Shown here piece after piece: positions 1-64,000 of a stretch of DNA of 64,000 nt; position 1 is the stretch's first letter; each line of letters starts with the position of its first letter. Source of the DNA: Microcaldota archaeon (GTDB lineage: Archaea; Micrarchaeota; Micrarchaeia; Norongarragalinales; SBBD01). The position numbers and the translations under genes are program-made. Under the pieces are notes generated by a model. The model had not been told where the DNA came from and ran no database searches. It was given only the letters and a program-made list of their open reading frames with translations. The stretch lies in assembly GCA_016212475.1 (NCBI GenBank), contig JACRGC010000011.1, positions 16,255 through 80,254 on the forward strand, read 5' to 3'.

Positions 1-1
1 G

Positions 2-61
2 AAGGCGTATGGAAAAATGTCGAAATTATTGAAAAACTTGAAAATCAATGGAAAATTATAA
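2..61 (+). CDS. Possible 3' end of a CDS entering from the left edge
   Basis: Frame 2 reads 19 codons to a TAA with a Lys/Leu-rich amphipathic tail (ending NLKINGKL). It stops 12 bp before the convergent vapC gene ends, a normal spacing for this compact genome. Only the C-terminus would lie here, so no function can be given. Frame 1 is also open but runs antisense through vapC, which makes it less likely. Low confidence. Confidence 0.3.
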   Translation, partial: KAYGKMSKLLKNLKINGKL

Positions 62-72
62 CGACAATTAAT

Positions 73-504
73 TCAAATCAATCTGATGATCTTTGCATAC
101 TTTGGGATTTTAGCAAGCCTTTTGAAATGCGAATCTCCGGTTACAATTTTGATATCCGTTGCCCCTTTGGCTTGGAATTCGTTTGTGGCATCGACCAAAA
201 TCGCATCCATTATGCCAATTGAATCATCCTTAATTGCTTTCCTTAGGTCTTTCCGGAAAATTCCGGCTTTTTTCCACATGTCAAGGGATACATCAACTAT
301 TTCTGAATTGGCAACAATTACTTCAAATGCAGAATTGAAATCCTTCCCCTGCATCTCATATCTGCAGGAAAGCTCGCCAATTGTTATGCTTAATGTAATT
401 AGGGATTCCTTATCATTGTTTTCAATTAATTCCTTTACAATCCTGCCTGCCAAACCCCCGGAAAAATACTCCATCCAGGCATATGTGTCAAGAATGTGGA
501 TCAT
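73..504 (-). CDS. vapC: PIN-domain toxin, VapC-like
   Basis: 143-residue PIN-domain protein, probably a Mg-dependent RNase toxin. The N-terminal strand carries the first acidic residue (MIHILDTYAWMEYF). A conserved Glu follows near residue 44 (TIGELSC), and later acidic residues lie in SIGIMDAILVDATNE and in TGDSHFKRL, as in VapC enzymes. The ORF track extends 20 codons upstream. The ATG at 504 is preferred because it gives the canonical PIN start and lies 7 bp after the antitoxin stop, so the two are a bicistron. Family assignment is firm; the RNA target is unknown. Confidence 0.85.
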   Translation of the reverse strand: MIHILDTYAWMEYFSGGLAGRIVKELIENNDKESLITLSITIGELSCRYEMQGKDFNSAFEVIVANSEIVDVSLDMWKKAGIFRKDLRKAIKDDSIGIMDAILVDATNEFQAKGATDIKIVTGDSHFKRLAKIPKYAKIIRLI

Positions 505-511
505 ATTACCA

Positions 512-709
512 CTAGAATCTGTCTGCATCGCGCGAAAATCCCAAAACATCCGGAAACATTCCAAAACCGTCTTTTTTTGCCTTGGATTTTTCCACCTTTA
601 GCTGCAAAATCTCGCCAACCTTTGCATTCATCGCCCTAACCAGGGAAATTGGCACGGTAACTACGAACGAATCGCCGCTTTTCCGAAGGAATGATGAAAA
701 TGATGTCAT
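512..709 (-). CDS. vapB: AbrB/MazE-type antitoxin, VapB-like
   Basis: 65-residue swapped-hairpin AbrB protein. The N-terminus (FLRKSGDSFVVTVPISLVRAM, shortened here) has the typical basic start and 'vtvP..lv..' strand pattern. A Lys/Phe-rich tail that should bind the toxin follows. The start at 709 (MTSFSSF) is chosen over the longer ORF because the upstream 84 bp hold a TATA box and an inverted repeat, not coding sequence. It is first gene of the vapBC bicistron and probably represses it. Confidence 0.8.
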   Translation of the reverse strand: MTSFSSFLRKSGDSFVVTVPISLVRAMNAKVGEILQLKVEKSKAKKDGFGMFPDVLGFSRDADRF

Positions 710-721
710 AAAACCACCAAG

Positions 722-750
722 TATCTTATACGAAATAAGATATATATACA
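722..750 (-). promoter_or_regulatory. vapBC promoter with operator-like inverted repeat
   Basis: TATCTTA at 722-728 and TAAGATA at 736-742 form a perfect 7-bp inverted repeat with a 7-bp spacer. It abuts a TATATATA box at 741-748, about 32-40 bp upstream of the vapB ATG. The placement fits autorepression by the AbrB antitoxin. The repeat is seen; the role is inferred. Confidence 0.6.
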
Positions 751-921
751 TTTCGGATACTATTTGAGCATGAAAGTTGAATGCCATGTCCATTATTTCT
801 TCCGAAAGGGCGATATAAATGTACGGTTGATTTTAATTTTCAAATTGGTTGATTTTTACCGGGCAAAGCAATAATTGATGTGCGAAAATTGAAGGAAAAC
901 ATGAAAAAAATTATCATTTCT

Positions 922-1251
922 TCAAACCAATTTCGTCTTGATCACGATTTCCCCATTTTTCTCAAAAACAAAGATCCTATCCTTCGCCTTTAGATGAAGC
1001 TTCCGGACAAATGCAGCCGGAATTAGGGCTGCAAGGGAAGATCCCACTTGGACTATGCTTCTTTGCTCCGAATTCATTGCCCTAAGCGCTTCAATTTTGC
1101 CCATCACATCCTCCGATACGGCGATTTCCCCGCATTTTTCGCATTTTCCTGCATCAACTGTTATTCCAGGTTCTACCGCGTATGTTATTGCCTTGAATCT
1201 GCCCTTCCCGCAAAAACCGCATTTTAAGCCATTCATTTCCATATTTATCAC
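922..1251 (-). CDS. Zinc-finger plus AbrB-domain antitoxin (YgiT/MqsA-like N-terminus)
   Basis: 109 residues in two parts. Residues about 8-45 form a YgiT-type zinc finger with two Cys pairs (CGFCGKG and CEKCGEI). Residues about 65-109 form an AbrB/SpoVT strand-rich domain (SLAALIPAAFVRKLHLKAKD). This layout is that of antitoxins paired with DUF4258/MqsR-like toxins. The upstream toxin ORF overlaps it by about 98 bp in another frame. Met codons at residues 1, 4 and 6 are all possible starts. The antitoxin role is inferred from domains and context. Confidence 0.75.
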   Translation of the reverse strand: MINMEMNGLKCGFCGKGRFKAITYAVEPGITVDAGKCEKCGEIAVSEDVMGKIEALRAMNSEQRSIVQVGSSLAALIPAAFVRKLHLKAKDRIFVFEKNGEIVIKTKLV

Positions 1252-1471
1252 GTCTTTTGTTCCAAAATGCCGTTATTATAAAATATTTCTCCTCAAATTC
1301 ATTGTAAATTACGACCAATTCGCCATTTCGATATGTTTTTCGACTCTTGAATTTGTTTTCTTCATCCTGCTTTTCCATTTTGCCATGGTGGATGCAATCT
1401 ATCGCAAGCTCCCTCCCAACTTCGTTTTTCACAAAAAAATGCATGGAAAAGAAGTATTGTTTTTTCCGCAT
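1154..1471 (-). CDS. DUF4258-like (RelE/MqsR-fold) toxin candidate
   Basis: 105 residues. The middle (YRNGELVVIYNEFEEKYFII then TAFW) matches the strand pattern and the 'vITaf' ending of DUF4258 proteins, which are RelE-superfamily RNases. About 30 residues after TAFWNKR are a basic tail encoded in the overlap with the antitoxin gene. Alternative start: Met10 at 1444. It would be the first gene of a toxin-first TA pair. Moderate confidence in the family. Confidence 0.55.
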   Translation of the reverse strand: MRKKQYFFSMHFFVKNEVGRELAIDCIHHGKMEKQDEENKFKSRKTYRNGELVVIYNEFEEKYFIITAFWNKRRDKYGNEWLKMRFLREGQIQGNNIRGRTWNNS

Positions 1472-1486
1472 TGAATCCGCTCATAC

Positions 1487-1514
1487 TTACATATAAGTAC
1501 TAATTAGTATATAT
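1487..1514 (-). promoter_or_regulatory. Promoter and perfect palindrome upstream of the DUF4258 toxin
   Basis: TACTAATTAGTA at 1498-1509 is a perfect 12-bp palindrome lying between two TATA-like stretches (CTTATATG and ATATATAC on the minus strand). The position fits an operator controlling the toxin-antitoxin pair. Function is inferred. Confidence 0.5.
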
Positions 1515-1645
1515 TCTTTGTTATTTATGATAGTTGAAATCGGATAAATAGGCTTGGTTGAAAAATCATCAACTTCTTGTTGATTTTTAGAGGGAAAATA
1601 GCAAGGTTTATAGCTTCTAATAAAGTCAATTTCTTGTGCAATAAA

Positions 1646-2071
1646 ATGGCAAAATATAACCGGTATTGGATCTCGCAAAATACGGGGCAGAAAGAACCTG
1701 AATTGATGAAGGGGAGCACTAGAAACTTGGTTCATCGGGTAATTGAAAATATATCCGATTTTAGGCGGGTGAAATTAGAGCCATTCTCTTATGCTAGGCA
1801 AAACGGCAAAACGCTTTTGCAGTTCATCCATTATCCAAAAACAAGGCATATTGAAATCGAGTACTTGGGATTCGATTCAAAGCTTAGGAATGCCGAATCC
1901 ATGCGAAGGTCAAAAAGAATGCTTGGGCAAATGGAGGAATTGGCCCGGAAATTGAAAGTTGGGGAAATCAAGACCAACGAAGCGGTTTTCAATAAAAGGA
2001 TGGCAAAAAGGCACGGTTATGATTTTGTGCGGTCGGAGGGAAAATTCAATTTTTATTCGAAAAAAATCTAA
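1646..2071 (+). CDS. Hypothetical protein, possibly acetyltransferase-like
   Basis: 141 residues from the ATG at 1646. The first 23 codons of the track ORF cover promoter-like DNA with a TTTATAG box. Residues 50-90 look strand-rich (TLLQFIHYPKTRHIEIEYLG). The C-terminus (RMAKRHGYDF...FNFYSKKI) resembles the last helix and strand of GNAT acetyltransferases, but no acetyl-CoA loop (R/QxxGxG/A) is visible. Treat as unknown; GNAT-like is a weak guess. Confidence 0.5.
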   Translation: MAKYNRYWISQNTGQKEPELMKGSTRNLVHRVIENISDFRRVKLEPFSYARQNGKTLLQFIHYPKTRHIEIEYLGFDSKLRNAESMRRSKRMLGQMEELARKLKVGEIKTNEAVFNKRMAKRHGYDFVRSEGKFNFYSKKI

Positions 2072-2153
2072 AATAGGGTTGTTAATAAGGCAAATCAACC
2101 GCTGGTTTAATTAAAATCAACCAAATCTTATTATACCGGGAAAGGTGTTCTAT

Positions 2154-2381
2154 TTGAAGAAAAAGGATATGTACAATCACGCAAATGTTATAAAGGAAAT
2201 AAAGGAGAACCGGAAGGAAATGCAAGAACTTCGGGAGAAGATGGAATCATTTTTTGAGACGATGGAAGTCTTATCTGATAAAAGGGCTATGAGGTCCTTG
2301 GCTGCATCGGATAGGGACATTAAAGCCGGAAGGGTGCATAAGTGGTCGGAAATCAAAAAGGATTTCCTGGGGGGCAAGTAG
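2154..2381 (+). CDS. RelB/Phd-like antitoxin candidate
   Basis: About 75 residues, strongly helical and charged (IKENRKEMQELREKMESFF), with a C-terminus (DRDIKAGRVHKWSEIKKDF) typical of archaeal RelB-like antitoxins. It ends 9 bp before a RelE-like toxin. The start is uncertain: GTG 2145, TTG 2154 with GGTG at a good spacing, or ATG 2169. The TTG is preferred here. Confidence 0.65.
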   Translation: MKKKDMYNHANVIKEIKENRKEMQELREKMESFFETMEVLSDKRAMRSLAASDRDIKAGRVHKWSEIKKDFLGGK

Positions 2382-2390
2382 GCTAAATTA

Positions 2391-2633
2391 ATGGAACTTG
2401 TTTTAACAAATAAATTTTTTAAGCAATTAAAACGGATTCATCCATCCGATCTCAAGCGGATATCACTAGTTATAGGCGAGCTTGAATCCGGATTGATAAG
2501 CGGTATTCCACTTGGTGGAAAATTGGAAGGCAGTTTTAAATTGAGAGTAGGAAATTACCGGATCATATATGAAATTTCAAATCAAAAAATATACTTAACT
2601 GATGTTGGCCATCGGCAAAATATTTACGATTAA
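2391..2633 (+). CDS. relE: RelE/ParE-family toxin
   Basis: 80-residue RelE-fold protein, the normal length. The opening helix (LTNKFFKQLKRI), the basic central strands (GKLEGSFKLRVGNYRIIYEI) and the last strand (IYLTDVGHRQNIYD) follow the archaeal RelE/mRNA-interferase pattern, including conserved Arg in LRVGNYR and His-Arg near the end. It is second in a bicistron after the RelB-like gene. Predicted ribosome-dependent mRNA cleavage is family knowledge. Confidence 0.85.
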   Translation: MELVLTNKFFKQLKRIHPSDLKRISLVIGELESGLISGIPLGGKLEGSFKLRVGNYRIIYEISNQKIYLTDVGHRQNIYD

Positions 2634-2637
2634 TCGT

Positions 2638-2838
2638 TCATTTTGCCTTCGTTTTTATTGGAAGTTTTGCCTTTGCAAGCTCCTTTGAAGCATGCAAAAT
2701 TTCAATCCCAAGGGCATTTCCGGACTTATCGAGGTCGACTATCACATTTTCGGAAACCGGATTGCTTTCGCGGTATTTTCCAGACTTGATCCGAATATAT
2801 GGCACATCATCATCCTCAAAATATTGCATCCCTTTCAT
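2638..2838 (-). CDS. DUF2283 family protein
   Basis: 66 residues from ATG 2838 (MKGMQYFEDDDVPYIRI). The order is an early 'y.yi' strand, then SENVIVDLDKSGNALGIEIL, which is the DUF2283 signature. Function of the family is unknown, though members often lie beside toxin genes. It converges with relE, with only 4 bp between the stops. The longer track start adds 14 codons without support. Confidence 0.75.
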   Translation of the reverse strand: MKGMQYFEDDDVPYIRIKSGKYRESNPVSENVIVDLDKSGNALGIEILHASKELAKAKLPIKTKAK

Positions 2839-2931
2839 ATTACCCGCCTTTTGTCTATGAAATAAGCGGTTATCGCCCATATATTGTTTTCAATGACCAC
2901 ACATAAAAACCTATTCCGAATAAACTAATGA

Positions 2932-3600
2932 ATGAAACCATCCGATCGTAAAGGAACCGCCCTTGAAAAGCCGCAGGCATACGCTTGGGAAAAGGAGTAC
3001 AAAACAGGAAGGGGGATGTGGAAAGGAACAACTAATTTTGCGCTGAATTTGCCCTCTGGAAGCAAAATTTTGGAAATTGGCTGCGGGAATGGGAAGCACT
3101 TGAGCTCATTTTTCAACAAGGGATATGATGTTTATGCAATGGATGTTTCCCCAACTGCAATTGAACTGGCAAAAGATAGGGCCAAAATATCGAAGGCAAA
3201 GGTTCATTTTTACGTTGGGGATGCATCAAAGCTGGATTTTAAGGATGGATTTTTCGATTGCGTATTCATGTTCCATTTGCTTGCGCACCTAAGCCTTGAG
3301 GATCAGGCTAAAGCTGTTTTTGAGGCATTTAGAGTTCTAAAAAAGGGCGGAAAATGCTATTTTAGGGATTTTCATGTTTCGGATTACAGGTTCGGGAAGG
3401 GAATTGAAGTTGAAAAGAATACCTTCAGGAGGGGAACGAATGTTTGGGTGCATTATTTTACGGAAGAAGAACTAAAGGAAATGTTCCGGAAGGCAGGTTT
3501 TGGAGTTGAAAAGATCATTTTAGACTCTTACAAGCACATTTTCAGGGGAGAAGCGTTTGGAAGGTGCGAAATGGATGGGGTTTTTGTGAAGAAAGCCTGA
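2932..3600 (+). CDS. Class I SAM-dependent methyltransferase
   Basis: 222 residues. Motif I is LEIGCGNGKHL near residue 46. The acidic residue ending strand 2 is in VYAMDVSPTAI, motif II/III is in FYVGDASKLDF, and motif IV lies in FDCVFMFHLLAHL. VLKKGGKCYFRDF follows as the post-motif strand. It resembles the METTL2/6/8-like or UbiE-like group, with a C-terminal part (HYFTEEELKEMFRKAGF) that probably shapes the substrate site. Substrate cannot be told from sequence. The start sits 30-40 bp after an A/T-rich promoter region. Confidence 0.8.
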   Translation: MKPSDRKGTALEKPQAYAWEKEYKTGRGMWKGTTNFALNLPSGSKILEIGCGNGKHLSSFFNKGYDVYAMDVSPTAIELAKDRAKISKAKVHFYVGDASKLDFKDGFFDCVFMFHLLAHLSLEDQAKAVFEAFRVLKKGGKCYFRDFHVSDYRFGKGIEVEKNTFRRGTNVWVHYFTEEELKEMFRKAGFGVEKIILDSYKHIFRGEAFGRCEMDGVFVKKA

Positions 3601-3645
3601 AGCTGGGGCAAATTAATGAATAATAAAGGTTAACATTGGAAGTTT

Positions 3646-4122
3646 ATGATGGAAAAATACCCGCTTTATAAAAACAAGGAGCCATTTATCACAAAGGATC
3701 AAAAATTATTGGAAGATGAAGGATTCCGAAATAGGGCAAATCCGGAACTTTTGGTCATACTTAGCCATTCGATCCGAAGGCGGGTGGATGGAAATATTGC
3801 GGAAAAGTATGAAACCTTATCCCCAAGGGAAATTTCCGACCTTGCAAAATTGGACTTTAAAAGCATTGCAGACAAAGGTTTGGAAGTGGTCAAGGATGCC
3901 GATGAAAAAGGAGTGGTAAAAAGATTATTTGATCCTAAGGAAATAACAAATTTTAGAAGGTTGGTTGAGCACGTTGCTCCAATCCGAAATTGGTTCCTGG
4001 CAAGGAAAAAGCACGGATATATCGGAGGAGTGCACGAATGGGAAAAAAAGGATGTGATTGGAATTACGGATGCAATTATTAGGATATCAAAAGATAAGCG
4101 CTACAAGCATCTGGAAGGGTAA
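3646..4122 (+). CDS. Hypothetical helical protein
   Basis: 158 residues, no family recognised. Mostly charged helices with two consecutive Met codons at the start. It contains a basic stretch SIRRRVDGN and ends KDKRYKHLEG. No membrane segment, signal peptide or Cys pair. It is followed after 5 bp by another small helical protein on the same strand, so the two are probably co-transcribed. Confidence 0.55.
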   Translation: MMEKYPLYKNKEPFITKDQKLLEDEGFRNRANPELLVILSHSIRRRVDGNIAEKYETLSPREISDLAKLDFKSIADKGLEVVKDADEKGVVKRLFDPKEITNFRRLVEHVAPIRNWFLARKKHGYIGGVHEWEKKDVIGITDAIIRISKDKRYKHLEG

Positions 4123-4127
4123 AAAAC

Positions 4128-4493
4128 ATGTCCGAAATCCCATATTTGCTGGAAGCCCAAAAAAAGATCGGGGAAAAGCATCCGCATCTTAAGGAATATG
4201 TCGATCTTTTGCCCCACATCGTAAGGCTTAGCGAAGGGTTGAACCGAATTAGGAAAACAAGGAAAAATGAGGAAGTTGATGGAAAAATTTCAGGAGAGGA
4301 TTTGAATAAGTTTATGGCAAAAAACGATTTCGATGCGAATTTGCATGCGCTCACTCCAAAGGCATTGGTTTTCCATTTTTCAAATTACATGGAGTGGCAA
4401 AAATCAAACAAATTAAGGAAAAAAGAATTCATGAAAGGGCTGGAAAATCTGCAAATTGCAATACAAAATATGCAAAAGAACCATCAGATTTGA
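4128..4493 (+). CDS. Hypothetical helical protein
   Basis: 121 residues, soluble, mostly helical, with a central Lys/Arg-rich stretch (LNRIRKTRKNEE). It follows the preceding gene after 5 bp and converges with the gene at 4495 with a 1-bp gap. No known family recognised. Confidence 0.5.
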   Translation: MSEIPYLLEAQKKIGEKHPHLKEYVDLLPHIVRLSEGLNRIRKTRKNEEVDGKISGEDLNKFMAKNDFDANLHALTPKALVFHFSNYMEWQKSNKLRKKEFMKGLENLQIAIQNMQKNHQI

Positions 4494-4494
4494 G

Positions 4495-4788
4495 CTATTT
4501 TTTCACGTAGCCCCCAACCCTTAAAAGTGAACGCTTGAAATTGAGGCTTTTTACGATCCAATTAAGATCCTCCAGATGCTGTTTTGAAATTGAATTGTTC
4601 TTGATCATGTGCTCGCGGATCTGGGCCAATTTTTCGGCAATTTTTGGCTTGATGGAAGCGGGTGTGGATGTATTCGTTTGCTCGTTCCAAAGCTCTTCCA
4701 TGGTCACCTTTGCCTGCCTAAACCACAAATGGTTCCTTCCGTAAATGGTATTTTCCTGCTTTTTTAATGTCTTTTTTTCCTCGGCCAT
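4495..4788 (-). CDS. Hypothetical small basic protein
   Basis: 97 residues rich in Lys (MAEEKKTLKKQE...LRVGGYVKK), predicted helical, with two Trp. No family recognised. It converges tightly with the upstream hypothetical pair. Gene status rests on the tight packing and protein-like composition. Confidence 0.5.
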   Translation of the reverse strand: MAEEKKTLKKQENTIYGRNHLWFRQAKVTMEELWNEQTNTSTPASIKPKIAEKLAQIREHMIKNNSISKQHLEDLNWIVKSLNFKRSLLRVGGYVKK

Positions 4789-4854
4789 GGGATCACTTGA
4801 ATTGATTTGGCAAAATGCAAATAAAAACAGGACGTTTTTGGAAAAAGTTGGGAC

Positions 4855-4985
4855 TAGGGGTAAAAAACAGCCATAAATTAAAATTCGGTTGTTAAAAAAA
4901 ATAAGATTAAAGCAGAAAAATCAGTTTGAGCCAGTAAAAATCAATTTAAGGCGGAAAAATCAAAATTTAGCTCGTAAAAATCAGC
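4855..4985 (-). terminator. Periodic T-tract terminator array after the ribosomal operon
   Basis: On the + strand AAAAATCA recurs at 4916, 4936, 4955 and 4976 (spacings 20, 19, 21). The ribosomal transcript therefore reads TGATTTTT four times straight after the L30 stop, the first copy abutting the stop. Further T8 and T6 runs lie near 4894-4901 and 4862-4867. Oligo-T tracts are archaeal intrinsic terminators; the periodicity is seen directly. Confidence 0.65.
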
Positions 4986-5459
4986 TTACAACATCCTAAG
5001 TATCAGATCGTTCATCTTTTCCTTCCGGTTGCCAAGCGCGCCTTTTGGATACCTTTGCTTGATTCCAAGCTTTTCAAATCCCTTAATTGGGGGATGCAAT
5101 CTGAAAAGTGGCTTTAGCCCCGCAACTTCCTTGAAATTGGCAGTCCCTTCAAAGAAATGCTTTGCATATTCTGAAATCGTCTTGTATTTTGAATTCTTTG
5201 CAAGGTATTCGTCGGTCAATCTCTTTCCGCCGGTTATTTCTCCCCTTTCCCTGAATAATTTTTCTACAACTTTTTCTGAAACCTCGCCGTATGTGATCCA
5301 ATCGTTTGCAACGTGCAAAAAGCCGGTTGTTTGCGTGCCGGATTGTATCAAAACGAGGTGGTTTTTCCTAGTCAAGTGGTTTTGCTTCATGACAACTTCC
5401 AATTTTCCGCGTGTTTCCATGCTTCCACGGACCCTTAAAATTGCAATCAATTGTGCCAT
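4986..5459 (-). CDS. rpl30: Large-subunit ribosomal protein uL30
   Basis: 157 residues, the archaeal long form of L30. The N-terminus (AQLIAILRVRGSMETR) and the conserved NHLTRKNHLVLI region are clear, and the archaeal C-terminal extension ends in RYPKGALGNRKEKMNDLI. It binds 23S rRNA. Last gene of the operon; in many archaea L15 and SecY follow, but here the T-tract array and unrelated genes follow instead. Confidence 0.95.
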   Translation of the reverse strand: MAQLIAILRVRGSMETRGKLEVVMKQNHLTRKNHLVLIQSGTQTTGFLHVANDWITYGEVSEKVVEKLFRERGEITGGKRLTDEYLAKNSKYKTISEYAKHFFEGTANFKEVAGLKPLFRLHPPIKGFEKLGIKQRYPKGALGNRKEKMNDLILRML

Positions 5460-5509
5460 TTATTTCACCAACAACAAATCAAACTTTTTCAACTTTTCAA
5501 GATGCATTT

Positions 5510-6223
5510 TCAAACTTTTTCTTCTGTTTTTACAATTTCTGCGCCTTCAATTGCAGGGGCATCCTTTGCGATTTCCTGCTCTATTTTTGCAACAACTTCA
5601 ACAAAATATTTGCCGTTCTTGAGGCTGTTTGCAGAGTTTAGCGCTTTGAGCGTTGCAAGGACCGCATTCAAAATATTTCTTGTCCTTCCCTTTGAAAATG
5701 TCCAGCAATCTTTGACTCCGGCGAGTTCTAAAACTTTTTTCGTAGTTTCACCGGCAACTATCCCAATTCCTTTTGGGGCCGGAAGGATTGTAACTTCGGT
5801 GCTTGAGCTTTTTCCGTAAACTTTTTGTGCAACTGAATGTTGCGATCCACATCCGCACTCCCAGCTTCCGCATCCAAGCTTGATTCTTATGATGTTTTTC
5901 TTGGCTTCCGTAATGGCTTCGCCGATCGCATCGCGAACTTCGGGCGCTTTCCCAACTCCAACAGCAATGTAGCCTCTTGAATTTCCCAAAATTACAACTG
6001 CTCGCATGAACTGCTTCCTTCCATATGCAGTCATTCTTTGCGTGCTTTTGATTTCCAATACCTGATCTTTTAGGTCAGGAAGCAAAGTGTCGACTATTTC
6101 GGTTTCAAGAATCCTCTTGCCAGAGTCTAAAATTTCATCGATGGAAGTGATTTCCCTAGCTGCAACTTTTTTTCCCAGTTCAGTCCTTGGGTCCCAATTC
6201 CTTTCCCGGCGGTCATCTCTCAT
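5510..6223 (-). CDS. rps5: Small-subunit ribosomal protein uS5
   Basis: 237 residues. The N-terminal part is the archaeal extension (NWDPRTELGKKVAAREI). The double-stranded RNA-binding S5 domain contains the strand RAVVILGNSRGYIAVGVGKA, then CGSWECGCGSQHSVAQKVYG, and a C-terminal S5 fold with PAPKGIGIVAG. It contributes to decoding accuracy. A short acidic tail ends the protein. It lies 17 bp after L18 and 50 bp before L30. Confidence 0.96.
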   Translation of the reverse strand: MRDDRRERNWDPRTELGKKVAAREITSIDEILDSGKRILETEIVDTLLPDLKDQVLEIKSTQRMTAYGRKQFMRAVVILGNSRGYIAVGVGKAPEVRDAIGEAITEAKKNIIRIKLGCGSWECGCGSQHSVAQKVYGKSSSTEVTILPAPKGIGIVAGETTKKVLELAGVKDCWTFSKGRTRNILNAVLATLKALNSANSLKNGKYFVEVVAKIEQEIAKDAPAIEGAEIVKTEEKV

Positions 6224-6240
6224 TTAATCACTCTCTATAA

Positions 6241-6747
6241 TCATTGCATTTTCAGGATTTTTTCCTTGCATTCGTTGAATTTTGAATTTGATTCGCCCTT
6301 TAGGTGCGTTCCTTCAATCCTTTCTTTGGATGGCAAAATCTCTTCCGAATATGGGATTTTGATTCCGGCATCAATTGCGCCTTTTAGCGCGGCAAAAATA
6401 AGGCTGCCCTTTGTTGCAGGATGGAGCCCGATGTCCAAAACCGCTTCGGTTACGCCCTTTTTCATTGCGTTTTTGGCGCAAAGAAGGCCAACCAAATAAG
6501 CCGAAGGAGTGTTTGATTTCCCGGGGTAGCCGATTTTCAAAAGCGCCCTTGAAGTGGATGAAGTCACAACTTGGTCGCCTTTTAAATCAAAGTTTGCAAA
6601 TTCAACAATAATGTACTTGTTTGTCTTGCGAACAACCATTCGGTATTTCCTTGATTTGAGATGGGCAAGCCTCTTTTCATAGTCTGTCCTGCCTTCTGTT
6701 CTTCGCCTGAAATGGACCGCGTAAATTGGCCCCGTTGCCTTTGTCAT
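6241..6747 (-). CDS. rpl18: Large-subunit ribosomal protein uL18
   Basis: 168 residues, somewhat short for archaeal L18. The N-terminus has HFRRRTEGRTDYEKRLAHLK, followed by RMVVRKTNKYIIVEF and the conserved VLDIGLHPATKGSLIFAALKG. It binds 5S rRNA. Its ATG overlaps the L19e stop by 4 bp (6744-6747), indicating translational coupling. Confidence 0.95.
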   Translation of the reverse strand: MTKATGPIYAVHFRRRTEGRTDYEKRLAHLKSRKYRMVVRKTNKYIIVEFANFDLKGDQVVTSSTSRALLKIGYPGKSNTPSAYLVGLLCAKNAMKKGVTEAVLDIGLHPATKGSLIFAALKGAIDAGIKIPYSEEILPSKERIEGTHLKGESNSKFNECKEKILKMQ

Positions 6748-7184
6748 ACTGTTTTACCTTTTTGGAATTTTCCAATTGTTTCCGAAAGCTGAATCTTGTT
6801 CTTGACAGAATTTCCAGAAACCATCCTGTAAATTTTCCTGTAATCCTTTGATTCGAGCCTGAATTTGTTGTTCTTGAGGGATTTCCTAAGCGATCTTACT
6901 TTTCGCATCCAAAGATCCTTCTTTGATGTGCCGGCGTACATGGATCCCTTTTTCTTTCCTTCGCCCCTGCCCCTGCCTGAGCGCTTCCTTGTCTGGGCAA
7001 TCCTTGCCTCTCCCCTTGAAATTCCCTGTTTTGGGAGAAGGATGACCGCCTTATCCTTGATCAAATTGCGGATATCCTCGCGCGTAAGTGCTTCGGTTGC
7101 GCGCTTGACATCAAGAACCCGAATCCTGCTCTCGCCCGCCTTTAGGATGTCCGCCGCAATCCTTCTTACTGTTTGTACTGACAT
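6744..7184 (-). CDS. rpl19e: Large-subunit ribosomal protein eL19
   Basis: 146 residues, the usual archaeal length. Typical RRIAADILKAGESRIRVL opening, IRNLIKDKAVILLPKQGISR, then the basic RKRSGRGRGEGKKKGSMYAG motif of L19e. The C-terminal helix (KIYRMVSGNSVKNKIQL) is also standard. It is a helical rRNA-binding protein. It overlaps L18 by 4 bp. The 109 bp upstream to L32e hold no gene. Confidence 0.96.
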   Translation of the reverse strand: MSVQTVRRIAADILKAGESRIRVLDVKRATEALTREDIRNLIKDKAVILLPKQGISRGEARIAQTRKRSGRGRGEGKKKGSMYAGTSKKDLWMRKVRSLRKSLKNNKFRLESKDYRKIYRMVSGNSVKNKIQLSETIGKFQKGKTV

Positions 7185-7293
7185 AATTTTTTCACGATTT
7201 TTTTATTCAAATTAATTTTCAAACCATTTCCTTTTTTCAATTTTTTCACAAATTTTCATTTTGATCCATTTTTTTCAAAATAAAATCCTTGGT

Positions 7294-7632
7294 TCAATTC
7301 AAAACCTTAAGGCCCATCTCTCCCGCTTTTTTCCGGATTGCCTCTTTGCTCTTTTTGGAAAGGGTTGCCTGCAATCTTAAAACAAACCCTTTGAGCTCCT
7401 TTTCAAATTTTCTCAAATCATTAAGGTTCATGACCATGAACTCCTTCTTCCCTTGCGGGTGGTTATCCCTAGTTGAATTGGGCCCGCGGTATCCCTTGTT
7501 TACAACTGCGCCTGCCCATTTTATCTTTCCAGCCTGCTTGTTGTCAATTCCCCTTGGCTTTCTCCATTTTTCCTTGACCCTTCTGTTAACCGACCTGTTT
7601 GGCCTAACGAATTGCGGATGTTTTGTTCCCAT
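7294..7632 (-). CDS. rpl32e: Large-subunit ribosomal protein eL32
   Basis: 112 residues, shorter than many archaeal L32e because the N-terminal extension is missing. The core KHPQFVRPNRSVNRRVKEKW then RKPRGIDNKQAGK and VNKGYRGPNSTR is diagnostic. The C-terminus has the conserved NDLRKFEKELKGFVLRLQAT and IRKKAGEMGLKVLN. Located between L6 and L19e as expected. Confidence 0.95.
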   Translation of the reverse strand: MGTKHPQFVRPNRSVNRRVKEKWRKPRGIDNKQAGKIKWAGAVVNKGYRGPNSTRDNHPQGKKEFMVMNLNDLRKFEKELKGFVLRLQATLSKKSKEAIRKKAGEMGLKVLN

Positions 7633-7650
7633 TTTTTAATCTACCTTTAG

Positions 7651-8160
7651 TTACCTGACATGATAAATCCCATCTGAAAATACTCGCCTGTCCTTTCCAA
7701 CGATTTTGACTGCCTGGATGATGTTAGCAGCTGTTTGGCCAACATCTTCCTTGCTATCTCCCTTGACCGAAATATCCTGCCCACTGATTACGACTTGGGT
7801 TTTGCCAACAATGTTTGCTTCCCTTGGGACCTTTTCCCCAAGGAAATTCTTGATTATGACTTTTGGGCCCTTGATTTCTATGCTGACCGGAAAATGGGCG
7901 TAAACGACTTGCAATTTCTTGGAAAAGGGCTCTGCAGCGCCTTTGAATACATTCATGATGTTTCGGCCAACGCTGTTGATCATCGCATTGGTTTCCCGCC
8001 TAAGCTTCTTTAGCGGAGCAATGTGGATTGTCCCGTCCTTTATTTCTATTTTCATTTTTCTTGAATTGAATTTCAAAGTGGTTTCATGGCTGCCCGACTT
8101 GATTTTAAGGGAATCGACTGCTATTTCAACCGTTGTCTTTTCTGGTATTTTTACTTCCAT
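7651..8160 (-). CDS. rpl6: Large-subunit ribosomal protein uL6
   Basis: 169 residues with the two L6 repeats. The first opens MEVKIPEKTTVEIAVDSLKI. The second contains HFPVSIEIKGPKVIIKNFLG and GEKVPREANIVGKTQVVISG, ending in the conserved RVFSDGIYHVR. It sits at the base of the stalk near the factor-binding site. Spacing of 18 bp to L32e and about 9 bp from S8. Confidence 0.96.
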   Translation of the reverse strand: MEVKIPEKTTVEIAVDSLKIKSGSHETTLKFNSRKMKIEIKDGTIHIAPLKKLRRETNAMINSVGRNIMNVFKGAAEPFSKKLQVVYAHFPVSIEIKGPKVIIKNFLGEKVPREANIVGKTQVVISGQDISVKGDSKEDVGQTAANIIQAVKIVGKDRRVFSDGIYHVR

Positions 8161-8169
8161 TTAGTATCA

Positions 8170-8556
8170 CTAATAAACAAGCGCAATGAGCCTTCCTCCG
8201 ATCTTTAGTTCCTTTGCCTTTGTGTGCGTCATCATCCCGCTCGATGTTGAAACAACTAAAACTCCAAGGCCCCTTGCCGGCAAAAACCGCCCCTCCCATT
8301 TTTCCCACTCGCCTGCTTTTACGGAAAAACGCGGCTTGATTGCCTTGCATTTGTTGACTTTACCAAGAAGCTTGACGGTCATGGCTCCGCTTAACCCTTC
8401 GTCATTTGCAGAGTACTCTTCGATGTAGCCTTCAGTCTTGAAAATCCCAAGCACCTGCGAAAGAAGCTTTGAACCCTTCCCGATCTGGCAAGTGGCCCTG
8501 CCTTTTGTTTCAGATACGAAGATCTGGTTCAATGCGTCAGCTAAAGTATCAACCAT
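8170..8556 (-). CDS. rps8: Small-subunit ribosomal protein uS8
   Basis: 128 residues from the ATG at 8556 (MVDTLADALNQIFVSETKGR). The track's GTG start three codons earlier would overlap the S14 stop and is less likely. Contains FKTEGYIEEY, LLGKVNKCKAIKPRFSVKAG and the conserved RGLGVLVVSTSSGMMTHTKA ending ALVY. It binds 16S rRNA helix 21. Confidence 0.96.
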   Translation of the reverse strand: MVDTLADALNQIFVSETKGRATCQIGKGSKLLSQVLGIFKTEGYIEEYSANDEGLSGAMTVKLLGKVNKCKAIKPRFSVKAGEWEKWEGRFLPARGLGVLVVSTSSGMMTHTKAKELKIGGRLIALVY

Positions 8557-8561
8557 TATTT

Positions 8562-8723
8562 TCACCCAAACTTTTGGAACCCAAGTTCCTTGGCGTTTTC
8601 CCTAAAGCACTTCCTGCAAATGTACAGGCCGTATTTTTGGATTAGCCCGCGAACGTTGCCGCAAATCTTGCACTTGCGCTTTCCGCGGTGCTTGTATTTC
8701 AAATCAATGTCTTGCTTTGCCAT
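8562..8723 (-). CDS. rps14: Small-subunit ribosomal protein uS14, zinc-binding form (absent from ORF track)
   Basis: 53-residue ORF too short for the track, between L5 and S8 where rps14 belongs. It reads [19 protein letters not shown], then [20 protein letters not shown] and [17 protein letters not shown]. The two CxxC pairs (CKIC, CRKC) show it is the zinc-binding S14 type. The stop lies 5 bp before the S8 ATG. Confidence 0.95.
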
Positions 8724-8745
8724 TTATTTTTTCACTTTGATTTTT

Positions 8746-9270
8746 TTACTCGACTACTGGGACTTCGACCTTTACGCCGAATTTTTCAATCATGAATTTT
8801 TTTGCTTCAGTTGGAGAAACCCTCTGCCTGATTGGGAGTTTTTTCCTCATGACCCTTCGAAGGGAAATGCGCTTGCCCGGCTTTGTTAGGGTTACGCTCA
8901 CGTCAAACCCCATCATTCCGATTTTCGGGTCGTATTTCATGCCCGGAAAATCAATGTATTCCTTGACTCCAAAAGAAACGTTGCCGAATTTGTCGAAATT
9001 TGAATCCATCAATATGTTTTCCCGCACATCAAGGGATTTTTTCAAAATTTCAGATGCAATTTCCCCCCTGAGGGTGACTTTTGATCCGATGTTGTCTCCC
9101 TTCCTGATTTTAAAAGTAGGGTTTCGGTCCTTTGCTTTTGTTAGGATTGCCTTCTTCCCGGTGATTTTTTCCAAAAGTACCTTTGCATTCTCAAGCCGCT
9201 CCCCTGGCTCGCCTGCGCCTATGTTGAGAGTGACTTTTTCAAGCCTTACCGATTGCATGATGTTTGACAT
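8746..9270 (-). CDS. rpl5: Large-subunit ribosomal protein uL5
   Basis: 174 residues. The N-terminus has VRLEKVTLNIGAGEPGERLE and ITGKKAILTKAKDRNPTFKI. FDKFGNVSFGVKEYIDFPGM precedes the conserved GMMGFDVSVTLTKPGKRISL and a basic RRVMRKKLPIRQ. It binds 5S rRNA and contacts P-site tRNA. It lies 10 bp after S4e. Confidence 0.96.
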   Translation of the reverse strand: MSNIMQSVRLEKVTLNIGAGEPGERLENAKVLLEKITGKKAILTKAKDRNPTFKIRKGDNIGSKVTLRGEIASEILKKSLDVRENILMDSNFDKFGNVSFGVKEYIDFPGMKYDPKIGMMGFDVSVTLTKPGKRISLRRVMRKKLPIRQRVSPTEAKKFMIEKFGVKVEVPVVE

Positions 9271-9280
9271 GATATTTCAC

Positions 9281-9994
9281 TTAATTCAAATGGAATTCCT
9301 TGCTGACTGCGAATAAAAAGTCCTTGCGGGTGATGATTTCTGCTTCACCTACCTTTATTTTTGCATCCGAAGGCTGCCCGCCTGGCTGCTCGATGATTTG
9401 CTCAAGATGCCCGATTTTTCCGGAGTGCTTGCCCCTGAAAATGTAGCAGTTTGCGCCTTTTTCCAATTTTATGAAAGATTCGACCTTGTATCCGGGGATC
9501 GTGATTCTTACAGTATCCCCGACCTTGAACCTATCCTCCTCCTTTTCAATTAGGATATTTTTCCCATCGTGCAAGTTGAGCTGGACTTTTCCGCCTCCGA
9601 TCAATTGCTTTGACATGATCCTGCATGATTTTAGCTTGGCATCCTTTTCGGATTGCTCGTTAAGTTTTAGCCTCCCAGCTATTGTAAACATCTGATAGCT
9701 CTTTTTGATTTTTGGAATTGAAATTACATCCATCAACCCAACTCCAAAGTGCAAATTCTTCCTAGCTTTCCCATCAACCAGGATTTCTCCCTTGGAAATC
9801 AGGCTTTTTGCTTCCTTTGCGTTCTTTGCAACCTTAAGAACTTCCCTTGCAAGAATCAAAAGGGGCATTGATTCATTGTCTGCATGCGGGCCCGGGCTTG
9901 CTTTGATTATCCACAAATGCTTCTTTGCCGGAATATGGAGCATTTTGCTTTTTGCAAGCCTTTTCAAATGCCGATTTTTTCCCTTGTTTGCCAT
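9281..9994 (-). CDS. rps4e: Small-subunit ribosomal protein eS4
   Basis: 237 residues, the normal archaeal length. Opening KNRHLKRLAKSKMLHIPAKK, then HLWIIKASPGPHADNESMPL, an S4 RNA-binding domain (AKSLISKGEILVDGKARKNL) and the KOW-containing C-terminus (GANCYIFRGKHSGKIGHLEQ). It is archaeal/eukaryotic-specific, which supports the archaeal placement. Confidence 0.96.
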   Translation of the reverse strand: MANKGKNRHLKRLAKSKMLHIPAKKHLWIIKASPGPHADNESMPLLILAREVLKVAKNAKEAKSLISKGEILVDGKARKNLHFGVGLMDVISIPKIKKSYQMFTIAGRLKLNEQSEKDAKLKSCRIMSKQLIGGGKVQLNLHDGKNILIEKEEDRFKVGDTVRITIPGYKVESFIKLEKGANCYIFRGKHSGKIGHLEQIIEQPGGQPSDAKIKVGEAEIITRKDFLFAVSKEFHLN

Positions 9995-10011
9995 TTTTTC
10001 ACCATGGAATA

Positions 10012-10527
10012 TTATTGCTTAATTGATGCAGCCTGCGAAATTTTTTCTGAAGATACTATTTTTGCCTCATGTGCAATTGGATTTTTTGCTTCATTGACTA
10101 ATGGTTTTTTCACTTCGACTTGTGGTTTTGGCTTTTCAGCTACTTTTGCCGCCGTAGTTCCGATTCCTTCCTTTTTGCCTTTGGCTTGAAGTTTTGGCTC
10201 CGCCCACTCCAGCAAAACGCAGTTTGATGGCTGTATTGGGAATTGCTTTTCCTTTCCGCCCTGCTTTTTGTAAATTATGCCTTCAACGAAAATTTTTGCG
10301 TCCTTGTAATCGACTTCAACGATTTTTCCTTCGCGCTTTTTGAACTCTCCGCGCAAAATCCTAACCTTGTCGCCCTTCTTTGCAAGAAGCGCGCGCTTTT
10401 TGTATTTCTTTCGGAGCTCTTTTGAGAGGTGAATGCTAAGCATCGACCTGACTTCATGGATCTTTGCATTGTACATTGCCTTTCTGCGCTTCCTTGGCTG
10501 GATCGTCACGTTTTTTGAAAATTTCAT
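10012..10527 (-). CDS. rpl24: Large-subunit ribosomal protein uL24 with C-terminal extension
   Basis: 171 residues, about 50 more than usual. Residues 1-110 are L24: QPRKRRKAMYNAKIHEVRSM, the KOW motif GDKVRILRGEFKKREGKIVE and a final strand near SNCVLLEW. The extra tail from about residue 120 is low-complexity (Lys/Glu/Ala/Pro/Val) and probably disordered. It assembles early on 23S rRNA. Confidence 0.94.
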   Translation of the reverse strand: MKFSKNVTIQPRKRRKAMYNAKIHEVRSMLSIHLSKELRKKYKKRALLAKKGDKVRILRGEFKKREGKIVEVDYKDAKIFVEGIIYKKQGGKEKQFPIQPSNCVLLEWAEPKLQAKGKKEGIGTTAAKVAEKPKPQVEVKKPLVNEAKNPIAHEAKIVSSEKISQAASIKQ

Positions 10528-10562
10528 TTTTTAACAACTTTTTTTATTATATGCAAACAACT

Positions 10563-10958
10563 TCAAACTACCGCGCTTGCAATTGCAACAACCTTTGGGA
10601 ATCGCTCGGCAATTTCCCTGGCTACTGCCCCTTTGATTTCCGTGCCTTTTGGCAAATTCTGGTCATCAATCATGACGCATGCATTGTCTTCGAATTTGAC
10701 GCGCTGATTTCCGCGCTTATATTCCTTCTTTTGGCGAACAATCAGGCAAAGCTCCTTCTTTTTTAGCATGTCCGGCTTTCCGGTTTTGACAGAAACCCTA
10801 ACAACGTTCCCAACACCAGCATCGGGGTACCTTCGAAGCCTTGCCTTGATTCCAATAACGTTTATGATCATGACTATTTTGGCTCCGGAATTATCATCGC
10901 ACCTAAGCCTTGTCCCTCTTGTCAATCCTTTTGTAATCCTTGCCGGCACTCCTAGCAT
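10563..10958 (-). CDS. rpl14: Large-subunit ribosomal protein uL14
   Basis: 131 residues. Conserved RLRCDDNSGAKIVMIINVIG and RYPDAGVGNVVRVSVKTGKP, then FEDNACVMIDDQNLPKGTEI and a C-terminal GAVAREIAERFPKVVAIASA. It lies near the sarcin-ricin loop and the subunit bridge. It follows S17 by 10 bp. Confidence 0.97.
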   Translation of the reverse strand: MLGVPARITKGLTRGTRLRCDDNSGAKIVMIINVIGIKARLRRYPDAGVGNVVRVSVKTGKPDMLKKKELCLIVRQKKEYKRGNQRVKFEDNACVMIDDQNLPKGTEIKGAVAREIAERFPKVVAIASAVV

Positions 10959-10968
10959 ATTTATTCAC

Positions 10969-11454
10969 TTATTTATCTATAATCACAAAAGCCTTGGTCT
11001 TTGAAATTTTTCGGCATTCCATGAATTTGATTATGTCGCCCTCCTTGACCTTGTTGCAGTTTGGGATGTGGACGTGGAGCTTGCTCCTTCGTTTTTCATA
11101 CCTTTCATATTTTTGGACCTTCCTTAAATTCTGGATTTCAACTACTGCTGTTTTCAAAGCTTTAGTGCTGACGACTTTCCCTTCGAAAATCCGCCCCCTA
11201 GTCCTTAAATGGCCATGGCGAGGGCACCTCTCATCGGTGCATTCGTCAGGATTTGAGCTTTGAATAGGAGTAACGTACTTTGTCTTGGCGACTTTTTCCT
11301 TCCTTGGGTTTTTTTGCTCGTTGCCGGTGTGGACTTTTTGAACAACTGTTTCAGCGGCTTTCTTTTCCTTGTGCTGTTCATTTTTACCTTTGTGCCCATC
11401 CTTCTTTTCAGCATGAGGCTTGTTTTCCTTCTGTGCGTTTTTTTCTTCAGCCAT
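10969..11454 (-). CDS. rps17: Small-subunit ribosomal protein uS17 with Lys-rich N-terminal extension
   Basis: 161 residues from ATG 11454 (MAEEKNAQKEN). The first about 60 residues are Lys/Glu/His-rich low complexity, absent from typical archaeal S17 of about 110 residues. The S17 core starts near CTDERCPRHGHLRTRGRIFE and continues with the OB-fold strands VEIQNLRKVQKYERYEKRRS and KEGDIIKFMECRKISKTKAF. It binds 16S rRNA. Confidence 0.94.
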   Translation of the reverse strand: MAEEKNAQKENKPHAEKKDGHKGKNEQHKEKKAAETVVQKVHTGNEQKNPRKEKVAKTKYVTPIQSSNPDECTDERCPRHGHLRTRGRIFEGKVVSTKALKTAVVEIQNLRKVQKYERYEKRRSKLHVHIPNCNKVKEGDIIKFMECRKISKTKAFVIIDK

Positions 11455-11463
11455 TAAAATCAC

Positions 11464-11748
11464 TTAACTTATTTCCTTTGCTAATTTTTTTGTCCTATCT
11501 TCGGGCCGAATCAGGAGTAGGTTGCCCTTGGCCTCATGATGCGATTCAAAAACGAATGTACTCCCTTTCTTTGGAATCCGTTTTTTGCCTTTGGAAGTTT
11601 CGAGCAAAAACGAATTTTTGCTCTCATCTATTACCCTGCCTTCAATGCCCTGCAAATCTTTGCTGCTTGCCCGTTTAATCTTCAGATTTTGGCCGATCAA
11701 TTCCTCCAGAAGAAAACCATATTCTTCCTTAGGTAATTTCCTTCCCAT
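11464..11748 (-). CDS. rnp1: RNase P protein subunit p29 (Rnp1/Pop4)
   Basis: 94 residues from ATG 11748 (MGRKLPKEEYGF). The Sm-like core is visible in LEELIGQNLKIKRASSKDLQ then GIEGRVIDESKNSFLLET and KKGSTFVFES. It helps RNase P RNA mature tRNA 5' ends. Its place just before rps17 is the standard archaeal order. The longer track ORF reads through the promoter region and is rejected. It is the first gene of the operon seen here. Confidence 0.9.
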   Translation of the reverse strand: MGRKLPKEEYGFLLEELIGQNLKIKRASSKDLQGIEGRVIDESKNSFLLETSKGKKRIPKKGSTFVFESHHEAKGNLLLIRPEDRTKKLAKEIS

Positions 11749-11854
11749 AATAATCCGAGAATGGATTGGCCTTCTCTGAACCGTGCAGCTTTCGATTTGC
11801 CAAATGGCAAAAAGTTTCTGGATAATCAGAAGCGTCACATTATATTGGAAATAT

Positions 11855-11904
11855 GGTTTAAAAGGGTTGTGATGGAGCGGCCTACTAAGCATCCAATTTA
11901 AATA
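11855..11904. promoter_or_regulatory. Divergent promoters for the ribosomal operon and pepA
   Basis: A TTTTAAA box reading leftward lies near 11855-11862, about 107 bp before the rnp1 ATG. A TTTAAATA box reading rightward lies near 11895-11903, about 85 bp before pepA. Both imply 5' leaders of roughly 60-80 nt, longer than elsewhere in this window. Boxes are seen; start sites are inferred. Confidence 0.5.
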
Positions 11905-11988
11905 CTAGCTTTGATTAAGAATTTTTTCTTTTTTGAGAGGGGGAATTGCTAAAAAGCACTGATTAGTAGTAACATTAGGTGATATGTG

Positions 11989-13470
11989 ATGAAATTGCAA
12001 GTTAATGCGGGAAGGATCGAGGATACTTCTGCCGAAGCTATTTTGCTTTTCCATTTCAAGGATGAAACTCTAGGCGGCCTAAGCAAGCACGTGGATGAGA
12101 AATTAAAGGGCCAAATCGGAGCGGTTTTGAAAAATCGTGAGTTCATTGGAAAAGCAGGCCAGCTGTATTTGGTTAGCATTAATTTGGAAAAAATCGGGAT
12201 CAAGAGGGTAATTCTTGCAGGAATGGGCGGGAGGAATGAATTTACGCTCGACAAGTTAAGGGGGGCTGCTTCCAAAGGCGCCAATTACGCAAAGAATTTG
12301 GGGCTTAAGCACCTTGCAATTTTGCATCCGCTCGAAGCGCCGGTTGCCATTGAAGAAACAGCGGCCGCATTAACGGAAGGGGTAATGCTTGGCACATACC
12401 AATACAACAAATATCACACGGAAGAAAGGTCGGAAATCAAAACATTGGATTCAGTTTCCATCTACACGGATGTGAACAAGGTCAAAAACATCCAAAAGGC
12501 AGTTGAATTTGCTGAAACCGTTTGCAATGCAACAAATCTTACGAGGGATTTGAACAACGAGCCGGGAAATGTTGGAACTCCAACATACATGGCAAAAATG
12601 GCCGAGGAAGCCGGAAAAAAACATGGCTTTAAGGTCAAGGTTTTTGGAAAAAATGAAATTGAAGGCATGAAAATGCATTCGTTCCTATCCGTAGCAAAGG
12701 GCAGTGTCCAAGAGCCAAAATTCGTTGTGATGGAGTACAATGGAGGAGGAAAGGATGCAATTGTCCTTGTTGGAAAAGGAATCACTTTTGATTCGGGCGG
12801 AATTTCAATCAAGCCCTCAAGGGATATGGAAAAGATGAAATGGGATAAGAGCGGGGCTTGCTCGGTGATTGGGGCAATGTCAGCTGCGGCTGCATTAAAG
12901 CTTCCTTTGCATCTAATCGGGCTAACTCCGTTCACGGAAAATCTTCCATCAGGGAGCGCATCAAAACCAGGAGATGTCGTCTATGCTTCAAATGGAACAA
13001 GCATAGAAATCCAAAATACGGATGCGGAAGGAAGGCTGGTTCTTGCCGACGCTCTTGTTTACGCACAAAAATACAAGCCAAAAGCGGTAATTGACCTTGC
13101 CACCCTGACGGGCGCTTGCGTTGTTGCCCTTGGAGATGTAGCAGCCGGCTTAATGGGAAATGATGAAAAATTGATTGAAAAAATCAGGAAGGCATCTGAA
13201 AAATCAGGGGATAAATGCTGGCATCTTCCGCTTTGGAAGGAGTATGATGAAAAAATCAAGAGCGATATTGCGGATATCAAAAACGTTGGCACTCCGGGAG
13301 GGGATGCCGGTGCAATTACAGCTGCAATGTTCCTTAAAAGATTCGTGAATTACCCGTGGGTGCATCTTGATATTGCAGGAACTGCCTGGAATGATTACGA
13401 AAAGCCCTACTTGACAAAAGGCGCAACCGGCTTTGGGGTTAGGCTTCTAATTGAGATGCTAAGGGATTAG
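11989..13470 (+). CDS. pepA: Leucyl aminopeptidase, M17 family
   Basis: 493 residues, the full family length. The N-terminal macro-like domain covers about 1-160. The catalytic domain has VGKGITFDSGGISIKPSRDM (metal ligands Lys and Asp) and the M17 signature NTDAEGRLVLADAL near residue 343. A basic/glycine loop GGDAGAITAAMFL follows. It should be a hexameric two-metal cytosolic exopeptidase that finishes peptide breakdown. ATG 11989 is chosen over GTG 11986 because AGGTGAT lies 5-6 nt upstream. M17 enzymes are mainly bacterial and eukaryotic, so transfer is possible. Confidence 0.93.
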   Translation: MKLQVNAGRIEDTSAEAILLFHFKDETLGGLSKHVDEKLKGQIGAVLKNREFIGKAGQLYLVSINLEKIGIKRVILAGMGGRNEFTLDKLRGAASKGANYAKNLGLKHLAILHPLEAPVAIEETAAALTEGVMLGTYQYNKYHTEERSEIKTLDSVSIYTDVNKVKNIQKAVEFAETVCNATNLTRDLNNEPGNVGTPTYMAKMAEEAGKKHGFKVKVFGKNEIEGMKMHSFLSVAKGSVQEPKFVVMEYNGGGKDAIVLVGKGITFDSGGISIKPSRDMEKMKWDKSGACSVIGAMSAAAALKLPLHLIGLTPFTENLPSGSASKPGDVVYASNGTSIEIQNTDAEGRLVLADALVYAQKYKPKAVIDLATLTGACVVALGDVAAGLMGNDEKLIEKIRKASEKSGDKCWHLPLWKEYDEKIKSDIADIKNVGTPGGDAGAITAAMFLKRFVNYPWVHLDIAGTAWNDYEKPYLTKGATGFGVRLLIEMLRD

Positions 13471-13492
13471 AAGGGCTAAAACGATAGGGGAA

Positions 13493-13867
13493 TTATTTTT
13501 TTCTATACCCAAACACTTTGTCATATTTGGGATGAGGCATCACATCTAGAATGAATGCAGCAATTTCAATCTCGTTTGTTTCCAATGTATAAAGCATCCG
13601 CCAGTAGCTTGAAAGGTCGAGTTTCCAAAGATTATTCAAATTGGAATATTTTGGCGGTATTGATTTCTTTTTTATTGCTATTCCAGCAACAGGATTTAGA
13701 CGAAGCAATTCGATTTTCTGGTCGATCGACCTAAGAAGAGTTTGATTTTCAGAGCTTGATATTCCCTTTGCCAACTCGTCCGATACGCCCGATTTTAACT
13801 TTTCATAAGCTTCCTTTGCCTCGTCAAGCAGAACTATGCGAATGGTACGACTTTTTTCATATTTCAA
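13493..13867 (-). CDS. RelE/ParE-like toxin with frame-ambiguous start
   Basis: About 124 residues. It opens RTIRIVLLDEAKEAYEKLKS as in archaeal RelE-type toxins, has the basic core of the fold (KKKSIPPKYSNLNNLWKLDL, SSYWRMLYTLE) and ends HPKYDKVFGYRKK. The body frame begins in-frame only at TTG 13867. An ATG overlapping the antitoxin stop (ATGA at 13857-13860) is in the wrong frame by one base and would stop after 8 codons. See findings. Second gene of a TA bicistron. Confidence 0.75.
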   Translation of the reverse strand: MKYEKSRTIRIVLLDEAKEAYEKLKSGVSDELAKGISSSENQTLLRSIDQKIELLRLNPVAGIAIKKKSIPPKYSNLNNLWKLDLSSYWRMLYTLETNEIEIAAFILDVMPHPKYDKVFGYRKK

Positions 13868-14123
13868 GCCCCCTTGAAATCTTTTTTTGCATTGACTCCT
13901 TTGGCGAATATGTCCAAACAACCCCTTTTGGCGAATCCAAGACCATTCCGCGCTCTTCCAGATATGAGATAATTAGATCCAACGTGGGCTTCATTACTTT
14001 GTTGCCGAGCCTTTTCATAATGGCATATCTGCTAAGGGGTTCTTTTGCTTCCTTTAAGGTATCTTCGACTAAAAGCACTGTTTTTAATGTGGGATAATGT
14101 AGCACCTGAATTTGCCTTTGCAT
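13857..14123 (-). CDS. Winged-helix antitoxin or regulator
   Basis: 88 residues from ATG 14123 (MQRQIQVLHYPTLKT). A winged helix is visible: KEPLSRYAIMKRLGNKVMKP then LDLIISYLEERGMVLDS and a wing at KGVVWTYSPK. Context before a RelE-like toxin makes it the antitoxin and autoregulator. Upstream, ACTATATAG-type repeats at about 14130-14166 hold the TATA box and could be operators. Confidence 0.7.
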   Translation of the reverse strand: MQRQIQVLHYPTLKTVLLVEDTLKEAKEPLSRYAIMKRLGNKVMKPTLDLIISYLEERGMVLDSPKGVVWTYSPKESMQKKISRGLEI

Positions 14124-14184
14124 ATTTAACACTATATAGGTTTATTGTGTAATAACTATATATAGCCTTTGTTTTTGCCCTCAA

Positions 14185-14601
14185 TTAGGAAAATAGCAGA
14201 GCAATTGCCGTCAAAACAACAAAGAAAATCGAATAGAAAATCGCATTCCTGTAAAGATCGGGATTATCCCGCCTAAATTTGTTCATTTTGATTGCCAGCA
14301 GGTAAAGATAGCCAATTTGGAATACGAATAAGATGAACCAAAGCATGGAATTGCCGGTTAATGTCATTGCCAAATAATAGCTGATGATTGTTGGAAGGAG
14401 CAAAACAAGAATTAAGGGAATTGCAAAGAAGAAAATTATCGGAAGGAACATGGCAAAATAGGTTGCAATTGCAAGGAGCATGATCAGGACAAAATTGAGC
14501 CAGATTGGATGGTCCAGTTGGGGCTTGTTGTACCATTCAACTTTTGCGGATGAGTGGGATTTGGTAACGGTTTTTGATGCCTTCACAGATTTCTTTTTCA
14601 T
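14185..14601 (-). CDS. Small polytopic membrane protein
   Basis: 138 residues. A basic cytoplasmic N-terminus (KKKSVKASKTVTK) precedes about four membrane segments: near 35-55 (WLNFVLIMLLAIATYFAMFL), 56-75, 85-105 (MLWFILFVFQIGYLYLLA) and 118-138 (AIFYSIFFVVLTAIALLF). A loop KMNKFRRDNPDLYRN is basic. No family recognised. Single gene facing away from the next operon. Confidence 0.65.
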   Translation of the reverse strand: MKKKSVKASKTVTKSHSSAKVEWYNKPQLDHPIWLNFVLIMLLAIATYFAMFLPIIFFFAIPLILVLLLPTIISYYLAMTLTGNSMLWFILFVFQIGYLYLLAIKMNKFRRDNPDLYRNAIFYSIFFVVLTAIALLFS

Positions 14602-14723
14602 GAAAATAATACGTTTAGCCCGTATATAAATGTAGTCAATTTTGAAATTCTAGGCGAATAGGCAGGTATATTTATAGTTGGGGAATTATTGCATATTGCA
14701 GGAAGCTGATTTTGGTAGATTAA

Positions 14724-15122
14724 ATGAAAAAACGCGAACGCATTTTGGAGCGAAGGAAGCTTTTCAAGCAAGAGCTTTTGCGCCCGCTTACAACGCTTAT
14801 ACACTATGAATACAAGGCAAAGACTGAAAGGATACAAAATAAACTCCCAAAAAGCCAAATTGAGGATGGATTCCTTGAAAGATTAACGCAGGTTTCCGAA
14901 AATTTCCATGATTTCTTGCAGTCGCACGAATTTACGCATATTGAAAAAGCAGCTCCAAGGCTTCAGGAAAAGCACATGATAATCAGGGCGGCAATAAGCG
15001 AGCTTAGGCGGCATTATCTTATGAAAGGGGAACTTCCGGAGAGGTTTTACGCACTCCCCCACGCCATAAATGCAATGAAGGAAATCATCGTGCTGTTCTA
15101 TGAGTTTGAGAAGAGGAATTAG
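14724..15122 (+). CDS. Hypothetical helical protein
   Basis: 132 residues, soluble and all-helical in appearance. Basic N-terminus (KKRERILERRKLFKQELLRP) and a central SENFHDFLQSHEFTHIEKAA. No known family recognised. It starts about 30 bp after a TTTATAG box (near 14669) and leaves 71 bp to the next gene. Confidence 0.6.
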   Translation: MKKRERILERRKLFKQELLRPLTTLIHYEYKAKTERIQNKLPKSQIEDGFLERLTQVSENFHDFLQSHEFTHIEKAAPRLQEKHMIIRAAISELRRHYLMKGELPERFYALPHAINAMKEIIVLFYEFEKRN

Positions 15123-15193
15123 TTAAATTAGAAATCAAATAGCAATTTAGAATAATTTATTAAGAAGATTGGGTTTAGATATTATTGATTGCA

Positions 15194-16438
15194 ATGCCAA
15201 CAAAATCCCCAAAAAAACGCAACCTAATGGTGCTTGGGGCGTCCGGAGGAGTTGCAAATGCATTTCTTCACCATATGGGCCTTTACCGAAAATTCTTCAA
15301 TAAACTAGTGTTGGCAGATAGGAACAATAAGGTGCTAAAAGATAGGTTCATTGACCATAAAGCGCTAGATTATATTTTCATCCACAAAAATATTGAAATC
15401 CCTTCAAAAGAGCGCGAATACTTAGAGCTTCTGAAAAAATATGAAATTGACATCGTTTTGGATATAACCGACATGAATAGCACCGAAATCCTTGAGGCAA
15501 CAAACAAGGCCGGAGTTTCATATGTAAATACCGCAATGAATGATGAGAAAAAAACCGTAAAAGAACTTATTTTTGGAGTATACCCAAGGAAAAATCAGCT
15601 AAGCAACGCCCCGCATATCTTATGCACCGGCATGAACCCCGGAATTGTCAACATGTGGGTTAGGTTTGGAATTGAAAAATTCGGAATTCCAAAATGCCTT
15701 GTTCATTTCGAATACGACACATCAACTCCCCTAAAGGAGTGGAAATCCATGATGACCTGGTCCATCCACGAATTTTTAGTCGAATCCATAAGGGATCCAT
15801 CCGGAATTGCGCTTGGAAGAAGAAAAGTTCAAGATCTTTATCCAAATGGGCTTGAAAACCGGGAGGACATGGCATCAATCCTAAAACCAATAATCAAACT
15901 TTCAAAATACCCAATTGGGCTTACGGTTTTGCATGAGGAAAACCTTTCCGTTTCTTACAAGTACGACATACCATCCAAATTCATCTACGCAGTCAACCAG
16001 CATACAATGAACCACTTGATCAATATCTACGAAAAGAAGAAAAACGTATTAAGAAAGGACTTGGAAATTGGGGATAATACCAAAAATGCACTTGATGGAT
16101 CAGACACAATTGGCGTATACCTAGATTATCCGGACAAAAGAGTGTACTATTTGAATTCAATCACAAATGGCGCAATAATTGGCACAAATGCCACATACAC
16201 CCAAGTTGCAATTGGGATTTTTGCAGCCCTTTTTGCGCTCCTATACGATAAATTGCCGTCCGGAGTTCATTTCGTCGAAGATTTGTTCGATTCGCATTTC
16301 AAGTACTTCATGTTTGATAACATGCGCGTTTCTGAATTCGTATTCAAGAAGAAAAATGGAAAAATGGTCCTGTCAAAATTCACTCCTGCGTTGACAATTC
16401 GGAGGATGAACCGCTTTGAGCATTTATACGTCATTTGA
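15194..16438 (+). CDS. Homospermidine synthase-like / saccharopine dehydrogenase-fold enzyme
   Basis: 414 residues. An N-terminal Rossmann NAD(P) site reads LMVLGASGGVANAF. Several blocks match the homospermidine synthase family: CTGMNPGIVNMWVRFGI, MMTWSIHEFLVESI, DGSDTIGVYL and NATYTQVAIGIFAALFALL, then VHFVEDLFDSHF. Known members make homospermidine from putrescine or spermidine using NAD; a carboxyspermidine dehydrogenase-like role is also possible. The GTG/TTG-started MFS gene follows within 14 bp, so a polyamine link is plausible but inferred. Confidence 0.7.
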   Translation: MPTKSPKKRNLMVLGASGGVANAFLHHMGLYRKFFNKLVLADRNNKVLKDRFIDHKALDYIFIHKNIEIPSKEREYLELLKKYEIDIVLDITDMNSTEILEATNKAGVSYVNTAMNDEKKTVKELIFGVYPRKNQLSNAPHILCTGMNPGIVNMWVRFGIEKFGIPKCLVHFEYDTSTPLKEWKSMMTWSIHEFLVESIRDPSGIALGRRKVQDLYPNGLENREDMASILKPIIKLSKYPIGLTVLHEENLSVSYKYDIPSKFIYAVNQHTMNHLINIYEKKKNVLRKDLEIGDNTKNALDGSDTIGVYLDYPDKRVYYLNSITNGAIIGTNATYTQVAIGIFAALFALLYDKLPSGVHFVEDLFDSHFKYFMFDNMRVSEFVFKKKNGKMVLSKFTPALTIRRMNRFEHLYVI

Positions 16439-16451
16439 GGGGGTGAATTTT

Positions 16452-17672
16452 TTGGCATTTGCGTCAACATTTAGGAAAAACCAAAAATTAGGGAATGCAA
16501 CCCACCTAGTTGCACTGGTTGTAGTGTTTTGGGCATTTTTTGATTCCATGCTTACATATATGGCGCCCCTTGTCATGGCATATAACGGATTTTCAAACAC
16601 CCAAATCGGATTATTGATTGGCAGCTCATCAATTGCCGGACTTATTTTTGATTTCGTTGCATTGATGCTATTCAAGCGCCCAGATTATCGGAAATTTTTC
16701 ATGATCATGCTCGCAATCTGCATGTTCTACCCCCTAGCACTAGGAGGAGCAACCCAGGTTTGGGGCTATTTGCTTGCCATGATTCTATGGGGGCTATATT
16801 TTGACCTGTACGGACTTGGCATGTTCAGTTTTGTATCGCAGTATGTTGAACGGAAAAATCATGCTGCTGCCTTTGGCGAAATTTTAGCCGGTAGATCCAT
16901 CGGCACAAGCTTTGCACCATTGCTGGTTGGATTTCTACTGGTAGGTGGGATATACCTGAACGTATTTTTGGTTGCTGAATTTTTCATAGTTGTTGCAATT
17001 GCAATATTCCTATTATTGCTTAAGGATATGAAAGGCAAAAAGCCGCTGATTAGCGGGCAACCAATATATTCCAGGAACATATTTTCCGAATTTAATGTTC
17101 TAAGAATAACAGGCGAAAAACTATGGGCGCCGCTTATGGTTACTTTTTTCTTATTCTTCGTGGATGCCTTTTTTTGGACTCTTGCGCCCCTTTATGCCAT
17201 GTCACTTGATTTTTCCGTATTTGGGGGGTTATTTTTAGCTGCCTACAGCATCCCTTTTTTGCTTTCGGGGGCAATTGTTGGAAAAGTTGCTAAACACTTT
17301 GGCAACATGAAAACCGCATTTGGGGCCATGTTCCTTGGAACTTTGGCAATTTTCTTTTTCATGTTTGTTTCAAATCCTGTTCTGATCCTTCTTTTGGTGT
17401 TTGCATCCGCATTCTGTTTTGGAATTTCACTAGCATCCATTAATGGCGCATATGCCGATTTCATTTCATCCGCCCCAAAAACAAGTAGGGAAACCGCATC
17501 GGCAGAGGATTCGGCTTTTAATTTTGCATATATAGTAGGGCCAGTTGCAGGGGGGCTTCTTTCGGATTTATTTGGCATCCCAACAGCATTTTCAATCCTT
17601 GGGGCAATTGGGATTTGCCTGATCCTATTAGTTGGGGTGAAATCCAAATTCAGGTTTAGGGTGGCGGCTTAA
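16452..17672 (+). CDS. MFS transporter
   Basis: About 406 residues with 12 predicted membrane helices. Features: helix 1 LVALVVVFWAFFDSMLTYMA, loop 2-3 with MLFKRPDYRKFF, helix 4/5 with EILAGRSIGTSFAPLLVGFL, and a second half starting KLWAPLMVTFFLFFVDAFFW. A TTG start at 16452 is preferred because GAGGGGGTGA lies 5-6 nt upstream; ATG 16416 would overlap the preceding gene by 23 bp. Substrate unknown. The neighbour suggests a polyamine or amino-acid derivative. Confidence 0.8.
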   Translation: MAFASTFRKNQKLGNATHLVALVVVFWAFFDSMLTYMAPLVMAYNGFSNTQIGLLIGSSSIAGLIFDFVALMLFKRPDYRKFFMIMLAICMFYPLALGGATQVWGYLLAMILWGLYFDLYGLGMFSFVSQYVERKNHAAAFGEILAGRSIGTSFAPLLVGFLLVGGIYLNVFLVAEFFIVVAIAIFLLLLKDMKGKKPLISGQPIYSRNIFSEFNVLRITGEKLWAPLMVTFFLFFVDAFFWTLAPLYAMSLDFSVFGGLFLAAYSIPFLLSGAIVGKVAKHFGNMKTAFGAMFLGTLAIFFFMFVSNPVLILLLVFASAFCFGISLASINGAYADFISSAPKTSRETASAEDSAFNFAYIVGPVAGGLLSDLFGIPTAFSILGAIGICLILLVGVKSKFRFRVAA

Positions 17673-17867
17673 CTTTTTCCAAATAGGCAGTTAAAAATAG
17701 GATAATTTCTCTCTTCCGACACTATTTATAGCCCGAAAAATTCTCAATCATAATCTTTTCTTGAGACATTTGAAGCTTTTTTAGTAGGGCAAAGGTGGAT
17801 TTCTGTTAGAAGTTGGTTGGTCAATTCTCTAAATGCAATCCTTTGCAATGCTTGCTATGTGGTAATT

Positions 17868-18635
17868 TCACTCTTCGGCAAGTTTTGAAAGCTTTGCCTT
17901 GATTAGGATGGATTCCTGGACAATCGGGTTCATCAGCTGTGAAAAGGTTGCATAATCGATTTCCCGCTTCATGAAGCTTTTTTGGATCTCATTTTTCTGG
18001 TTTTCCAATTCGGCAAGCTTTGCCTTGAGGGATTCGGTTGGATTTTTTGCCTTTTCTTTCTTTTCAATGCTAACGCGCGGCTTAATTGTTGCCTGCCTCA
18101 TTGAAACGGCTGCAAAATCATCAACTATGCTCTTATCCATATCGCCCGGCTTGAATGGGTTTTCCTCTTCCGAAACGGGGGTGATATTGCCCTCGGCCTT
18201 CAGCTCACGGAGTATCTGGTCCATAGGAAGGGTTATGGAATATGCCTCGGATTGGGCTTTCCCGCCAATATCGGTAACAACAGAGACATCCACCTGGAAG
18301 GTATCCGAATCAAATTCGGAATTTGAGAATTGGAGGGATTTGATCTTCATGGTATCGGGCCTTAGCTTATCAAAAATAATGGAAAATTTCCTATTGAAAA
18401 TAATCAAAAGCTCGGCAATCTGGTCGGCGCCCTTGTTTCTAACGGTCAGCTCAAAGCCCCAATCCTTGGAGTTTGTGAAACGCTTGAACAAATCAAGCTT
18501 TATTGAAACCCTCTGGTCGGTCCGGATATCAATTGCCCCCTTCCGCCGATCAAAAAAATATGTTTCCTGCGTCTTGCCCTTGTTTTTTTTGCCAAATGCC
18601 TTGAATGCGGCTGCAATGCTTGAAATTAGCTTCAT
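17868..18635 (-). CDS. Hypothetical protein with C-terminal coiled coil
   Basis: 255 residues. The first 150 look strand-rich (FELTVRNKGADQIAELLIIF, TFQVDVSVVTDIGG), resembling an immunoglobulin-like or arrestin-like beta domain. About 185-255 form a Lys/Glu coiled coil (LKAKLAELENQKNEIQKSFM). No signal peptide. No family recognised. The 195 bp before it on the left contain only A/T-rich DNA. Confidence 0.6.
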   Translation of the reverse strand: MKLISSIAAAFKAFGKKNKGKTQETYFFDRRKGAIDIRTDQRVSIKLDLFKRFTNSKDWGFELTVRNKGADQIAELLIIFNRKFSIIFDKLRPDTMKIKSLQFSNSEFDSDTFQVDVSVVTDIGGKAQSEAYSITLPMDQILRELKAEGNITPVSEEENPFKPGDMDKSIVDDFAAVSMRQATIKPRVSIEKKEKAKNPTESLKAKLAELENQKNEIQKSFMKREIDYATFSQLMNPIVQESILIKAKLSKLAEE

Positions 18636-18733
18636 AAAAATCCTTCATGTAAGTAAGCAAGAAGCGTATAAATAGGTATTTTTTACTTAGGAGGAAGGAT
18701 TGGATTAATGGAAATCTTAAAAAATTGCCCAAA

Positions 18734-19897
18734 TCAAAGTTTTGAAACAGATTCCCGAATTTTTGAAAGCGCCAAATTGATGTTGCCAACCGAATTTGCA
18801 TATGAAAATCGCAAATACCCCTCTCCAAAACTTCCAAAGGATGTTCCTGGAAGGCATGCAACTCCTGCTTCGTTTAGAAGGAAATCCGAAACTTCCTTTG
18901 ATTTTTTGCCAAGCTTTGAGATGTTTGGGAATGCGTAAAATGCGCCGTGGGGGGTAATGCAGCTAATTCCAGGGATTTTGCTCAGCCCAGAAACTATCAG
19001 ATCGCGCCTTTTCCTAAATTCCAAAACCATGCGATCAACGGAATCCTGCGGCCCGCGCAATGCCTCTGCGCCAGCAATTTGCGTAAAGCTTGCAGTGCAA
19101 GAGTTGGAATTGGTCATAAGCCTTGTGATGTGCTGAGCAATTGACGTGTTCATGACGCCGTAGCCTAGTCTCCAGCCGGTCATTGCATATGTTTTTGAAA
19201 ATCCATCAAGAATTATTGTGCGCTCCTTCATTCCGGGAAGGGAGGCAATGCTGAAGTGCTTTTTATCATAAAGAATCCTCGAGTAGATTTCATCGCTTAA
19301 TACCCACAAATTGTATTTTTTTGCAATTTCTGCAACTCCTTCGACATCGGATTTTTCCATTATTCCCCCGGTTGGGTTTGCCGGAGAATTCAAAATAATC
19401 ATCTTGGTTTTTTTCGTGATAAGTTTTTCCAAATCCGCTGGCCTAAATGAAAAATGGTTTTCCTCCTTCAGATGGAGCGGAACCGCCTTGCCTCCGACAA
19501 AATTTATCATGCTCTCATAAATTGGAAAGCCGGGATTTGGATAGATTACTTCATCTCCGGGATTGATTGTTGCAATGATTGCAAAATACATTATTGGCTT
19601 TCCGCCAGGAGTGATTACAACTTCATCAGGAGAAACATCAATGCCTCTAAGTTTTCCGGAGTATTCAGCAACTGCTTTCCTTGCATCAGGAAGGCCAGCT
19701 GAAGGGCCATAGTGAGTGTAATTTTCATTGATCGCTTTAATTGCAGCATCCTTTATGTTTTTTGGGGTGTCAAAGTCGGGTTCGCCAATTTCTAGGTGAA
19801 CGATTTTCCTGCCTTGAGCTTCCAGAGCTTTTGCCTTTGCCAGAACTTCAAAGGCGGTTTCAGTCCCAAGAACGGCCATCTTATCTGCGATTTGCAT
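18734..19897 (-). CDS. PLP-dependent class I/II aminotransferase (AspC-like)
   Basis: 387 residues from ATG 19897 (MQIADKMAVL). Motifs: HLEIGEPDFDTPKNI near residue 35, ILNSPANPTGGIM around 165, and the PLP Lys in DGFSKTYAMTGWRLGYG near 230. The C-terminal Arg is in GEGYLRFSYANS. It is a fold type I transaminase acting on aspartate or aromatic/branched amino acids with 2-oxoglutarate; the exact substrate is unclear. GGGGTAATCAC before the ATG may hold the ribosome site. Confidence 0.9.
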   Translation of the reverse strand: MQIADKMAVLGTETAFEVLAKAKALEAQGRKIVHLEIGEPDFDTPKNIKDAAIKAINENYTHYGPSAGLPDARKAVAEYSGKLRGIDVSPDEVVITPGGKPIMYFAIIATINPGDEVIYPNPGFPIYESMINFVGGKAVPLHLKEENHFSFRPADLEKLITKKTKMIILNSPANPTGGIMEKSDVEGVAEIAKKYNLWVLSDEIYSRILYDKKHFSIASLPGMKERTIILDGFSKTYAMTGWRLGYGVMNTSIAQHITRLMTNSNSCTASFTQIAGAEALRGPQDSVDRMVLEFRKRRDLIVSGLSKIPGISCITPHGAFYAFPNISKLGKKSKEVSDFLLNEAGVACLPGTSFGSFGEGYLRFSYANSVGNINLALSKIRESVSKL

Positions 19898-19991
19898 AGT
19901 GATTACCCCCATTTATATTCGGAATTCGTGCTATTAAATCCTTAAGGTATTAAATAATAACTATTGGCTTAATATGAACTGTTGATATGCT

Positions 19992-20819
19992 ATGCCAGGA
20001 ACCAAGAATACGCCAGGCGGCCCGTTTGGGAAAATAAGAACCATCATTAAGAAAAACCATGGCGAAATATCCTATGAAGACCACAAACTTCTGCGCGAAT
20101 CGTACAATTACTCCCACGAAGTGTTAAAGCATCTAAAGCGGATATCCGGCCACGAATATTCAACCCACATTAGGCATATTGGCCTAACCCTGGCAAAATG
20201 GGGCGCCAATGCAAGGGTAACGGCGCTTGGAATTTCACATGAAAATCTTGAAAAGGGAAAAATAGGTGAAAAGCCAGTCACAAGGGATTTGATGCTTGAA
20301 CATTTCCGAAAGCGATTGGGATCTTTGCCGGAAGCTTCTGAATTTATCATGAAAGTCGAATCATTAAGCGAAGGAAAATTAAAACATGGCTTTGTTTACC
20401 TGCCAAGGCATGACGAATACGCAATTGTTTCCAATGAAGGTAAATTCGATAAAAATCCCATTCTGTTTTGGGAAATTATGCGGGCGGATCAAAAACGCCT
20501 CTTCCAAAGCGGAGCGGATACATTAATTGCCAAAGCCGCCGACATTGAACATAATATAACAACTTACAAAAAATTGGAGCCGGAAAATTCGGTTAGCACG
20601 CTTTTGAAGAATAAGTCAAGGATTCTATTCCTAAACCACGTAATCGCAACCGGATTTAAGGGACTGAATGCGGATGATGGCCAAAAAAAAATATTGATCA
20701 GGGCAACGAAGGAACTTGGAATAAAAATTGCTGCCATGGAAAAAAATATGCTTGGCATGAAAAAAATTCCAAAGGATATTACGAAAATGGATGTGGACTT
20801 TTACAGATATGGCGAATGA
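19992..20819 (+). CDS. Degenerate RelA/SpoT-type HD-domain protein (Mesh1-like)
   Basis: 275 residues. The N-terminal half matches the (p)ppGpp hydrolase fold: SGHEYSTHIRHIG corresponds to the first metal His, VTALGISHENLEKG to the HDxxED motif, and TLIAKAADIEHNITTYKKL to the KlADrlHN motif. In this copy HD is HE and the ED pair is EK, while the late Asp and Asn are kept. No synthetase or TGS domain. It may bind or hydrolyse nucleotides, or be inactive. Assignment rests on motif order only. Confidence 0.6.
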   Translation: MPGTKNTPGGPFGKIRTIIKKNHGEISYEDHKLLRESYNYSHEVLKHLKRISGHEYSTHIRHIGLTLAKWGANARVTALGISHENLEKGKIGEKPVTRDLMLEHFRKRLGSLPEASEFIMKVESLSEGKLKHGFVYLPRHDEYAIVSNEGKFDKNPILFWEIMRADQKRLFQSGADTLIAKAADIEHNITTYKKLEPENSVSTLLKNKSRILFLNHVIATGFKGLNADDGQKKILIRATKELGIKIAAMEKNMLGMKKIPKDITKMDVDFYRYGE

Positions 20820-20820
20820 T

Positions 20821-22068
20821 TCAGCCAACCGGATTCTCAAAGGTAATTCTCATCTCCTTAAGGGTTGGCGAAAATTCCGAGTTTGTAGTTGAAAGAGTTG
20901 CCTTCCATTGCAAAAATCTTGCAGATGTTGGGATCTGCGAATCAATCTGCACTTCCTGGTAAGGAGACCACAATCCGTCAATTTTTGGGTTCATTCCGGT
21001 CCTTACTTCAATTTTGATTTTTGTTCCATTTGGCTGGATTGAACCCCAGCTGATCAGTTTCCATTTCGCAAGGTCGGTTTCACCATCCAATATTGGCGAT
21101 TCGAATGTCCCATCGGCCCTGTAAATGCGCTTGCCAGAGGAGCTGTCATAATTGATGATCGCCCCTTCCGTCAATGTGGTGGTCCTGATCCTATCGTATT
21201 TTTCCTCCTGAAATTCGGTTACTGTGTGCTTGATTTGCTTGGTTATGAACCTTCTAACTCCGGTTGCTGCAAAAATAGCCGCGCCATCCTCGCCGGCATT
21301 GGTTTTCTTGATTGTGATCCCGCTGATTGGCTTGAGCGGGTCGTTTGCCTTGATTTTAATGTAGGTTAGTGTTTGCGAATTGTCCGATTTTGGCGAATCA
21401 AAAACCAATCGTTCCTTGGGAATTGGGTTTGCAGCATCATATTCGTAGTTCCAAACATCCGTGTTTGCAACAAGGGGAATTTCCTGCACCTCGCCATCCT
21501 CATAATTCAGGCGGATCCTTGCAAGTTCGCTGATGCTGCCTTTCTTGAAACTTGCAGAAAGCAGGAAATAAATTTCCGAAAATCTTGTCCTTCCGGTTAG
21601 GAAATTGGCCGAAAAGAACTGCGAACCGGAGGTTGCAAGCACGCTCCATTTTGCGGAAGATTTGTAATCCGGTGAAATTGAGAACGGAACCCCTTCGAAT
21701 CCTATTTCCCCGGCTTTGAGGTCGGGATAATAATTCCCGGCAGTTGGGTTGCCGATGAAAAACGGATTTGAGTGGTAATCCGAATTTGCAACCTTTGAAA
21801 AATCAAAATTGACAAACTCGACCCTTTCTCCAAAATTCGTAAGCCCTCCCATTGGCTTTGGGACAACGCTAACGGATGGGTAGATGACTTTTTCGGTCAC
21901 AACAATGGTTGGAACAATTGTTTGCTGAACTGTTACAATTACCTGCGGAGTTGCATTGACATAAATAATCTGCGGGCTTGGATTTTCGGATTTTGAGGTC
22001 AATTGCAAGCAGCCGGCGAGTGCAAGGAATGAAAAAACTGCCAAAAGGAGATATCTTGATTTGAACAT
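20821..22068 (-). CDS. Secreted lipoprotein, unknown function
   Basis: 415 residues from ATG 22068, which gives a clean signal peptide and lipobox (YLLLAVFSFLALAGCLQLTS). The track's 84 extra N-terminal codons lack support. After a Thr/Val/Pro linker (residues 30-65) the mature part is beta-rich and resembles galactose-binding or jelly-roll modules (IRLNYEDGEVQEIPLVANTD; SWGSIQPNGTKIKIEVRTG). It faces the outside of the cell membrane. No family named. Converges with the HD-domain gene, 1 bp apart. Confidence 0.65.
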   Translation of the reverse strand: MFKSRYLLLAVFSFLALAGCLQLTSKSENPSPQIIYVNATPQVIVTVQQTIVPTIVVTEKVIYPSVSVVPKPMGGLTNFGERVEFVNFDFSKVANSDYHSNPFFIGNPTAGNYYPDLKAGEIGFEGVPFSISPDYKSSAKWSVLATSGSQFFSANFLTGRTRFSEIYFLLSASFKKGSISELARIRLNYEDGEVQEIPLVANTDVWNYEYDAANPIPKERLVFDSPKSDNSQTLTYIKIKANDPLKPISGITIKKTNAGEDGAAIFAATGVRRFITKQIKHTVTEFQEEKYDRIRTTTLTEGAIINYDSSSGKRIYRADGTFESPILDGETDLAKWKLISWGSIQPNGTKIKIEVRTGMNPKIDGLWSPYQEVQIDSQIPTSARFLQWKATLSTTNSEFSPTLKEMRITFENPVG

Positions 22069-22213
22069 GCTTCCTAAGACAAGGCCAATCTTAATTAAGT
22101 TTTTTCTTTTGGCAAATCCCATCGAAAGCCTTAATAAATTCCCGCAAAGTAATATGGAACTTTGAGGGGAACATGGAATTTCCCAAACATCAACACATTG
22201 GAACGGTGAGAAC

Positions 22214-22471
22214 ATGGCAAAATTCAAAATAGAATACGACAGGGATGGGTGCATTGGAGCAGCTGTTTGCGAAGCTGTGTGCCCAAAGCATTGGAAAATG
22301 GCCGATGATGGGAAAGTCAACCTGCTTGAATCAACAAAGCAGGATAAGGAGGAAATTTACATAAAGGAAATTGATGAAGCTGATTTTGAGAGCATGAAAG
22401 TAGCCGCCGATGGCTGCCCCGTAAAAGTCATACACATCCAAAACAAGGAGACTGGAGAGAAATTAATCTGA
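22214..22471 (+). CDS. Single-cluster ferredoxin with altered second ligand
   Basis: 85 residues. CIGAAVCEAVCP near residue 13 and GCPVKVIHI near 67 match single-cluster archaeal ferredoxins such as Pyrococcus Fd. The second ligand (Cys or Asp in the usual CxxC/D) is Ala, leaving three ligands, so a [3Fe-4S] cluster is likely. The disulfide partner Cys about 8 residues before the last Cys is Ser. GGTGA lies about 6 nt upstream of ATG. An electron carrier; partner unknown. Confidence 0.85.
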   Translation: MAKFKIEYDRDGCIGAAVCEAVCPKHWKMADDGKVNLLESTKQDKEEIYIKEIDEADFESMKVAADGCPVKVIHIQNKETGEKLI

Positions 22472-22577
22472 TTCAATCGGCTTGCAAGGGTTTGGAAAAG
22501 AAGAAAATATGATTCGCCGGATTTGAAAGGAAATTAATCCGATTCATTTTGATCGATCAGAAAAAAATTAATCCGAT

Positions 22578-23825
22578 TTACTTTCCTTTTGTTGGTGATT
22601 GCGCGGTTGCCTTTTTATTAAAGGGCACCATTTGCGTCTCGTAATAGAATACAGCAACTGTTGCAAAAATGTTTGTAAAGAGAATGAATAGGACTACAAT
22701 TTCACTAATATTGGGAAAATTTATGCCATCAATTGCCAAATCAGCAACTAGCGCGGCCAAAACCGCAGTAGCAAGGCCTCTTGGCATAAGAGCGCTAATA
22801 ATTAATTCCGAGTCCGCCATTTGAGGATTTCTCCATGCAAGCACTTTAACGGCCAGATACCTGGCAACAAGGGCGGCAATAAACATAAGCAGGGCAATAA
22901 TCGTAAGATTTAGGTCTATTTTCTGCAAATTCAGGATAATCCCCATATAAACAAAAAACATTGTCCTGACAAAGAAGCTGATTTCATTATTGAAATTCGT
23001 AATTGCCGGATCAAGGGAAAGATCTTCCTTCATTTTAAACATTCTTGCAAGCGCATCGGAATTACCCAGCAAAAGCCCAAATATCAAAACGGAGGTTATT
23101 CCATTCCCTTGGTAGATTTCAGAAATCGAATACAGGAAAAAAACAAAGGCGATGGTTAGCAAATACTCGAATTGCTTTCCTTTGTATTGCTGCAAAACCT
23201 TAACCCAAAAAACCCCGCCGATTATCCCAAGAAATATGGCAATTGATAGGGTACTGACGATGATTTGCAATGGATCTCCAATTTTCCCGATTTTTGGGGA
23301 CATATAGCCAATTATCATCACAACCCCAACAATTGTGAATACATCATTAAAGGCGGATTCCAAATTCAGCAGGGTTTTGACTTTTTCCTTGACGTCCAAT
23401 TTTGCAACAAGTGGAACGATTATTTCATAACTGGTTCCGGCAACAATCATACCTGCAAGAAGCCCATGGACCCATGTAACATCGGTTACACTTATCAGGA
23501 AAATTATTGTGACAAGTATGACTGTGAGCCCCGACATTAAAAGCGTAAACCAAATGCTTTCGGGAAGTTCATCCAATACCTCATTTAAATTTAGTTTTGT
23601 GCTTCCGTCAAAAACGATTATTACCAGGGCAATTGTTCCGATAAAGGGAGCTAAATTTGCTAACTGGGAAGGATCAATGATATGGGCTATAGGACCAATA
23701 ATCATTCCAAGAAAAATCAGTATCAAAACGTCGGGAATTTTAGTCCTATCAAAAAAGATGGACGCCAAATAACCCGCAAAAATAGTTAAACCAATTATCC
23801 CCATGAACAGGGCAACTTCGGACAT
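22578..23825 (-). CDS. Cation/proton antiporter, CPA1 (NhaP-like)
   Basis: 415 residues with about 12-13 membrane helices. PDVLILIFLGMIIGPIAHII near residue 30 and the NLESAFNDVFTIV motif near 155 (Asn-Asp ion-binding pair) mark CPA1. The unwound helix reads MIVAGTSYEIIVPL where TDP is usual. LMPRGLATAVLAAL near 350 is the conserved Arg helix. Likely exchanges Na+ or K+ for H+. Confidence 0.85.
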   Translation of the reverse strand: MSEVALFMGIIGLTIFAGYLASIFFDRTKIPDVLILIFLGMIIGPIAHIIDPSQLANLAPFIGTIALVIIVFDGSTKLNLNEVLDELPESIWFTLLMSGLTVILVTIIFLISVTDVTWVHGLLAGMIVAGTSYEIIVPLVAKLDVKEKVKTLLNLESAFNDVFTIVGVVMIIGYMSPKIGKIGDPLQIIVSTLSIAIFLGIIGGVFWVKVLQQYKGKQFEYLLTIAFVFFLYSISEIYQGNGITSVLIFGLLLGNSDALARMFKMKEDLSLDPAITNFNNEISFFVRTMFFVYMGIILNLQKIDLNLTIIALLMFIAALVARYLAVKVLAWRNPQMADSELIISALMPRGLATAVLAALVADLAIDGINFPNISEIVVLFILFTNIFATVAVFYYETQMVPFNKKATAQSPTKGK

Positions 23826-23903
23826 GGAAAAAATAAGTTAAATCACTTAAAAACGGTTTCGTTGAATGAATTGGCAAATATCAAAAAGCATTCAGCCTAT
23901 CAA

Positions 23904-24851
23904 TCATTGGAGTTTTGCGGTCCCAATAACCCTTAGGCCCTTTGCATCAAGCCTTGCTAGCAATACAGGAAAATTAGAGTTGACGCTGAAGGGTTTTTCC
24001 ATTGCAAGCTTTCCATTTGATTGCGAATTTGCCTTTGCTTCTTGCCCATTCCACCTGCAGGGCGCATTTTGGAAGAAATGAAGGGCATGGATTTGCTCGT
24101 CTTGTTTTAGGGGCTCTTTTAGGAATTTGCTAAGTGAAATTTGGACGCTTAATTCCTTTCCGGTCTTGATTTGATGATTTTGCGAAGCCAAAAAATCGCC
24201 GCGCTCAACATCTTTGCTTGTCAGAAGTTTAATTGCCAGCCCAAACCTATCGCCGGCATTGGTTTCCTTCACATCCGCATCATGCATCTGGATGCTCCTA
24301 ACCTCCAGCTCTTTTCCGGATGGGAAAGTTTGCAATTTATCATGGATTTTGATTTTGCCAGAGTGCAAAAAGCCAAGAAGTATGCTTCCCACCCCTTTAA
24401 CTTCAAAAGAATGGTCAACGGATGCAAAAATTGTTTCGGTGTTTCGATTTTGAGGTGCATAGGCAAGTATGTGCTCCTTTGCTTGCTCAAAAGTTGGAAA
24501 AATCGGGTAGTTTTCAAGGCTGGTTCCCTTAATAAGTGGCTTTAAGTCGAAATCTGTTATGATGCAGCCTTCCTTCTTTTGCAATGCATCCAAGATGACT
24601 ATCAGTTCGCCAAGGGAAGGGGTTAGGGCGTCCGCTTGAAGGATGCAATAATCGCTAAGGTAGGCAGCATAAACCGCAACTTGCACCTTTTCGGGGTATT
24701 TTGTCGGCTCTATAACAGATATGATTTTACCGGAAAATACAGTTTGATAAAGAGTGATATCTTCAACCGTGTCCTTTTTCCCGATTGCAGAGGCAATCAA
24801 GCCCCTTTTTTCAGGATTTTCCCCGAATACTCCAAAAGTCATGCTGGTCAT
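23904..24851 (-). CDS. EF-Tu/SelB-like translation-factor homologue lacking the GTP site
   Basis: 315 residues. The first part aligns with a translational GTPase but the P-loop is lost: FGVFGENPEKRGLIASAIGK stands where GHVDHGKT-type sequence should be, and no NKxD is seen. From about 145 the EF-Tu domain 2 fold is clear (FASVDHSFEVKGVGSILLGF; HSGKIKIHDKL; ADVKETNAGDRFGLAI), followed by a domain-3-like C-terminus. Related degenerate SelB-like proteins exist in archaea. Role unknown. Met4 at 24842 is an alternative start. Confidence 0.75.
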   Translation of the reverse strand: MTSMTFGVFGENPEKRGLIASAIGKKDTVEDITLYQTVFSGKIISVIEPTKYPEKVQVAVYAAYLSDYCILQADALTPSLGELIVILDALQKKEGCIITDFDLKPLIKGTSLENYPIFPTFEQAKEHILAYAPQNRNTETIFASVDHSFEVKGVGSILLGFLHSGKIKIHDKLQTFPSGKELEVRSIQMHDADVKETNAGDRFGLAIKLLTSKDVERGDFLASQNHQIKTGKELSVQISLSKFLKEPLKQDEQIHALHFFQNAPCRWNGQEAKANSQSNGKLAMEKPFSVNSNFPVLLARLDAKGLRVIGTAKLQ

Positions 24852-24869
24852 TTGAATCGGCAGATTAAT

Positions 24870-24889
24870 GTTTAATAAAATTATTAAAC
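24870..24889. promoter_or_regulatory. Palindromic divergent promoter
   Basis: GTTTAATAA-AA-TTATTAAAC is a 9-bp inverted repeat with 2-bp centre, so a TATA-like box reads in both directions. It is 19 bp from the left gene start (24851) and 24 bp from the right gene start (24913), the spacing for leaderless archaeal transcripts. Palindrome seen; promoter role inferred. Confidence 0.55.
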
Positions 24890-24912
24890 CAGCGGAGAGT
24901 GTAGTTTAGAGT

Positions 24913-26022
24913 ATGCGAATATTTGACTTTTCAGTCAAGAGGATAGAAAAAGAACTCAAAAGCAAGATCAACGAATACGAAGATACGCTAATGCAATATA
25001 GCCCCATACAAAAAAACGAGATCAATAGGAGAATCAGGCAGATTGAAAATCGTTTTTCATCCCTGACCAAGTTCTTCAACTTCCAAAAATACTCGGCTGC
25101 GGATGATTTCTTCTTCAAATACGAAAAACTTCCGCCTTTTGGGAAGGAATACTGGTTTTTGTATTTTGTCGAGCCAAAAACGAAGCATCAGTTGATTGTT
25201 ACTTTTGGAAGGTATTCCTCGCATATAAACATCAACAAATTGGAACTTTCCGGCTCATCGGAAGAAACCAATGTTTCCGAATGCGCAGCTGTTGCTTGGA
25301 TGTTTGATAAAAAGCGAAAGATCCTGCTCAATTCAAAGCAAAAAGTAGAAGTGGCATTTGGCAGCAAGGAAAGCAAAAAAAGAATCGGGTTTGAAGGAAA
25401 AGGAAGCAAATTCGAATTTACAGGCAAATACCCAAATTACAATCTTTCACTTAGCACCAAAATGGGAAACACGAAATTGGAGCTTTTCAAATCAAAAAAA
25501 GGAAAGCCATTTGAAATCCAGCACTTATTTGCAGGGAATTTGGGATTTGGGCTTGTGAATTTGTATTTTGATTTCAAGGGAACCTTGCTTGGGAAAAAAA
25601 TGATAGGGAAATGCTATGTGCAAAAAGTAATAGTGACTTCTCCGTTCATTCCATGGAATTGGGGCAGGTTTTACTTCCAGGACGGGAGCATTTTTGAATT
25701 CTTCACGCCCTATGTGCCGTTCCTCCCAACCAAGGTGAAATTTGCATCTTTGGTGCATTATTATGATGCCAAAAAGAACAAAACCTACAAGCTAAAAGGG
25801 CTTAAAATCGAAAAAGCCGCCGGTTTATCCAGATGGCATATTTACGGGGATGATTATTCGCTTTATGCCCGGCCGTATTCGGAATTCCTATTCAAATTCG
25901 AAGGCCTTGGCTTCTTCAAGTACTACGAATATTTCACGGAGGCGGTTGATTTTTACGTGAAGGGAAAACAGCTTGAAAACGGAGTTGGGATAATCGAGGA
26001 TGCTTACGGTTTCCTTGTGTAA
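24913..26022 (+). CDS. Hypothetical protein, possibly a lipocalin-like beta barrel
   Basis: 369 residues. Residues 1-65 are helical and charged. The rest is rich in aromatic strands (FGKEYWFLYFVEPKTKHQLI; FPWNWGRFYFQDGS-type stretches; RWHIYGDDYSLYA). It ends ENGVGIIEDAYGFLV. The layout recalls AttH/CrtC-like double-lipocalin proteins, but no diagnostic motif is certain. No signal peptide. Divergent from the EF-Tu-like gene and probably leaderless. Confidence 0.55.
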   Translation: MRIFDFSVKRIEKELKSKINEYEDTLMQYSPIQKNEINRRIRQIENRFSSLTKFFNFQKYSAADDFFFKYEKLPPFGKEYWFLYFVEPKTKHQLIVTFGRYSSHININKLELSGSSEETNVSECAAVAWMFDKKRKILLNSKQKVEVAFGSKESKKRIGFEGKGSKFEFTGKYPNYNLSLSTKMGNTKLELFKSKKGKPFEIQHLFAGNLGFGLVNLYFDFKGTLLGKKMIGKCYVQKVIVTSPFIPWNWGRFYFQDGSIFEFFTPYVPFLPTKVKFASLVHYYDAKKNKTYKLKGLKIEKAAGLSRWHIYGDDYSLYARPYSEFLFKFEGLGFFKYYEYFTEAVDFYVKGKQLENGVGIIEDAYGFLV

Positions 26023-26221
26023 AAAAACGGCGAAATTACTAATTTAAAATTAAAATTGAAGGCCCAATACAAGCTTTCCCTTTCCAAAAGTAGATTGCAC
26101 ATGTTCTTCCCAGCGTGCAGTTTTTGCCAAACAGCGTCCCTTTTCAAAAGATCCGTTTCCGTGATGCGGATTGGATCAAATTTGAATATACATCACAAAT
26201 CCATAGCGAAAAGATAAGTGT
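26023..26221. other. Gene-free stretch before the sRNA candidate
   Basis: With the sRNA and the bases up to 26402 this is the longest gene-free gap (380 bp). It has no protein-like ORF in any frame, no tRNA shape and no strong repeat. Probable 3' region of the preceding gene. Nothing further recognised. Confidence 0.4.
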
Positions 26222-26288
26222 GTAATTCAGTAGCTACCTTAGTCCTCATTGCATGCGCTCAGTCTGGGACAGTCTCATCACGCAAATA
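26222..26288 (-). ncRNA. C/D box sRNA candidate
   Basis: On the minus strand: C box GTGATGA (26275-26281), 12 nt, D' box CTGA (26259-26262), 9-nt spacer, C' box ATGAGGA (26243-26249), 12 nt, D box CTGA (26227-26230). Both guide segments are exactly 12 nt, the archaeal rule. Guides are GACTGTCCCAGA and CTAAGGTAGCTA. By the D+5 rule they would direct 2'-O-methylation at UCUGG(m)GACAGUC and UAGCU(m)ACCUUAG. Targets were not identified. Box layout is seen; function follows from family knowledge. Confidence 0.65.
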
Positions 26289-26402
26289 TTCTGAAAGTTG
26301 AGATTTAAAAGCGCTTTGAAGTGCAGGCAAATATTAGCATCAAACTGGTTTTGCAGTGCTTGTTTCCCAAACATTTATTATCAAGAATGCCCTTTTTTGC
26401 AT

Positions 26403-26789
26403 ATGGGATTCAAGGAGCTTTTGAAACCGTCAAAAGAGCACATATTTTTTTTTCTGCTATTTGCCTTGGCAGCCAATTTCCCATATTTTGGCTCGTACCA
26501 CACGGATACGCTTGGAATCTCATGCAAAACCAACAATACAGCTGATTGCCAAACATCCGGCGAAAGAACCATCCGGCTAAACCCGCTTTTCTGGTTTCCA
26601 TATACAATTGTTGGAAACAGCGATGTGCTGACAAAAAACCCGCTTGGAATTGAGGAAGAAATTTCAATTCCAATACTGAAAATAAACGCTTTTTCGATTC
26701 AGTTCTTCCTAGCTTTGCTATATTGGTACTTGGCATCCGGGCTTATGATTTATGGGATTTCAAGAAAGGAGGATTCGGATTCTAAATAA
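26403..26789 (+). CDS. Small membrane protein, unknown
   Basis: 128 residues from ATG 26403 (MGFKELLKPSKEHIF). One membrane segment at about 14-32 and another at about 98-118 (FSIQFFLALLYWYLASGLMI) flank an external loop with two Cys (SCKTNNTADCQT). C-terminal tail charged. The track start 35 codons upstream covers non-coding DNA. No family recognised. Confidence 0.6.
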   Translation: MGFKELLKPSKEHIFFFLLFALAANFPYFGSYHTDTLGISCKTNNTADCQTSGERTIRLNPLFWFPYTIVGNSDVLTKNPLGIEEEISIPILKINAFSIQFFLALLYWYLASGLMIYGISRKEDSDSK

Positions 26790-26870
26790 TTTACTTTCCG
26801 TCAATAGCCGCATATTGTTTTCGTTCTACCGTAGCAATATGCTTATAAAGTTACTAAGTGGAATTGATCT

Positions 26871-27266
26871 ATGAGCCCAAAATCCATGGCGCAACTGGTG
26901 GCCAAGTTCAAAAGAACCCCGTATTTGGAAGCAATCAACCATGTGCTTTTGATGAATTCATTCATATCAAAAAGGCCGCAAATGGATTTTTCAGAATTTT
27001 CAAGCAGATACGCAGCCTACACGGATGAGGCAATTGCAAACATGGAACTCATCTATTCTGTTGATTCAAAAGAAGACCTTAAAATTGCAATTTCAAACGT
27101 TAAACAATTCCTAAACCAAAAAGTTGGCCCTATAGCGTATTCGAACCCTGAAGTTTTTGGATCCGGAAACGGATTTTCAAATTTCGTTTTGCAAAACAGG
27201 CAAGGATTCGAGGATTGGGCGGATGTTTTGGCGGATTTGGAGTATGAGATTTCAAAATTGGATTAG
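26871..27266 (+). CDS. Hypothetical helical protein
   Basis: 131 residues, soluble, helical, no motif recognised. Contains AQLVAKFKRTPYLEAINHVL and a Gln/Asn-rich end. A TTATAAAG box lies about 28 bp before the ATG, suggesting a leaderless mRNA. Followed by the gene at 27318 on the same strand. Confidence 0.55.
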   Translation: MSPKSMAQLVAKFKRTPYLEAINHVLLMNSFISKRPQMDFSEFSSRYAAYTDEAIANMELIYSVDSKEDLKIAISNVKQFLNQKVGPIAYSNPEVFGSGNGFSNFVLQNRQGFEDWADVLADLEYEISKLD

Positions 27267-27317
27267 TTTTGGGATTTTGCGCTGAATTTAGCATATAAAA
27301 TTTGATGGTGAAGAATA

Positions 27318-27836
27318 ATGGCAGATGAATTGATTGAAACTGAAATTCAAGCGCCAATGGAGGCAAAAAAATCATTGGAGCCGGCATCAAGAGGAATCCC
27401 ATCAAAAGAAAGCCTTTGGTTCCACTACAACAAGCTTCCAATGTCCTTGCAAGGCAGATGGGAAACGGATGACATTCTCAAATTGGTGTTTCCTCCGCAA
27501 TTCAAAAAAGCGCAGTTCCATATCGCAGGCAAATTGCTAACCTTTTTATCATTGGAAGAAGAGGCAACTGGCGATCAGGTGTCGGAGTGGGCATCCAAAA
27601 ACCAAATCCCGCTTTCAACCCTTAGAAATCTCGTAGTTCCAAGAATGATTGCAACTGGCTTTCTTAGTAGGGAGAGGAAAAATCCAACCGGACAGACGGA
27701 TAAGGATAAACGGCATGAAATGGTGCTTAAGATCTCAAGCAAATTTGGGGAAGCCCTAAAGCATATTGGAGGGGAATGGTCATCCATTGTTGAAACTTGG
27801 AAAGTCAAGCGAAAGCAAAACGAGCCAAAAATGTAA
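27318..27836 (+). CDS. Winged-helix-like hypothetical protein
   Basis: 172 residues. The middle (FHIAGKLLTFLSLEEEATGD, QVSEWASKNQIPLSTLRNLV, VPRMIATGFLSRER) looks like a winged helix: recognition helix PLSTLRNLVVPRMI and a wing after FLSRERKNP. The end is basic (KVKRKQNEPKM). Could be a DNA-binding regulator. Motif-level evidence only. GGTGAAGAATA upstream is the ribosome site. Confidence 0.5.
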   Translation: MADELIETEIQAPMEAKKSLEPASRGIPSKESLWFHYNKLPMSLQGRWETDDILKLVFPPQFKKAQFHIAGKLLTFLSLEEEATGDQVSEWASKNQIPLSTLRNLVVPRMIATGFLSRERKNPTGQTDKDKRHEMVLKISSKFGEALKHIGGEWSSIVETWKVKRKQNEPKM

Positions 27837-27857
27837 AACGGATAATTCCTGATTAAT

Positions 27858-28634
27858 ATGGATCCGTTTTTGCTAAAACTGATATTTTCCTTCTTTGTTG
27901 GAGGGGCGTACGTTGCGCTCATAATCAGAATTTCTGAAAAGGTCGAGCCAAAGCTGGCTGGGATCATAACCGGATTTCCAGGCACTAATGTTTTGAGCTT
28001 GCTATTTCTGGCATGGACAAATGATGCCAATTTTGCTCTCGCTGCCATGCCAATTGGGCCGATTGGGATTTCTGTAAATTCGATTTATCTTGCAATTTTG
28101 CTTGGTTTGATTAAATTTGGCAAATTCAAGGCGCTCATAGTTTCGCTTGCAATTTGGTTTGCGCTTATTTTGCCATTTGTTTATATCAATTTCAACGATT
28201 TTTATTTAGCAATTTTCATCTCGATTTTCATATTCGCAATTGGATTGCATTTGCTATCAAAATTCCCAATTAAAACCATTAAGGCGCAAAAACTTCCAAA
28301 AAGAGAGCTATTTTTGCGCTGCATACTTGCAGGTTCACTGATTGCAGTTTCCGTTTTGGCTGGTAAATTCCTAGGGCCATTGTGGGGTGGTTTGTTTGCA
28401 ACTTTCCCTGCGCAATTCTCATCATCAGTTCTTCTGTTAACAAGAACCCACGGAAGGGACGCAGCCGCCTCAGTTGCCAAAAACATCCCATACGGAAGTT
28501 TTTCACTTATAGCATTTCTGATTGCGTTCAACACGTTACTACCACAAATTGGACTAATTAGTGCAACTGCAATTTCCTATGGGGTTGCGGCAATTGCTGC
28601 GGTTGGGATTTATTTCGCATTGATCAAAAAATAA
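27858..28634 (+). CDS. Polytopic membrane protein with internal repeat
   Basis: 258 residues with about 8 membrane helices. Two related blocks, EPKLAGIITGFPGTNVLSLL near residue 33 and LGPLWGGLFATFPAQFSSSV near 175, suggest an inverted or tandem duplication of a four-helix unit. It resembles DUF3147-type small transporters. Substrate unknown. It begins 21 bp after the winged-helix-like gene and may be co-transcribed. Confidence 0.65.
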   Translation: MDPFLLKLIFSFFVGGAYVALIIRISEKVEPKLAGIITGFPGTNVLSLLFLAWTNDANFALAAMPIGPIGISVNSIYLAILLGLIKFGKFKALIVSLAIWFALILPFVYINFNDFYLAIFISIFIFAIGLHLLSKFPIKTIKAQKLPKRELFLRCILAGSLIAVSVLAGKFLGPLWGGLFATFPAQFSSSVLLLTRTHGRDAAASVAKNIPYGSFSLIAFLIAFNTLLPQIGLISATAISYGVAAIAAVGIYFALIKK

Positions 28635-28647
28635 CATTTCGATTAGT

Positions 28648-28938
28648 TTACCGCCTATAAGCATCATCATGGTGCATCAGCCGGTCGAAAAAGATGATCT
28701 TTTCCGATTTTAAAACCCTAAAGAATAAGACGAAGCTTTTTCCAACGTGCACCCGTTTGTAATCTGAAAGCCCGTGTTTTAGGTTTTTGTAATGTTCAAC
28801 AGTGGTTTCATCAGAGGATGCAACCTGATCCATTTTCCTGAAAATTTCAAGCCAAAGCTGCTTATCCTTCCTTGCAAGTGCCTGCAATGTGATTTTCATT
28901 CCTTCAGAATATGCCTTGCTAAAGCTCACTTGGTTCAA
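28648..28938 (-). CDS. RelE-family toxin
   Basis: 96 residues. KYSEGMKITLQAL-type opening helix is followed by VEHYKNLKHGLSDYKRVHVG and SFVLFFRVLKSEKIIFFDRL, ending MHHDDAYRR. This is the standard archaeal RelE with catalytic basic and His residues near the end. It overlaps the antitoxin stop by 20 bp. Predicted ribosome-linked mRNase. Confidence 0.85.
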   Translation of the reverse strand: MNQVSFSKAYSEGMKITLQALARKDKQLWLEIFRKMDQVASSDETTVEHYKNLKHGLSDYKRVHVGKSFVLFFRVLKSEKIIFFDRLMHHDDAYRR

Positions 28939-29191
28939 CCCCGCAAAGTTTTGCCAGTTCGGAATCAGACATTGGTTTTAGCCCGTACTTTTTGATGTGA
29001 TTTTCAGTTGAACGAATAATTTCCTGCACTAGTTCTTCCCGGATTTCCGGTTCAATAAATTCATCCCCATACATTTCCGCAAACTTGTCAAGCGCCTGGT
29101 CCTTGTTCCTTAGGCCGTATTTTTCCTTGATTACCCCAAGCACCCTTGCGGTATACGGTTTCACATGCACGTTCATATTCACATTGCCCAT
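28919..29191 (-). CDS. DUF2683-family antitoxin
   Basis: 90 residues. Opening NVHVKPYTARVLGVIKEKYG then LRNKDQALDKFAEMYGDEFI is the DUF2683 pattern, a ribbon-helix-helix-like DNA-binding family found with RelE in archaea. AGGTGG lies 5-12 bp upstream of ATG. Met6 is an alternative start. It overlaps its toxin by 20 bp. Confidence 0.8.
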   Translation of the reverse strand: MGNVNMNVHVKPYTARVLGVIKEKYGLRNKDQALDKFAEMYGDEFIEPEIREELVQEIIRSTENHIKKYGLKPMSDSELAKLCGVEPSEL

Positions 29192-29221
29192 ACGCCTCCA
29201 CCTAAGTTAAAGTAAGCTGGA

Positions 29222-29237
29222 ATAAGTTTAAATAAGT
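29222..29237 (-). promoter_or_regulatory. Promoter with ATAAGTTT direct repeats
   Basis: ATAAGTTTAAATAAGTTT on the + strand is a direct repeat of ATAAGTTT that includes the TATA-like TTATTTAAA of the minus-strand TA operon, 31-46 bp before the ATG. A further AAGTTAAAGTAAG lies closer. Could bind the DUF2683 antitoxin. Confidence 0.4.
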
Positions 29238-29327
29238 TTTGATTAGGATTAGGGTTGGTTGCCTTCTTAGGAAATTTGCAAATCCGACAAGATATGCGAT
29301 TAAATATCACTTTGGGTTAACCATTCC

Positions 29328-30539
29328 ATGAGCATCCTAATCCTTTTGGTTGCGGCCCTATCTTTGGCGTACATCTTCTCCGAACTTTGCAAGCACATAA
29401 ACGTCCCAAGGGTTGTTGGGCAGATATTTGCTGGGATTGTGATTGGAATTTTTTCAAAAGATCTTCTAATTCCATCCACGCTGGAAACATTTTCCCTGCT
29501 TTCGGATGTTGGCATTGTTTTGCTTTTTTTCTTTACCGGTTTTGAAGTCAATTTGAAGGAATTCCAAAAGCATTTCAAGAATACGGTTACAATTTCCGCA
29601 TTCAACACGGCAATACCGTTTTTAGCCGGGTTTTTACTCACTCTTTGGCTCGGATATGGGTTAACCGTAGCTATTTTGGTTGGGATTTGCCTGGCAGTTA
29701 GCTCGACATCAATTTCACTTGATTTCCTCGAGGAATTTGGCTTATTGAAATCAAAAATTGGAAATCTCATAATTACAACTGGAGCAGTTGATGATTTGCT
29801 TGAGCTTATTTTTACAACAATAATTCTAGCTTTCCTTCAAATTTCAATTGGCAACGGAACTGTTACCAGCTTATTTATCGGAATGCTTGCATTCATTGGA
29901 ATTGCTACACTTGCGCGTTTCCTAATCATTCCATTTGCCCTAAATGTGGTGCAAAAGGAGCATTCGGCATCCGGGCTATTCATGATCGCGCTGATTTTGA
30001 CAATGGCAATGGCGTCCATTTCAGATTATTTAGGGCTAGGCTCGTTAATTGGAGCGCTTATTGCCGGAGTTTTGATTAGGCACTCTATCATGCAGGAAAA
30101 AACAAGAAGGCCTTGGGAAACGCATGAAATCTCACAGACAATCCATACGGTTTCATTTGGGTTTTTAGTCCCGATATTCTTTGTTTGGGTTGGAATAAAC
30201 ACGGATATTACAGCTGTGTTTTCGAATCCGTTTTTGGTATTTGCGCTTTCGGCAATTGCAATTGGAGGAACGGTAATTGGAACAGCCCTTGCGGTCCTTG
30301 TCAACAAAGGCAATTGGGAGGAAGGGATTTTAGTTGGATGGGGAGTTACTGCAAAGGGGGATGTTGAACTTGTAATTGCCACATTAGCCCTGAAAAATGG
30401 CCTTATAGCCAAGGATATTTACACCGCACTGATTTTGATGGCATTCATTACAACCCTTGTTGCGCCGATTGTTTTTAGGCGGATGATAATGGATAAGATG
30501 GTTAGGAAAAACCTAAAGGCGGGTTTGAAAGTTAGTTAA
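29328..30539 (+). CDS. Cation/proton antiporter, CPA2 (KefB/NapA-like)
   Basis: 403 residues, about 12-13 helices. CKHINVPRVVGQIFAGIVIG near residue 23 and ICLAVSSTSISLDFLEEFGL near 125 are typical, and the ion-binding Asp pair is in TTGAVDDLLELIF near 150. GWGVTAKGDVELVIATLAL near 340 is the CPA2 late motif. No RCK/TrkA-N domain follows. Likely K+ or Na+/H+ exchange. Confidence 0.88.
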   Translation: MSILILLVAALSLAYIFSELCKHINVPRVVGQIFAGIVIGIFSKDLLIPSTLETFSLLSDVGIVLLFFFTGFEVNLKEFQKHFKNTVTISAFNTAIPFLAGFLLTLWLGYGLTVAILVGICLAVSSTSISLDFLEEFGLLKSKIGNLIITTGAVDDLLELIFTTIILAFLQISIGNGTVTSLFIGMLAFIGIATLARFLIIPFALNVVQKEHSASGLFMIALILTMAMASISDYLGLGSLIGALIAGVLIRHSIMQEKTRRPWETHEISQTIHTVSFGFLVPIFFVWVGINTDITAVFSNPFLVFALSAIAIGGTVIGTALAVLVNKGNWEEGILVGWGVTAKGDVELVIATLALKNGLIAKDIYTALILMAFITTLVAPIVFRRMIMDKMVRKNLKAGLKVS

Positions 30540-30627
30540 AACTACATGGCAACAATTGTCAAAATCAACTAATTATTGATTAAAAATCTACAAAAGAAAT
30601 ATAAGTGATCCCGAATTAACGGTATTC

Positions 30628-30717
30628 ATGGAAATACTCCAAAAAATACTTTACTGGTCGATATTGCTTGTTGCAGTATTGTTGCTCGCATACATTTTTA
30701 CGAGGGCAGTAAAATGA
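30628..30717 (+). CDS. 29-residue membrane miniprotein (absent from ORF track)
   Basis: ATG 30628 gives 29 residues: MEILQKILYWSILL then VAVLLLAYIFTRAVK, one membrane helix with a basic end. Its stop overlaps the ATG of the next gene (ATGA at 30714-30717), which implies translational coupling. A TATA-like AAATATAAG lies about 28 bp upstream. No family recognised. Confidence 0.6.
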   Translation: MEILQKILYWSILLVAVLLLAYIFTRAVK

Positions 30718-31049
30718 GCAAAAAGATGGGCATTGTCAGTTTTGAATTGGCAGATACGATTCTAACAATAGCTTCCATTATCAGCTTCCTTGCAGTCGCA
30801 TACATGCTGATTTTGAAACTTACCGGCCATTCGCCAACAGAAATTGAGGTTTTGATTGGAATTACGGTTTCAATTGCATTGAACATGGCAAGGATTGAGG
30901 GAAAACTTGGGGAACTAAAAGAATCCAAAAGAAATGCCCAAAGCAGCATAAGGATGGTAATTAGCAGGCTCGATAGGATTGAATCCAGGCTCCAAAAACT
31001 CGACGGAATAGAATATAGGTTGCAAAAAATTGAAGCAGGAATAAACTAA
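30714..31049 (+). CDS. Small membrane protein with C-terminal coiled coil
   Basis: 111 residues. Two membrane segments at about 10-33 and 45-58 (TEIEVLIGITVSIALNMARI), then a Ser/Arg/Leu coiled coil with near-heptad repeats (LDRIESRLQKLDGIEYRLQK). Coupled to the 29-residue miniprotein before it. No known function. PheS starts 68 bp later with its own TATA box. Confidence 0.6.
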   Translation: MSKKMGIVSFELADTILTIASIISFLAVAYMLILKLTGHSPTEIEVLIGITVSIALNMARIEGKLGELKESKRNAQSSIRMVISRLDRIESRLQKLDGIEYRLQKIEAGIN

Positions 31050-31116
31050 ATATCAGCCGCATAGCCAATTCCTGATACCTTTAAAACCGTTCCAAGCCTA
31101 ATTTTTGGGAGTTGCA

Positions 31117-32586
31117 ATGAACGAATCGGAACTAATAGTGCTAAAAGTGCTTGAAAAGCATGCGGAAGGAATTGATTCCAAGGAATTGGCCAAAGCTTGC
31201 AAAATTGATTATAATTCAGCAATGAGCATTTTGGGCAAACTATCCGAAGAAAACCTAATTGATCTAAAAAAATCCGAAAAAGCATTTGCAGTTTTGACCC
31301 CAGAAGGGGCAGCTTACGCTGAAAATGGGCTTCCTGAAAAAAAGCTTGCGGATGCTTTGAAAAAAGGATCGATTGAAATTTCCGAAATTGCAAAAAAAGC
31401 CAATATCTCGCCGGTCGAATCACAAATCGCGCTCCAGTGGGCAAGGAAAAATAATTGGATCAAATTCTCAAAGGATGGCACAAAAACAATAATTGAAATA
31501 GCCGGCAGCATCCATGAAACTTTCGAGGAAAAACTTCTTCAAAAAATCCATCACGAAAAAAGGGCAGAATTTGAAAATACAACTCCATTTCAAAATTTGA
31601 AAAACCGAAACCTAATTGAAATTTCAATTGAAAAAGAAGCGATTGCAAAAATCACTCCGGAGGGCAAAAAAGCAATTCAAAAGCCCCTTGAGCAGACAAT
31701 TTCCCAGCTAACTCCGCAAATGCTAAAGGATGGTAAATGGAAAGATGTGGGATTTAGGGAGTACGATTTGAAGGGATTGCTCAAAATGCCGCAGGCAAAC
31801 CTTGGAAAAAGGCAATTCTATTTGCAGTTTGTTCGCGAACTCAAGGAAAAATTAGTCGGGCTGGGGTTCAAGGAAGCAAATGGACCGTTAACCGAATTGG
31901 AATTTTGGAACATGGACGCGCTTTTCATGCCGCAGGATCATCCGGCAAGGGACATTCACGATGTTTTCAGGCTGGATTTGCCGCAAGGTTCAATTGGGGA
32001 TGCAAAACTTAGCGCAAATGTAGGAAAAGCGCACGAAAAAGGAGTGGATGTCTCTAAGGGATGGGGAACAAAATGGAACGAGCGCATGGCAAGAAGAATT
32101 GTCTTAAGATCCCAAACCACAACGGTTTCTGCAAGAACCCTAGCTGCAGGAGTAAAACCGCCGCTCAAGATGTTTTGCATTGGAAAGGTTTTCCGGCCAG
32201 ATGACATAGATTGGAAGCATTTTTTAGAGTTCAATCAATGCGATGGCATTGTTGTTGATGAGAACATGAGCTTTAGGGAGCTTTTGGGATATTTGAAAAC
32301 ATTTGCAGTTGATATTTTCGGAGCCAAGGAATCCGATGTGAAATTTGCGCCATCTTATTTCCCATTCACGGAGCCTTCGGTTGAACTCATGGTCAAAATC
32401 AACGGGAAATGGACTGAAGCTGGGGGAGCTGGGATTTTCAGGCCAGAAATGACCCGCCCGCTTGGCGTGGATGTTCCCGTGCTTGCGTGGGGGCTTGGGC
32501 TGGATAGGCTTGCAATGATTAATTTGAACTTAAAGGATATCCGCGATTTGCATTCGCAGGATTTGCAATTTTTGAGAAATAAGTGA
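31117..32586 (+). CDS. pheS: Phenylalanine--tRNA ligase alpha subunit
   Basis: 489 residues from ATG 31117. The N-terminal winged helices (LKVLEKHAEGIDSKELAKAC) are those of archaeal/eukaryotic PheS. The class II core holds motif 2 (KMFCIGKVFRPDDIDWKHF), motif 3 (VLAWGLGLDRLAMI) and PLTELEFWNMDALFMPQDHP before the active site. Charges tRNA-Phe as a heterotetramer with PheT. TTTAAAA box about 35 bp upstream. Followed by pheT after 6 bp. Confidence 0.97.
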   Translation: MNESELIVLKVLEKHAEGIDSKELAKACKIDYNSAMSILGKLSEENLIDLKKSEKAFAVLTPEGAAYAENGLPEKKLADALKKGSIEISEIAKKANISPVESQIALQWARKNNWIKFSKDGTKTIIEIAGSIHETFEEKLLQKIHHEKRAEFENTTPFQNLKNRNLIEISIEKEAIAKITPEGKKAIQKPLEQTISQLTPQMLKDGKWKDVGFREYDLKGLLKMPQANLGKRQFYLQFVRELKEKLVGLGFKEANGPLTELEFWNMDALFMPQDHPARDIHDVFRLDLPQGSIGDAKLSANVGKAHEKGVDVSKGWGTKWNERMARRIVLRSQTTTVSARTLAAGVKPPLKMFCIGKVFRPDDIDWKHFLEFNQCDGIVVDENMSFRELLGYLKTFAVDIFGAKESDVKFAPSYFPFTEPSVELMVKINGKWTEAGGAGIFRPEMTRPLGVDVPVLAWGLGLDRLAMINLNLKDIRDLHSQDLQFLRNK

Positions 32587-32592
32587 AAAATT

Positions 32593-34236
32593 ATGGTAAC
32601 AGTCAATGTAAGCAAAAAATACCTTTTGCAGCTTGCAGGAAAAAAACTAAGCGATTTGCAGCTTGAAGAGGCGCTACACCAAATCAAATCTCCAATTGAT
32701 TCCCAAGATGGCAACAATTTGGTCATCGAAGTAAACGGCGATAGGCCCGATCTGCTTTCAGCTGAAGGGATTTCAAGGGCGCTTAAAGGATATTTGGGAG
32801 TAGAAAAAGGGATTCCAAGTGAGAAATTTGGAAAAAGCGGAATGGTTGTGAATGTTGACTCTTCAGTTAAATCGGTGCGCGAATTCATAGTTTGCGCAGT
32901 TGTTGAAAATTTGAAGATTTCAGACGATGATTTGGCAGACCTTATACAAATTCAGGAAAAACTCACTTTGACGCATGGGAGGAAGAGAAAGAAAGTGGCA
33001 ATTGGGCTTCACGATACGTCTATGCTAACCGCACCATATTTTTACAAGGCGGTCGATCCAAAATCAATTTCATTCATCCCCCTTGGAAAGGATAGGAAAA
33101 TGGATTTGCAGGAAATTATTGAAAAGCATGAGAAAGGGATTGATTACGCCTACATTTTGGATGGAGCAAAAAAATACCCGGTGATTTTTGATTCGAAAAA
33201 CCAGGTGCTTTCATTCCCGCCAATCATCAATGGAGCGCTTACGATGCTTACAACCAACACCAAAAGCATTTTCATAGATATCACGGGGCTTGATTACCAT
33301 GCCTGCAATATTGCTCTAAATATTTTATGCCAGGATTTTGCGGATAGGGGCGCAAGCGTTAAAACGGTTGAAATAAAATCGGGAGGAAAAGCAATAACTA
33401 CACCTGAAACTGCGCCTGAAAAAATGGAATTGGATATTGGATTTGCAAATAAATTGCTGGGAACGGAACTTAGCGCAAAACAAATAGTTGAATGCCTAAA
33501 AAAACAGCGGATTTCAGCCAAAATCAAGAATCCAAAAACCATAGAATGCCTGATCCCAAAATACAGGGCCGACTTTTTGCACCCTGTTGATTTGGTTGAG
33601 GAAGTTGCACTTGGTTACGGCTTCAATAAGTTCATTCCAAAGCAGCCATCGGTTTACACAAAAGGGGAGCTTTCTGAAAACACCAAATTGATTGATGATG
33701 CTGTTGGTTTAATGATTGGTTTTGGCTTTATGCAAATCAACACGCCAATTCTAACAAATGAAAAATTAGCAGGGAAAGTCAAATCCATTTCTCCATTAGT
33801 AAAAATCCTAAACCCCATCAGTGAAGAGTACGAAAATGTCCGATCAAGCCTGCTTCCGCAAATGTTGGATACTCTTTCAAAAAACACACATAACATTTAC
33901 CCTCAGAAAATATTTGAAATTGGAAGCACAATTATTGCAAATCCAAAAATTGCGGTGCAATGCGAAAACAACATTTCAATTGCAGCAGCAATTGCTTCCC
34001 CAACTGCAAATATTTCGGATCTTTCACCGGTATTGCTTGAGCTTCTTGGAAAATTGCAACTGGAATTTGATTTGCACAAATCCGAATTGAAAATGTTCAT
34101 CTCCGGAAGGCAGGCAACTCTTAAGGGAAAAGGCGCAATTTTTGGCGAAATTGGGGAAATCAGCCCGGAAATCCTAGAAATGCTTAAGATGGAAGTTCCA
34201 ATCAGCGCATTTGAAATAGTAATCAAAAGGAACTAG
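32593..34236 (+). CDS. pheT: Phenylalanine--tRNA ligase beta subunit
   Basis: 547 residues, the archaeal length without the bacterial EMAP and anticodon domains. Features: EVNGDRPDLLSAEGISRALK near residue 45, GRKRKKVAIGLHDTSML (B3/4 region), a B5 domain around PKYRADFLHPVDLVEEVALG, and a class II-like catalytic-fold remnant after 345. Needed for PheS activity and editing. Directly follows pheS. Confidence 0.96.
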   Translation: MVTVNVSKKYLLQLAGKKLSDLQLEEALHQIKSPIDSQDGNNLVIEVNGDRPDLLSAEGISRALKGYLGVEKGIPSEKFGKSGMVVNVDSSVKSVREFIVCAVVENLKISDDDLADLIQIQEKLTLTHGRKRKKVAIGLHDTSMLTAPYFYKAVDPKSISFIPLGKDRKMDLQEIIEKHEKGIDYAYILDGAKKYPVIFDSKNQVLSFPPIINGALTMLTTNTKSIFIDITGLDYHACNIALNILCQDFADRGASVKTVEIKSGGKAITTPETAPEKMELDIGFANKLLGTELSAKQIVECLKKQRISAKIKNPKTIECLIPKYRADFLHPVDLVEEVALGYGFNKFIPKQPSVYTKGELSENTKLIDDAVGLMIGFGFMQINTPILTNEKLAGKVKSISPLVKILNPISEEYENVRSSLLPQMLDTLSKNTHNIYPQKIFEIGSTIIANPKIAVQCENNISIAAAIASPTANISDLSPVLLELLGKLQLEFDLHKSELKMFISGRQATLKGKGAIFGEIGEISPEILEMLKMEVPISAFEIVIKRN

Positions 34237-34301
34237 TGAAAAAAGCTTCCTCCTGATTTGAAAATACGAGTAAATATCAAAATTGAAAAAATTTTTTCCT
34301 C

Positions 34302-35441
34302 CTAAACAATTTTCGCGTGCTTTTTGAGAAGCAGGAGCATTCCAAGTGATTCGGGAACATCTGTTTCTTCATGTGCCTTCAAATTGTAGTGGCTTCCCCC
34401 AAAATCGAATTCAACCGCTTCCGTATTCCTAATTCTCATGCTTTTTCCCTTGAAAGCAATTGCATCCTTGGTTGGCTCAAAAGTCCTAAGTTCCGACAAT
34501 TTGAGCGTTTTTGCGATGTAGCCGGTATCGCCGTGAAGTGAATCCGGAAGGCGGATTAACCTTGCCAAATCAAACGTGACGTTCCTATCGACATTGACAC
34601 TTTTTAGCGAAATTGAATTTTTGAGGAGGTTCTCCCAAAGCTTGTCAAGGCCTTTAAGCAGATCCCAATTTCCGGATTCCATTTTTTTCATTATGAACTC
34701 CTTCCTCTCGAAAACATCTTCCGAATCCTTCTTCCGAAGCCCAAAATACCTAAGATCCTCAACTTTTGCATTCCTAATGAAATCCGTTGCATTGTTGTAT
34801 AATTTTTTTGCCCAGCCGGCGCTATCCTTCCCGGGGCCCTTCAACACAAATCTTCCATAGCCAAGTTGCTGCTTTACCAGAATTGATTCGAGATCTAGAT
34901 CAGTTGCTGTAATGTAATTCAGCATCTGCTTCCTTGCCTCTTGATTCAGCTCGCGAAGTTTCTTATCCTCCAAATGGATGTGATAGCCCTTTTGGCCAGA
35001 AAAATTGATCTTCAAATCAGATTCTGAAAACCCAAAATCCTTGAGCAAAAATTCTTCAATTAGCCTAAGCGTATCTGCTTTGATGGTTTCCAAGCAATAA
35101 CTGCAATAGATTTTATTGTGGTTTGCATGATTCACATCCGGATCCAAATCAAAAATCAGATCTGCGCCCAGATATTCCTTTTTTTGCATTGGCTGGGCTG
35201 CCGGATACCTATAGTATGCAGCGGAATACGACATGAACATCGGCACTTCCCGCTCGATGAAATTTTTAAGTTCCAAATCGGATGAAAACGCCTTGTGGCG
35301 GAAATCGATTTTTTTCTCAAATCCAAAGCCGAATTCGCGCATGTGCAAGGAAGATGGCGATTTGAGATTGTGGGAATAATATTCCCGGAAGTTGCGCCTA
35401 ATTACTTCAAGCTCCTTTGTGTGCTCTAGCAGTTGCGACAT
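34302..35441 (-). CDS. priS: DNA primase small subunit
   Basis: 379 residues. LGADLIFDLDPDVNHANH near residue 95 holds the catalytic DxD. CSYCLETI is part of the zinc knuckle region. INFSGQKGYHIHLEDKKLRE near 160 is the SGxxGxHxH phosphate-binding motif, and RLIRLPDSLHGDTG near 320 is conserved. Stand-alone PriS, not fused to PriL as in some nanoarchaea. Makes RNA/DNA primers at the fork. Confidence 0.93.
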   Translation of the reverse strand: MSQLLEHTKELEVIRRNFREYYSHNLKSPSSLHMREFGFGFEKKIDFRHKAFSSDLELKNFIEREVPMFMSYSAAYYRYPAAQPMQKKEYLGADLIFDLDPDVNHANHNKIYCSYCLETIKADTLRLIEEFLLKDFGFSESDLKINFSGQKGYHIHLEDKKLRELNQEARKQMLNYITATDLDLESILVKQQLGYGRFVLKGPGKDSAGWAKKLYNNATDFIRNAKVEDLRYFGLRKKDSEDVFERKEFIMKKMESGNWDLLKGLDKLWENLLKNSISLKSVNVDRNVTFDLARLIRLPDSLHGDTGYIAKTLKLSELRTFEPTKDAIAFKGKSMRIRNTEAVEFDFGGSHYNLKAHEETDVPESLGMLLLLKKHAKIV

Positions 35442-35517
35442 GAAAACCGTTAGGGGGAAGGAGTATTTAATGAATTACCTAGGCGCTTGGAATTCGAGGA
35501 ATAATCAATTTATCAGC

Positions 35518-36735
35518 TTATCTATACCTCAAAAACGCGCCCAAGCCATGGAACGTCCCAAAGAACTGCTCCCCTTCAGCCGTATCCTGCGAAACCAGCT
35601 CGATTTCTACCCCCTTGGCGGCCGCAAGATCCTGAAGCTCGGTTAGAAGGTCTTTTGTTGCAAGGATTTTTCCTCTTGATCCGCATTTGGAGCAGATTGT
35701 TTCCTGATCGTGCTTTTCTTCCTCTAGCTCAGTGATTTTTTCCTCCTCATTCCCGCATTGGTTGCATTTCAATTTAAGTGCAAACAAATTGAACCCTTCG
35801 GAAACAATGAGTTTTGCAATCTGGTTTTTTTGGAGCGCATTATTTATCTCATCATACCCATAAGTTGCAAGCCCGCCAGTTGCAATCGCTTTCATGAAAT
35901 CATTAAGGAGCTTCTTTTCCTTGATTGCTTCCTGCTCGGCAATTATATCGCCTGATTTTTCCAAAAGCTCGCGAAGGCCAACCTCATCGGTGTAGCCCGT
36001 ATCGACAACCCCAAGCACTTTTAGCTGGTAATTGTAGGGCTTAAGCTTCATGAAATCCTCCTTTGCCGGGCCGGGGCCCCCAACAATTATGCCTTTGAAA
36101 TTCTTTTGCGTAAGAAATGCGTCCATTGCTTCGCCAATGCGCTTGTAGTAAACTTCCACAACCTCCTCATGGATGCGCTGAAACCTAGCGGCCGATTGCC
36201 CGCCTTTCATGACTTTTTGATGCGCAGTTGATGTTAATGTTCGGATCACCTTGAAAATTTTTCCCTTAAGAATAGCTACAGTTGCCTCCTTCCCATCCAT
36301 AACAACCAAACCGTATGAACCAATTTGCTCAAGCATCTCGACTAATGGGTCGATTTGGAATGTGGATTCGCACCGGTAAAATGAAGTTGTAAGCGGAGAT
36401 GGAGGGATAATTGCAAATAGCTGAATGTCAATTTTTCCTTCGTGCTCGGAAATATTGCCGGCAAAAATTGCAACCCCATTTGGCGGCGCTTTGTGATCAA
36501 GTGTTTTTAGGTATTGCAAAACCCGCTCAATTGCACCTTGAACATTTTTTTGGGTGCTTTTGCTCTTGATGTTTGATGCCTGCCCAAATTCATCCCGAAG
36601 CTTTCCTGAAAAATCCGAAACCTGCATGTTTGGGCCAATGTATAGGGAAATCATTTCAGTTCCCTTCCCCTGAAAATTAGCCAAAGCCTTCAATTGCTTT
36701 TTGAACTCGTACATTTCCTTGCTTTGCTGGGACAT
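35518..36735 (-). CDS. prf1: Peptide chain release factor aRF1
   Basis: 405 residues from ATG 36735 (MSQQSKEMYEF). Domain 1 has the stop-codon motif ASNIKSKSTQKNV near residue 55. Domain 2 has the GGQ loop (VMKGGQSAARFQRIHEE). Domain 3 has a minidomain with two Cys pairs (CNQCGNEE and CSKCGSRG). Recognises all three stop codons and hydrolyses peptidyl-tRNA. Two strong palindromes lie in its upstream region. Confidence 0.96.
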   Translation of the reverse strand: MSQQSKEMYEFKKQLKALANFQGKGTEMISLYIGPNMQVSDFSGKLRDEFGQASNIKSKSTQKNVQGAIERVLQYLKTLDHKAPPNGVAIFAGNISEHEGKIDIQLFAIIPPSPLTTSFYRCESTFQIDPLVEMLEQIGSYGLVVMDGKEATVAILKGKIFKVIRTLTSTAHQKVMKGGQSAARFQRIHEEVVEVYYKRIGEAMDAFLTQKNFKGIIVGGPGPAKEDFMKLKPYNYQLKVLGVVDTGYTDEVGLRELLEKSGDIIAEQEAIKEKKLLNDFMKAIATGGLATYGYDEINNALQKNQIAKLIVSEGFNLFALKLKCNQCGNEEEKITELEEEKHDQETICSKCGSRGKILATKDLLTELQDLAAAKGVEIELVSQDTAEGEQFFGTFHGLGAFLRYR

Positions 36736-36762
36736 GAAAAAACCTATTGCCAATGACACCTA

Positions 36763-36782
36763 TGGAAAACCTAGGTTTTCCA
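36763..36782. repeat. 20-bp perfect palindrome upstream of prf1
   Basis: TGGAAAACCTAGGTTTTCCA reads the same on both strands, 28 bp upstream of the prf1 ATG. As DNA it is a good dimer-binding site; as RNA it would fold into a hairpin in the prf1 leader. Perfect symmetry is directly seen. Confidence 0.6.
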
Positions 36783-36797
36783 CTCGTGTCGCCTCTC

Positions 36798-36827
36798 CTT
36801 TCCTATTAGTTTTGAATAATAGGAAAG
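36798..36827. repeat. 11-bp inverted repeat with 8-nt loop
   Basis: CTTTCCTATTA (36798-36808) pairs perfectly with TAATAGGAAAG (36817-36827) around GTTTTGAA. It follows the 20-bp palindrome by 15 bp in the region between prf1 and the His-rich membrane gene. It could be a terminator-like hairpin, an mRNA element or an operator. Confidence 0.55.
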
Positions 36828-36922
36828 AAATATCTTTGCGTATTTTGGTCAAAACACATGAAGACAATATAGATACATATTTAAAGCCGTTTTGAGTTGA
36901 TCGTTAAAGGTTAGCTCTCAAG

Positions 36923-37717
36923 ATGGAACCCGCCATTAAAGGTAAATTGTTGTTGCTTGCAGCATCGATTCTATTGCTAGGTTTTCCAATTTTCCTGTTT
37001 GCACACGGGATTGGCGAGGCAGAACCGGAATTTTCAGTCAAGCAGCCAATAGATTACCTTCCAATCGACCCATTCCAACTTGCAATTTATGATTTTGCAT
37101 TGATTTTGATTTTAGTTGTAATTTCCCTAGTTTACCCAAATCTTCTAACTGATAATTTGAAAAAGGCGTTTTTCCTGATAATTGCAATTCCGGTTATTTT
37201 GATTACGGTTTACGCAAGCCTTTCAACTGTTTATCTCAACATAACTTCAGATTCAAAGGGGCCCGTGCATTGGCATGCGGATTTTGAGATTTTTGCTTGC
37301 GGTGAAAAAATCACGAATTTGCCAAAGCCAGTTTTTCCTGCAAATTATGTCGGGACATCGACGCTTCATCACCATGATGATTTTAGATTGCATGTCGAAG
37401 GCCTCGTAATCAGGAAGGAGGATATTTCCCTAAGAAGCTTTTTCCATGTGATTGGCGGAAGCATAAGCAAGGATGAAATAAGGCTTCCGTTGGATGGGGG
37501 ATCGTTCATTAATTATAAAAATGGGGATCTATGCCCGGATGGGAAAGCAGGTGAACTTAAGCTATACAAGCGCAATTGGGCAACCAATGACCAATGGGTC
37601 GAAATTCCTGAAATTGATGATTATGTGCTATTGCCCGAATTCAATGTTCCTTCGAAAGATTTGGCATGCAAGGAATATTGCGGCGATTATTTGAGAATAG
37701 CTTTTGAAACCAAGTGA
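36923..37717 (+). CDS. His-rich membrane protein with external metal-binding-like domain
   Basis: 264 residues. Signal-like helix 1 (residues 8-27) then two more helices at about 52-70 and 82-102. The external C-terminal 150 residues hold PVHWHADFEIFACGEK and TSTLHHHDDFRLHVEGLVIR, plus Cys in SKDLACKEYCGDYLR. His clusters and Cys suggest metal or redox binding; no known family was named. It ends 5 bp before the CcdA-like gene. TATA box near 36868. Confidence 0.6.
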   Translation: MEPAIKGKLLLLAASILLLGFPIFLFAHGIGEAEPEFSVKQPIDYLPIDPFQLAIYDFALILILVVISLVYPNLLTDNLKKAFFLIIAIPVILITVYASLSTVYLNITSDSKGPVHWHADFEIFACGEKITNLPKPVFPANYVGTSTLHHHDDFRLHVEGLVIRKEDISLRSFFHVIGGSISKDEIRLPLDGGSFINYKNGDLCPDGKAGELKLYKRNWATNDQWVEIPEIDDYVLLPEFNVPSKDLACKEYCGDYLRIAFETK

Positions 37718-37722
37718 TTATA

Positions 37723-38433
37723 ATGGCAGTTGAAGCAAATATCCCAACATTGATGACGGTGATAATAACGGCGGCAATTGATTCCGTCAACCCATGCGCA
37801 ATTGGGGTTTTGATACTTTTGATTTCAACTGTGATTGCAACATCGCAAAGCAGGCAGCGGATGCTCGTTTTGGGCTTTTCATATGTCGGGGCAGTCTATG
37901 CAACTTATTTGATTGCGGGCCTTGGGCTGATCGCATTCTTTTCAACCATCCCCCAATATATCGCCGAATATATCTCAATTTTTGTTGGCGCCCTGGTGAT
38001 ATTTGCAGGCTTGATTGAAATAAAGGATTATTTCTGGTATGGCGAAGGCATGACACTTGCAATCCCGCCCGAAATGGCAAAGCGCATCCACGAGTATGCA
38101 AAAAACCTCTCGGTCAAGGGAATGCTGTTTTTGGGCGCTTTTGTTTCCGCAGTCGAACTTCCATGCACCGGCGCGCCATATTTGGCAATCATCACGGTTC
38201 TAAGGCAAGGGTTCAATTTCGATGCATTTCTCCTGATGCTGCTATATAATTTGATTTTCGTGGCACCATTGATAATCATATTGATGCTCGCGTTCTTTGG
38301 CATGAAAATTACCGACCTTAAGATGTGGAAGGAAAGGAATCGGGGCTACATGAGATTATTTGCAGGGCTTTTGCTGATTGCGCTTGGATGGATGCTGATA
38401 TTTATTTCAAACGGAACGATTAATTTTGGTTGA
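37723..38433 (+). CDS. CcdA/DsbD-like transmembrane redox protein
   Basis: 236 residues from ATG 37723, six helices. Helix 1 ends in DSVNPCAIGVLILL and helix 4 region has SAVELPCTGAPYLAI, which place the two redox Cys of CcdA/ScsB-type electron conductors. They pass reducing power from cytosolic thioredoxin to outside partners. Sandwiched between the His-rich gene and the ATP-cone gene, 5 bp on each side. Confidence 0.82.
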   Translation: MAVEANIPTLMTVIITAAIDSVNPCAIGVLILLISTVIATSQSRQRMLVLGFSYVGAVYATYLIAGLGLIAFFSTIPQYIAEYISIFVGALVIFAGLIEIKDYFWYGEGMTLAIPPEMAKRIHEYAKNLSVKGMLFLGAFVSAVELPCTGAPYLAIITVLRQGFNFDAFLLMLLYNLIFVAPLIIILMLAFFGMKITDLKMWKERNRGYMRLFAGLLLIALGWMLIFISNGTINFG

Positions 38434-38438
38434 TTTTT

Positions 38439-39086
38439 ATGAAAAAGAATGCAAAATCTAGCGTAAAACAAAAAAAACCCTCAACTAACTTCATAAACAA
38501 GGGAGTAATGGTATTTGGAAAAAAGGATGCCCAATTAGGGATTGTAAAAAGGAAGGGAAAGGCGGAACCATTTGATGAGAGGAAAGCTTACGGGAGCATA
38601 TTTTGGGCGTGCAAATCAGTTGGGTTGCAGGAAAATCAAAGCGAATCGATATCCGCAGGGATTGTAAACGATCTAAAGAAAAAATTGGAACTGAAAAACG
38701 AATTGGATTCCAAGGAAATTTTTAGATTCGTTTCGGCCAAGCTATTTTTGGTTAGCAAGCCAGCCGCGCATAAATACAAGGAACTGGAAAAGGAGCACGG
38801 CATTTCAAGCACCCCGCAGGTTCATATCGTCAAGCGCAAAGGGCATTTGGAGCTTTATGATGAGAAGAAAGCGTACGCAAGCATTTACTGGGCATCAAAG
38901 AGCGCGCATTTGAACGAATTGGAAGCCGAATTCATTGCTGAAACCGTAATGAAGGAGTTGAATGCTTTCATTGCAACAAAGAAAATGATAAATTCAGCTC
39001 AAATACTCAAATTTGTAGCGGAAAAGATGACCAAGATCAACTCGGATGCCGCGTATATGTACGAAAAGCACATGGATATCAATTAA
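38439..39086 (+). CDS. Stand-alone protein with two ATP-cone domains
   Basis: 215 residues from ATG 38439. After a Lys-rich leader, ATP cone 1 runs about 36-115 (IVKRKGKAEPFDERKAYGSI) and ATP cone 2 about 127-212 (HIVKRKGHLELYDEKKAYAS; ending AAYMYEKHMDI). The cones share the xVKRxGxxxxFDxxKAY start. ATP cones bind ATP/dATP in ribonucleotide reductase and NrdR. No zinc ribbon or reductase domain is attached here. Likely a nucleotide sensor or regulator (inference). Confidence 0.75.
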   Translation: MKKNAKSSVKQKKPSTNFINKGVMVFGKKDAQLGIVKRKGKAEPFDERKAYGSIFWACKSVGLQENQSESISAGIVNDLKKKLELKNELDSKEIFRFVSAKLFLVSKPAAHKYKELEKEHGISSTPQVHIVKRKGHLELYDEKKAYASIYWASKSAHLNELEAEFIAETVMKELNAFIATKKMINSAQILKFVAEKMTKINSDAAYMYEKHMDIN

Positions 39087-39105
39087 ACAAAAAATTGGTG
39101 ATATT

Positions 39106-39252
39106 ATGGGGAAAGTTTGCAATAACTGCGGAAAGGATGTTGGGAATGAGAAAATACTGAAGGGCGGAAGCACATTTTGCTGCAAGGTTTGCAGTGATGA
39201 GTTTTCCAAAACCGGAAAAGCCAAAAAGCCCGCCATTTGCGAGTTTTGTTAA
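39106..39252 (+). CDS. 48-residue zinc-finger miniprotein
   Basis: ATG 39106 gives MGKVCNNCGKDVGNEKILKG, then STFCCKVCSDEFSKTGK and a CEFC end. Three CxxC-type pairs (CNNC, CKVC, CEFC) should bind one or two zinc ions. GGTGATATT lies 5-10 bp upstream. Last gene of the cluster; T-tracts at 39355-39400 follow. Function unknown. Confidence 0.65.
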   Translation: MGKVCNNCGKDVGNEKILKGGSTFCCKVCSDEFSKTGKAKKPAICEFC

Positions 39253-39421
39253 TTTCTCAATGGAGGAATTAAACATCAATCGCAAGAGCCATGGTCGCGA
39301 ACAAATGGGGGCAAACCTTTTGCAATTCCGATTAGATTTTCAATTGGGTGCCTTTTGCTTTTTTTAATTATCTTTGAGTTTTTGCCACTTATTTTTTCCA
39401 TTTTGTATTTTCCCTAAGTGT

Positions 39422-40033
39422 TTACTTATTTTTTACCAGCTTCTCAACCGTGATTTTGAACTTTAAAGTTTGCCCGGCAAGGAAGTGGTTGAAATCAATT
39501 GTTGCACTTGTTGCATTGACTGATTTTACGACTCCGGAAGCTCCGGATTGCGTTTGAACTTTTGTTCCAACAACCGGATCAATCCCGGCTGCCTCAAGAT
39601 CCTTTAATGGCATTGAAACAATTGCCTGCGGGTTGGATTCGCCATACCCATCCTTTGGTGGAATCAAAACTGTTTTGGTTTCTCCAATTTTCATCCCTAA
39701 AACGCCAGTATCAAAGCCTTTTATCATCTGGCCAGCTCCTACTTGAAAATCAAGAGTTTCATAAGGCCTTGCGGCTTGGAATATTTTTGCGGCTTTTGCA
39801 TCGGCTACAACGTTTGTATCGAATACTTTGCCATCCGGAGTTGATCCCGTATACCAAACTGAAACCGTATCGCCATTTTCCACGACCATATTCCCACCTG
39901 TTTTTATTTCTAGAGTATTTTGAAGGGTTGAAACTGCTAATTGTGTTGGGGAAGGGGATGAAACCTGCGGCTGATTTGATGTGCACCCCAAAAGAAGAAG
40001 CGAAAGCGCAATTATCAATAGGTATTGTTTCAT
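39422..40033 (-). CDS. Lipoprotein FKBP-type peptidyl-prolyl isomerase, SlyD-like
   Basis: 203 residues from ATG 40033. Signal and lipobox (YLLIIALSLLLLGCTSNQ), a Ser/Pro/Thr linker, then FKBP: GDTVSVWYTGSTPDGKVFDT, VGAGQMIKGFDTGVLGMKIG and an insert-in-flap-like region (IVSMPLKDLEAAGIDP), closing TIDFNHFLAGQTLKFKITVE. It folds proteins outside the membrane. The start is shifted 5 codons from the track. Confidence 0.9.
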   Translation of the reverse strand: MKQYLLIIALSLLLLGCTSNQPQVSSPSPTQLAVSTLQNTLEIKTGGNMVVENGDTVSVWYTGSTPDGKVFDTNVVADAKAAKIFQAARPYETLDFQVGAGQMIKGFDTGVLGMKIGETKTVLIPPKDGYGESNPQAIVSMPLKDLEAAGIDPVVGTKVQTQSGASGVVKSVNATSATIDFNHFLAGQTLKFKITVEKLVKNK

Positions 40034-40086
40034 TAAAACCACTTCCAAATTTGATGCAGATTAGGTATAAAAAACAGCGGGTTGCT

Positions 40087-40548
40087 TTAGAAATCTTTTT
40101 TCCTAATTTCGCCCAAAATCGCATCCGCAATGGTTTTTGGGTCAATTTTTTTGATTTCTAATTGCCGGTAGATGATTTTCTTATTTGCCATTTTTGCAAT
40201 GAAACTTGCGGTTTCCTTGTGCGATAGGTACTCTTCCTTTGAAACATCAGGCCCAAAAATATGGATCAGCACGACATTTTCAGGTGCGCCCTTGGCATTT
40301 TCAAGCCATTTCCAGTATTTGGCAATATTTTCTGAAATGGTTGCAGGGTCGTTTTCAATTTCAGCAAAAATCAAGGGGTAATTTTTAAGCTTGATCCGAA
40401 GGTCAAACCCCTGCGCAGGCATATCGTTTTTGGAAATCAGCACGTCCCTCACGGCTTCAATATCTATATTGCCAAGTCCAAATTCACTTTCCAGAAGTTT
40501 TCCGGTTTCATGTAAGAGTTTTGCTTTGCTTTCCAATCCAATCACCAA
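40087..40548 (-). CDS. Hypothetical protein, possibly nuclease-fold
   Basis: 153 residues. FDLRIKLKNYPLIFAEIEND followed by PATISENIAKYWKWLENAKG recalls the Asp...Glu-x-Glu and helix of PD-(D/E)xK-fold proteins, but no Lys is placed as expected. Then VVLIHIFGPDVSKEEYLSHK. No family is sure. Between an FKBP gene and a 294-bp gap. Confidence 0.5.
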   Translation of the reverse strand: MVIGLESKAKLLHETGKLLESEFGLGNIDIEAVRDVLISKNDMPAQGFDLRIKLKNYPLIFAEIENDPATISENIAKYWKWLENAKGAPENVVLIHIFGPDVSKEEYLSHKETASFIAKMANKKIIYRQLEIKKIDPKTIADAILGEIRKKDF

Positions 40549-40842
40549 GAATTAGGAACATTCAACAAATAATTGGAAAAATTATTAATGGGAGAAGTAT
40601 GATTTGCATACTTATTAGGCTGCTAAAAGGCATTGGAGCTTGATTGTTTTGAATAAACCAGAACAGGTTGATTAAAAGCAAACCATTATTAGTTTCAAGT
40701 GCGTATTAATTACAGTAAAGTTGGCAATTCTAGTTATATCATGTTGAAGGCGTAGTCAATAGGTATTTATACTTAAACTGCCATATTATACTGCTGCTCA
40801 GTGGTTAAATACACCCTAGCACGATTTATCCGAGGTGGGCAC

Positions 40843-41250
40843 ATGAACGACTCAATTAAGCTATATGTTGTCAAATGCGGAAGCTGCAATTCAAAGCAGG
40901 TTTGGGATAATAGCATAAAGCACAAGGTTTGCGCAGAGTGCAACTCCCATGTCGTCATGAAGACTGCTTCCCCAGAAGAGCTTAAGGGAGTTAAGGCAAC
41001 TATTGGAAACGTCCCGCTTACATTTTCTAATTATTGGGTCTATTCGTTTTCGCCAGAAGATGTCGAGGAAGCTGTAATCATTAGGAAGGATAGGCAAAAG
41101 AAGATGAAGGAAGATGTTGAGGATAGGAGAAAATTTGCCCAAATGGAAAAGATGAACTATGTCGTAAAGGCATCCAATGGAAAACTTGCAAAGCGGCCAA
41201 TGCTAAATGATGGGCACAAAAAACTGAAAAGCAAAAAGAAAGGGAAGTAA
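40843..41250 (+). CDS. Zinc-ribbon protein, unknown function
   Basis: 135 residues from ATG 40843, which has GAGGTGGGC just upstream. A zinc ribbon opens it: KCGSCNSKQVWDN then HKVCAECNSHVV (two CxxC pairs). The rest is charged and helical with a Lys-rich end (KKLKSKKKGK). Similar short zinc-ribbon proteins bind RNA, but no family is named. The 294 bp upstream have a TATA-like ATATTATAC near 40785 and nothing else recognised. Confidence 0.6.
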   Translation: MNDSIKLYVVKCGSCNSKQVWDNSIKHKVCAECNSHVVMKTASPEELKGVKATIGNVPLTFSNYWVYSFSPEDVEEAVIIRKDRQKKMKEDVEDRRKFAQMEKMNYVVKASNGKLAKRPMLNDGHKKLKSKKKGK

Positions 41251-41400
41251 TTGGTTTTCAAATAATTTTCAATGTTAAGTGAAAAATTTTGAATTCGGGG
41301 CAAATTGCTGATTTTTTCCTACCAATTGTAATTCTAATGGCAAATTACCATCCATCCATTTCCAATAAGGTTTAAAATTTACAACTAATTCTATATAGCC

Positions 41401-42342
41401 ATGGAATTATTTTTCATAGCCCTTACGATTATTGGGTTGATACTATTCGAAGCAGTAAGCAGTTTTGATAACGCAGTTATCAATGCCGAAATCCTTCGCA
41501 AGATGTCGCCTTGGGCGCGCAGATGGTTTTTGATTTGGGGCTTATTCATTGCAGTATTTTTGCTTAGGGGTTTGCTTCCACTGCTGATTGTTTTCATCTC
41601 AAATCCATCGCTTGGGATTGTTGGGGCGTTTACAGCCACGTTTAGCGATGATCCGGAAGTTGCGCACACAATTGAAAAATCCGCCCCAATTCTCCTCGTA
41701 GGCGGAGGAGTATTCCTGATTTTCGTATTCTTCCATTGGCTATTTTTGGAAACCAAGAATTTTGGGCTTAAGGGCGAAAAATTCATGGCTAGGCAGGGAG
41801 TTTGGTTTTATGCGGTTGTTTCCATCCTTTTAGCTATTATTACATGGGAAGCGCTAAAAGTTGAGCCGTTAATGGCATTTTCAGCAGTTGTTGGATCGAC
41901 AGCATTTTTCATAACCCATGGATTTAGGCAAAATGCCGAGCTTAAGGAAAAGGAGATGATTGAAGGAAAAAGCAACATGAGCGATTGGAGCAAAATCCTG
42001 TATTTGGAGGTAATTGATGCCAGCTTTTCAATTGATGGGGTGATTGGGGCGTTTGCATTTACCATGTCGGTTCCCCTAATTCTTGTAGGAAATGGCATTG
42101 GCGCTTTTATTGTTCGTGAAATGACTATAAGAAACATAGAAAATGTGCAAAAATACAAATACCTCAAAAACGGAGCGATGTATTCGATTTTGGTGCTTGG
42201 AACTGTAATGGTTTTGGACGCTTTTGCCTTCCATATCCCAATTTGGTTCTCGCCAATATCAACAATTGCAATAATTGGGTATTTCTTTAGGAAATCCTTA
42301 AAGGAGATTGGAACTCCAAGCGGACAGCACCTAAATCACTGA
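41401..42342 (+). CDS. TerC/DUF475-family membrane protein
   Basis: 313 residues, about nine helices. Two Asp-bearing repeats are typical of TerC/DUF475: FEAVSSFDNAVINAEILRKM in helix 1 and EVIDASFSIDGVIGAFAFTM near residue 205. LLVGGGVFLIFVFFHWLFLE lies between. The family is linked to metal efflux, perhaps manganese. It lies next to a type II P-type ATPase, so a metal-homeostasis context is plausible. Confidence 0.88.
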   Translation: MELFFIALTIIGLILFEAVSSFDNAVINAEILRKMSPWARRWFLIWGLFIAVFLLRGLLPLLIVFISNPSLGIVGAFTATFSDDPEVAHTIEKSAPILLVGGGVFLIFVFFHWLFLETKNFGLKGEKFMARQGVWFYAVVSILLAIITWEALKVEPLMAFSAVVGSTAFFITHGFRQNAELKEKEMIEGKSNMSDWSKILYLEVIDASFSIDGVIGAFAFTMSVPLILVGNGIGAFIVREMTIRNIENVQKYKYLKNGAMYSILVLGTVMVLDAFAFHIPIWFSPISTIAIIGYFFRKSLKEIGTPSGQHLNH

Positions 42343-42448
42343 TATTAGATTAAGGATTGCCTAAAATTTAAGTCCAGCCCCTAATTTTTTCAATTTGGCT
42401 TGATCGATACCAATAAATAGCGTTTTTCCATTGTTTATTCCGATACCA

Positions 42449-45238
42449 ATGCCAAGGCCAAATGAATCCGCAAAATTCCATTCAATTTCATTTGAGGATG
42501 CAATAAAAGCGCTAAAATCGGATGCGTCCGGCTTAACCCGGGTTGAATCAGAAAAGAGGCTTTTGGAATACGGCCCAAACACATTGAAAGAGCGGAAAAA
42601 GAAAACCGTATTTGGGATGTTCATTGACGAATTCAAGGATTTTGTGGTTTTGCTATTGATTGCCGCGGCAATAATTTCGGCTGCAACCACTTTTTTTGCG
42701 CACGAGGGGGATTACATAGATTCAATTGCAATAATTGCAATCGTTGTGATAAATGCGGCAATTGGAGTTTACCGGGAATATAGCGCAGGCAAGGCAATTG
42801 ACGCCCTTCGAAAACTGATTCAAAACAAGGCAAAGGTTGTCCGCGATGGCAAGGAAATTGAAATCAACACAACTGATCTGGTGCCTGGAGATATAATTGT
42901 TCTTCACGAAGGCGACAAAATCCCAGCTGATGCTAGACTTATTGAAAGCCATAATTTGGAAATTGAGGAAGCCAGCTTAACTGGTGAAAGCGTCCCGGTT
43001 GCAAAAAGCGCTGATTTCATTTCAAATGAAAAATCCGTGATCAATGAGCAAAAGAACATGATTTTCATGAGCACTCTTGTAACCAAGGGCGAGGCCAGGG
43101 CCGTTGTATGCTACACCGGCGAAAAAACGCAGATTGGAAATATTGCTACCTTAGTGCAAACAATTGAGCAGACACAAACTCCCTTGCAGGAAAAACTGGA
43201 AGGGCTTGGAAAACAGCTTGGCAAATTGGCTATTGGGGCGGTTGCTATTGTTTTTGTTGTGGATGTTGGCAGGTACATTTTGCTAAATGGCACGAATAAC
43301 AGCTCTTTTTTCAAGCAGATTTTGGAAATGTTCCTAATTGCAGTAAGCCTAGCGGTTGCCGCAATCCCTGAAGGGCTGCCGGCAGTTGTCACAATTGCAC
43401 TTGCAATTGGCGTGCAAAGAATGGCAAAGCGCAACTCCATCATCAGGAGGCTTCCTGCAGCGGAAGGGCTTGGCTCTTCGACTGTAATTTGCTCGGATAA
43501 GACCGGAACGCTTACTAAAAATGAAATGACAGTTCGTAAAATCTTCACAAACGGAAAAACTTATTCGGTCGGAGGGGAAGGGTATGGGATTTTTGGAAAG
43601 TTTTCAGATGAGGCAGGAAAGGAAATAGCGCCCCTAAAGGAGAGCAATTTTGTTGAAATGCTAGATTCAGCGGCGCTTTGCAATAATGCAGCGCTTGTTG
43701 ATTCTGCAAATTCCAAGGATCAGAAAGGGATCATTGGCGACCCAACCGAAGCTTGCCTGCTTGTAGTTGCAAGGAAAGCCGGTATCGATTACATAAAGGA
43801 GAAAAAACTCCGGAAGAAATTAGAAGAGCTGACATTTGATTCAAACAGGAAGATGATGACCGTAATTTATGAAGAGGAGGAAGCGGGGGTCATGGCATAC
43901 ACAAAAGGCGCCCCTGAAATGCTCCTTGAAAAATGCGGATCGATTTTAAGGAATGGCAGGATTGAAAAATTGGAAGCGAAGGATAAAGCTGCAATTTTGA
44001 AAAAGAATGAAGAGTTCGCATCCTCCGGGCTTCGAATACTTGGATTTGCATTCAAGAATCTAAAAACCAAAAAGCAAAAGGGATTTGCAATTGCCGAAGT
44101 TGAAAAGGAACTGGTATTTACGGGTTTGATGGCAATGATGGACCCCCCAAGGCAGGAGGTTAAGCAGGCAATTGCAATTTGCAGGAATGCGGGCATAAGA
44201 ACAATCATGATAACCGGGGATAACGAAATTACCGCTCGCGCAATTGCTAAAGAGCTTGGAATGTTTGATGAAAAAACCGATAAAACAATAACAGGCAACC
44301 AGCTTGAGCAGATGCAGGATGCTGATTTTGAAAAAATTGTTGGCAACATCAAGGTTTACGCGAGGGTTTCACCGGAGCATAAGATGAAAATAGTTTCAGC
44401 GCTTCAAAAACGCGGAGAAATTGTTGCAATGACTGGAGATGGGGTCAATGACGCCCCAGCAATTAAGAAAGCCGATATTGGAATTGCAATGGGAATTACC
44501 GGAACCGATGTTGCAAAGGAAAGCGCGGATATGGTAATTACGGATGATAATTTTGCATCAATTGTTGCAGCAGTTGAAGAAGGAAGAGTGATTTTTGATA
44601 ACATATTGAAATCCGTCAAATACCTGATTTCTTGCAACATTGCAGAAGTCCTTGTAATATTCATTGCCATAATTGTAGGATGGGATTCGCCACTTATCCC
44701 AATCCAGATTCTTTGGATGAACCTTGCAACCGACGCCCTGCCCGCGCTTGCGCTAGCTTCGGGCAGCAAGGCAAATGATATCATGCAAAGAAAGCCAAGG
44801 GACCCCAAAGCTCCGGTTCTTAATTCTAAAACTATGGGAAAACTCGCGTATGTTGGCATTCTAATAACCATTGGCACCCTTGGGATGTATTGGTTCCAAT
44901 TGGAAACCAAAGGTTTGGAAACAGCAAGGACTTTTGCTTTTTCCACGATGATATTCTTCCAGCTTTTTATAGCCTTATCATGGCATTCAGGCAGTGAAAC
45001 AATTTTTAAAGCGGGGGTTTTCAGGAATAAATTTCTCATTTCTGCCATACTCTTGGGTTTTGCGGCCCAATTTTTGATTGTGCAAACAGGCGCATTTGCA
45101 GCCATATTCGAAACGGTTCCATTGACTGGAATTGAATGGGCAGTCATTGTGCTTGTAAGCTCATCGGTTTTGGTGGCAGGAGAAGTTGCCAAATACGTTG
45201 CCAAAATGAGGGGAACAAGGGTTATTTTTGCCGACTGA
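42449..45238 (+). CDS. Type II P-type cation ATPase, Ca2+-type (copy 1)
   Basis: 929 residues from ATG 42449 ([11 protein letters not shown]). N-terminal cation-ATPase domain to residue 70, actuator loop with [12 protein letters not shown]4 with [18 protein letters not shown], phosphorylation site [25 protein letters not shown], hinge [21 protein letters not shown]5 with [11 protein letters not shown] and M6 with [10 protein letters not shown]. All the Ca2+ ligand motifs of SERCA/PMCA are present. Pumps Ca2+ or Mn2+ out. Paralogue of the gene at 47342. Confidence 0.9.
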
Positions 45239-45313
45239 ATTTGAAAATTGCCAAATTGAATTGCTTAATTATTTTTAACGTGATTTTGATTGATTGTTTG
45301 AATGTGATTTTGA

Positions 45314-45889
45314 ATGCATAAAATACGCTTTGCCTCATCCAACCCCGAAAAGATACTGGAAGTTTCCCAAATCCTTGGAAAAAAAGGGATTGAAGTTGTT
45401 CCAATCAAAACTGACCTTAAGGAAATCAGGTCTGAAAACCAATTGGAAGTTGCAATTGAAAAAGCAAAAACAGCATTTGCAATTGTAAAAAGGCCAGTTA
45501 TTGCCGAAGATACAGGGGTGTATTTTGATGCATACGAAAACTTTCCAGGGGCTTTCCCATCGTTTGTTTTCCGTGAACTTGGCTATGATGGTATTTTGAG
45601 ATTATTGGAGGGAAAAAACAGGAAGGCGCATTTCAAAACAATAGTTGCTTACTTTGATGGAAAAACACTGAAAACATTCATTGGCATTTGCGCCGGAAGA
45701 ATAACAGGCATTCCAGATGAAAAGAAATACCAAAATATAAAACTCCCATACGAGGCAATTTTTATCCCCGATGGGAGGAAATTGCGCCTGAGCAGGACAA
45801 ACAAGACGGAAAAGCACAAATTTTCGCACAGGTCAATAGCGGTTGGAAAATTTGCGGAATGGTTTTTAGGAATCAAATCCCGCAGATAA
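45314..45889 (+). CDS. XTP/dITP pyrophosphatase (Ham1/RdgB)
   Basis: 191 residues. IRFASSNPEKILEVSQILGK opens the family pattern, KRPVIAEDTGVYFDAYENFP holds the metal-binding Glu-Asp, and FPGAFPSFVFRELGYDGILR follows. Late KHKFSHRSIAVGKFAEWF is also conserved. It removes non-canonical purine triphosphates (ITP, XTP) from the pool. TATA box is not obvious; it starts 75 bp after the ATPase. Confidence 0.9.
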   Translation: MHKIRFASSNPEKILEVSQILGKKGIEVVPIKTDLKEIRSENQLEVAIEKAKTAFAIVKRPVIAEDTGVYFDAYENFPGAFPSFVFRELGYDGILRLLEGKNRKAHFKTIVAYFDGKTLKTFIGICAGRITGIPDEKKYQNIKLPYEAIFIPDGRKLRLSRTNKTEKHKFSHRSIAVGKFAEWFLGIKSRR

Positions 45890-45937
45890 TCCATTTTGCC
45901 AGCAATTAAGTATAAAATTTATTTGCAAGCGCCCGCA

Positions 45938-46900
45938 TTAACCGAACTGCTTTTTTAATTTAAGCAGGGCTTCAAGCCTCTTTGCAGTCAAGGGGTGCGT
46001 CATGAGCCATTCCCTCTTCCCCATTTTCTTTTCCTGTTCTATTGCTTCGATTAGTGAATGTTCATTCCCGGATGCAATGGCCAAAACTATTGCGTGCACT
46101 TCCCTTTTTCCTTCACCCGAAGGATCGGCTATGTAAAACGCCTTCATCATGACATTTGTTGGCTGTGGTTTTGATTGCATGATCCTATAGCTGATTTTTG
46201 CTAGGCCCCTCATCAATGCCTGAGGCTTTTTGGTTGCATAAGCTGAAAATTCATCCGCATAGTATTCCCGGCTCCTAGAAAGCCAAAGGACCAGCAGCTG
46301 GCCGATGAATTGGGCAACCATGGCGCCGATAAATACCATTATGGAACTGCCCATATTGCGGTCGCGATTCCCAGATCCGAACAAAATGACGGCATAATAG
46401 AGGATGATTGGCAAAGCAGCTGCAAGTGTCATTGCAAGTACATCCCGATGCTTTATATGCCCGATTTCATGGGCAATAACGCCTTCCAGTTCATCATCAT
46501 CCAACAAATCCAAAAGACCTGAATGGACTGCCACATTGGATGAGCCCTGGGTTCTTCCAAAAGCAAACGCGTTGGGCGAGGGGTCGTTGACAATGTATAA
46601 TTTGGGCGATGGAATTCCGGCTAATTGCGAATACTTGTTAACCATGGCATGCAGTTTAACGGCTTCATTTGGCTTTAATTCCTTGGCTTTGGTTGCCCAC
46701 TTTATCAGGCTTGGGCCAAAGTACCACTGGATCGCAATCATCAAAAATGAAACCAGCATCCATACGTAAATTACTCCTCCGCCCCGAATTCCACTATACC
46801 AAAGCACCACCCCGATGATCCCGGATATTGCCCCAAATACGAGAATCGACGTAAGGGTTATCCTTAGGTTGAGGTTTGAAATTCCATTAACAGATTGCAT
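45938..46900 (-). CDS. htpX: M48 metalloprotease HtpX
   Basis: 320 residues. Two N-terminal helices, then the zinc site HEIGHIKHRDVLAM near residue 142 and the third ligand Glu in SRSREYYADEFSAYATKKPQ. Two more membrane segments flank it. A LMTHPLTAKRLEALLKL end is typical. Degrades damaged membrane proteins. A TATATATAAAG box lies near 46946-46957. Confidence 0.92.
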   Translation of the reverse strand: MQSVNGISNLNLRITLTSILVFGAISGIIGVVLWYSGIRGGGVIYVWMLVSFLMIAIQWYFGPSLIKWATKAKELKPNEAVKLHAMVNKYSQLAGIPSPKLYIVNDPSPNAFAFGRTQGSSNVAVHSGLLDLLDDDELEGVIAHEIGHIKHRDVLAMTLAAALPIILYYAVILFGSGNRDRNMGSSIMVFIGAMVAQFIGQLLVLWLSRSREYYADEFSAYATKKPQALMRGLAKISYRIMQSKPQPTNVMMKAFYIADPSGEGKREVHAIVLAIASGNEHSLIEAIEQEKKMGKREWLMTHPLTAKRLEALLKLKKQFG

Positions 46901-47003
46901 TGCAACACCCTTAAAATATACTGATCACAAATAACATTGTTTTGCTATATATAAAGGTATTTTTTTGATTTGTGAAAAAAATGGATCGTGCAAAAAACCC
47001 CCA

Positions 47004-47270
47004 CTAATCGGCAGGTGTTGAAATTTTGGAGTAAGTTTTAGGTTTTCGATCCGACAAGAAATCAACTATTCCCTTAAATCCTGTTGCTGCCTTAAAATCA
47101 ATTTCGGCAATCAAAAGCTCCTCTTCAGTTCCTCCCTCAACAACAGTATTCCCATAAGGGTCAACCGCCCTGCTCCGGCCAAAGTAGTTATAAACGCCAT
47201 CTGTTCCGATGCGGCTTATATGCGCATTATTATGGCTTTTGAAATGGTTGAGTTTATAGCCGGTATTGCG
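47004..47270 (-). pseudogene. Remnant of a carbon-nitrogen hydrolase (nitrilase family)
   Basis: An open stretch of 88 codons ends at TAG 47004. It reads HNNAHISRIGTDGVYNYFGR, SRAVDPYGNTVVEGGTEEEL and LIAEIDFKAAT, matching only the C-terminal part of the nitrilase fold. The catalytic Glu, Lys and Cys regions are missing and the frame is closed by TAG just upstream (47271-47273). It lies between htpX and the second P-type ATPase. A truncated, probably dead gene. Domain match is by eye. Confidence 0.7.
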
Positions 47271-47341
47271 CTATTTCATTGCCATTCCCTATGAGGTTGC
47301 CATTTGTTTTTTTGCCCTTTTCTCCTTTTAGGCTAAAGAAC

Positions 47342-50053
47342 CTAAGACGGCGATTTGGAAAAAGTTGCCGACGTCTTTTCAGAATTTTTGAGGAAAAATT
47401 TGCCTACCTCCATTGCAATAAAACCAAGGCTCGATACGAGAAGGATTTTCACCCAATCCCTACCGCTTAGTGCAACCGTCTTAAACACTGGTTGAAGAGG
47501 TTCCAAGTAAATGATCGCCAGCTGGATTGCAATTGAGGATGCAATTCCGGCAACAAGCCACTTATTTTCGAAAATATTCAATTTTTGGAACGGATGCAAG
47601 GACCTGCTGCCAACTGCTGCAAACATCTGGAACATTACCAATGTTGTGAATGCAATTGTACGGGCCTTATCCAAATCCGAATCCAAATTGGCTTGGAAGA
47701 GAGCAAAGCTGGAAATTCCCATTATTATGCCGAAAATTACGATCAGCAAAATCATGTTCTTGTTGAGGGGCTTTTCAGTTGGATCCCTTGGCTTTCGCTT
47801 CATGACATCGGCTTCGCTTTTCTCAAGGCCAAGGCCAATTGCAGGCAGGCCATCGGTAAGCAAATTCATCAAAAGGATTTGCATGGGGATCAATGGTAGC
47901 GGGAAATTCAAAATAATTGAGATGAAAACGACGGTAATTTCGCCCGCATTGCATGACAGCAAATACCTGCTTGATTTGATTATCTTATCGTAAATATTCC
48001 GGCCTTCCGAGATTGCATTAACAATTGTTGCAAAATTATCATCTGCAAGCGTGGCTTTAGAAACTTCCTTAGCAACATCCGTTCCGTTGATTCCCATTGA
48101 AATGCCAATGTCAGCCTTTTTCAAAGCAGGAGCATCATTTACGCCATCACCGGTCATTGCAACAACATGCCCTTTTTTCTTCAATATATCCACAATGCGG
48201 GATTTTTGTATTGGCAGTGTCCTTGCAAAAATCCGGACATTTTCAATTTTTTCCAATAGCTCGGAATCGCCCATTTTATCGATATCCTCCCCGGTCAAAA
48301 CAAGGTCCCCATCTTCGAATAAGCCGATTTTTTGGGCAATCGCCTTTGAGGTGAGCGCATGGTCTCCGGTTATTATAATCGTTTTAATTCCGGCTTCCTT
48401 GGCAGCTTTCACTGCATCGAATATCTCATCCCTGGGCGGATCGATCATCCCAGCTAACCCCACGAACACCATTTTTCTTTCGACGGTTTCTATGGAATGT
48501 TTTGAATGGAGGCCATCTTTGTATGCAAACCCTAGGACCCTCAGGGCATTTTCAGCAAACTTATTATTGACGGCAAGGATTTTTTTTACGTCATCCGGAG
48601 TCATCCCCATTACTTTTCCGTCAACCAATATCCGATCGCAATGCTTAACCAATAAATCCGTAGCTCCCTTGATGTAAGCCATATCTTGCCCATTGTTGTC
48701 GCCCCCGATTACAACCGACATCATTTTTCTTTCAGAATCAAATGGCAACTCCTTCAGAGTAGGATGTATATTCTGCAGCTTCTTTTGCTCAAAGGCCGCC
48801 TTTGCGCCAAGCACAACCAAAGCACCCTCTGTGGGATCCCCTTCCACAATCCACCGGCCATCTGCAAAATTTACTTGGGAATTATTGCAAAGCACCCCGA
48901 CCTTAAGGAGCGTTTCAAATTTTTCAGGTAAAACTTCCTTCCCGTGGGAATCAATAAAAGCTCCTTCGGGAGAATAACCGGTTCCAGTAACCGAATATTC
49001 CTCGTGGCTGGAATAAATTTTTGTAACAGTCATCTCGTTTTTTGTGATGGTGCCCGTTTTGTCGGAGCAAATGACTGTAACCGCGCCAAGGCTTTCAGCA
49101 GCCGGCAATTTACGGATAATCATTTTCTTTTTTACAAGTTCCCTTGCCCCGATTGCAAGGCTGATTGTCACAATTGCAGGCAAGGAACTGGGTATGGCGG
49201 CAACAGCCAAGCTTAGGGAAAAAATCAGCATTTGTGGCACGGATAGCACGCCTTTGAAAATTCCAGATATGAAAACAAATAATACCAATATAATTACAGC
49301 AAGGCCAATTTGCTTGGTCATTTCCTCAAACTTTATCTGAAGAGGTGTTTTGGTGTCCTTTTCCTGCTGGAGGTATGAAGCAATTTTGCCAAATTCGGTA
49401 TTCATGCCAGTTGCCGTGACAATTGCCTCCCCCTTGCCGTAGGTTACAATCGTACCTGCAAATGCCATATTATCCTGATCGGCTACGGTGGTATTTTCAT
49501 TCAACCTTTGAACAAATTTTACAGAAGGAACCGATTCTCCGGTCAGGCTTGCTTCATCTATTTGCAGGTTAGATTCCTCGAAAATCCGTGAATCGGCTGG
49601 CACTATATCGCCGGCTTCAAGCAATATGATGTCCCCAGGGACAAGTTCCTTCGAAGGAATTTTTTTGTGGACGCCTCCCCTAATCACTTTTGCAAGTGGG
49701 GCGGTGATTTTTTCAAGCGCCTCCATGGCCTTTTCAGCGCGGTATTCCTGGAAAAAGCCCAAAAAAACCGATAACATGACAATTGAAAACATGGCAACTG
49801 CGTCCAAGAGTTCGCCAAGAGCCAATGAAATCAAAGTGGCCACTACAAGCAATAGGATAAGGATATTTGCAAATTGTTCAATAAATAGGCCTAAAACGGT
49901 TTTTTTCCTTTTTTTTATCAGCTCGTTTTGCCCATGAACGCCCAATCTTTTTAGGGCTTCCTTGCCATCCAAACCATTTTTATTGCTATCAAGTAATTGG
50001 ATTGCTTCATTAAAATCCATTGAACAATATTTTTTTGTTTGAAGTCCAGTCAT
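47342..50053 (-). CDS. Type II P-type cation ATPase with changed M4 site (copy 2)
   Basis: 903 residues from ATG 50053 (MTGLQTKKYCSM); the track adds 34 codons with a possible extra helix. Actuator [11 protein letters not shown], phosphorylation site CSDKTGTITKNEMT, KGATDLLVKHC, hinge [21 protein letters not shown]5 YLLSCNAGEIT and M6 MNLLTDGLPAIGLG are kept. M4 reads AAIPSSLPAIV, so the Glu of PEGLP is replaced by Ser. Cation site II is altered, which suggests different ion choice. Paralogous to the gene at 42449. Confidence 0.88.
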   Translation of the reverse strand: MTGLQTKKYCSMDFNEAIQLLDSNKNGLDGKEALKRLGVHGQNELIKKRKKTVLGLFIEQFANILILLLVVATLISLALGELLDAVAMFSIVMLSVFLGFFQEYRAEKAMEALEKITAPLAKVIRGGVHKKIPSKELVPGDIILLEAGDIVPADSRIFEESNLQIDEASLTGESVPSVKFVQRLNENTTVADQDNMAFAGTIVTYGKGEAIVTATGMNTEFGKIASYLQQEKDTKTPLQIKFEEMTKQIGLAVIILVLFVFISGIFKGVLSVPQMLIFSLSLAVAAIPSSLPAIVTISLAIGARELVKKKMIIRKLPAAESLGAVTVICSDKTGTITKNEMTVTKIYSSHEEYSVTGTGYSPEGAFIDSHGKEVLPEKFETLLKVGVLCNNSQVNFADGRWIVEGDPTEGALVVLGAKAAFEQKKLQNIHPTLKELPFDSERKMMSVVIGGDNNGQDMAYIKGATDLLVKHCDRILVDGKVMGMTPDDVKKILAVNNKFAENALRVLGFAYKDGLHSKHSIETVERKMVFVGLAGMIDPPRDEIFDAVKAAKEAGIKTIIITGDHALTSKAIAQKIGLFEDGDLVLTGEDIDKMGDSELLEKIENVRIFARTLPIQKSRIVDILKKKGHVVAMTGDGVNDAPALKKADIGISMGINGTDVAKEVSKATLADDNFATIVNAISEGRNIYDKIIKSSRYLLSCNAGEITVVFISIILNFPLPLIPMQILLMNLLTDGLPAIGLGLEKSEADVMKRKPRDPTEKPLNKNMILLIVIFGIIMGISSFALFQANLDSDLDKARTIAFTTLVMFQMFAAVGSRSLHPFQKLNIFENKWLVAGIASSIAIQLAIIYLEPLQPVFKTVALSGRDWVKILLVSSLGFIAMEVGKFFLKNSEKTSATFSKSPS

Positions 50054-50206
50054 TTTGGGTTCATCTTGCCAAGAATCCGGTTTGGATTGATTTTTACTTG
50101 AAAAATAATAAATCAAAAAATTGTAAATGCCCAATACAACCGCAAAAATTGCCAATTGATAATGACCTTATTGCGTAATCCTGCCAATTCCGGATAGAAC
50201 ACTCAA

Positions 50207-50707
50207 TCACTTAACAACACCAAGGAGCTTGTTTTTGATTAGATAATTTGCCACTTCAGCTGGAACGAATTTCTTCCATCCGGCTATTTTTGCGGAAATA
50301 AGCTTACGGATCATTGTTGCTGAGATTTTTACATCCGATTTCATGGTGTGCACCTCCATATGCGGGCGAAGAAGGTGCTGGACAAGCCAGTTGCCGGAAT
50401 ACAGCCTGGTTGCCGGTTTGCAGATTTTAATCACGCTTTTGGTCCAATTCTCATGGTGGTTTTGGTCTTCCAGCAGGAGAATTTTGGTTTTGGATAAAAG
50501 GCCCTCTTTCCTTAGGGTTTCGACAATCATTTCCTTGCGCTCAAATGAAGAGAAAGGGTTTTTTTCGGTCCTTTTCGCCTGACTGCTTCCAATGATTAGA
50601 ATAAGGCTCGAATTTGCCTTTAGGATGTCTTTTATTGCATGCAAATGGCCAAGATGCATCGGCTGGAACCTTCCAATTACCAACGCAACTTTTTGTTTTT
50701 CGCCCAT
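50207..50707 (-). CDS. nadM: Nicotinamide-nucleotide adenylyltransferase
   Basis: 166 residues, archaeal NadM length. The nucleotidyltransferase site is ALVIGRFQPMHLGHLHAIKD near residue 10 (with HxGH) and a late ISATMIRKLISAKI. SSQAKRTEKNPFSSFERKEM lies between. Makes NAD or NaAD from ATP and NMN. Divergent from the DUF457-like gene, with TATA-like DNA in between. Confidence 0.93.
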   Translation of the reverse strand: MGEKQKVALVIGRFQPMHLGHLHAIKDILKANSSLILIIGSSQAKRTEKNPFSSFERKEMIVETLRKEGLLSKTKILLLEDQNHHENWTKSVIKICKPATRLYSGNWLVQHLLRPHMEVHTMKSDVKISATMIRKLISAKIAGWKKFVPAEVANYLIKNKLLGVVK

Positions 50708-50793
50708 CGCAGCTTATTAGGGGGCATACTTATAAAAACCGCCCGAGAGTATATTTGATAAATTGAGTTTATATCCAAAACAAGTTGAAACCC

Positions 50794-51345
50794 ATGGATT
50801 CGCTATTCCACTTCGTATTTTCAATAATTGCAGCATTTGCACTTGATTTGCATAAAAAGCATAAGCTAGAATTCGTGATATTTGCCGCAATGTTTGCAGT
50901 TGCAATTGATTTTGACCATTTCCTCTTTTTGGATCCAAATTACATCAAGCCCTTGCACAATCTTTTCGTTGCCGTTTTGCTCCCCTTGGTTTTGTTCTAT
51001 TTGGCTTACAGGTTTGAGAGAAACAAGCGCCCAAGGACAACCGAACTCCAAAAATTCGCATTGGTTTTGATGGCGATGTTGACCGGCCATCTGGTTGCAG
51101 ATATGTTTTATGGCGACATTAAGCTGTTTTACCCGCTTTCAACTTCAAGCTCATCATTCATGGATTTGCCGCTTCCAACTGCTCCTGAAAAATATGATTT
51201 CATATCAACGCAAGGGGTTGCAATGCTATTTTACAGCATAATTTTGCTATTCATCTATTTTGCGGAAGATTTCATCAAATGGCACGAGGAAAAGCATGAG
51301 AGTGTTGGCAAAAGCATAAGGGATGTTGTCAAGGATTTGGTTTGA
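50794..51345 (+). CDS. Membrane-bound metal-dependent hydrolase-like protein (YdjM/DUF457-like)
   Basis: 183 residues from ATG 50794, four to five helices. FAVAIDFDHFLFLDPNYIKP then LHNLFVAV and LTGHLVADMFYGDIKLFYPL give the D-x-D-H, H and H-x3-D residues of this family. No activity has been shown for most members. The TTG three codons earlier is less likely. It may be co-transcribed with the YrdC gene. Confidence 0.75.
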   Translation: MDSLFHFVFSIIAAFALDLHKKHKLEFVIFAAMFAVAIDFDHFLFLDPNYIKPLHNLFVAVLLPLVLFYLAYRFERNKRPRTTELQKFALVLMAMLTGHLVADMFYGDIKLFYPLSTSSSSFMDLPLPTAPEKYDFISTQGVAMLFYSIILLFIYFAEDFIKWHEEKHESVGKSIRDVVKDLV

Positions 51346-51369
51346 ATTAGATTGAAAAAGTTGGGAATA

Positions 51370-51990
51370 ATGGATCAAAAACTAAACCGCCTAAAAATTA
51401 CAGCTGATTTGGATGAAAACATAAATTATTTCATCCAATCCCTCAAAAAGGGGAAAGTAATCATTGCCCCAACTGAAACCTGCTACGCTTTGGTTTGCGA
51501 TGCATCCAATGAAAGGGCAGTTGATTTGATTTTCAAACTTAAGGGAAGGGATGCAACAAAGGGAATTTCTATTTTTTGCGAAAATGACAAGATGGCTGCA
51601 AAATATGCGGTTGTTGGCAAAACAGCTTCAAAACTGATCAATAAATACCTTCCTGGGCCGCTTACATTGATATTGAAAAAGCGCTCGCCTTTCAATTTGG
51701 CTAAAAATCTCTCAAAAACCAATACCATTGCAATTAGGATTTCCTCAAACAAGTTCATTGCAAAACTAATCAAAGCGTATGGAAAACCCCTCACTGCAAC
51801 GAGCGCAAATCTTTCTGGAAAGCCGGAAATTTATTCCGGAAAGGAGGCATTGAAAATTTTTGGGAATAAGAAAGGCGTTTTGATTGGTGATGCCGGAATG
51901 ATTGCAAAAACTCCGCCAACAACAATTGTTGACTGCTCAAACTATAAAATTAGGATTCTAAGGGTTGGGAAATTGAAAATTAGGGATTGA
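51370..51990 (+). CDS. L-threonylcarbamoyladenylate synthase, YrdC-type
   Basis: 206 residues, short YrdC form lacking the Sua5 domain. KKGKVIIAPTETCYALVCDA near residue 30, LKGRDATKGISIFCENDKMA and ALRISSNKF-type motif IAIRISSNKFIAKLIKAYGK, then PLTATSANLSGKPEI. First step of t6A37 tRNA modification. Starts at the ATG 6 codons after the TTG of the track. Confidence 0.9.
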   Translation: MDQKLNRLKITADLDENINYFIQSLKKGKVIIAPTETCYALVCDASNERAVDLIFKLKGRDATKGISIFCENDKMAAKYAVVGKTASKLINKYLPGPLTLILKKRSPFNLAKNLSKTNTIAIRISSNKFIAKLIKAYGKPLTATSANLSGKPEIYSGKEALKIFGNKKGVLIGDAGMIAKTPPTTIVDCSNYKIRILRVGKLKIRD

Positions 51991-52050
51991 TTAATTGGTT
52001 GAATTTTAACTCAAGTAACCGCAACGCATATAAATTTGCTTAATTATCAA

Positions 52051-53868
52051 ATGCCTTTGACTAATATGCAAAAAATCTCTTCACTGCTAGGTTCGCAGAT
52101 GCGTGCTAAGCTTTTGCAGCTTCTTTTTTCATTCCCCAAAACGGAATGGGGAGTTAGTGAATTGGCAAGGGATGCAGAAATTGACGTTGGTGGGGCGCAT
52201 AGGGAGCTTGCCAACTTGGCTGAAATTGGAATCGTGCAAATCAAGACAAAGGGCGGATCCCAAAAATACCAACTGGATGAAAAATCAGAGATGTTTGAAG
52301 GATTGAAAGCGCTTTTTTCAAAAAAATCCAAAAAAGGCTATTTCATTCTTGAGGAAATGCCGGTTTGCTATCCGCTAATCACTTGCACCTACATGAACAT
52401 CCACAACCTCAACTCCTTCCTGGAGGGCCGTAATATCAAAACCCGCCTGAGCAGCACCCTTATTATTTTCGAATCGGAAATGGCAAAGCTTGCTTTCAAG
52501 GAAGAAGAATTCTCAGCGCTTTCTGTGGAGGTAGTTGAAAAAATATTTGCCGATCCCGAATGGGGGCTAATTGACACGAAAGAAATCCTTCGGCTCAGTA
52601 CGGGCCTTATGCAGCTTGCGGATAAAATAGAAAGTCAGGATTACCAAACATCCTCAAGAAATGAATTGCTCGCGTATTTCAAGGATTACTTTTCTGCATA
52701 TGAAAAAACACATGTGCCGGGCTGGGTTCAAAATGCAAGCGATATGCATGAGATGCTTTTTTCGAATAAACTGCTTGCAATTCTTAAATCCAAGGCAACA
52801 AGTTCAAAAAGTTCGCTCAAGCCATCCAATGCATTTAGCACGCTAACAACTCCATTGCAGGAGAGTTTTATGCAAAAAGAGCATGAGGCTCTTTTGCAAA
52901 TCCTTTTGGAAATAGAAAATGACCAGAAGCTTTTAGATCTCTTCAAGACCATGGAAGTTAGGCATCTTCTAAACGAGTTAGACAATCGAAAAATAGGAGC
53001 AAAGATGAAGGAGCATGCTAGATTGTTTGGCTGGTTAGGGTACGGATACATTGGACCGAATTGGGATGAGGGTTATTTTCTTGAGCTTCTTTGCAGCCTT
53101 GTTCGGCAGGGCGCAAAAGCACAAAAATTGTTAGATGAAATTGAAGAAAAGAAAAGGAAGCTGGCAATTGATCAGAAAGAATTTGCCAAAGAATTGCAAC
53201 TTACAGAATATGAGCAAAAACTCTTCGAAGTCGCACGCGGCTTTGTTTTTGCCAAGGGTTTTAGGAAAGATTCCATGTTCAAATATTATTCAAGGGTCGA
53301 ACCACTTTATGCGATGATTGCAGGGCTTAGATACGCACCGGTTTCCGATTTTAGGTTCTGCTACCCTCACGAGGCGGATCAATTTGCTTCAGGAAAACTG
53401 GATATTTCAGTTCTTCGGAACAGGAGGGAATTTAGCATCTGTGAATCCAGGGGAAAATACTCGGAGGATTTCTACCTTGAAGGCCAAAAAGCAAGGGACT
53501 GGCTCTTGAAATTGGAAGTTAGGAAGGAAACTGCAGATTCCTCCGGTTTGCTTGAAGGCACTTGCGCATCCCCCGGAAGGGTTAGCGGAATTGTTAGAAT
53601 TGTGAATGTTGCAAAGGATATGGTAAAAATTAGCAAGGGCGAAATATTGGTTTCCATTTCAACCAATCCGGATCTTGTTCCTGCAATGAAAAAGGCAGCT
53701 GCAATTGTAACGGATATGGGCGGAATTACTTCCCATGCGGCAATTGTATCGCGGGAATTGAATGTGCCATGCGTTGTTGGAACTAAAATTGCGACCAAAA
53801 CCTTAAAGGACGGCTACCTTGTCGATGTCGACGCAACGCATGGAAGGGTTAGGATAATTAGGAAATGA
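52051..53868 (+). CDS. Winged-helix protein fused to a PEP-utilising phospho-histidine domain
   Basis: 605 residues. Residues about 1-85 form a winged helix (EWGVSELARDAEIDVGGAHR then ELANLAEIGIVQIKTKGGSQ). A long helical middle (90-510) lacks an ATP-grasp site. From about 515 the swivelling domain of PEP synthase/PPDK is complete: LEGTCASPGRVSGIVRIVNV, then the phosphorylated His in MGGITSHAAIVSRELNVPCV. Such domains carry phosphate between sites, so lacking the ATP-binding partner is odd. TATAAAT box near 52029. May be a regulator, inferred. Confidence 0.75.
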   Translation: MPLTNMQKISSLLGSQMRAKLLQLLFSFPKTEWGVSELARDAEIDVGGAHRELANLAEIGIVQIKTKGGSQKYQLDEKSEMFEGLKALFSKKSKKGYFILEEMPVCYPLITCTYMNIHNLNSFLEGRNIKTRLSSTLIIFESEMAKLAFKEEEFSALSVEVVEKIFADPEWGLIDTKEILRLSTGLMQLADKIESQDYQTSSRNELLAYFKDYFSAYEKTHVPGWVQNASDMHEMLFSNKLLAILKSKATSSKSSLKPSNAFSTLTTPLQESFMQKEHEALLQILLEIENDQKLLDLFKTMEVRHLLNELDNRKIGAKMKEHARLFGWLGYGYIGPNWDEGYFLELLCSLVRQGAKAQKLLDEIEEKKRKLAIDQKEFAKELQLTEYEQKLFEVARGFVFAKGFRKDSMFKYYSRVEPLYAMIAGLRYAPVSDFRFCYPHEADQFASGKLDISVLRNRREFSICESRGKYSEDFYLEGQKARDWLLKLEVRKETADSSGLLEGTCASPGRVSGIVRIVNVAKDMVKISKGEILVSISTNPDLVPAMKKAAAIVTDMGGITSHAAIVSRELNVPCVVGTKIATKTLKDGYLVDVDATHGRVRIIRK

Positions 53869-53928
53869 AATTTTTCCAATTTGGATGATTGAAATGCCCA
53901 AAATGCTAAATTTGAAAACAATTGCCCC

Positions 53929-54012
53929 TTATTTTCCAATTTTTCTGACTATTCCATTATTTGCATCAACTTCGATCAGATCGCCAGTTTTGATCATCGC
54001 CGTAGCATTCCG
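53929..54012 (-). pseudogene. Tail-end remnant of a second PEP-utilising gene
   Basis: On the minus strand the frame reads ATAMIKTGDLIEVDANNGIV then RKIGK and TAA. This matches the last 22 residues of the gene at 55492 (VIKTGDLIEVDANKGIV, RKLKK). It sits just beyond the stop of the DUF4143 ATPase. The rest of the copy is gone. Alignment by eye is unambiguous at this length. Confidence 0.75.
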
Positions 54013-54021
54013 ACAACTTCC

Positions 54022-55302
54022 TTATCCTTTTTCCTCCAAAAGCCATTTCCATAACGGAACATAGATTATTCCGTCCTTTGTTTGCTCAAGATCCTTTGTT
54101 ATTATCAACAAGTCGCTTTTCGGGTATTCCTTCTTGAACTCGTTTAATGACTGAATTTCTCGATCGCCAATGTTTTGTCCATAGGAGACATTCATTGCCA
54201 AAAGGCCCTTTTCCTTCACAATAAAATCAACTTCTTTCAATCCTTTCCAATAATGAATATCCTTTCCAAGGGTTCTAAGGTGCAAATAAACCAGATTTTC
54301 AGCCAATCTGCCACTATCCTGCGTATTGCTCTTTGCAACTGCATTCCTCAACCCCGAATCTACCGCATAAAGTTTCCTGTTCCGTGCCATTACTTCCTTT
54401 AATGAGTAAGAAAAGTATTGGAGCTGGAAGAGCAGATATGCCTGCTCCATGAATGTCGCATATTCCTGCGCTGTGCCAAGTGAAATTTTTAGGCTCTTTC
54501 GCAATGTATTGTAGCTGAACTCCTTGGAAATATTGGTCATTCCAAAAACTGCCGCCCGTTTTAAGGAGAGCACATCCCGAACCTTGAATCTTTCCAATAT
54601 ATCTCGAGCAATTATGCTTTCAAAATACTGCTCCAACGTCTTGGTTTTTGCTTCACTATCTGATTTCAAGGCAATTTCGGGAAACCCGCCAAATTCGAAA
54701 TATTCGTTCAGATGATATTTGATTTTACGCTCATCCTCCTTCAAGGCTTTTATTGGCAGTTCAAAACCTCGAAAATCCAAAAATTCCCTAAATGAAAGGG
54801 GGAAAACCTCAAAATTTACGAATCTGCCTGTAAGTAATGATGAGAACTCCGAACTAAGAAGCTTGGATGAAGATCCGCTTATTACAAATTTAACATTTTC
54901 CTTCTTATCGTAATATGAACGAACCCATTTCTCCCAGCCTTCGACATTTTGAATTTCATCGAGAAATAAGTATGCTTTCTTGTCGGGGTTAATCTTTTCC
55001 CGGTAGGCATCATAAATCTGCTCAAGAAAGTCAGTAGAAAGGAATGGAAGAAATGAAGGTTCCTCAAAATTAACGTATAAAACCTGTTGAATTTTCTCTT
55101 TTCTTGCTATCCGATCCATCAATTGATACATTATTGTCGATTTCCCTGCCCGCCTAGGCCCGGAAATTGTTATTATTTCCCTCTCTTTTAGGAATTTTTC
55201 TATTTTTTCAGTATAGTGCCGGTTCTTGCCGACCTGCTTTCCAATATCCCTATTCCAAAAGTTCCACTCTTCAAGTACGGATATTATTTGTTCCTTTTCC
55301 AT
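54022..55302 (-). CDS. AAA-type ATPase with DUF4143 domain
   Basis: 426 residues. Walker A ISGPRRAGKSTIMYQLMDRI near residue 43 and Walker B KKAYLFLDEIQNVEGWEKWV near 113; VKFVISGSSSKLLSSEFSSL is the sensor region. The C-terminus (SLGTAQEYATFMEQAYLLFQ; YAVDSGLRNAVA; NLVYLHLRTLGKDIHYWK) is DUF4143, nuclease-like. These proteins spread widely in archaea and are often lost or gained. It lies between a PEP-domain remnant and a full copy, which suggests insertion. Confidence 0.9.
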   Translation of the reverse strand: MEKEQIISVLEEWNFWNRDIGKQVGKNRHYTEKIEKFLKEREIITISGPRRAGKSTIMYQLMDRIARKEKIQQVLYVNFEEPSFLPFLSTDFLEQIYDAYREKINPDKKAYLFLDEIQNVEGWEKWVRSYYDKKENVKFVISGSSSKLLSSEFSSLLTGRFVNFEVFPLSFREFLDFRGFELPIKALKEDERKIKYHLNEYFEFGGFPEIALKSDSEAKTKTLEQYFESIIARDILERFKVRDVLSLKRAAVFGMTNISKEFSYNTLRKSLKISLGTAQEYATFMEQAYLLFQLQYFSYSLKEVMARNRKLYAVDSGLRNAVAKSNTQDSGRLAENLVYLHLRTLGKDIHYWKGLKEVDFIVKEKGLLAMNVSYGQNIGDREIQSLNEFKKEYPKSDLLIITKDLEQTKDGIIYVPLWKWLLEEKG

Positions 55303-55491
55303 GGATAATTAGTATTTGAGGTTGTTTATATAGGTTTTCATTATGATGGTAACTTTAGGAGAATAATGTGCCTTTTCAAAATAAGTTTTAACGCCTTGGC
55401 CGAGCAGGGGGGCCTCAAGCACTGCGCCTTGGAAGAGTTCACTCTCAACTGTTGCTGAATAGCTACGGATTGGTTGCTGATTGGTAACATA
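55303..55491. other. Intergenic region with GC-rich island
   Basis: Bases 55391-55480 are much richer in G+C than the flanks (GGCCGAGCAGGGGGGCC; AGAGTTCACTCT) and hold two GTTGCTGA copies 23 bp apart. No protein ORF. It resembles neither a full tRNA nor a C/D sRNA. Could be remnant DNA or a structured RNA. Confidence 0.35.
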
Positions 55492-56964
55492 TCATTTCTT
55501 CAACTTTCGGACAATTCCCTTGTTTGCATCCACTTCGATCAGATCTCCGGTTTTAATTACACGTGTGCCAATTTTTGTGCCAACAACGCAAGGAATCCCT
55601 AGCTCCCGTGAAATTATTGCAGCATGGCAGGTTATCCCACCTTCATCAGTTATTATAGCGCCTGCCTTTTTCATCACAACAACATAGTCTGGGGTGGTTT
55701 GCGGAACTACTAGTATTTCGCCTTTTTTCATTGCTATTGCTTCTTGCGGCGTAAAACAAACAAACGCAGTTCCAACTGCAAACCCCTTGCTTCCAATTGC
55801 ACCTGAAAATTGCCTTATTGACGCATCTGTTTTAGGGACGAGATTATGGACAATTCTTTGCAATGCATCTCCAGTTATGATAAGTTCATCCGTTTCGGTT
55901 TTTATGTATCCAAAAGCTTTTTCGCGATCTTTTATCTGGGCTTTGCTTGGTATTTTGCCTCCTTGCAACCCCCCAAGTATTTCACGATCTGAAAGCCAAA
56001 TTATTTCTTCATATGAGAGCTCCAATTGTTTGGCTGCTTTATTTAGCGCGCTTCTAGCTGCAAAAAAACCAATATCGGAAGATTCGGCGCAGTATTGCCT
56101 CCAATAAGCAATCTCATTTTGCCAATTTATCAGCCATTCAAGTTTTTTTGGCAATTCTTTTTGTTTGTGTTCTTTTTTTACAGCTTGCGGCATTTCCTTA
56201 ATTTGAGAGAATAATCTAACAGCTGAAAGCGGATCGCCCCAGCAATGATGTGTGCCAACCCATTCAAATTCTTCAATATGGGCAAGAATCCGCCTAGCCA
56301 TTTCGGCATGGCTTTTTGAAATTAATTCAATTGCCTCCTCGGGTTTTTCATCCATCAAATGCATTAAACCAGAATCCTTGATGTAATCTGCAAATTCTCT
56401 AGCCTCTCTTTCCTGAACCATTAAAGGGGTAAGTTTTTTTGGTTCATAATGCGAAACCAGATCTATTTGATTAAACCCTGATTTTTCAAGTTCTCGATGG
56501 AAAACTTTATCCAAACCAGCAGTCAATGGAAATAAATATTGCCAGGGGGTTGCCAACTCATTTGCAGAATCAAAAAAGGAACTAAGAATATTTTTCAAAG
56601 GGAGCGGACTGGATTTTAAGGAATAGGAAAGTTCCAGATGCCGCCTAGTTATTTTTTCAGCAACCACTGCGAATTTATCAAACAAATCCGAATCCATGCT
56701 CTCTGCTGCTTTTTTAGCCAAGTTGACAATAAAGTCATATTCGTTTTTTAGGGTAAAATGATGGCCATCTGCAAGTAACACATAACCAGTTGCTTGAGGC
56801 GCCCCAAGTTCGGAATAGGAAGCATGTTTTCCCCATATTGACCACGTAGCTGCGGATAAAGTTGGCTGTGTCCATTTTCCCCAATGGTGCCAATTAAGCT
56901 TATTATTTGCTAGTTCAAGAATTTGCCCGGAATTATAATTCATACGCCCACTAGAAAAAGTCAT
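55492..56964 (-). CDS. PEP-utilising mobile-domain protein without ATP-grasp domain
   Basis: 490 residues. The first 380 are helical with a rifampin-phosphotransferase-like pattern (AAKQLELSYEEIIWLSDREI; AQIKDREKAFGYIK). The last 90 form the swivelling phospho-histidine domain: KGEILVVPQTTPDYVVVMKK, then EGGITCHAAIISRELGIPCV. No ATP-grasp or PEP-binding TIM barrel is present. Substrate unknown. Lies 27 bp downstream of csl4 on the same strand. Met8 (56943) is an alternative start. Confidence 0.8.
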   Translation of the reverse strand: MTFSSGRMNYNSGQILELANNKLNWHHWGKWTQPTLSAATWSIWGKHASYSELGAPQATGYVLLADGHHFTLKNEYDFIVNLAKKAAESMDSDLFDKFAVVAEKITRRHLELSYSLKSSPLPLKNILSSFFDSANELATPWQYLFPLTAGLDKVFHRELEKSGFNQIDLVSHYEPKKLTPLMVQEREAREFADYIKDSGLMHLMDEKPEEAIELISKSHAEMARRILAHIEEFEWVGTHHCWGDPLSAVRLFSQIKEMPQAVKKEHKQKELPKKLEWLINWQNEIAYWRQYCAESSDIGFFAARSALNKAAKQLELSYEEIIWLSDREILGGLQGGKIPSKAQIKDREKAFGYIKTETDELIITGDALQRIVHNLVPKTDASIRQFSGAIGSKGFAVGTAFVCFTPQEAIAMKKGEILVVPQTTPDYVVVMKKAGAIITDEGGITCHAAIISRELGIPCVVGTKIGTRVIKTGDLIEVDANKGIVRKLKK

Positions 56965-56991
56965 TTAATTGCTAAACTAGATCCAACTTTT

Positions 56992-57537
56992 TTAAGGTGT
57001 TGCCAATTTCCTGCTTTCCTTGTTTCCGCACTCCTGGCAAACAAGCAGCCGGCCCCTTTGGGAAAGGACGTCCCTGCACCTCGAGCATCTGGCGCGCACA
57101 ACCCCCAAATTTTCCTCGGAAATTGTGATGTATGTGCCAAGCGGGGTGATTTCAATTATTCTTCCTTTGACAATATCGCCCATTTTAAGGAATTCGCGGA
57201 AATTTTTAATGAAGCCTCCGCCACGGTTGATTTCCGTTATTCTTAAGTATGCATAAGTGCTTCCTATCGCCTTGCGCTCCAAGGAGTTATCGGCGCTTTG
57301 GATTAAAATCAGGGAAACCGAATCATAAAGATCCTCAACCCGCCCATAGACAATATCGCCTTCCTTTAGCATTCTTGCAAATTTGCTGGTTACTACCTGG
57401 ACTTGCTTGTTTACAAGTTTCTTTTCGCCAAGAACCATGGAATAAACATTTCCATTTTCAGCAAAAGTCTTCTCATTCCCAAAAAACTCCTCTTCCATCC
57501 CAAGCGACTCGCCCGGAACTACAATTTCCCTAGACAT
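56992..57537 (-). CDS. csl4: Exosome RNA-binding subunit Csl4
   Basis: 181 residues. N-terminal VPGESLGMEEEFFGNEKTFA, S1 domain with EGDIVYGRVEDLYDSVSLIL and MGDIVKGRIIEITPLGTYIT, and a C-terminal zinc ribbon with VRARCSRCRDVLSQ and LVCQECGNKE (two CxxC pairs). Caps the archaeal exosome and selects substrates for 3'-5' decay. Its stop is 27 bp before the PEP-domain gene. Confidence 0.94.
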   Translation of the reverse strand: MSREIVVPGESLGMEEEFFGNEKTFAENGNVYSMVLGEKKLVNKQVQVVTSKFARMLKEGDIVYGRVEDLYDSVSLILIQSADNSLERKAIGSTYAYLRITEINRGGGFIKNFREFLKMGDIVKGRIIEITPLGTYITISEENLGVVRARCSRCRDVLSQRGRLLVCQECGNKESRKLATP

Positions 57538-57690
57538 ATGTTTGATTCACCAATTGACATTGTTTATAGCCGTGAACAATTTTAAATGGCTGTTTTTTGG
57601 GGTTTTGAATAAGAATGCCAAATTGCAAAACGGTTTTTGAAGACTTGATTGGCTTTATTTAGGGTTTAGAGCTGCGCACGTTTTGGAAAG

Positions 57691-57761
57691 TTTTATATAT
57701 TAGGTATGCGTTGTATTCTTTGTTGAATTTAGCATAAAAGTATGCTAAGTATGCGTTGTAT
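57691..57761 (+). promoter_or_regulatory. Promoter with direct and inverted repeats
   Basis: TTTATATATTA at about 57692-57702 is a TATA box. GTATGCGTTGTAT occurs twice (57704-57716 and 57749-57761, 45 bp apart). Between them AGCATA-AAAG-TATGCT (57731-57746) is an inverted repeat. The array ends 11 bp before the gene at 57773, probably its own operator. Confidence 0.55.
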
Positions 57762-57772
57762 GCGGTGATTTT

Positions 57773-58051
57773 ATGGATGTGACGTTTAGGAAAATAGATG
57801 GGAACAGTTTTAGGAAATTCAAGGCAAGGTGCGCAGAACTTGGGATTTCAATGGGCGATGGGTTCAATGAGGCAGTTTCCAGCTGGATGGGCGAAAAAAT
57901 CATTTCAACGCATATTCCAGCAAGGCAAAAGCAGGATATCCATACGCTTACGGACCTTGGATCCCATATCCATATGCTTAGCCAAAACAAGGAATTTGGG
58001 GGAATTGGAAAAGTTTTTAAAAAAACCAAGGAAGCCAAAAGGAGGCGTTAA
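57773..58051 (+). CDS. Small basic protein, possibly ribbon-helix-helix
   Basis: 92 residues. MDVTFRKIDGNSFRKFKARC then AELGISMGDGFNEAVSSWMG looks like the strand-helix-helix of CopG/RHH proteins, and the C-terminus is strongly basic (KKTKEAKRRR). Repeats upstream fit an autoregulated DNA-binding protein. No toxin gene follows, so a classic TA pair is not supported. Confidence 0.5.
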   Translation: MDVTFRKIDGNSFRKFKARCAELGISMGDGFNEAVSSWMGEKIISTHIPARQKQDIHTLTDLGSHIHMLSQNKEFGGIGKVFKKTKEAKRRR

Positions 58052-58117
58052 GAGCGCATCCAATTGCCATCAATCAGAATCAATATTAAGGCGCAATTCT
58101 TTATAGATTTGATAATT

Positions 58118-58834
58118 ATGTCATCCAGATTGATATTTTTGTTTCTGGTCCTTTTGGTCATGCTGGTTTTTACCTATGATTTATACAGCTATGGAATAGA
58201 GCTCAAGAAAACGCCGCTTCTTATCACAAACCCTTCGCTTGTCATCCAAGCGCATTTGAAAATCAACTCGGATAAGGGCTTTGTCGAGGCAAATTGCCCG
58301 GATATTTCAAAATTCAACGCAAACAGCCCGTACAATGATTATGCGGAAATCCCAAAGGAAGCTTGGGATAAATGCATATCCGAGCTCGCCCCTAATGCGT
58401 ACGTCAAGGATTCATGCCTCGAGGGCGAAATTGGCGCCCAGGAGCTTTTGACTGAAATCAATTCGCAAAACGAGCTCGTTTTGGGATTGCAAAAATACGG
58501 AGTGAGGTTCACGCCTCTTCCGGCATACAGGCAAATGGAGCAATTTGCGGACACAAACCCCTGCATAAGGGCAGTGAAAAGCTTTTCGGATGGGAATAGT
58601 TTGGCTCTTGACCTTTCCGGATCCAAACTATTGCATCTAAGTAGGTTTTCCGAAGGGGTAACCGAACTTACAAATGAAAACCTTTTAAGAATTACGGGAG
58701 GCACAGTAGCCCCGGAGGATGCATTCAAGGATTATAGGCTTTCGACTTTCATTGCACTTTCCGGAATCTTCATTTTCATAATTTTGCTATACTCGGTTTA
58801 TATGCAATTGACAAGCAAAAATTCCGAAGAATAG
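58118..58834 (+). CDS. Membrane protein with external Cys-containing domain
   Basis: 238 residues from ATG 58118. N-terminal helix (RLIFLFLVLLVMLVFTYDLY) and C-terminal helix (TFIALSGIFIFIILLYSVYM) anchor an external domain of about 170 residues. Four Cys lie in it (NCPDIS, WDKCIS, DSCLEG, NPCIRA), likely as disulfides. CTTTATAG box about 25-30 bp upstream. No family recognised. First of three clustered membrane genes. Confidence 0.6.
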   Translation: MSSRLIFLFLVLLVMLVFTYDLYSYGIELKKTPLLITNPSLVIQAHLKINSDKGFVEANCPDISKFNANSPYNDYAEIPKEAWDKCISELAPNAYVKDSCLEGEIGAQELLTEINSQNELVLGLQKYGVRFTPLPAYRQMEQFADTNPCIRAVKSFSDGNSLALDLSGSKLLHLSRFSEGVTELTNENLLRITGGTVAPEDAFKDYRLSTFIALSGIFIFIILLYSVYMQLTSKNSEE

Positions 58835-58879
58835 ATTTATAAGCGGGTTTTGGATAACTGATTCGATAGGTGATTTTGG

Positions 58880-59173
58880 ATGGATAGGATTTTTGGCACC
58901 TGGTACGACAACAGGTTTGCGGATGCGGGCATCAAGACGTTTTTGTTTTTGATTGTTGTTTACGTACTTGTCATTGTTTACAACATACTCGGAGGAACCC
59001 CAAGGATGCAATGGTATGATTTTGTCAAGGAAGCGGTTATACTCGTAACAATTGTTGCATTCTTTTCCTTCTATTATGCAAACGGCGCGCACCGGAAGTA
59101 TAGGCAGCACGTTGCACTCAGGGCACAGCATATTTCAAGGAACTTGAAGAATAAGCCAAAATCAAAACGCTAA
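58880..59173 (+). CDS. Small two-helix membrane protein
   Basis: 97 residues. Helices at about 19-38 (KTFLFLIVVYVLVIVYNILG) and 48-68 (KEAVILVTIVAFFSFYYANG), then a basic tail (RKYRQHVALR; NKPKSKR). AGGTGATTTTGG lies before the ATG. Unknown family. Followed after 20 bp by a third membrane gene. Confidence 0.6.
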   Translation: MDRIFGTWYDNRFADAGIKTFLFLIVVYVLVIVYNILGGTPRMQWYDFVKEAVILVTIVAFFSFYYANGAHRKYRQHVALRAQHISRNLKNKPKSKR

Positions 59174-59193
59174 AAAATTGAAGGTGAACAAGC

Positions 59194-59742
59194 TTGTACA
59201 TTCATTTGGTATACTTAATCCCGTTCCTTGTGATATTGAAATTTCTTGACGCCTATTTGACAATTTGGGTCTACCACACATACAAGCAATTCGGGCGCAA
59301 GTATTTGATGCTTGAAAGCTTCGAGGCAAACCCGAATTGGAAAAAGGATGTTGAACACGGCTTTAAGAGCTGGAAGCATTTCACATTCCTATTTGCACTT
59401 GTGATTTTGCTCTCTTACCTGTTTTCAGTTGAGCCCTATGGATTTGCATACGAGTTCTTCTCTGGCTTTTCACTTTTCTTGTATTTGGCAATAAATTTTG
59501 AGCACCTCTCACACTTAAGGGAAATGGCGCAGATGCCAGGGCGGGTCAGTGGGAAATTGTTTTACTCTCTTGATTATTACTTCAGCACAGCTTCGCACAA
59601 TTACGTCAAATACTCGGCAATGCTCTTCTTTGCCTGGATTGCAACCCAAAGCGCGTTCATATGCGGGGCGGTTTTTGGGCCGCTTTTCATTGCCGCCCTA
59701 ATTAAGGTAAGATGGGATGCTTATTCTTCGGATAAGAAATAA
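59194..59742 (+). CDS. Polytopic membrane protein, TTG start
   Basis: 182 residues, about four helices (HLVYLIPFLVILKFLDAYLT; FTFLFALVILLSYLFSV; FFSGFSLFLYLAINF; AMLFFAWIATQSAFICGAVF). TTG is used as start because GGTGA lies about 7 nt upstream and no nearby ATG exists. A DxY (FLDAYLT) and His-rich loop (FEHLSHLREMAQM) are notable. Unknown function. Confidence 0.6.
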   Translation: MYIHLVYLIPFLVILKFLDAYLTIWVYHTYKQFGRKYLMLESFEANPNWKKDVEHGFKSWKHFTFLFALVILLSYLFSVEPYGFAYEFFSGFSLFLYLAINFEHLSHLREMAQMPGRVSGKLFYSLDYYFSTASHNYVKYSAMLFFAWIATQSAFICGAVFGPLFIAALIKVRWDAYSSDKK

Positions 59743-59832
59743 CTAAATTGGGATCGGCTATTTACGGCTTAAGATACGGCTATTTGCAATCAAGCTAGGG
59801 TTATTTATTTTCAGGTTTGCAACTAATTCCCT

Positions 59833-60366
59833 ATGGCAACAGAAATCACGCCGATAAAAAACGCATTACGGCGGCATGATACTTGGTATAGCAACGGAGC
59901 CTCCCTTAGGGAGCATGAAAGATACTTTGGCTTGAGAATTGAGGATAGGATCCTCAAAAAAATTGAAAAAGGCGGAATCACAAGGGTGCTTTTCCTTGGA
60001 TCTGGGAAAAACCCAATTGCCCTGCACGAATTAAGCAAAATGCTAAAGGGGAAGATAAAGAAGGGAAGACTTGAGCTTCATGCAACGCACATAACCGCAA
60101 AAAGTGAATGGGGCGCCTACATTAAGAGGCATAAAGAATTGCCGGTTACTTTTTACAAAGCAACTATCCCAATGATTAGGAAAAAAGGCCTGAAATTCGA
60201 CATCATAGTGGATAGGCTCGGCGCAATATTGTTTTCGAATGACAAGAAAAATTCGTTCATTGAGGCAAAAAAATTGCTTCGGAGGAACGGAATCCTAGTT
60301 ACGGAAATGAATTGGATTGGCGAATTGAGAGATAAATGGAAAACAAAAAGACTAAACCGAATTTGA
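59833..60366 (+). CDS. Rossmann-fold protein, methyltransferase-like
   Basis: 177 residues. ITRVLFLGSGKNPIALHELS near residue 48 resembles motif I of SAM methyltransferases, followed by ELHATHITAKSEWGAYIKRH and LKFDIIVDRLGAILFSNDKK (motif IV-like) then RRNGILVTEMNW. No known substrate domain. Start fits TTATTTA box about 30 bp upstream. Converges with a lipoprotein gene. Confidence 0.55.
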   Translation: MATEITPIKNALRRHDTWYSNGASLREHERYFGLRIEDRILKKIEKGGITRVLFLGSGKNPIALHELSKMLKGKIKKGRLELHATHITAKSEWGAYIKRHKELPVTFYKATIPMIRKKGLKFDIIVDRLGAILFSNDKKNSFIEAKKLLRRNGILVTEMNWIGELRDKWKTKRLNRI

Positions 60367-60369
60367 CAA

Positions 60370-61323
60370 TTAAACCGGGATGCATTTTCCACCGGCATCC
60401 GGATAAGTCCCATCAAAAACGCAGGCGTATTCCAATGGGCATTGGAAAGCGGCTATCCCTCCGCAAAATGAACCTTCAAATACCTTTTCGGAAATGAATT
60501 TGCCGTTCTTATTAATTACTAATTTTTTAACTATGCCAAGATCCTTGATTTTTGTTAGGTCTATTGTTGTTGTCACACTATCCATCCCAAGGCACTTCAT
60601 GCAGGCGCGGTTTGAACGGTTGGCTTCAAAATTGATCTCCAAAACGCCCGAAGAAGGGCTAATTTCACCAATAGGTGCCAATTGCGGAACGATTTTCCAG
60701 GAAACGGAATAATCCTCGCAGTTGCTTGCAAATCTTGCTGAAACGAACAGCTCGGTTTGGGAGCGAAGCTGGACAAATGCGGTTTCGTTGCCATATTCGC
60801 CGCATTGATAGGAGGAATTTGCAACCAAAACATAATCGCTCAAAACATTCCCTTTCCCATCAATCAATTTGGCAAACTGCCTATCAACCAGAATTTCAAT
60901 TTTATAGCCGTTGCTGCAGCTGCATGCTAGGCATACCATTTCACTGATTAGGGTTTTTTTGAATTCGTAAACGGTTATTCCAAAGTTCTTGAAATACTCT
61001 TTGATTATCAACTCTTCATTGTTTTTCAAATCATCCTGCATTTCCTTGCCCGATGGGTAAGTTCTTGCTGCAACCCGGTATTGCTCCCAAGGGTTTTCAT
61101 TGCATTGGATTGGATTAATCGTCACCCAAACTTTGTTTGCATCCGGGAAAACAGATGGGATTGGGGTTGGGGAAATAGGCGGGATTGTTGTTGGCAAAGG
61201 AACTTGGGAAACAGTAGGCGTTGGAGTAACGCTTGGGTTGCCCAATTGCGTGCAGCCGCTCATTACAACTGCAAAAAGCAATAGCAATGTTCCAATGTAA
61301 ATCCTTGCGTCCAATTTTACCAT
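60370..61323 (-). CDS. Secreted lipoprotein, Cys-rich
   Basis: 317 residues. Signal peptide and lipobox YIGTLLLLFAVVMSGCTQLG. A Pro/Thr/Ile linker (residues 30-62) leads to a beta-rich domain with about ten Cys (QCNENPW; EMVCLACSCSNGY; ACMKCLGMD; CGGIAAFQCPLEYACV), likely disulfide-bonded. No family named. Converges with the methyltransferase-like gene after 3 bp. A CATATATAAAC box upstream (near 61344-61354). Confidence 0.65.
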   Translation of the reverse strand: MVKLDARIYIGTLLLLFAVVMSGCTQLGNPSVTPTPTVSQVPLPTTIPPISPTPIPSVFPDANKVWVTINPIQCNENPWEQYRVAARTYPSGKEMQDDLKNNEELIIKEYFKNFGITVYEFKKTLISEMVCLACSCSNGYKIEILVDRQFAKLIDGKGNVLSDYVLVANSSYQCGEYGNETAFVQLRSQTELFVSARFASNCEDYSVSWKIVPQLAPIGEISPSSGVLEINFEANRSNRACMKCLGMDSVTTTIDLTKIKDLGIVKKLVINKNGKFISEKVFEGSFCGGIAAFQCPLEYACVFDGTYPDAGGKCIPV

Positions 61324-61453
61324 GCAAAAATTAGGTGAAAGTCATATATAAACGGGATTTTTTTGTTCAGCAAATGCTTAAGCAAAATATGAGCGTTGAA
61401 TACGGAATTAGCAAATAGGCCTTAAAGTTGATTGCAAGACGGTGATTTATTAA

Positions 61454-61475
61454 GATTGTTCATGCATAAACAATC
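61454..61475 (+). promoter_or_regulatory. Hairpin upstream of a basic miniprotein
   Basis: GATTGTT and AACAATC form a 7-bp stem with 8-nt loop (CATGCATA), 20 bp upstream of the miniprotein ATG. Might affect ribosome access, since AGGTGAT lies between it and the ATG. Perfect stem seen; role inferred. Confidence 0.4.
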
Positions 61476-61495
61476 ATCAATTTAGGTGATTATTA

Positions 61496-61600
61496 ATGTT
61501 AAAACCAAAAGCAAGGAGGCGCCGGATTGCGCTTGCAAGGAAAATGAGGAAAATCAAGTTCAAAAAGTCGAGCAAAACGAGCAGAAGGAGGAATTACTGA
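61496..61600 (+). CDS. 34-residue highly basic miniprotein (absent from ORF track)
   Basis: ATG 61496 gives MLKPKARRRRIALARKMRKI then KFKKSSKTSRRRNY. Nineteen of 34 residues are Arg or Lys. AGGTGAT is 6-11 bp upstream. The composition recalls miniature ribosomal proteins such as eL41 but the sequence is not clearly one. Could bind rRNA or DNA. A poly-T tract after the stop (TGATTTTTTAATTT) looks like a terminator. Confidence 0.6.
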   Translation: MLKPKARRRRIALARKMRKIKFKKSSKTSRRRNY

Positions 61601-61679
61601 TTTTTTAATTTATTTTTAAGTTTTAGCAAGGAAGGAAACGGTTTTGCATCCGTAAATTTATTGAAAGGCAATTCTGATT

Positions 61680-62420
61680 TTACGCCCCTTCCCACTGCTC
61701 CACATGCACTTTTGCCTTATCAAACCCTTTTTCTAATAGCAAAGTTTTGACTTCGGCAACCATCTGGGGATTTCCGCAAATGAACGCCTGTGTGCTTGAA
61801 ATGTCATCAATTTTCATATCCTTCAAAACACCTTGCACATACCCCTTTCTTCCATCCCATTTGTGATCTGGCCTGCTAAGAGTTGGCATCAATATGAATT
61901 TTGGGTGCGACCTTGCGTACTTTTCCAGTTCCTCACGGAAAACAAAATAATTCGTATTGCGCATGCCATAAACAAGCATGATCTCAACATCGCTATTTGC
62001 ATGCACCAAATGGCGGATCATGCCCATGATTGGCGCAATTCCAGAGCCTGTTGCAACCATCAATATCTTCTTTTGTGGATGCTCGTTTGTGAAATTGCCA
62101 AACGGGCCTTTTACCCCAACCTTAGTGCCAAGCTGCATATGATCCTTCACATATTGCGTAAACCCGTTCGTTTCCTTGATTTTAAAGCAGAATTCAATTG
62201 TGCCCTCGTGATGCGGAGCTGATGAAATGCTATACGAGGTCCATTTCAATGCATGCGGATTTGCCCTAAGCGTAAAGCCATCCATGGAAAGCATGGCATA
62301 TTGGCCTGCCTTGTAAATGAAATTTGATTCATGGGGAAGCCTAAGCTTCACTACGCGCATTTCCAATTTACCATCATCATGGTAATCCTTGATTTCAATA
62401 GCCTCTGCTCTAATTTCCAT
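61680..62420 (-). CDS. FNR-type FAD/NAD(P) oxidoreductase
   Basis: 246 residues. FAD domain: YKAGQYAMLSMDGF and TSYSISSAPHHEGTIEF (the RxYS-like motif has Thr-Ser-Tyr-Ser). NAD(P) domain: KILMVATGSGIAPIMGMIRH near residue 120 and TQAFICGNPQMVAEVKTLLL near 205. Passes electrons between pyridine nucleotide and a ferredoxin or flavin partner; the partner is unknown. No Fe-S domain attached. Confidence 0.88.
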   Translation of the reverse strand: MEIRAEAIEIKDYHDDGKLEMRVVKLRLPHESNFIYKAGQYAMLSMDGFTLRANPHALKWTSYSISSAPHHEGTIEFCFKIKETNGFTQYVKDHMQLGTKVGVKGPFGNFTNEHPQKKILMVATGSGIAPIMGMIRHLVHANSDVEIMLVYGMRNTNYFVFREELEKYARSHPKFILMPTLSRPDHKWDGRKGYVQGVLKDMKIDDISSTQAFICGNPQMVAEVKTLLLEKGFDKAKVHVEQWEGA

Positions 62421-62521
62421 TAAGAATCAGTGATTGATTTAGGCAAGAAATCATTAAAAAGACTTGGGAATGCGCCCTTTTTGAAAAAAACTTGCCACAA
62501 TTCTCAAGGCTAAAAAAAAGA

Positions 62522-62986
62522 TCAACGAATTAGAGCAAAATAAGCTATGAGGATTGCAGACCAATTGATCAGCATGAAATAGGGATTCCTCCACCAGATG
62601 TAACCTTTGATGGATGGGGTTGTTAACGGGTAGAGGGGCATTTGGGGCTCTGCCGGCGAGCCTTTATGGGTGTAAAGATCAAGAAGGATGTGCAAAATCC
62701 AGGCAATTGTTGGATAATACAGCTCTCCGGTTAGGAAATAGATGGTTGTTGCAAACGCCGCAACCGAAAGAAGGCTGTGCGAAATCAGATACACCTTCCT
62801 AACATGGGGAAAGAGCCTTTGCCTTGAGATTTTTTGGCTTTTTGCAAACAAATTGATTGAAAACAGGATTGCCGCGGAAACGAACATTATATCCGGAAAA
62901 ACCCCAAAAAACAGCCCTTGGAGGTAATCTTGCCTGCCATTGAAAAAGATCATGTATGTCCAGGCAAGATGCGAGAAAAAATCCAT
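62522..62986 (-). CDS. Membrane protein, DUF457-like
   Basis: 154 residues from ATG 62986 (MDFFSHLAWTYMIFF) with GGTGG 5-9 bp upstream. His, Asp and His-bearing segments (HLAWTY; GLFFGVFPDIMF; KVYLISHSLLSV; WILHILLDLYTHKG) match membrane-bound metal hydrolase-like proteins. Four helices. The longer ORF covers the promoter of the divergent gene and is not accepted. Confidence 0.65.
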   Translation of the reverse strand: MDFFSHLAWTYMIFFNGRQDYLQGLFFGVFPDIMFVSAAILFSINLFAKSQKISRQRLFPHVRKVYLISHSLLSVAAFATTIYFLTGELYYPTIAWILHILLDLYTHKGSPAEPQMPLYPLTTPSIKGYIWWRNPYFMLINWSAILIAYFALIR

Positions 62987-63033
62987 GATTCCACCATATT
63001 GCAACAAAAGGAGAAAATACTTCATCAATCGGT

Positions 63034-63048
63034 TATATTTAAATTGGT
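63034..63048. promoter_or_regulatory. Shared TATA box of two divergent genes
   Basis: TTATATTTAAATTGG holds a box that reads as TATA in both directions, about 25 bp upstream of the ATG at 63068 and about 50 bp upstream of the ATG at 62986. Promoter role inferred from spacing. Confidence 0.45.
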
Positions 63049-63067
63049 TGGATGGGTAAAATTGGGG

Positions 63068-63826
63068 ATGGGTAAATTTGCTTTTGCATTGCTTTTGGTT
63101 TTGCTTACGGGCAGCATCAGCGCCGCAAAAATATCGGGAAACACGCACGATCTTTACACATTGGAAATCATCAACAATACGGTAGTTGAAATAAACACGG
63201 TTCCTGCCCAAAAAATCGTTGCTGAGAATGGGCACTACGAATTCACAATTCCGGGAGGGGATTACTCGCTTGAAGGATTGCTTTTTAGGAACGGAGAGCT
63301 TGCAATGTATACGCAGGAAAATGTCTCTTTGGTGGATGAGGGCAGCTATGAATTGGACCTATTGCTTGAGCCGATCGATAATTCCACATATCAGGCAGGC
63401 ATTGGCGATATTCCGGTAGATTTGGAAAATGGCCAAGGACCGGATGTTTTGATGATAATTATTGGGTTTTCACTAATCCTATTTTTGGCATATATCAACT
63501 ATAACCAGCAATTGAAATACATTTCACACCAAAGGGAAAAACGGCTTAAATTTCTTGAGGAAAAGACGCCAGAAGAGCCAAAAATTTTGCAAAATGTTGG
63601 GAATGCATTGGAGCAAAATACATCCATTCAAGCCGCCCTTAGCGAAGAATCCGCCAAAATTTTGGATGTGATTGAAAAAAGCGAAGGGAGGATCCAGCAA
63701 AAGGAGCTTAGGAAAATATTCAAATTTTCAGAGGCAAAAATGAGCAACCTGCTTGATGATTTGGAAGAATCAGGAAAAATCAAAAGAATAAGGAAAGGAA
63801 GGGGCAATCTGATTCGGAAAATTTGA
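63068..63826 (+). CDS. Membrane-anchored winged-helix regulator (COG2512-like)
   Basis: 252 residues from ATG 63068 with a signal peptide (FAFALLLVLLTGSISAAK). The external beta-rich part (about 20-125) is carboxypeptidase-regulatory-like. A membrane helix DVLMIIIGFSLILFLAYINY near 140 separates it from a cytosolic winged helix (KSEGRIQQKELRKIFKFSEA then LLDDLEESGKIKRIRKGRG). Such archaeal proteins may sense outside signals and bind DNA. The ORF track start 50 codons upstream lies in promoter DNA. Confidence 0.75.
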   Translation: MGKFAFALLLVLLTGSISAAKISGNTHDLYTLEIINNTVVEINTVPAQKIVAENGHYEFTIPGGDYSLEGLLFRNGELAMYTQENVSLVDEGSYELDLLLEPIDNSTYQAGIGDIPVDLENGQGPDVLMIIIGFSLILFLAYINYNQQLKYISHQREKRLKFLEEKTPEEPKILQNVGNALEQNTSIQAALSEESAKILDVIEKSEGRIQQKELRKIFKFSEAKMSNLLDDLEESGKIKRIRKGRGNLIRKI

Positions 63827-63877
63827 TGGATTCGATTATTGACGATTTCTGCACTTGTGCGGCTCTGTCCCGCTAAT

Positions 63878-64000
63878 TCATAGAATCACCTTGATGTTGT
63901 GCAACAGCACTTTCATGAAAAGCTCGGATTGCTGGCTTCGCCAGCATCGGCTCCTTAGGGAGGAGCCAAACATCTGCTTGAATGTCGAGAAATAATTCTC
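63878..64000 (-). CDS. C-terminus of a DDE transposase (partial, runs off window)
   Basis: 40 codons to TGA 63878. The frame reads FSTFKQMFGSSLRSRCWRSQ then SELFMKVLLHNIKVIL. The (K/R)..FG..lr...w..Q..E...K.l.HNi..l pattern is the end of IS5/IS1182-like transposases. Two hairpins in the DNA (GCTGGC/GCCAGC and GGCTCC/GGAGCC) lie inside it. The rest lies beyond 64000. The region 63827-63877 should hold one end of the element. Confidence 0.65.
   Translation of the reverse strand, partial: ENYFSTFKQMFGSSLRSRCWRSQQSELFMKVLLHNIKVIL

Follow-up and report, generated by a model that had tools for sequence, protein, structure and literature searches.

A predicted C/D box sRNA gene between two open reading frames

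We analysed a 64,000-nucleotide stretch of DNA (the window) from contig JACRGC010000011.1 of a Microcaldota archaeon assembly (GCA_016212475.1). Between two plus-strand open reading frames at positions 24913–26022 and approximately 26403–26789, both without Pfam matches, the minus strand carries a putative C/D box sRNA gene at 26222–26288, an approximate extent drawn from the sequence, its homologues and a covariance-model match. Read along the minus strand, the element consists of a C box, GTGATGA (26275–26281), a 12-nt D′ guide, GACTGTCCCAGA (guide 1; 26263–26274), a D′ box, CTGA (26259–26262), a 9-nt D′–C′ spacer, GCGCATGCA (26250–26258), which varies in length and sequence among relatives, a C′ box, ATGAGGA (26243–26249), a 12-nt D guide, CTAAGGTAGCTA (guide 2; 26231–26242), and a D box, CTGA (26227–26230), with all four boxes read from the sequence and conserved in the alignment of relatives. 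An earlier, sequence-only reading of this DNA had described a C/D box sRNA with these boxes, two 12-nt guides and a 9-nt spacer in a gap between ORFs; each of these was found as described when minus-strand positions 26227–26281 were read again, as was the placement between ORFs. Approximately 22 nt upstream of the C box on the same strand, the sequence reads TTTTAAAT (26303–26310), a TATA-like element that may serve as a promoter.

Several features of the class are present: the boxes C (RUGAUGA), D′ (CUGA), C′ (UGAUGA-like) and D (CUGA) follow one another in order, guides of about 12 nt lie directly upstream of D′ and D and are separated by a short D′–C′ spacer (12, 12 and 9 nt), and the guides can pair across the D+5 nucleotide of 23S rRNA G2251 and U2438, with compensatory changes among relatives. 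The same genome encodes fibrillarin (E = 1.5e-76) and Nop5 (E = 2.5e-55), while L7Ae, being a ribosomal protein, is expected to be present. From its boxes, its conservation and guide–target covariation, the assignment of the minus-strand element to the archaeal dual-guide C/D box sRNAs, the class proposed by the sequence-only reading, is well supported and near certain. When the genome (1.37 Mb) was searched with a strict C–D′–C′ pattern, three matches were found, and none with a backwards control pattern. The two further C–D′–C′-like matches (G000:C3:63990–64025, L053; G000:C14:119994–120032, L055) are possible C/D sRNAs.

A scan of the whole window with Rfam gave no match at any family's gathering score. 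The sub-threshold matches over the element were mostly to C/D families, the best being sR19 (RF01142) and snoPyro_CD (RF00095), which match through the boxes and part of guide 1; membership in either was ruled out, as they scored 17.0 and 18.7 bits, respectively, against gathering scores of 45.

Conservation across the phylum

DNA searches identified homologues in relatives (best E = 2.2e-9), and a degenerate pattern run over GTDB genomes matched 15 contigs, of which ten carry the title Micrarchaeota, two 'Candidatus ainarchaeum' and three just 'archaeon'. When the phylum's 301 genomes were searched with a covariance model built from 18 sequences, 127 proved to hold the RNA, nearly all of them in a single copy; the filters were strict, so that genomes lacking a match may still carry it. 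The best match had an E-value of 2.9e-23, and the organism's own copy (G000:C9:42473–42542, corresponding to window positions 26219–26288) one of 1.4e-15.

Among about 98 homologues, the best-kept parts are both guides and the boxes; the spacer can be as short as about 3 nt or longer than 20 nt, and that of several homologues could form a hairpin. A terminal stem closing the C/D kink-turn, an optional feature of the class, is absent from the window copy but present in most relatives, where it covaries: 70% of cells are paired compared with 51% after shuffling, and there are 26 double changes compared with 9.8; none of 500 shuffles reached the covariation score. Upstream, an alignment of 99 homologues has a peak of A/T at a fixed distance from the C box, the place occupied in the window by the TATA-like element, and most relatives have such an element. 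The sRNA probably has its own promoter.

Guide 2 has been replaced in two relatives (L028 of G014 and L189 of G011), which keep guide 1 and carry CCCAAAGACAGTG or a similar sequence in its stead. A new target for the swapped guides of these two genomes was looked for and not found.

Two predicted targets in domain V of 23S rRNA

To search for targets, the guides of each relative were scored against that genome's own rRNA within an alignment. For guide 1 this joint scan gave a top 23S column with a mean score of 24.4, with the next at 14.1 and the best 16S column at 12.4; for guide 2 the top 23S column scored 20.5, and both the next column and the best 16S column scored 12.3. When guide positions were shuffled, the observed 23S maximum was reached once in 200 trials for guide 1 and never in 200 for guide 2. 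Aligned with E. coli 23S rRNA, and applying the D+5 rule, these columns place the predicted methylation at G2251 in the P-loop (helix 80) for guide 1 and at U2438 in helix 74 for guide 2.

The sequence-only reading had assumed perfect complementarity and therefore predicted the wrong exact targets, UCUGGGACAGUC and UAGCUACCUUAG, both of which are absent from the organism's own 16S and 23S rRNAs. Its D+5 phase holds for both guides: for guide 1 it falls on the second G in CUGG, for guide 2 on the U in AGCU. The supported targets pair imperfectly, guide 1 with CUGGGGCGGU (G2251) and guide 2 with AAGCUACCCCGG in helix 74 (AGCUACC...GG; U2438), and in every genome tested the pairing spans the D+5 nucleotide. 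In the organism's own genome guide 2 forms only 7 contiguous bp before two mismatches (–12.3 kcal/mol), and in one relative (G132) guide 1 has a mismatch at position 3.

Compensatory changes in guide and rRNA support both predicted 23S targets. Position 8 of guide 1 is A opposite a P-loop U in exactly three genomes (G140, G017 and G022) and G opposite C in 30; position 4 of guide 2 is A opposite U in exactly three (G030, G140 and G141) and G opposite C in 31, a covariation that had been predicted in writing before the 23S rRNAs were fetched; and position 10 of guide 2 forms A–U in nine genomes, G–C in 21 and A·C in four. These genomes are related, and the counts are therefore not counts of independent events, with G140 and the pair G017/G022 belonging to different families (f22 and f7). 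Where the helix-74 guide has been lost, in G011, the helix-74 target has also changed. Taken together, the sequence comparisons make a strong case for the P-loop G2251 as the predicted target of guide 1. The case for helix 74 U2438 as that of guide 2 is of moderate strength in this genome and strong when the family is taken as a whole.

Several other candidates were rejected. For tRNA, we found only a 6-nt D-arm match common to many tRNAs and scattered short runs. In 23S rRNA, GUAAUACCUCG (near 1939) fits guide 2 in some genomes only and leaves positions 1–4 unpaired, and GCUACUUCGAUG (near 2496), likewise considered for guide 2, came from one rRNA copy of G005, whereas the organism's own lineage has GUACAUCGCUAUC there. 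G005 (C77, C63; L058, L062, L072, L077) carries two very different 16S–23S pairs, one of which may be a contaminating contig.

In the organism's own genome (L002, minus strand), as in those of about 30 relatives, the peptidyl transferase segment at E. coli 23S 2495–2507 (GCACCUCGAUGUC) reads GUACAUCGCUAUC or GUACAUCGCUGUC: nearly every copy read has C for A2503, and most of the order to which the window belongs has A for G2505. The bases A2503 and G2505 are generally very conserved. The organism's own 23S gene (L002) also contains at least two insertions, one near 1931 and one after approximately E. coli 2451, the latter a few bases downstream of the guide-2 target and holding an ORF that by eye resembles a LAGLIDADG homing endonuclease.

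Imperfect pairing and complementarity of the target sites

Unexpectedly, the imperfection of the guides is itself conserved. In 94 of 98 homologues, position 6 or 7 of guide 1 is a U, which gives a U:G wobble. In guide 2, 94 of 95 homologues have an A at position 8 or 9, the remaining one having a C at position 9; G never occupies both positions, even though nearly every target reads CC opposite them. Whether the resulting A·C mismatch falls at position 8 or 9 depends on the lineage, and in no tested genome is guide 2 free of an imperfect position.

The 12-mers targeted by the two guides are complementary to one another (–13.7 kcal/mol), to a degree matched by 0.2% of random 12-mer pairs; among 2,861 partners of the P-loop 12-mer, the site in helix 74 ranks 26th. 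Guides that matched these sites fully would therefore anneal to each other inside the sRNA: perfect pairs would reach –8.8 kcal/mol, compared with a mean of –3.1 kcal/mol for the natural pairs. The guides may be imperfect because perfect ones would anneal in this way. It is possible, if doubtful, that they have been selected to be imperfect and that the sRNA prevents mispairing between the P-loop and helix 74 while the ribosome is being assembled; if so, the guide pair would have been kept across the phylum because the sRNA holds the two sites apart. We arrived at both ideas, the avoidance of annealing and the separation of the sites, after seeing the data, and a plainer explanation is that mismatch tolerance and shared ancestry account for the imperfect guides.

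Alternative explanations

That UGA words fell into this arrangement by chance, in a gap without function, had been judged unlikely from the sequence, and we agree. Such words are common, and the strict C–D′–C′ pattern also occurs at two further loci in the genome, but the conservation of the element in 127 genomes, the covarying stem and the guide–target covariation refute this reading and make it vanishingly improbable. It is also very improbable that a genuine C/D sRNA uses guide 1 mainly on 16S rRNA, at UCUGGGACG (167–184). The organism's own 16S rRNA offers 10 bp there, including one wobble, which 100 shuffled guides did not reach, and a similar 9-bp match exists in G016. However, relatives do not preserve this site: in its column of the 16S alignment, scores are 6 to 14.5 for four of the six relatives that were placed near it, and the mean is 11.9 compared with 24.4 for the 23S P-loop. 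Position 8 of guide 1 covaries with the P-loop instead. The search for rRNA complements of at least 9 nt proposed by the sequence-only reading thus does return a match, of 9–10 bp at this site, but one that relatives do not keep; by itself, that check would have misled us about the target.

That guide 2 pairs imperfectly with helix 74 in every genome, and most weakly in the window's own, would fit a guide that is an orphan or serves another RNA, leaving only guide 1 to act on rRNA. We consider this quite improbable, since helix 74 alone stands out among the columns and no shuffle reaches its score, positions 4 and 10 of guide 2 covary with the helix-74 target, and tRNAs provide no good match. 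That the sRNA is mainly a folding chaperone, with methylation at one or both sites secondary, we regard as unlikely, though less so: a dual guide would hold apart the mutually complementary targets, and chaperone roles have been discussed for archaeal C/D sRNAs (PMC7994747, PMC4644070). Against it, pairing covers the D+5 nucleotide in all genomes tested, as methylation needs, and the genome encodes fibrillarin.

A model for the sRNA and its relation to known systems

It is very likely that the element is a dual-guide C/D sRNA, probably transcribed from its own promoter, that guides 2′-O-methylation of two sites in 23S domain V; its expression and the methylations themselves we infer from sequence comparison. 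Together with L7Ae, Nop5 and fibrillarin, the sRNA would form a C/D sRNP in which the D′ guide would pair with the P-loop and direct a methyl group to G2251, while the D guide would pair with the 3′ strand of helix 74 and direct one to U2438. By binding both sites, which lie about 190 nt apart, the particle would probably also help this region to fold. Both predicted methylation sites lie in the ribosome's catalytic centre.

As judged from its sequence, the sRNA represents a new family, absent from Rfam, within a known class of RNA, and gives Micrarchaeota, a phylum of tiny uncultured archaea, a phylum-wide set of C/D guides. It predicts guide-directed Um2438 and Gm2251, the latter a widely conserved P-site methylation, and its natural guide–target covariation offers a testable case. 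In a literature search of partial coverage, we found no paper with both 'Micrarchaeota' and 'box sRNA' and no archaeal report of U2438 methylation, which makes 'unreported' a provisional term.

The same rRNA nucleotide as G2251 is methylated in E. coli (Gm2251, by RlmB) and in eukaryotes (Gm2619 or equivalents) (PMC11542601, PMC2584109). In bacteria this is the work of a stand-alone protein enzyme, in contrast to the guide RNA predicted here, and the eukaryotic guide RNAs for the equivalent nucleotide, compared by site alone, differ from it. Within archaea, a seven-species survey lists G2251 (alignment position G2520) as a predicted sRNA target in three of the seven species (PMC4644070); these sRNAs share the predicted P-loop site with the one described here, a likeness of site alone. 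More generally, archaeal dual-guide C/D sRNAs likewise have four boxes, 12-nt guides and a short spacer, two targets within one rRNA domain, and fibrillarin and Nop5 encoded in the genome (PMC7994747; PMC4644070). Whereas a review of these RNAs stresses the fast evolution of guides and their varied pairing (PMC7994747), the Micrarchaeota sRNA has kept both of its guides together phylum-wide and over deep time, against the rapid turnover reported.
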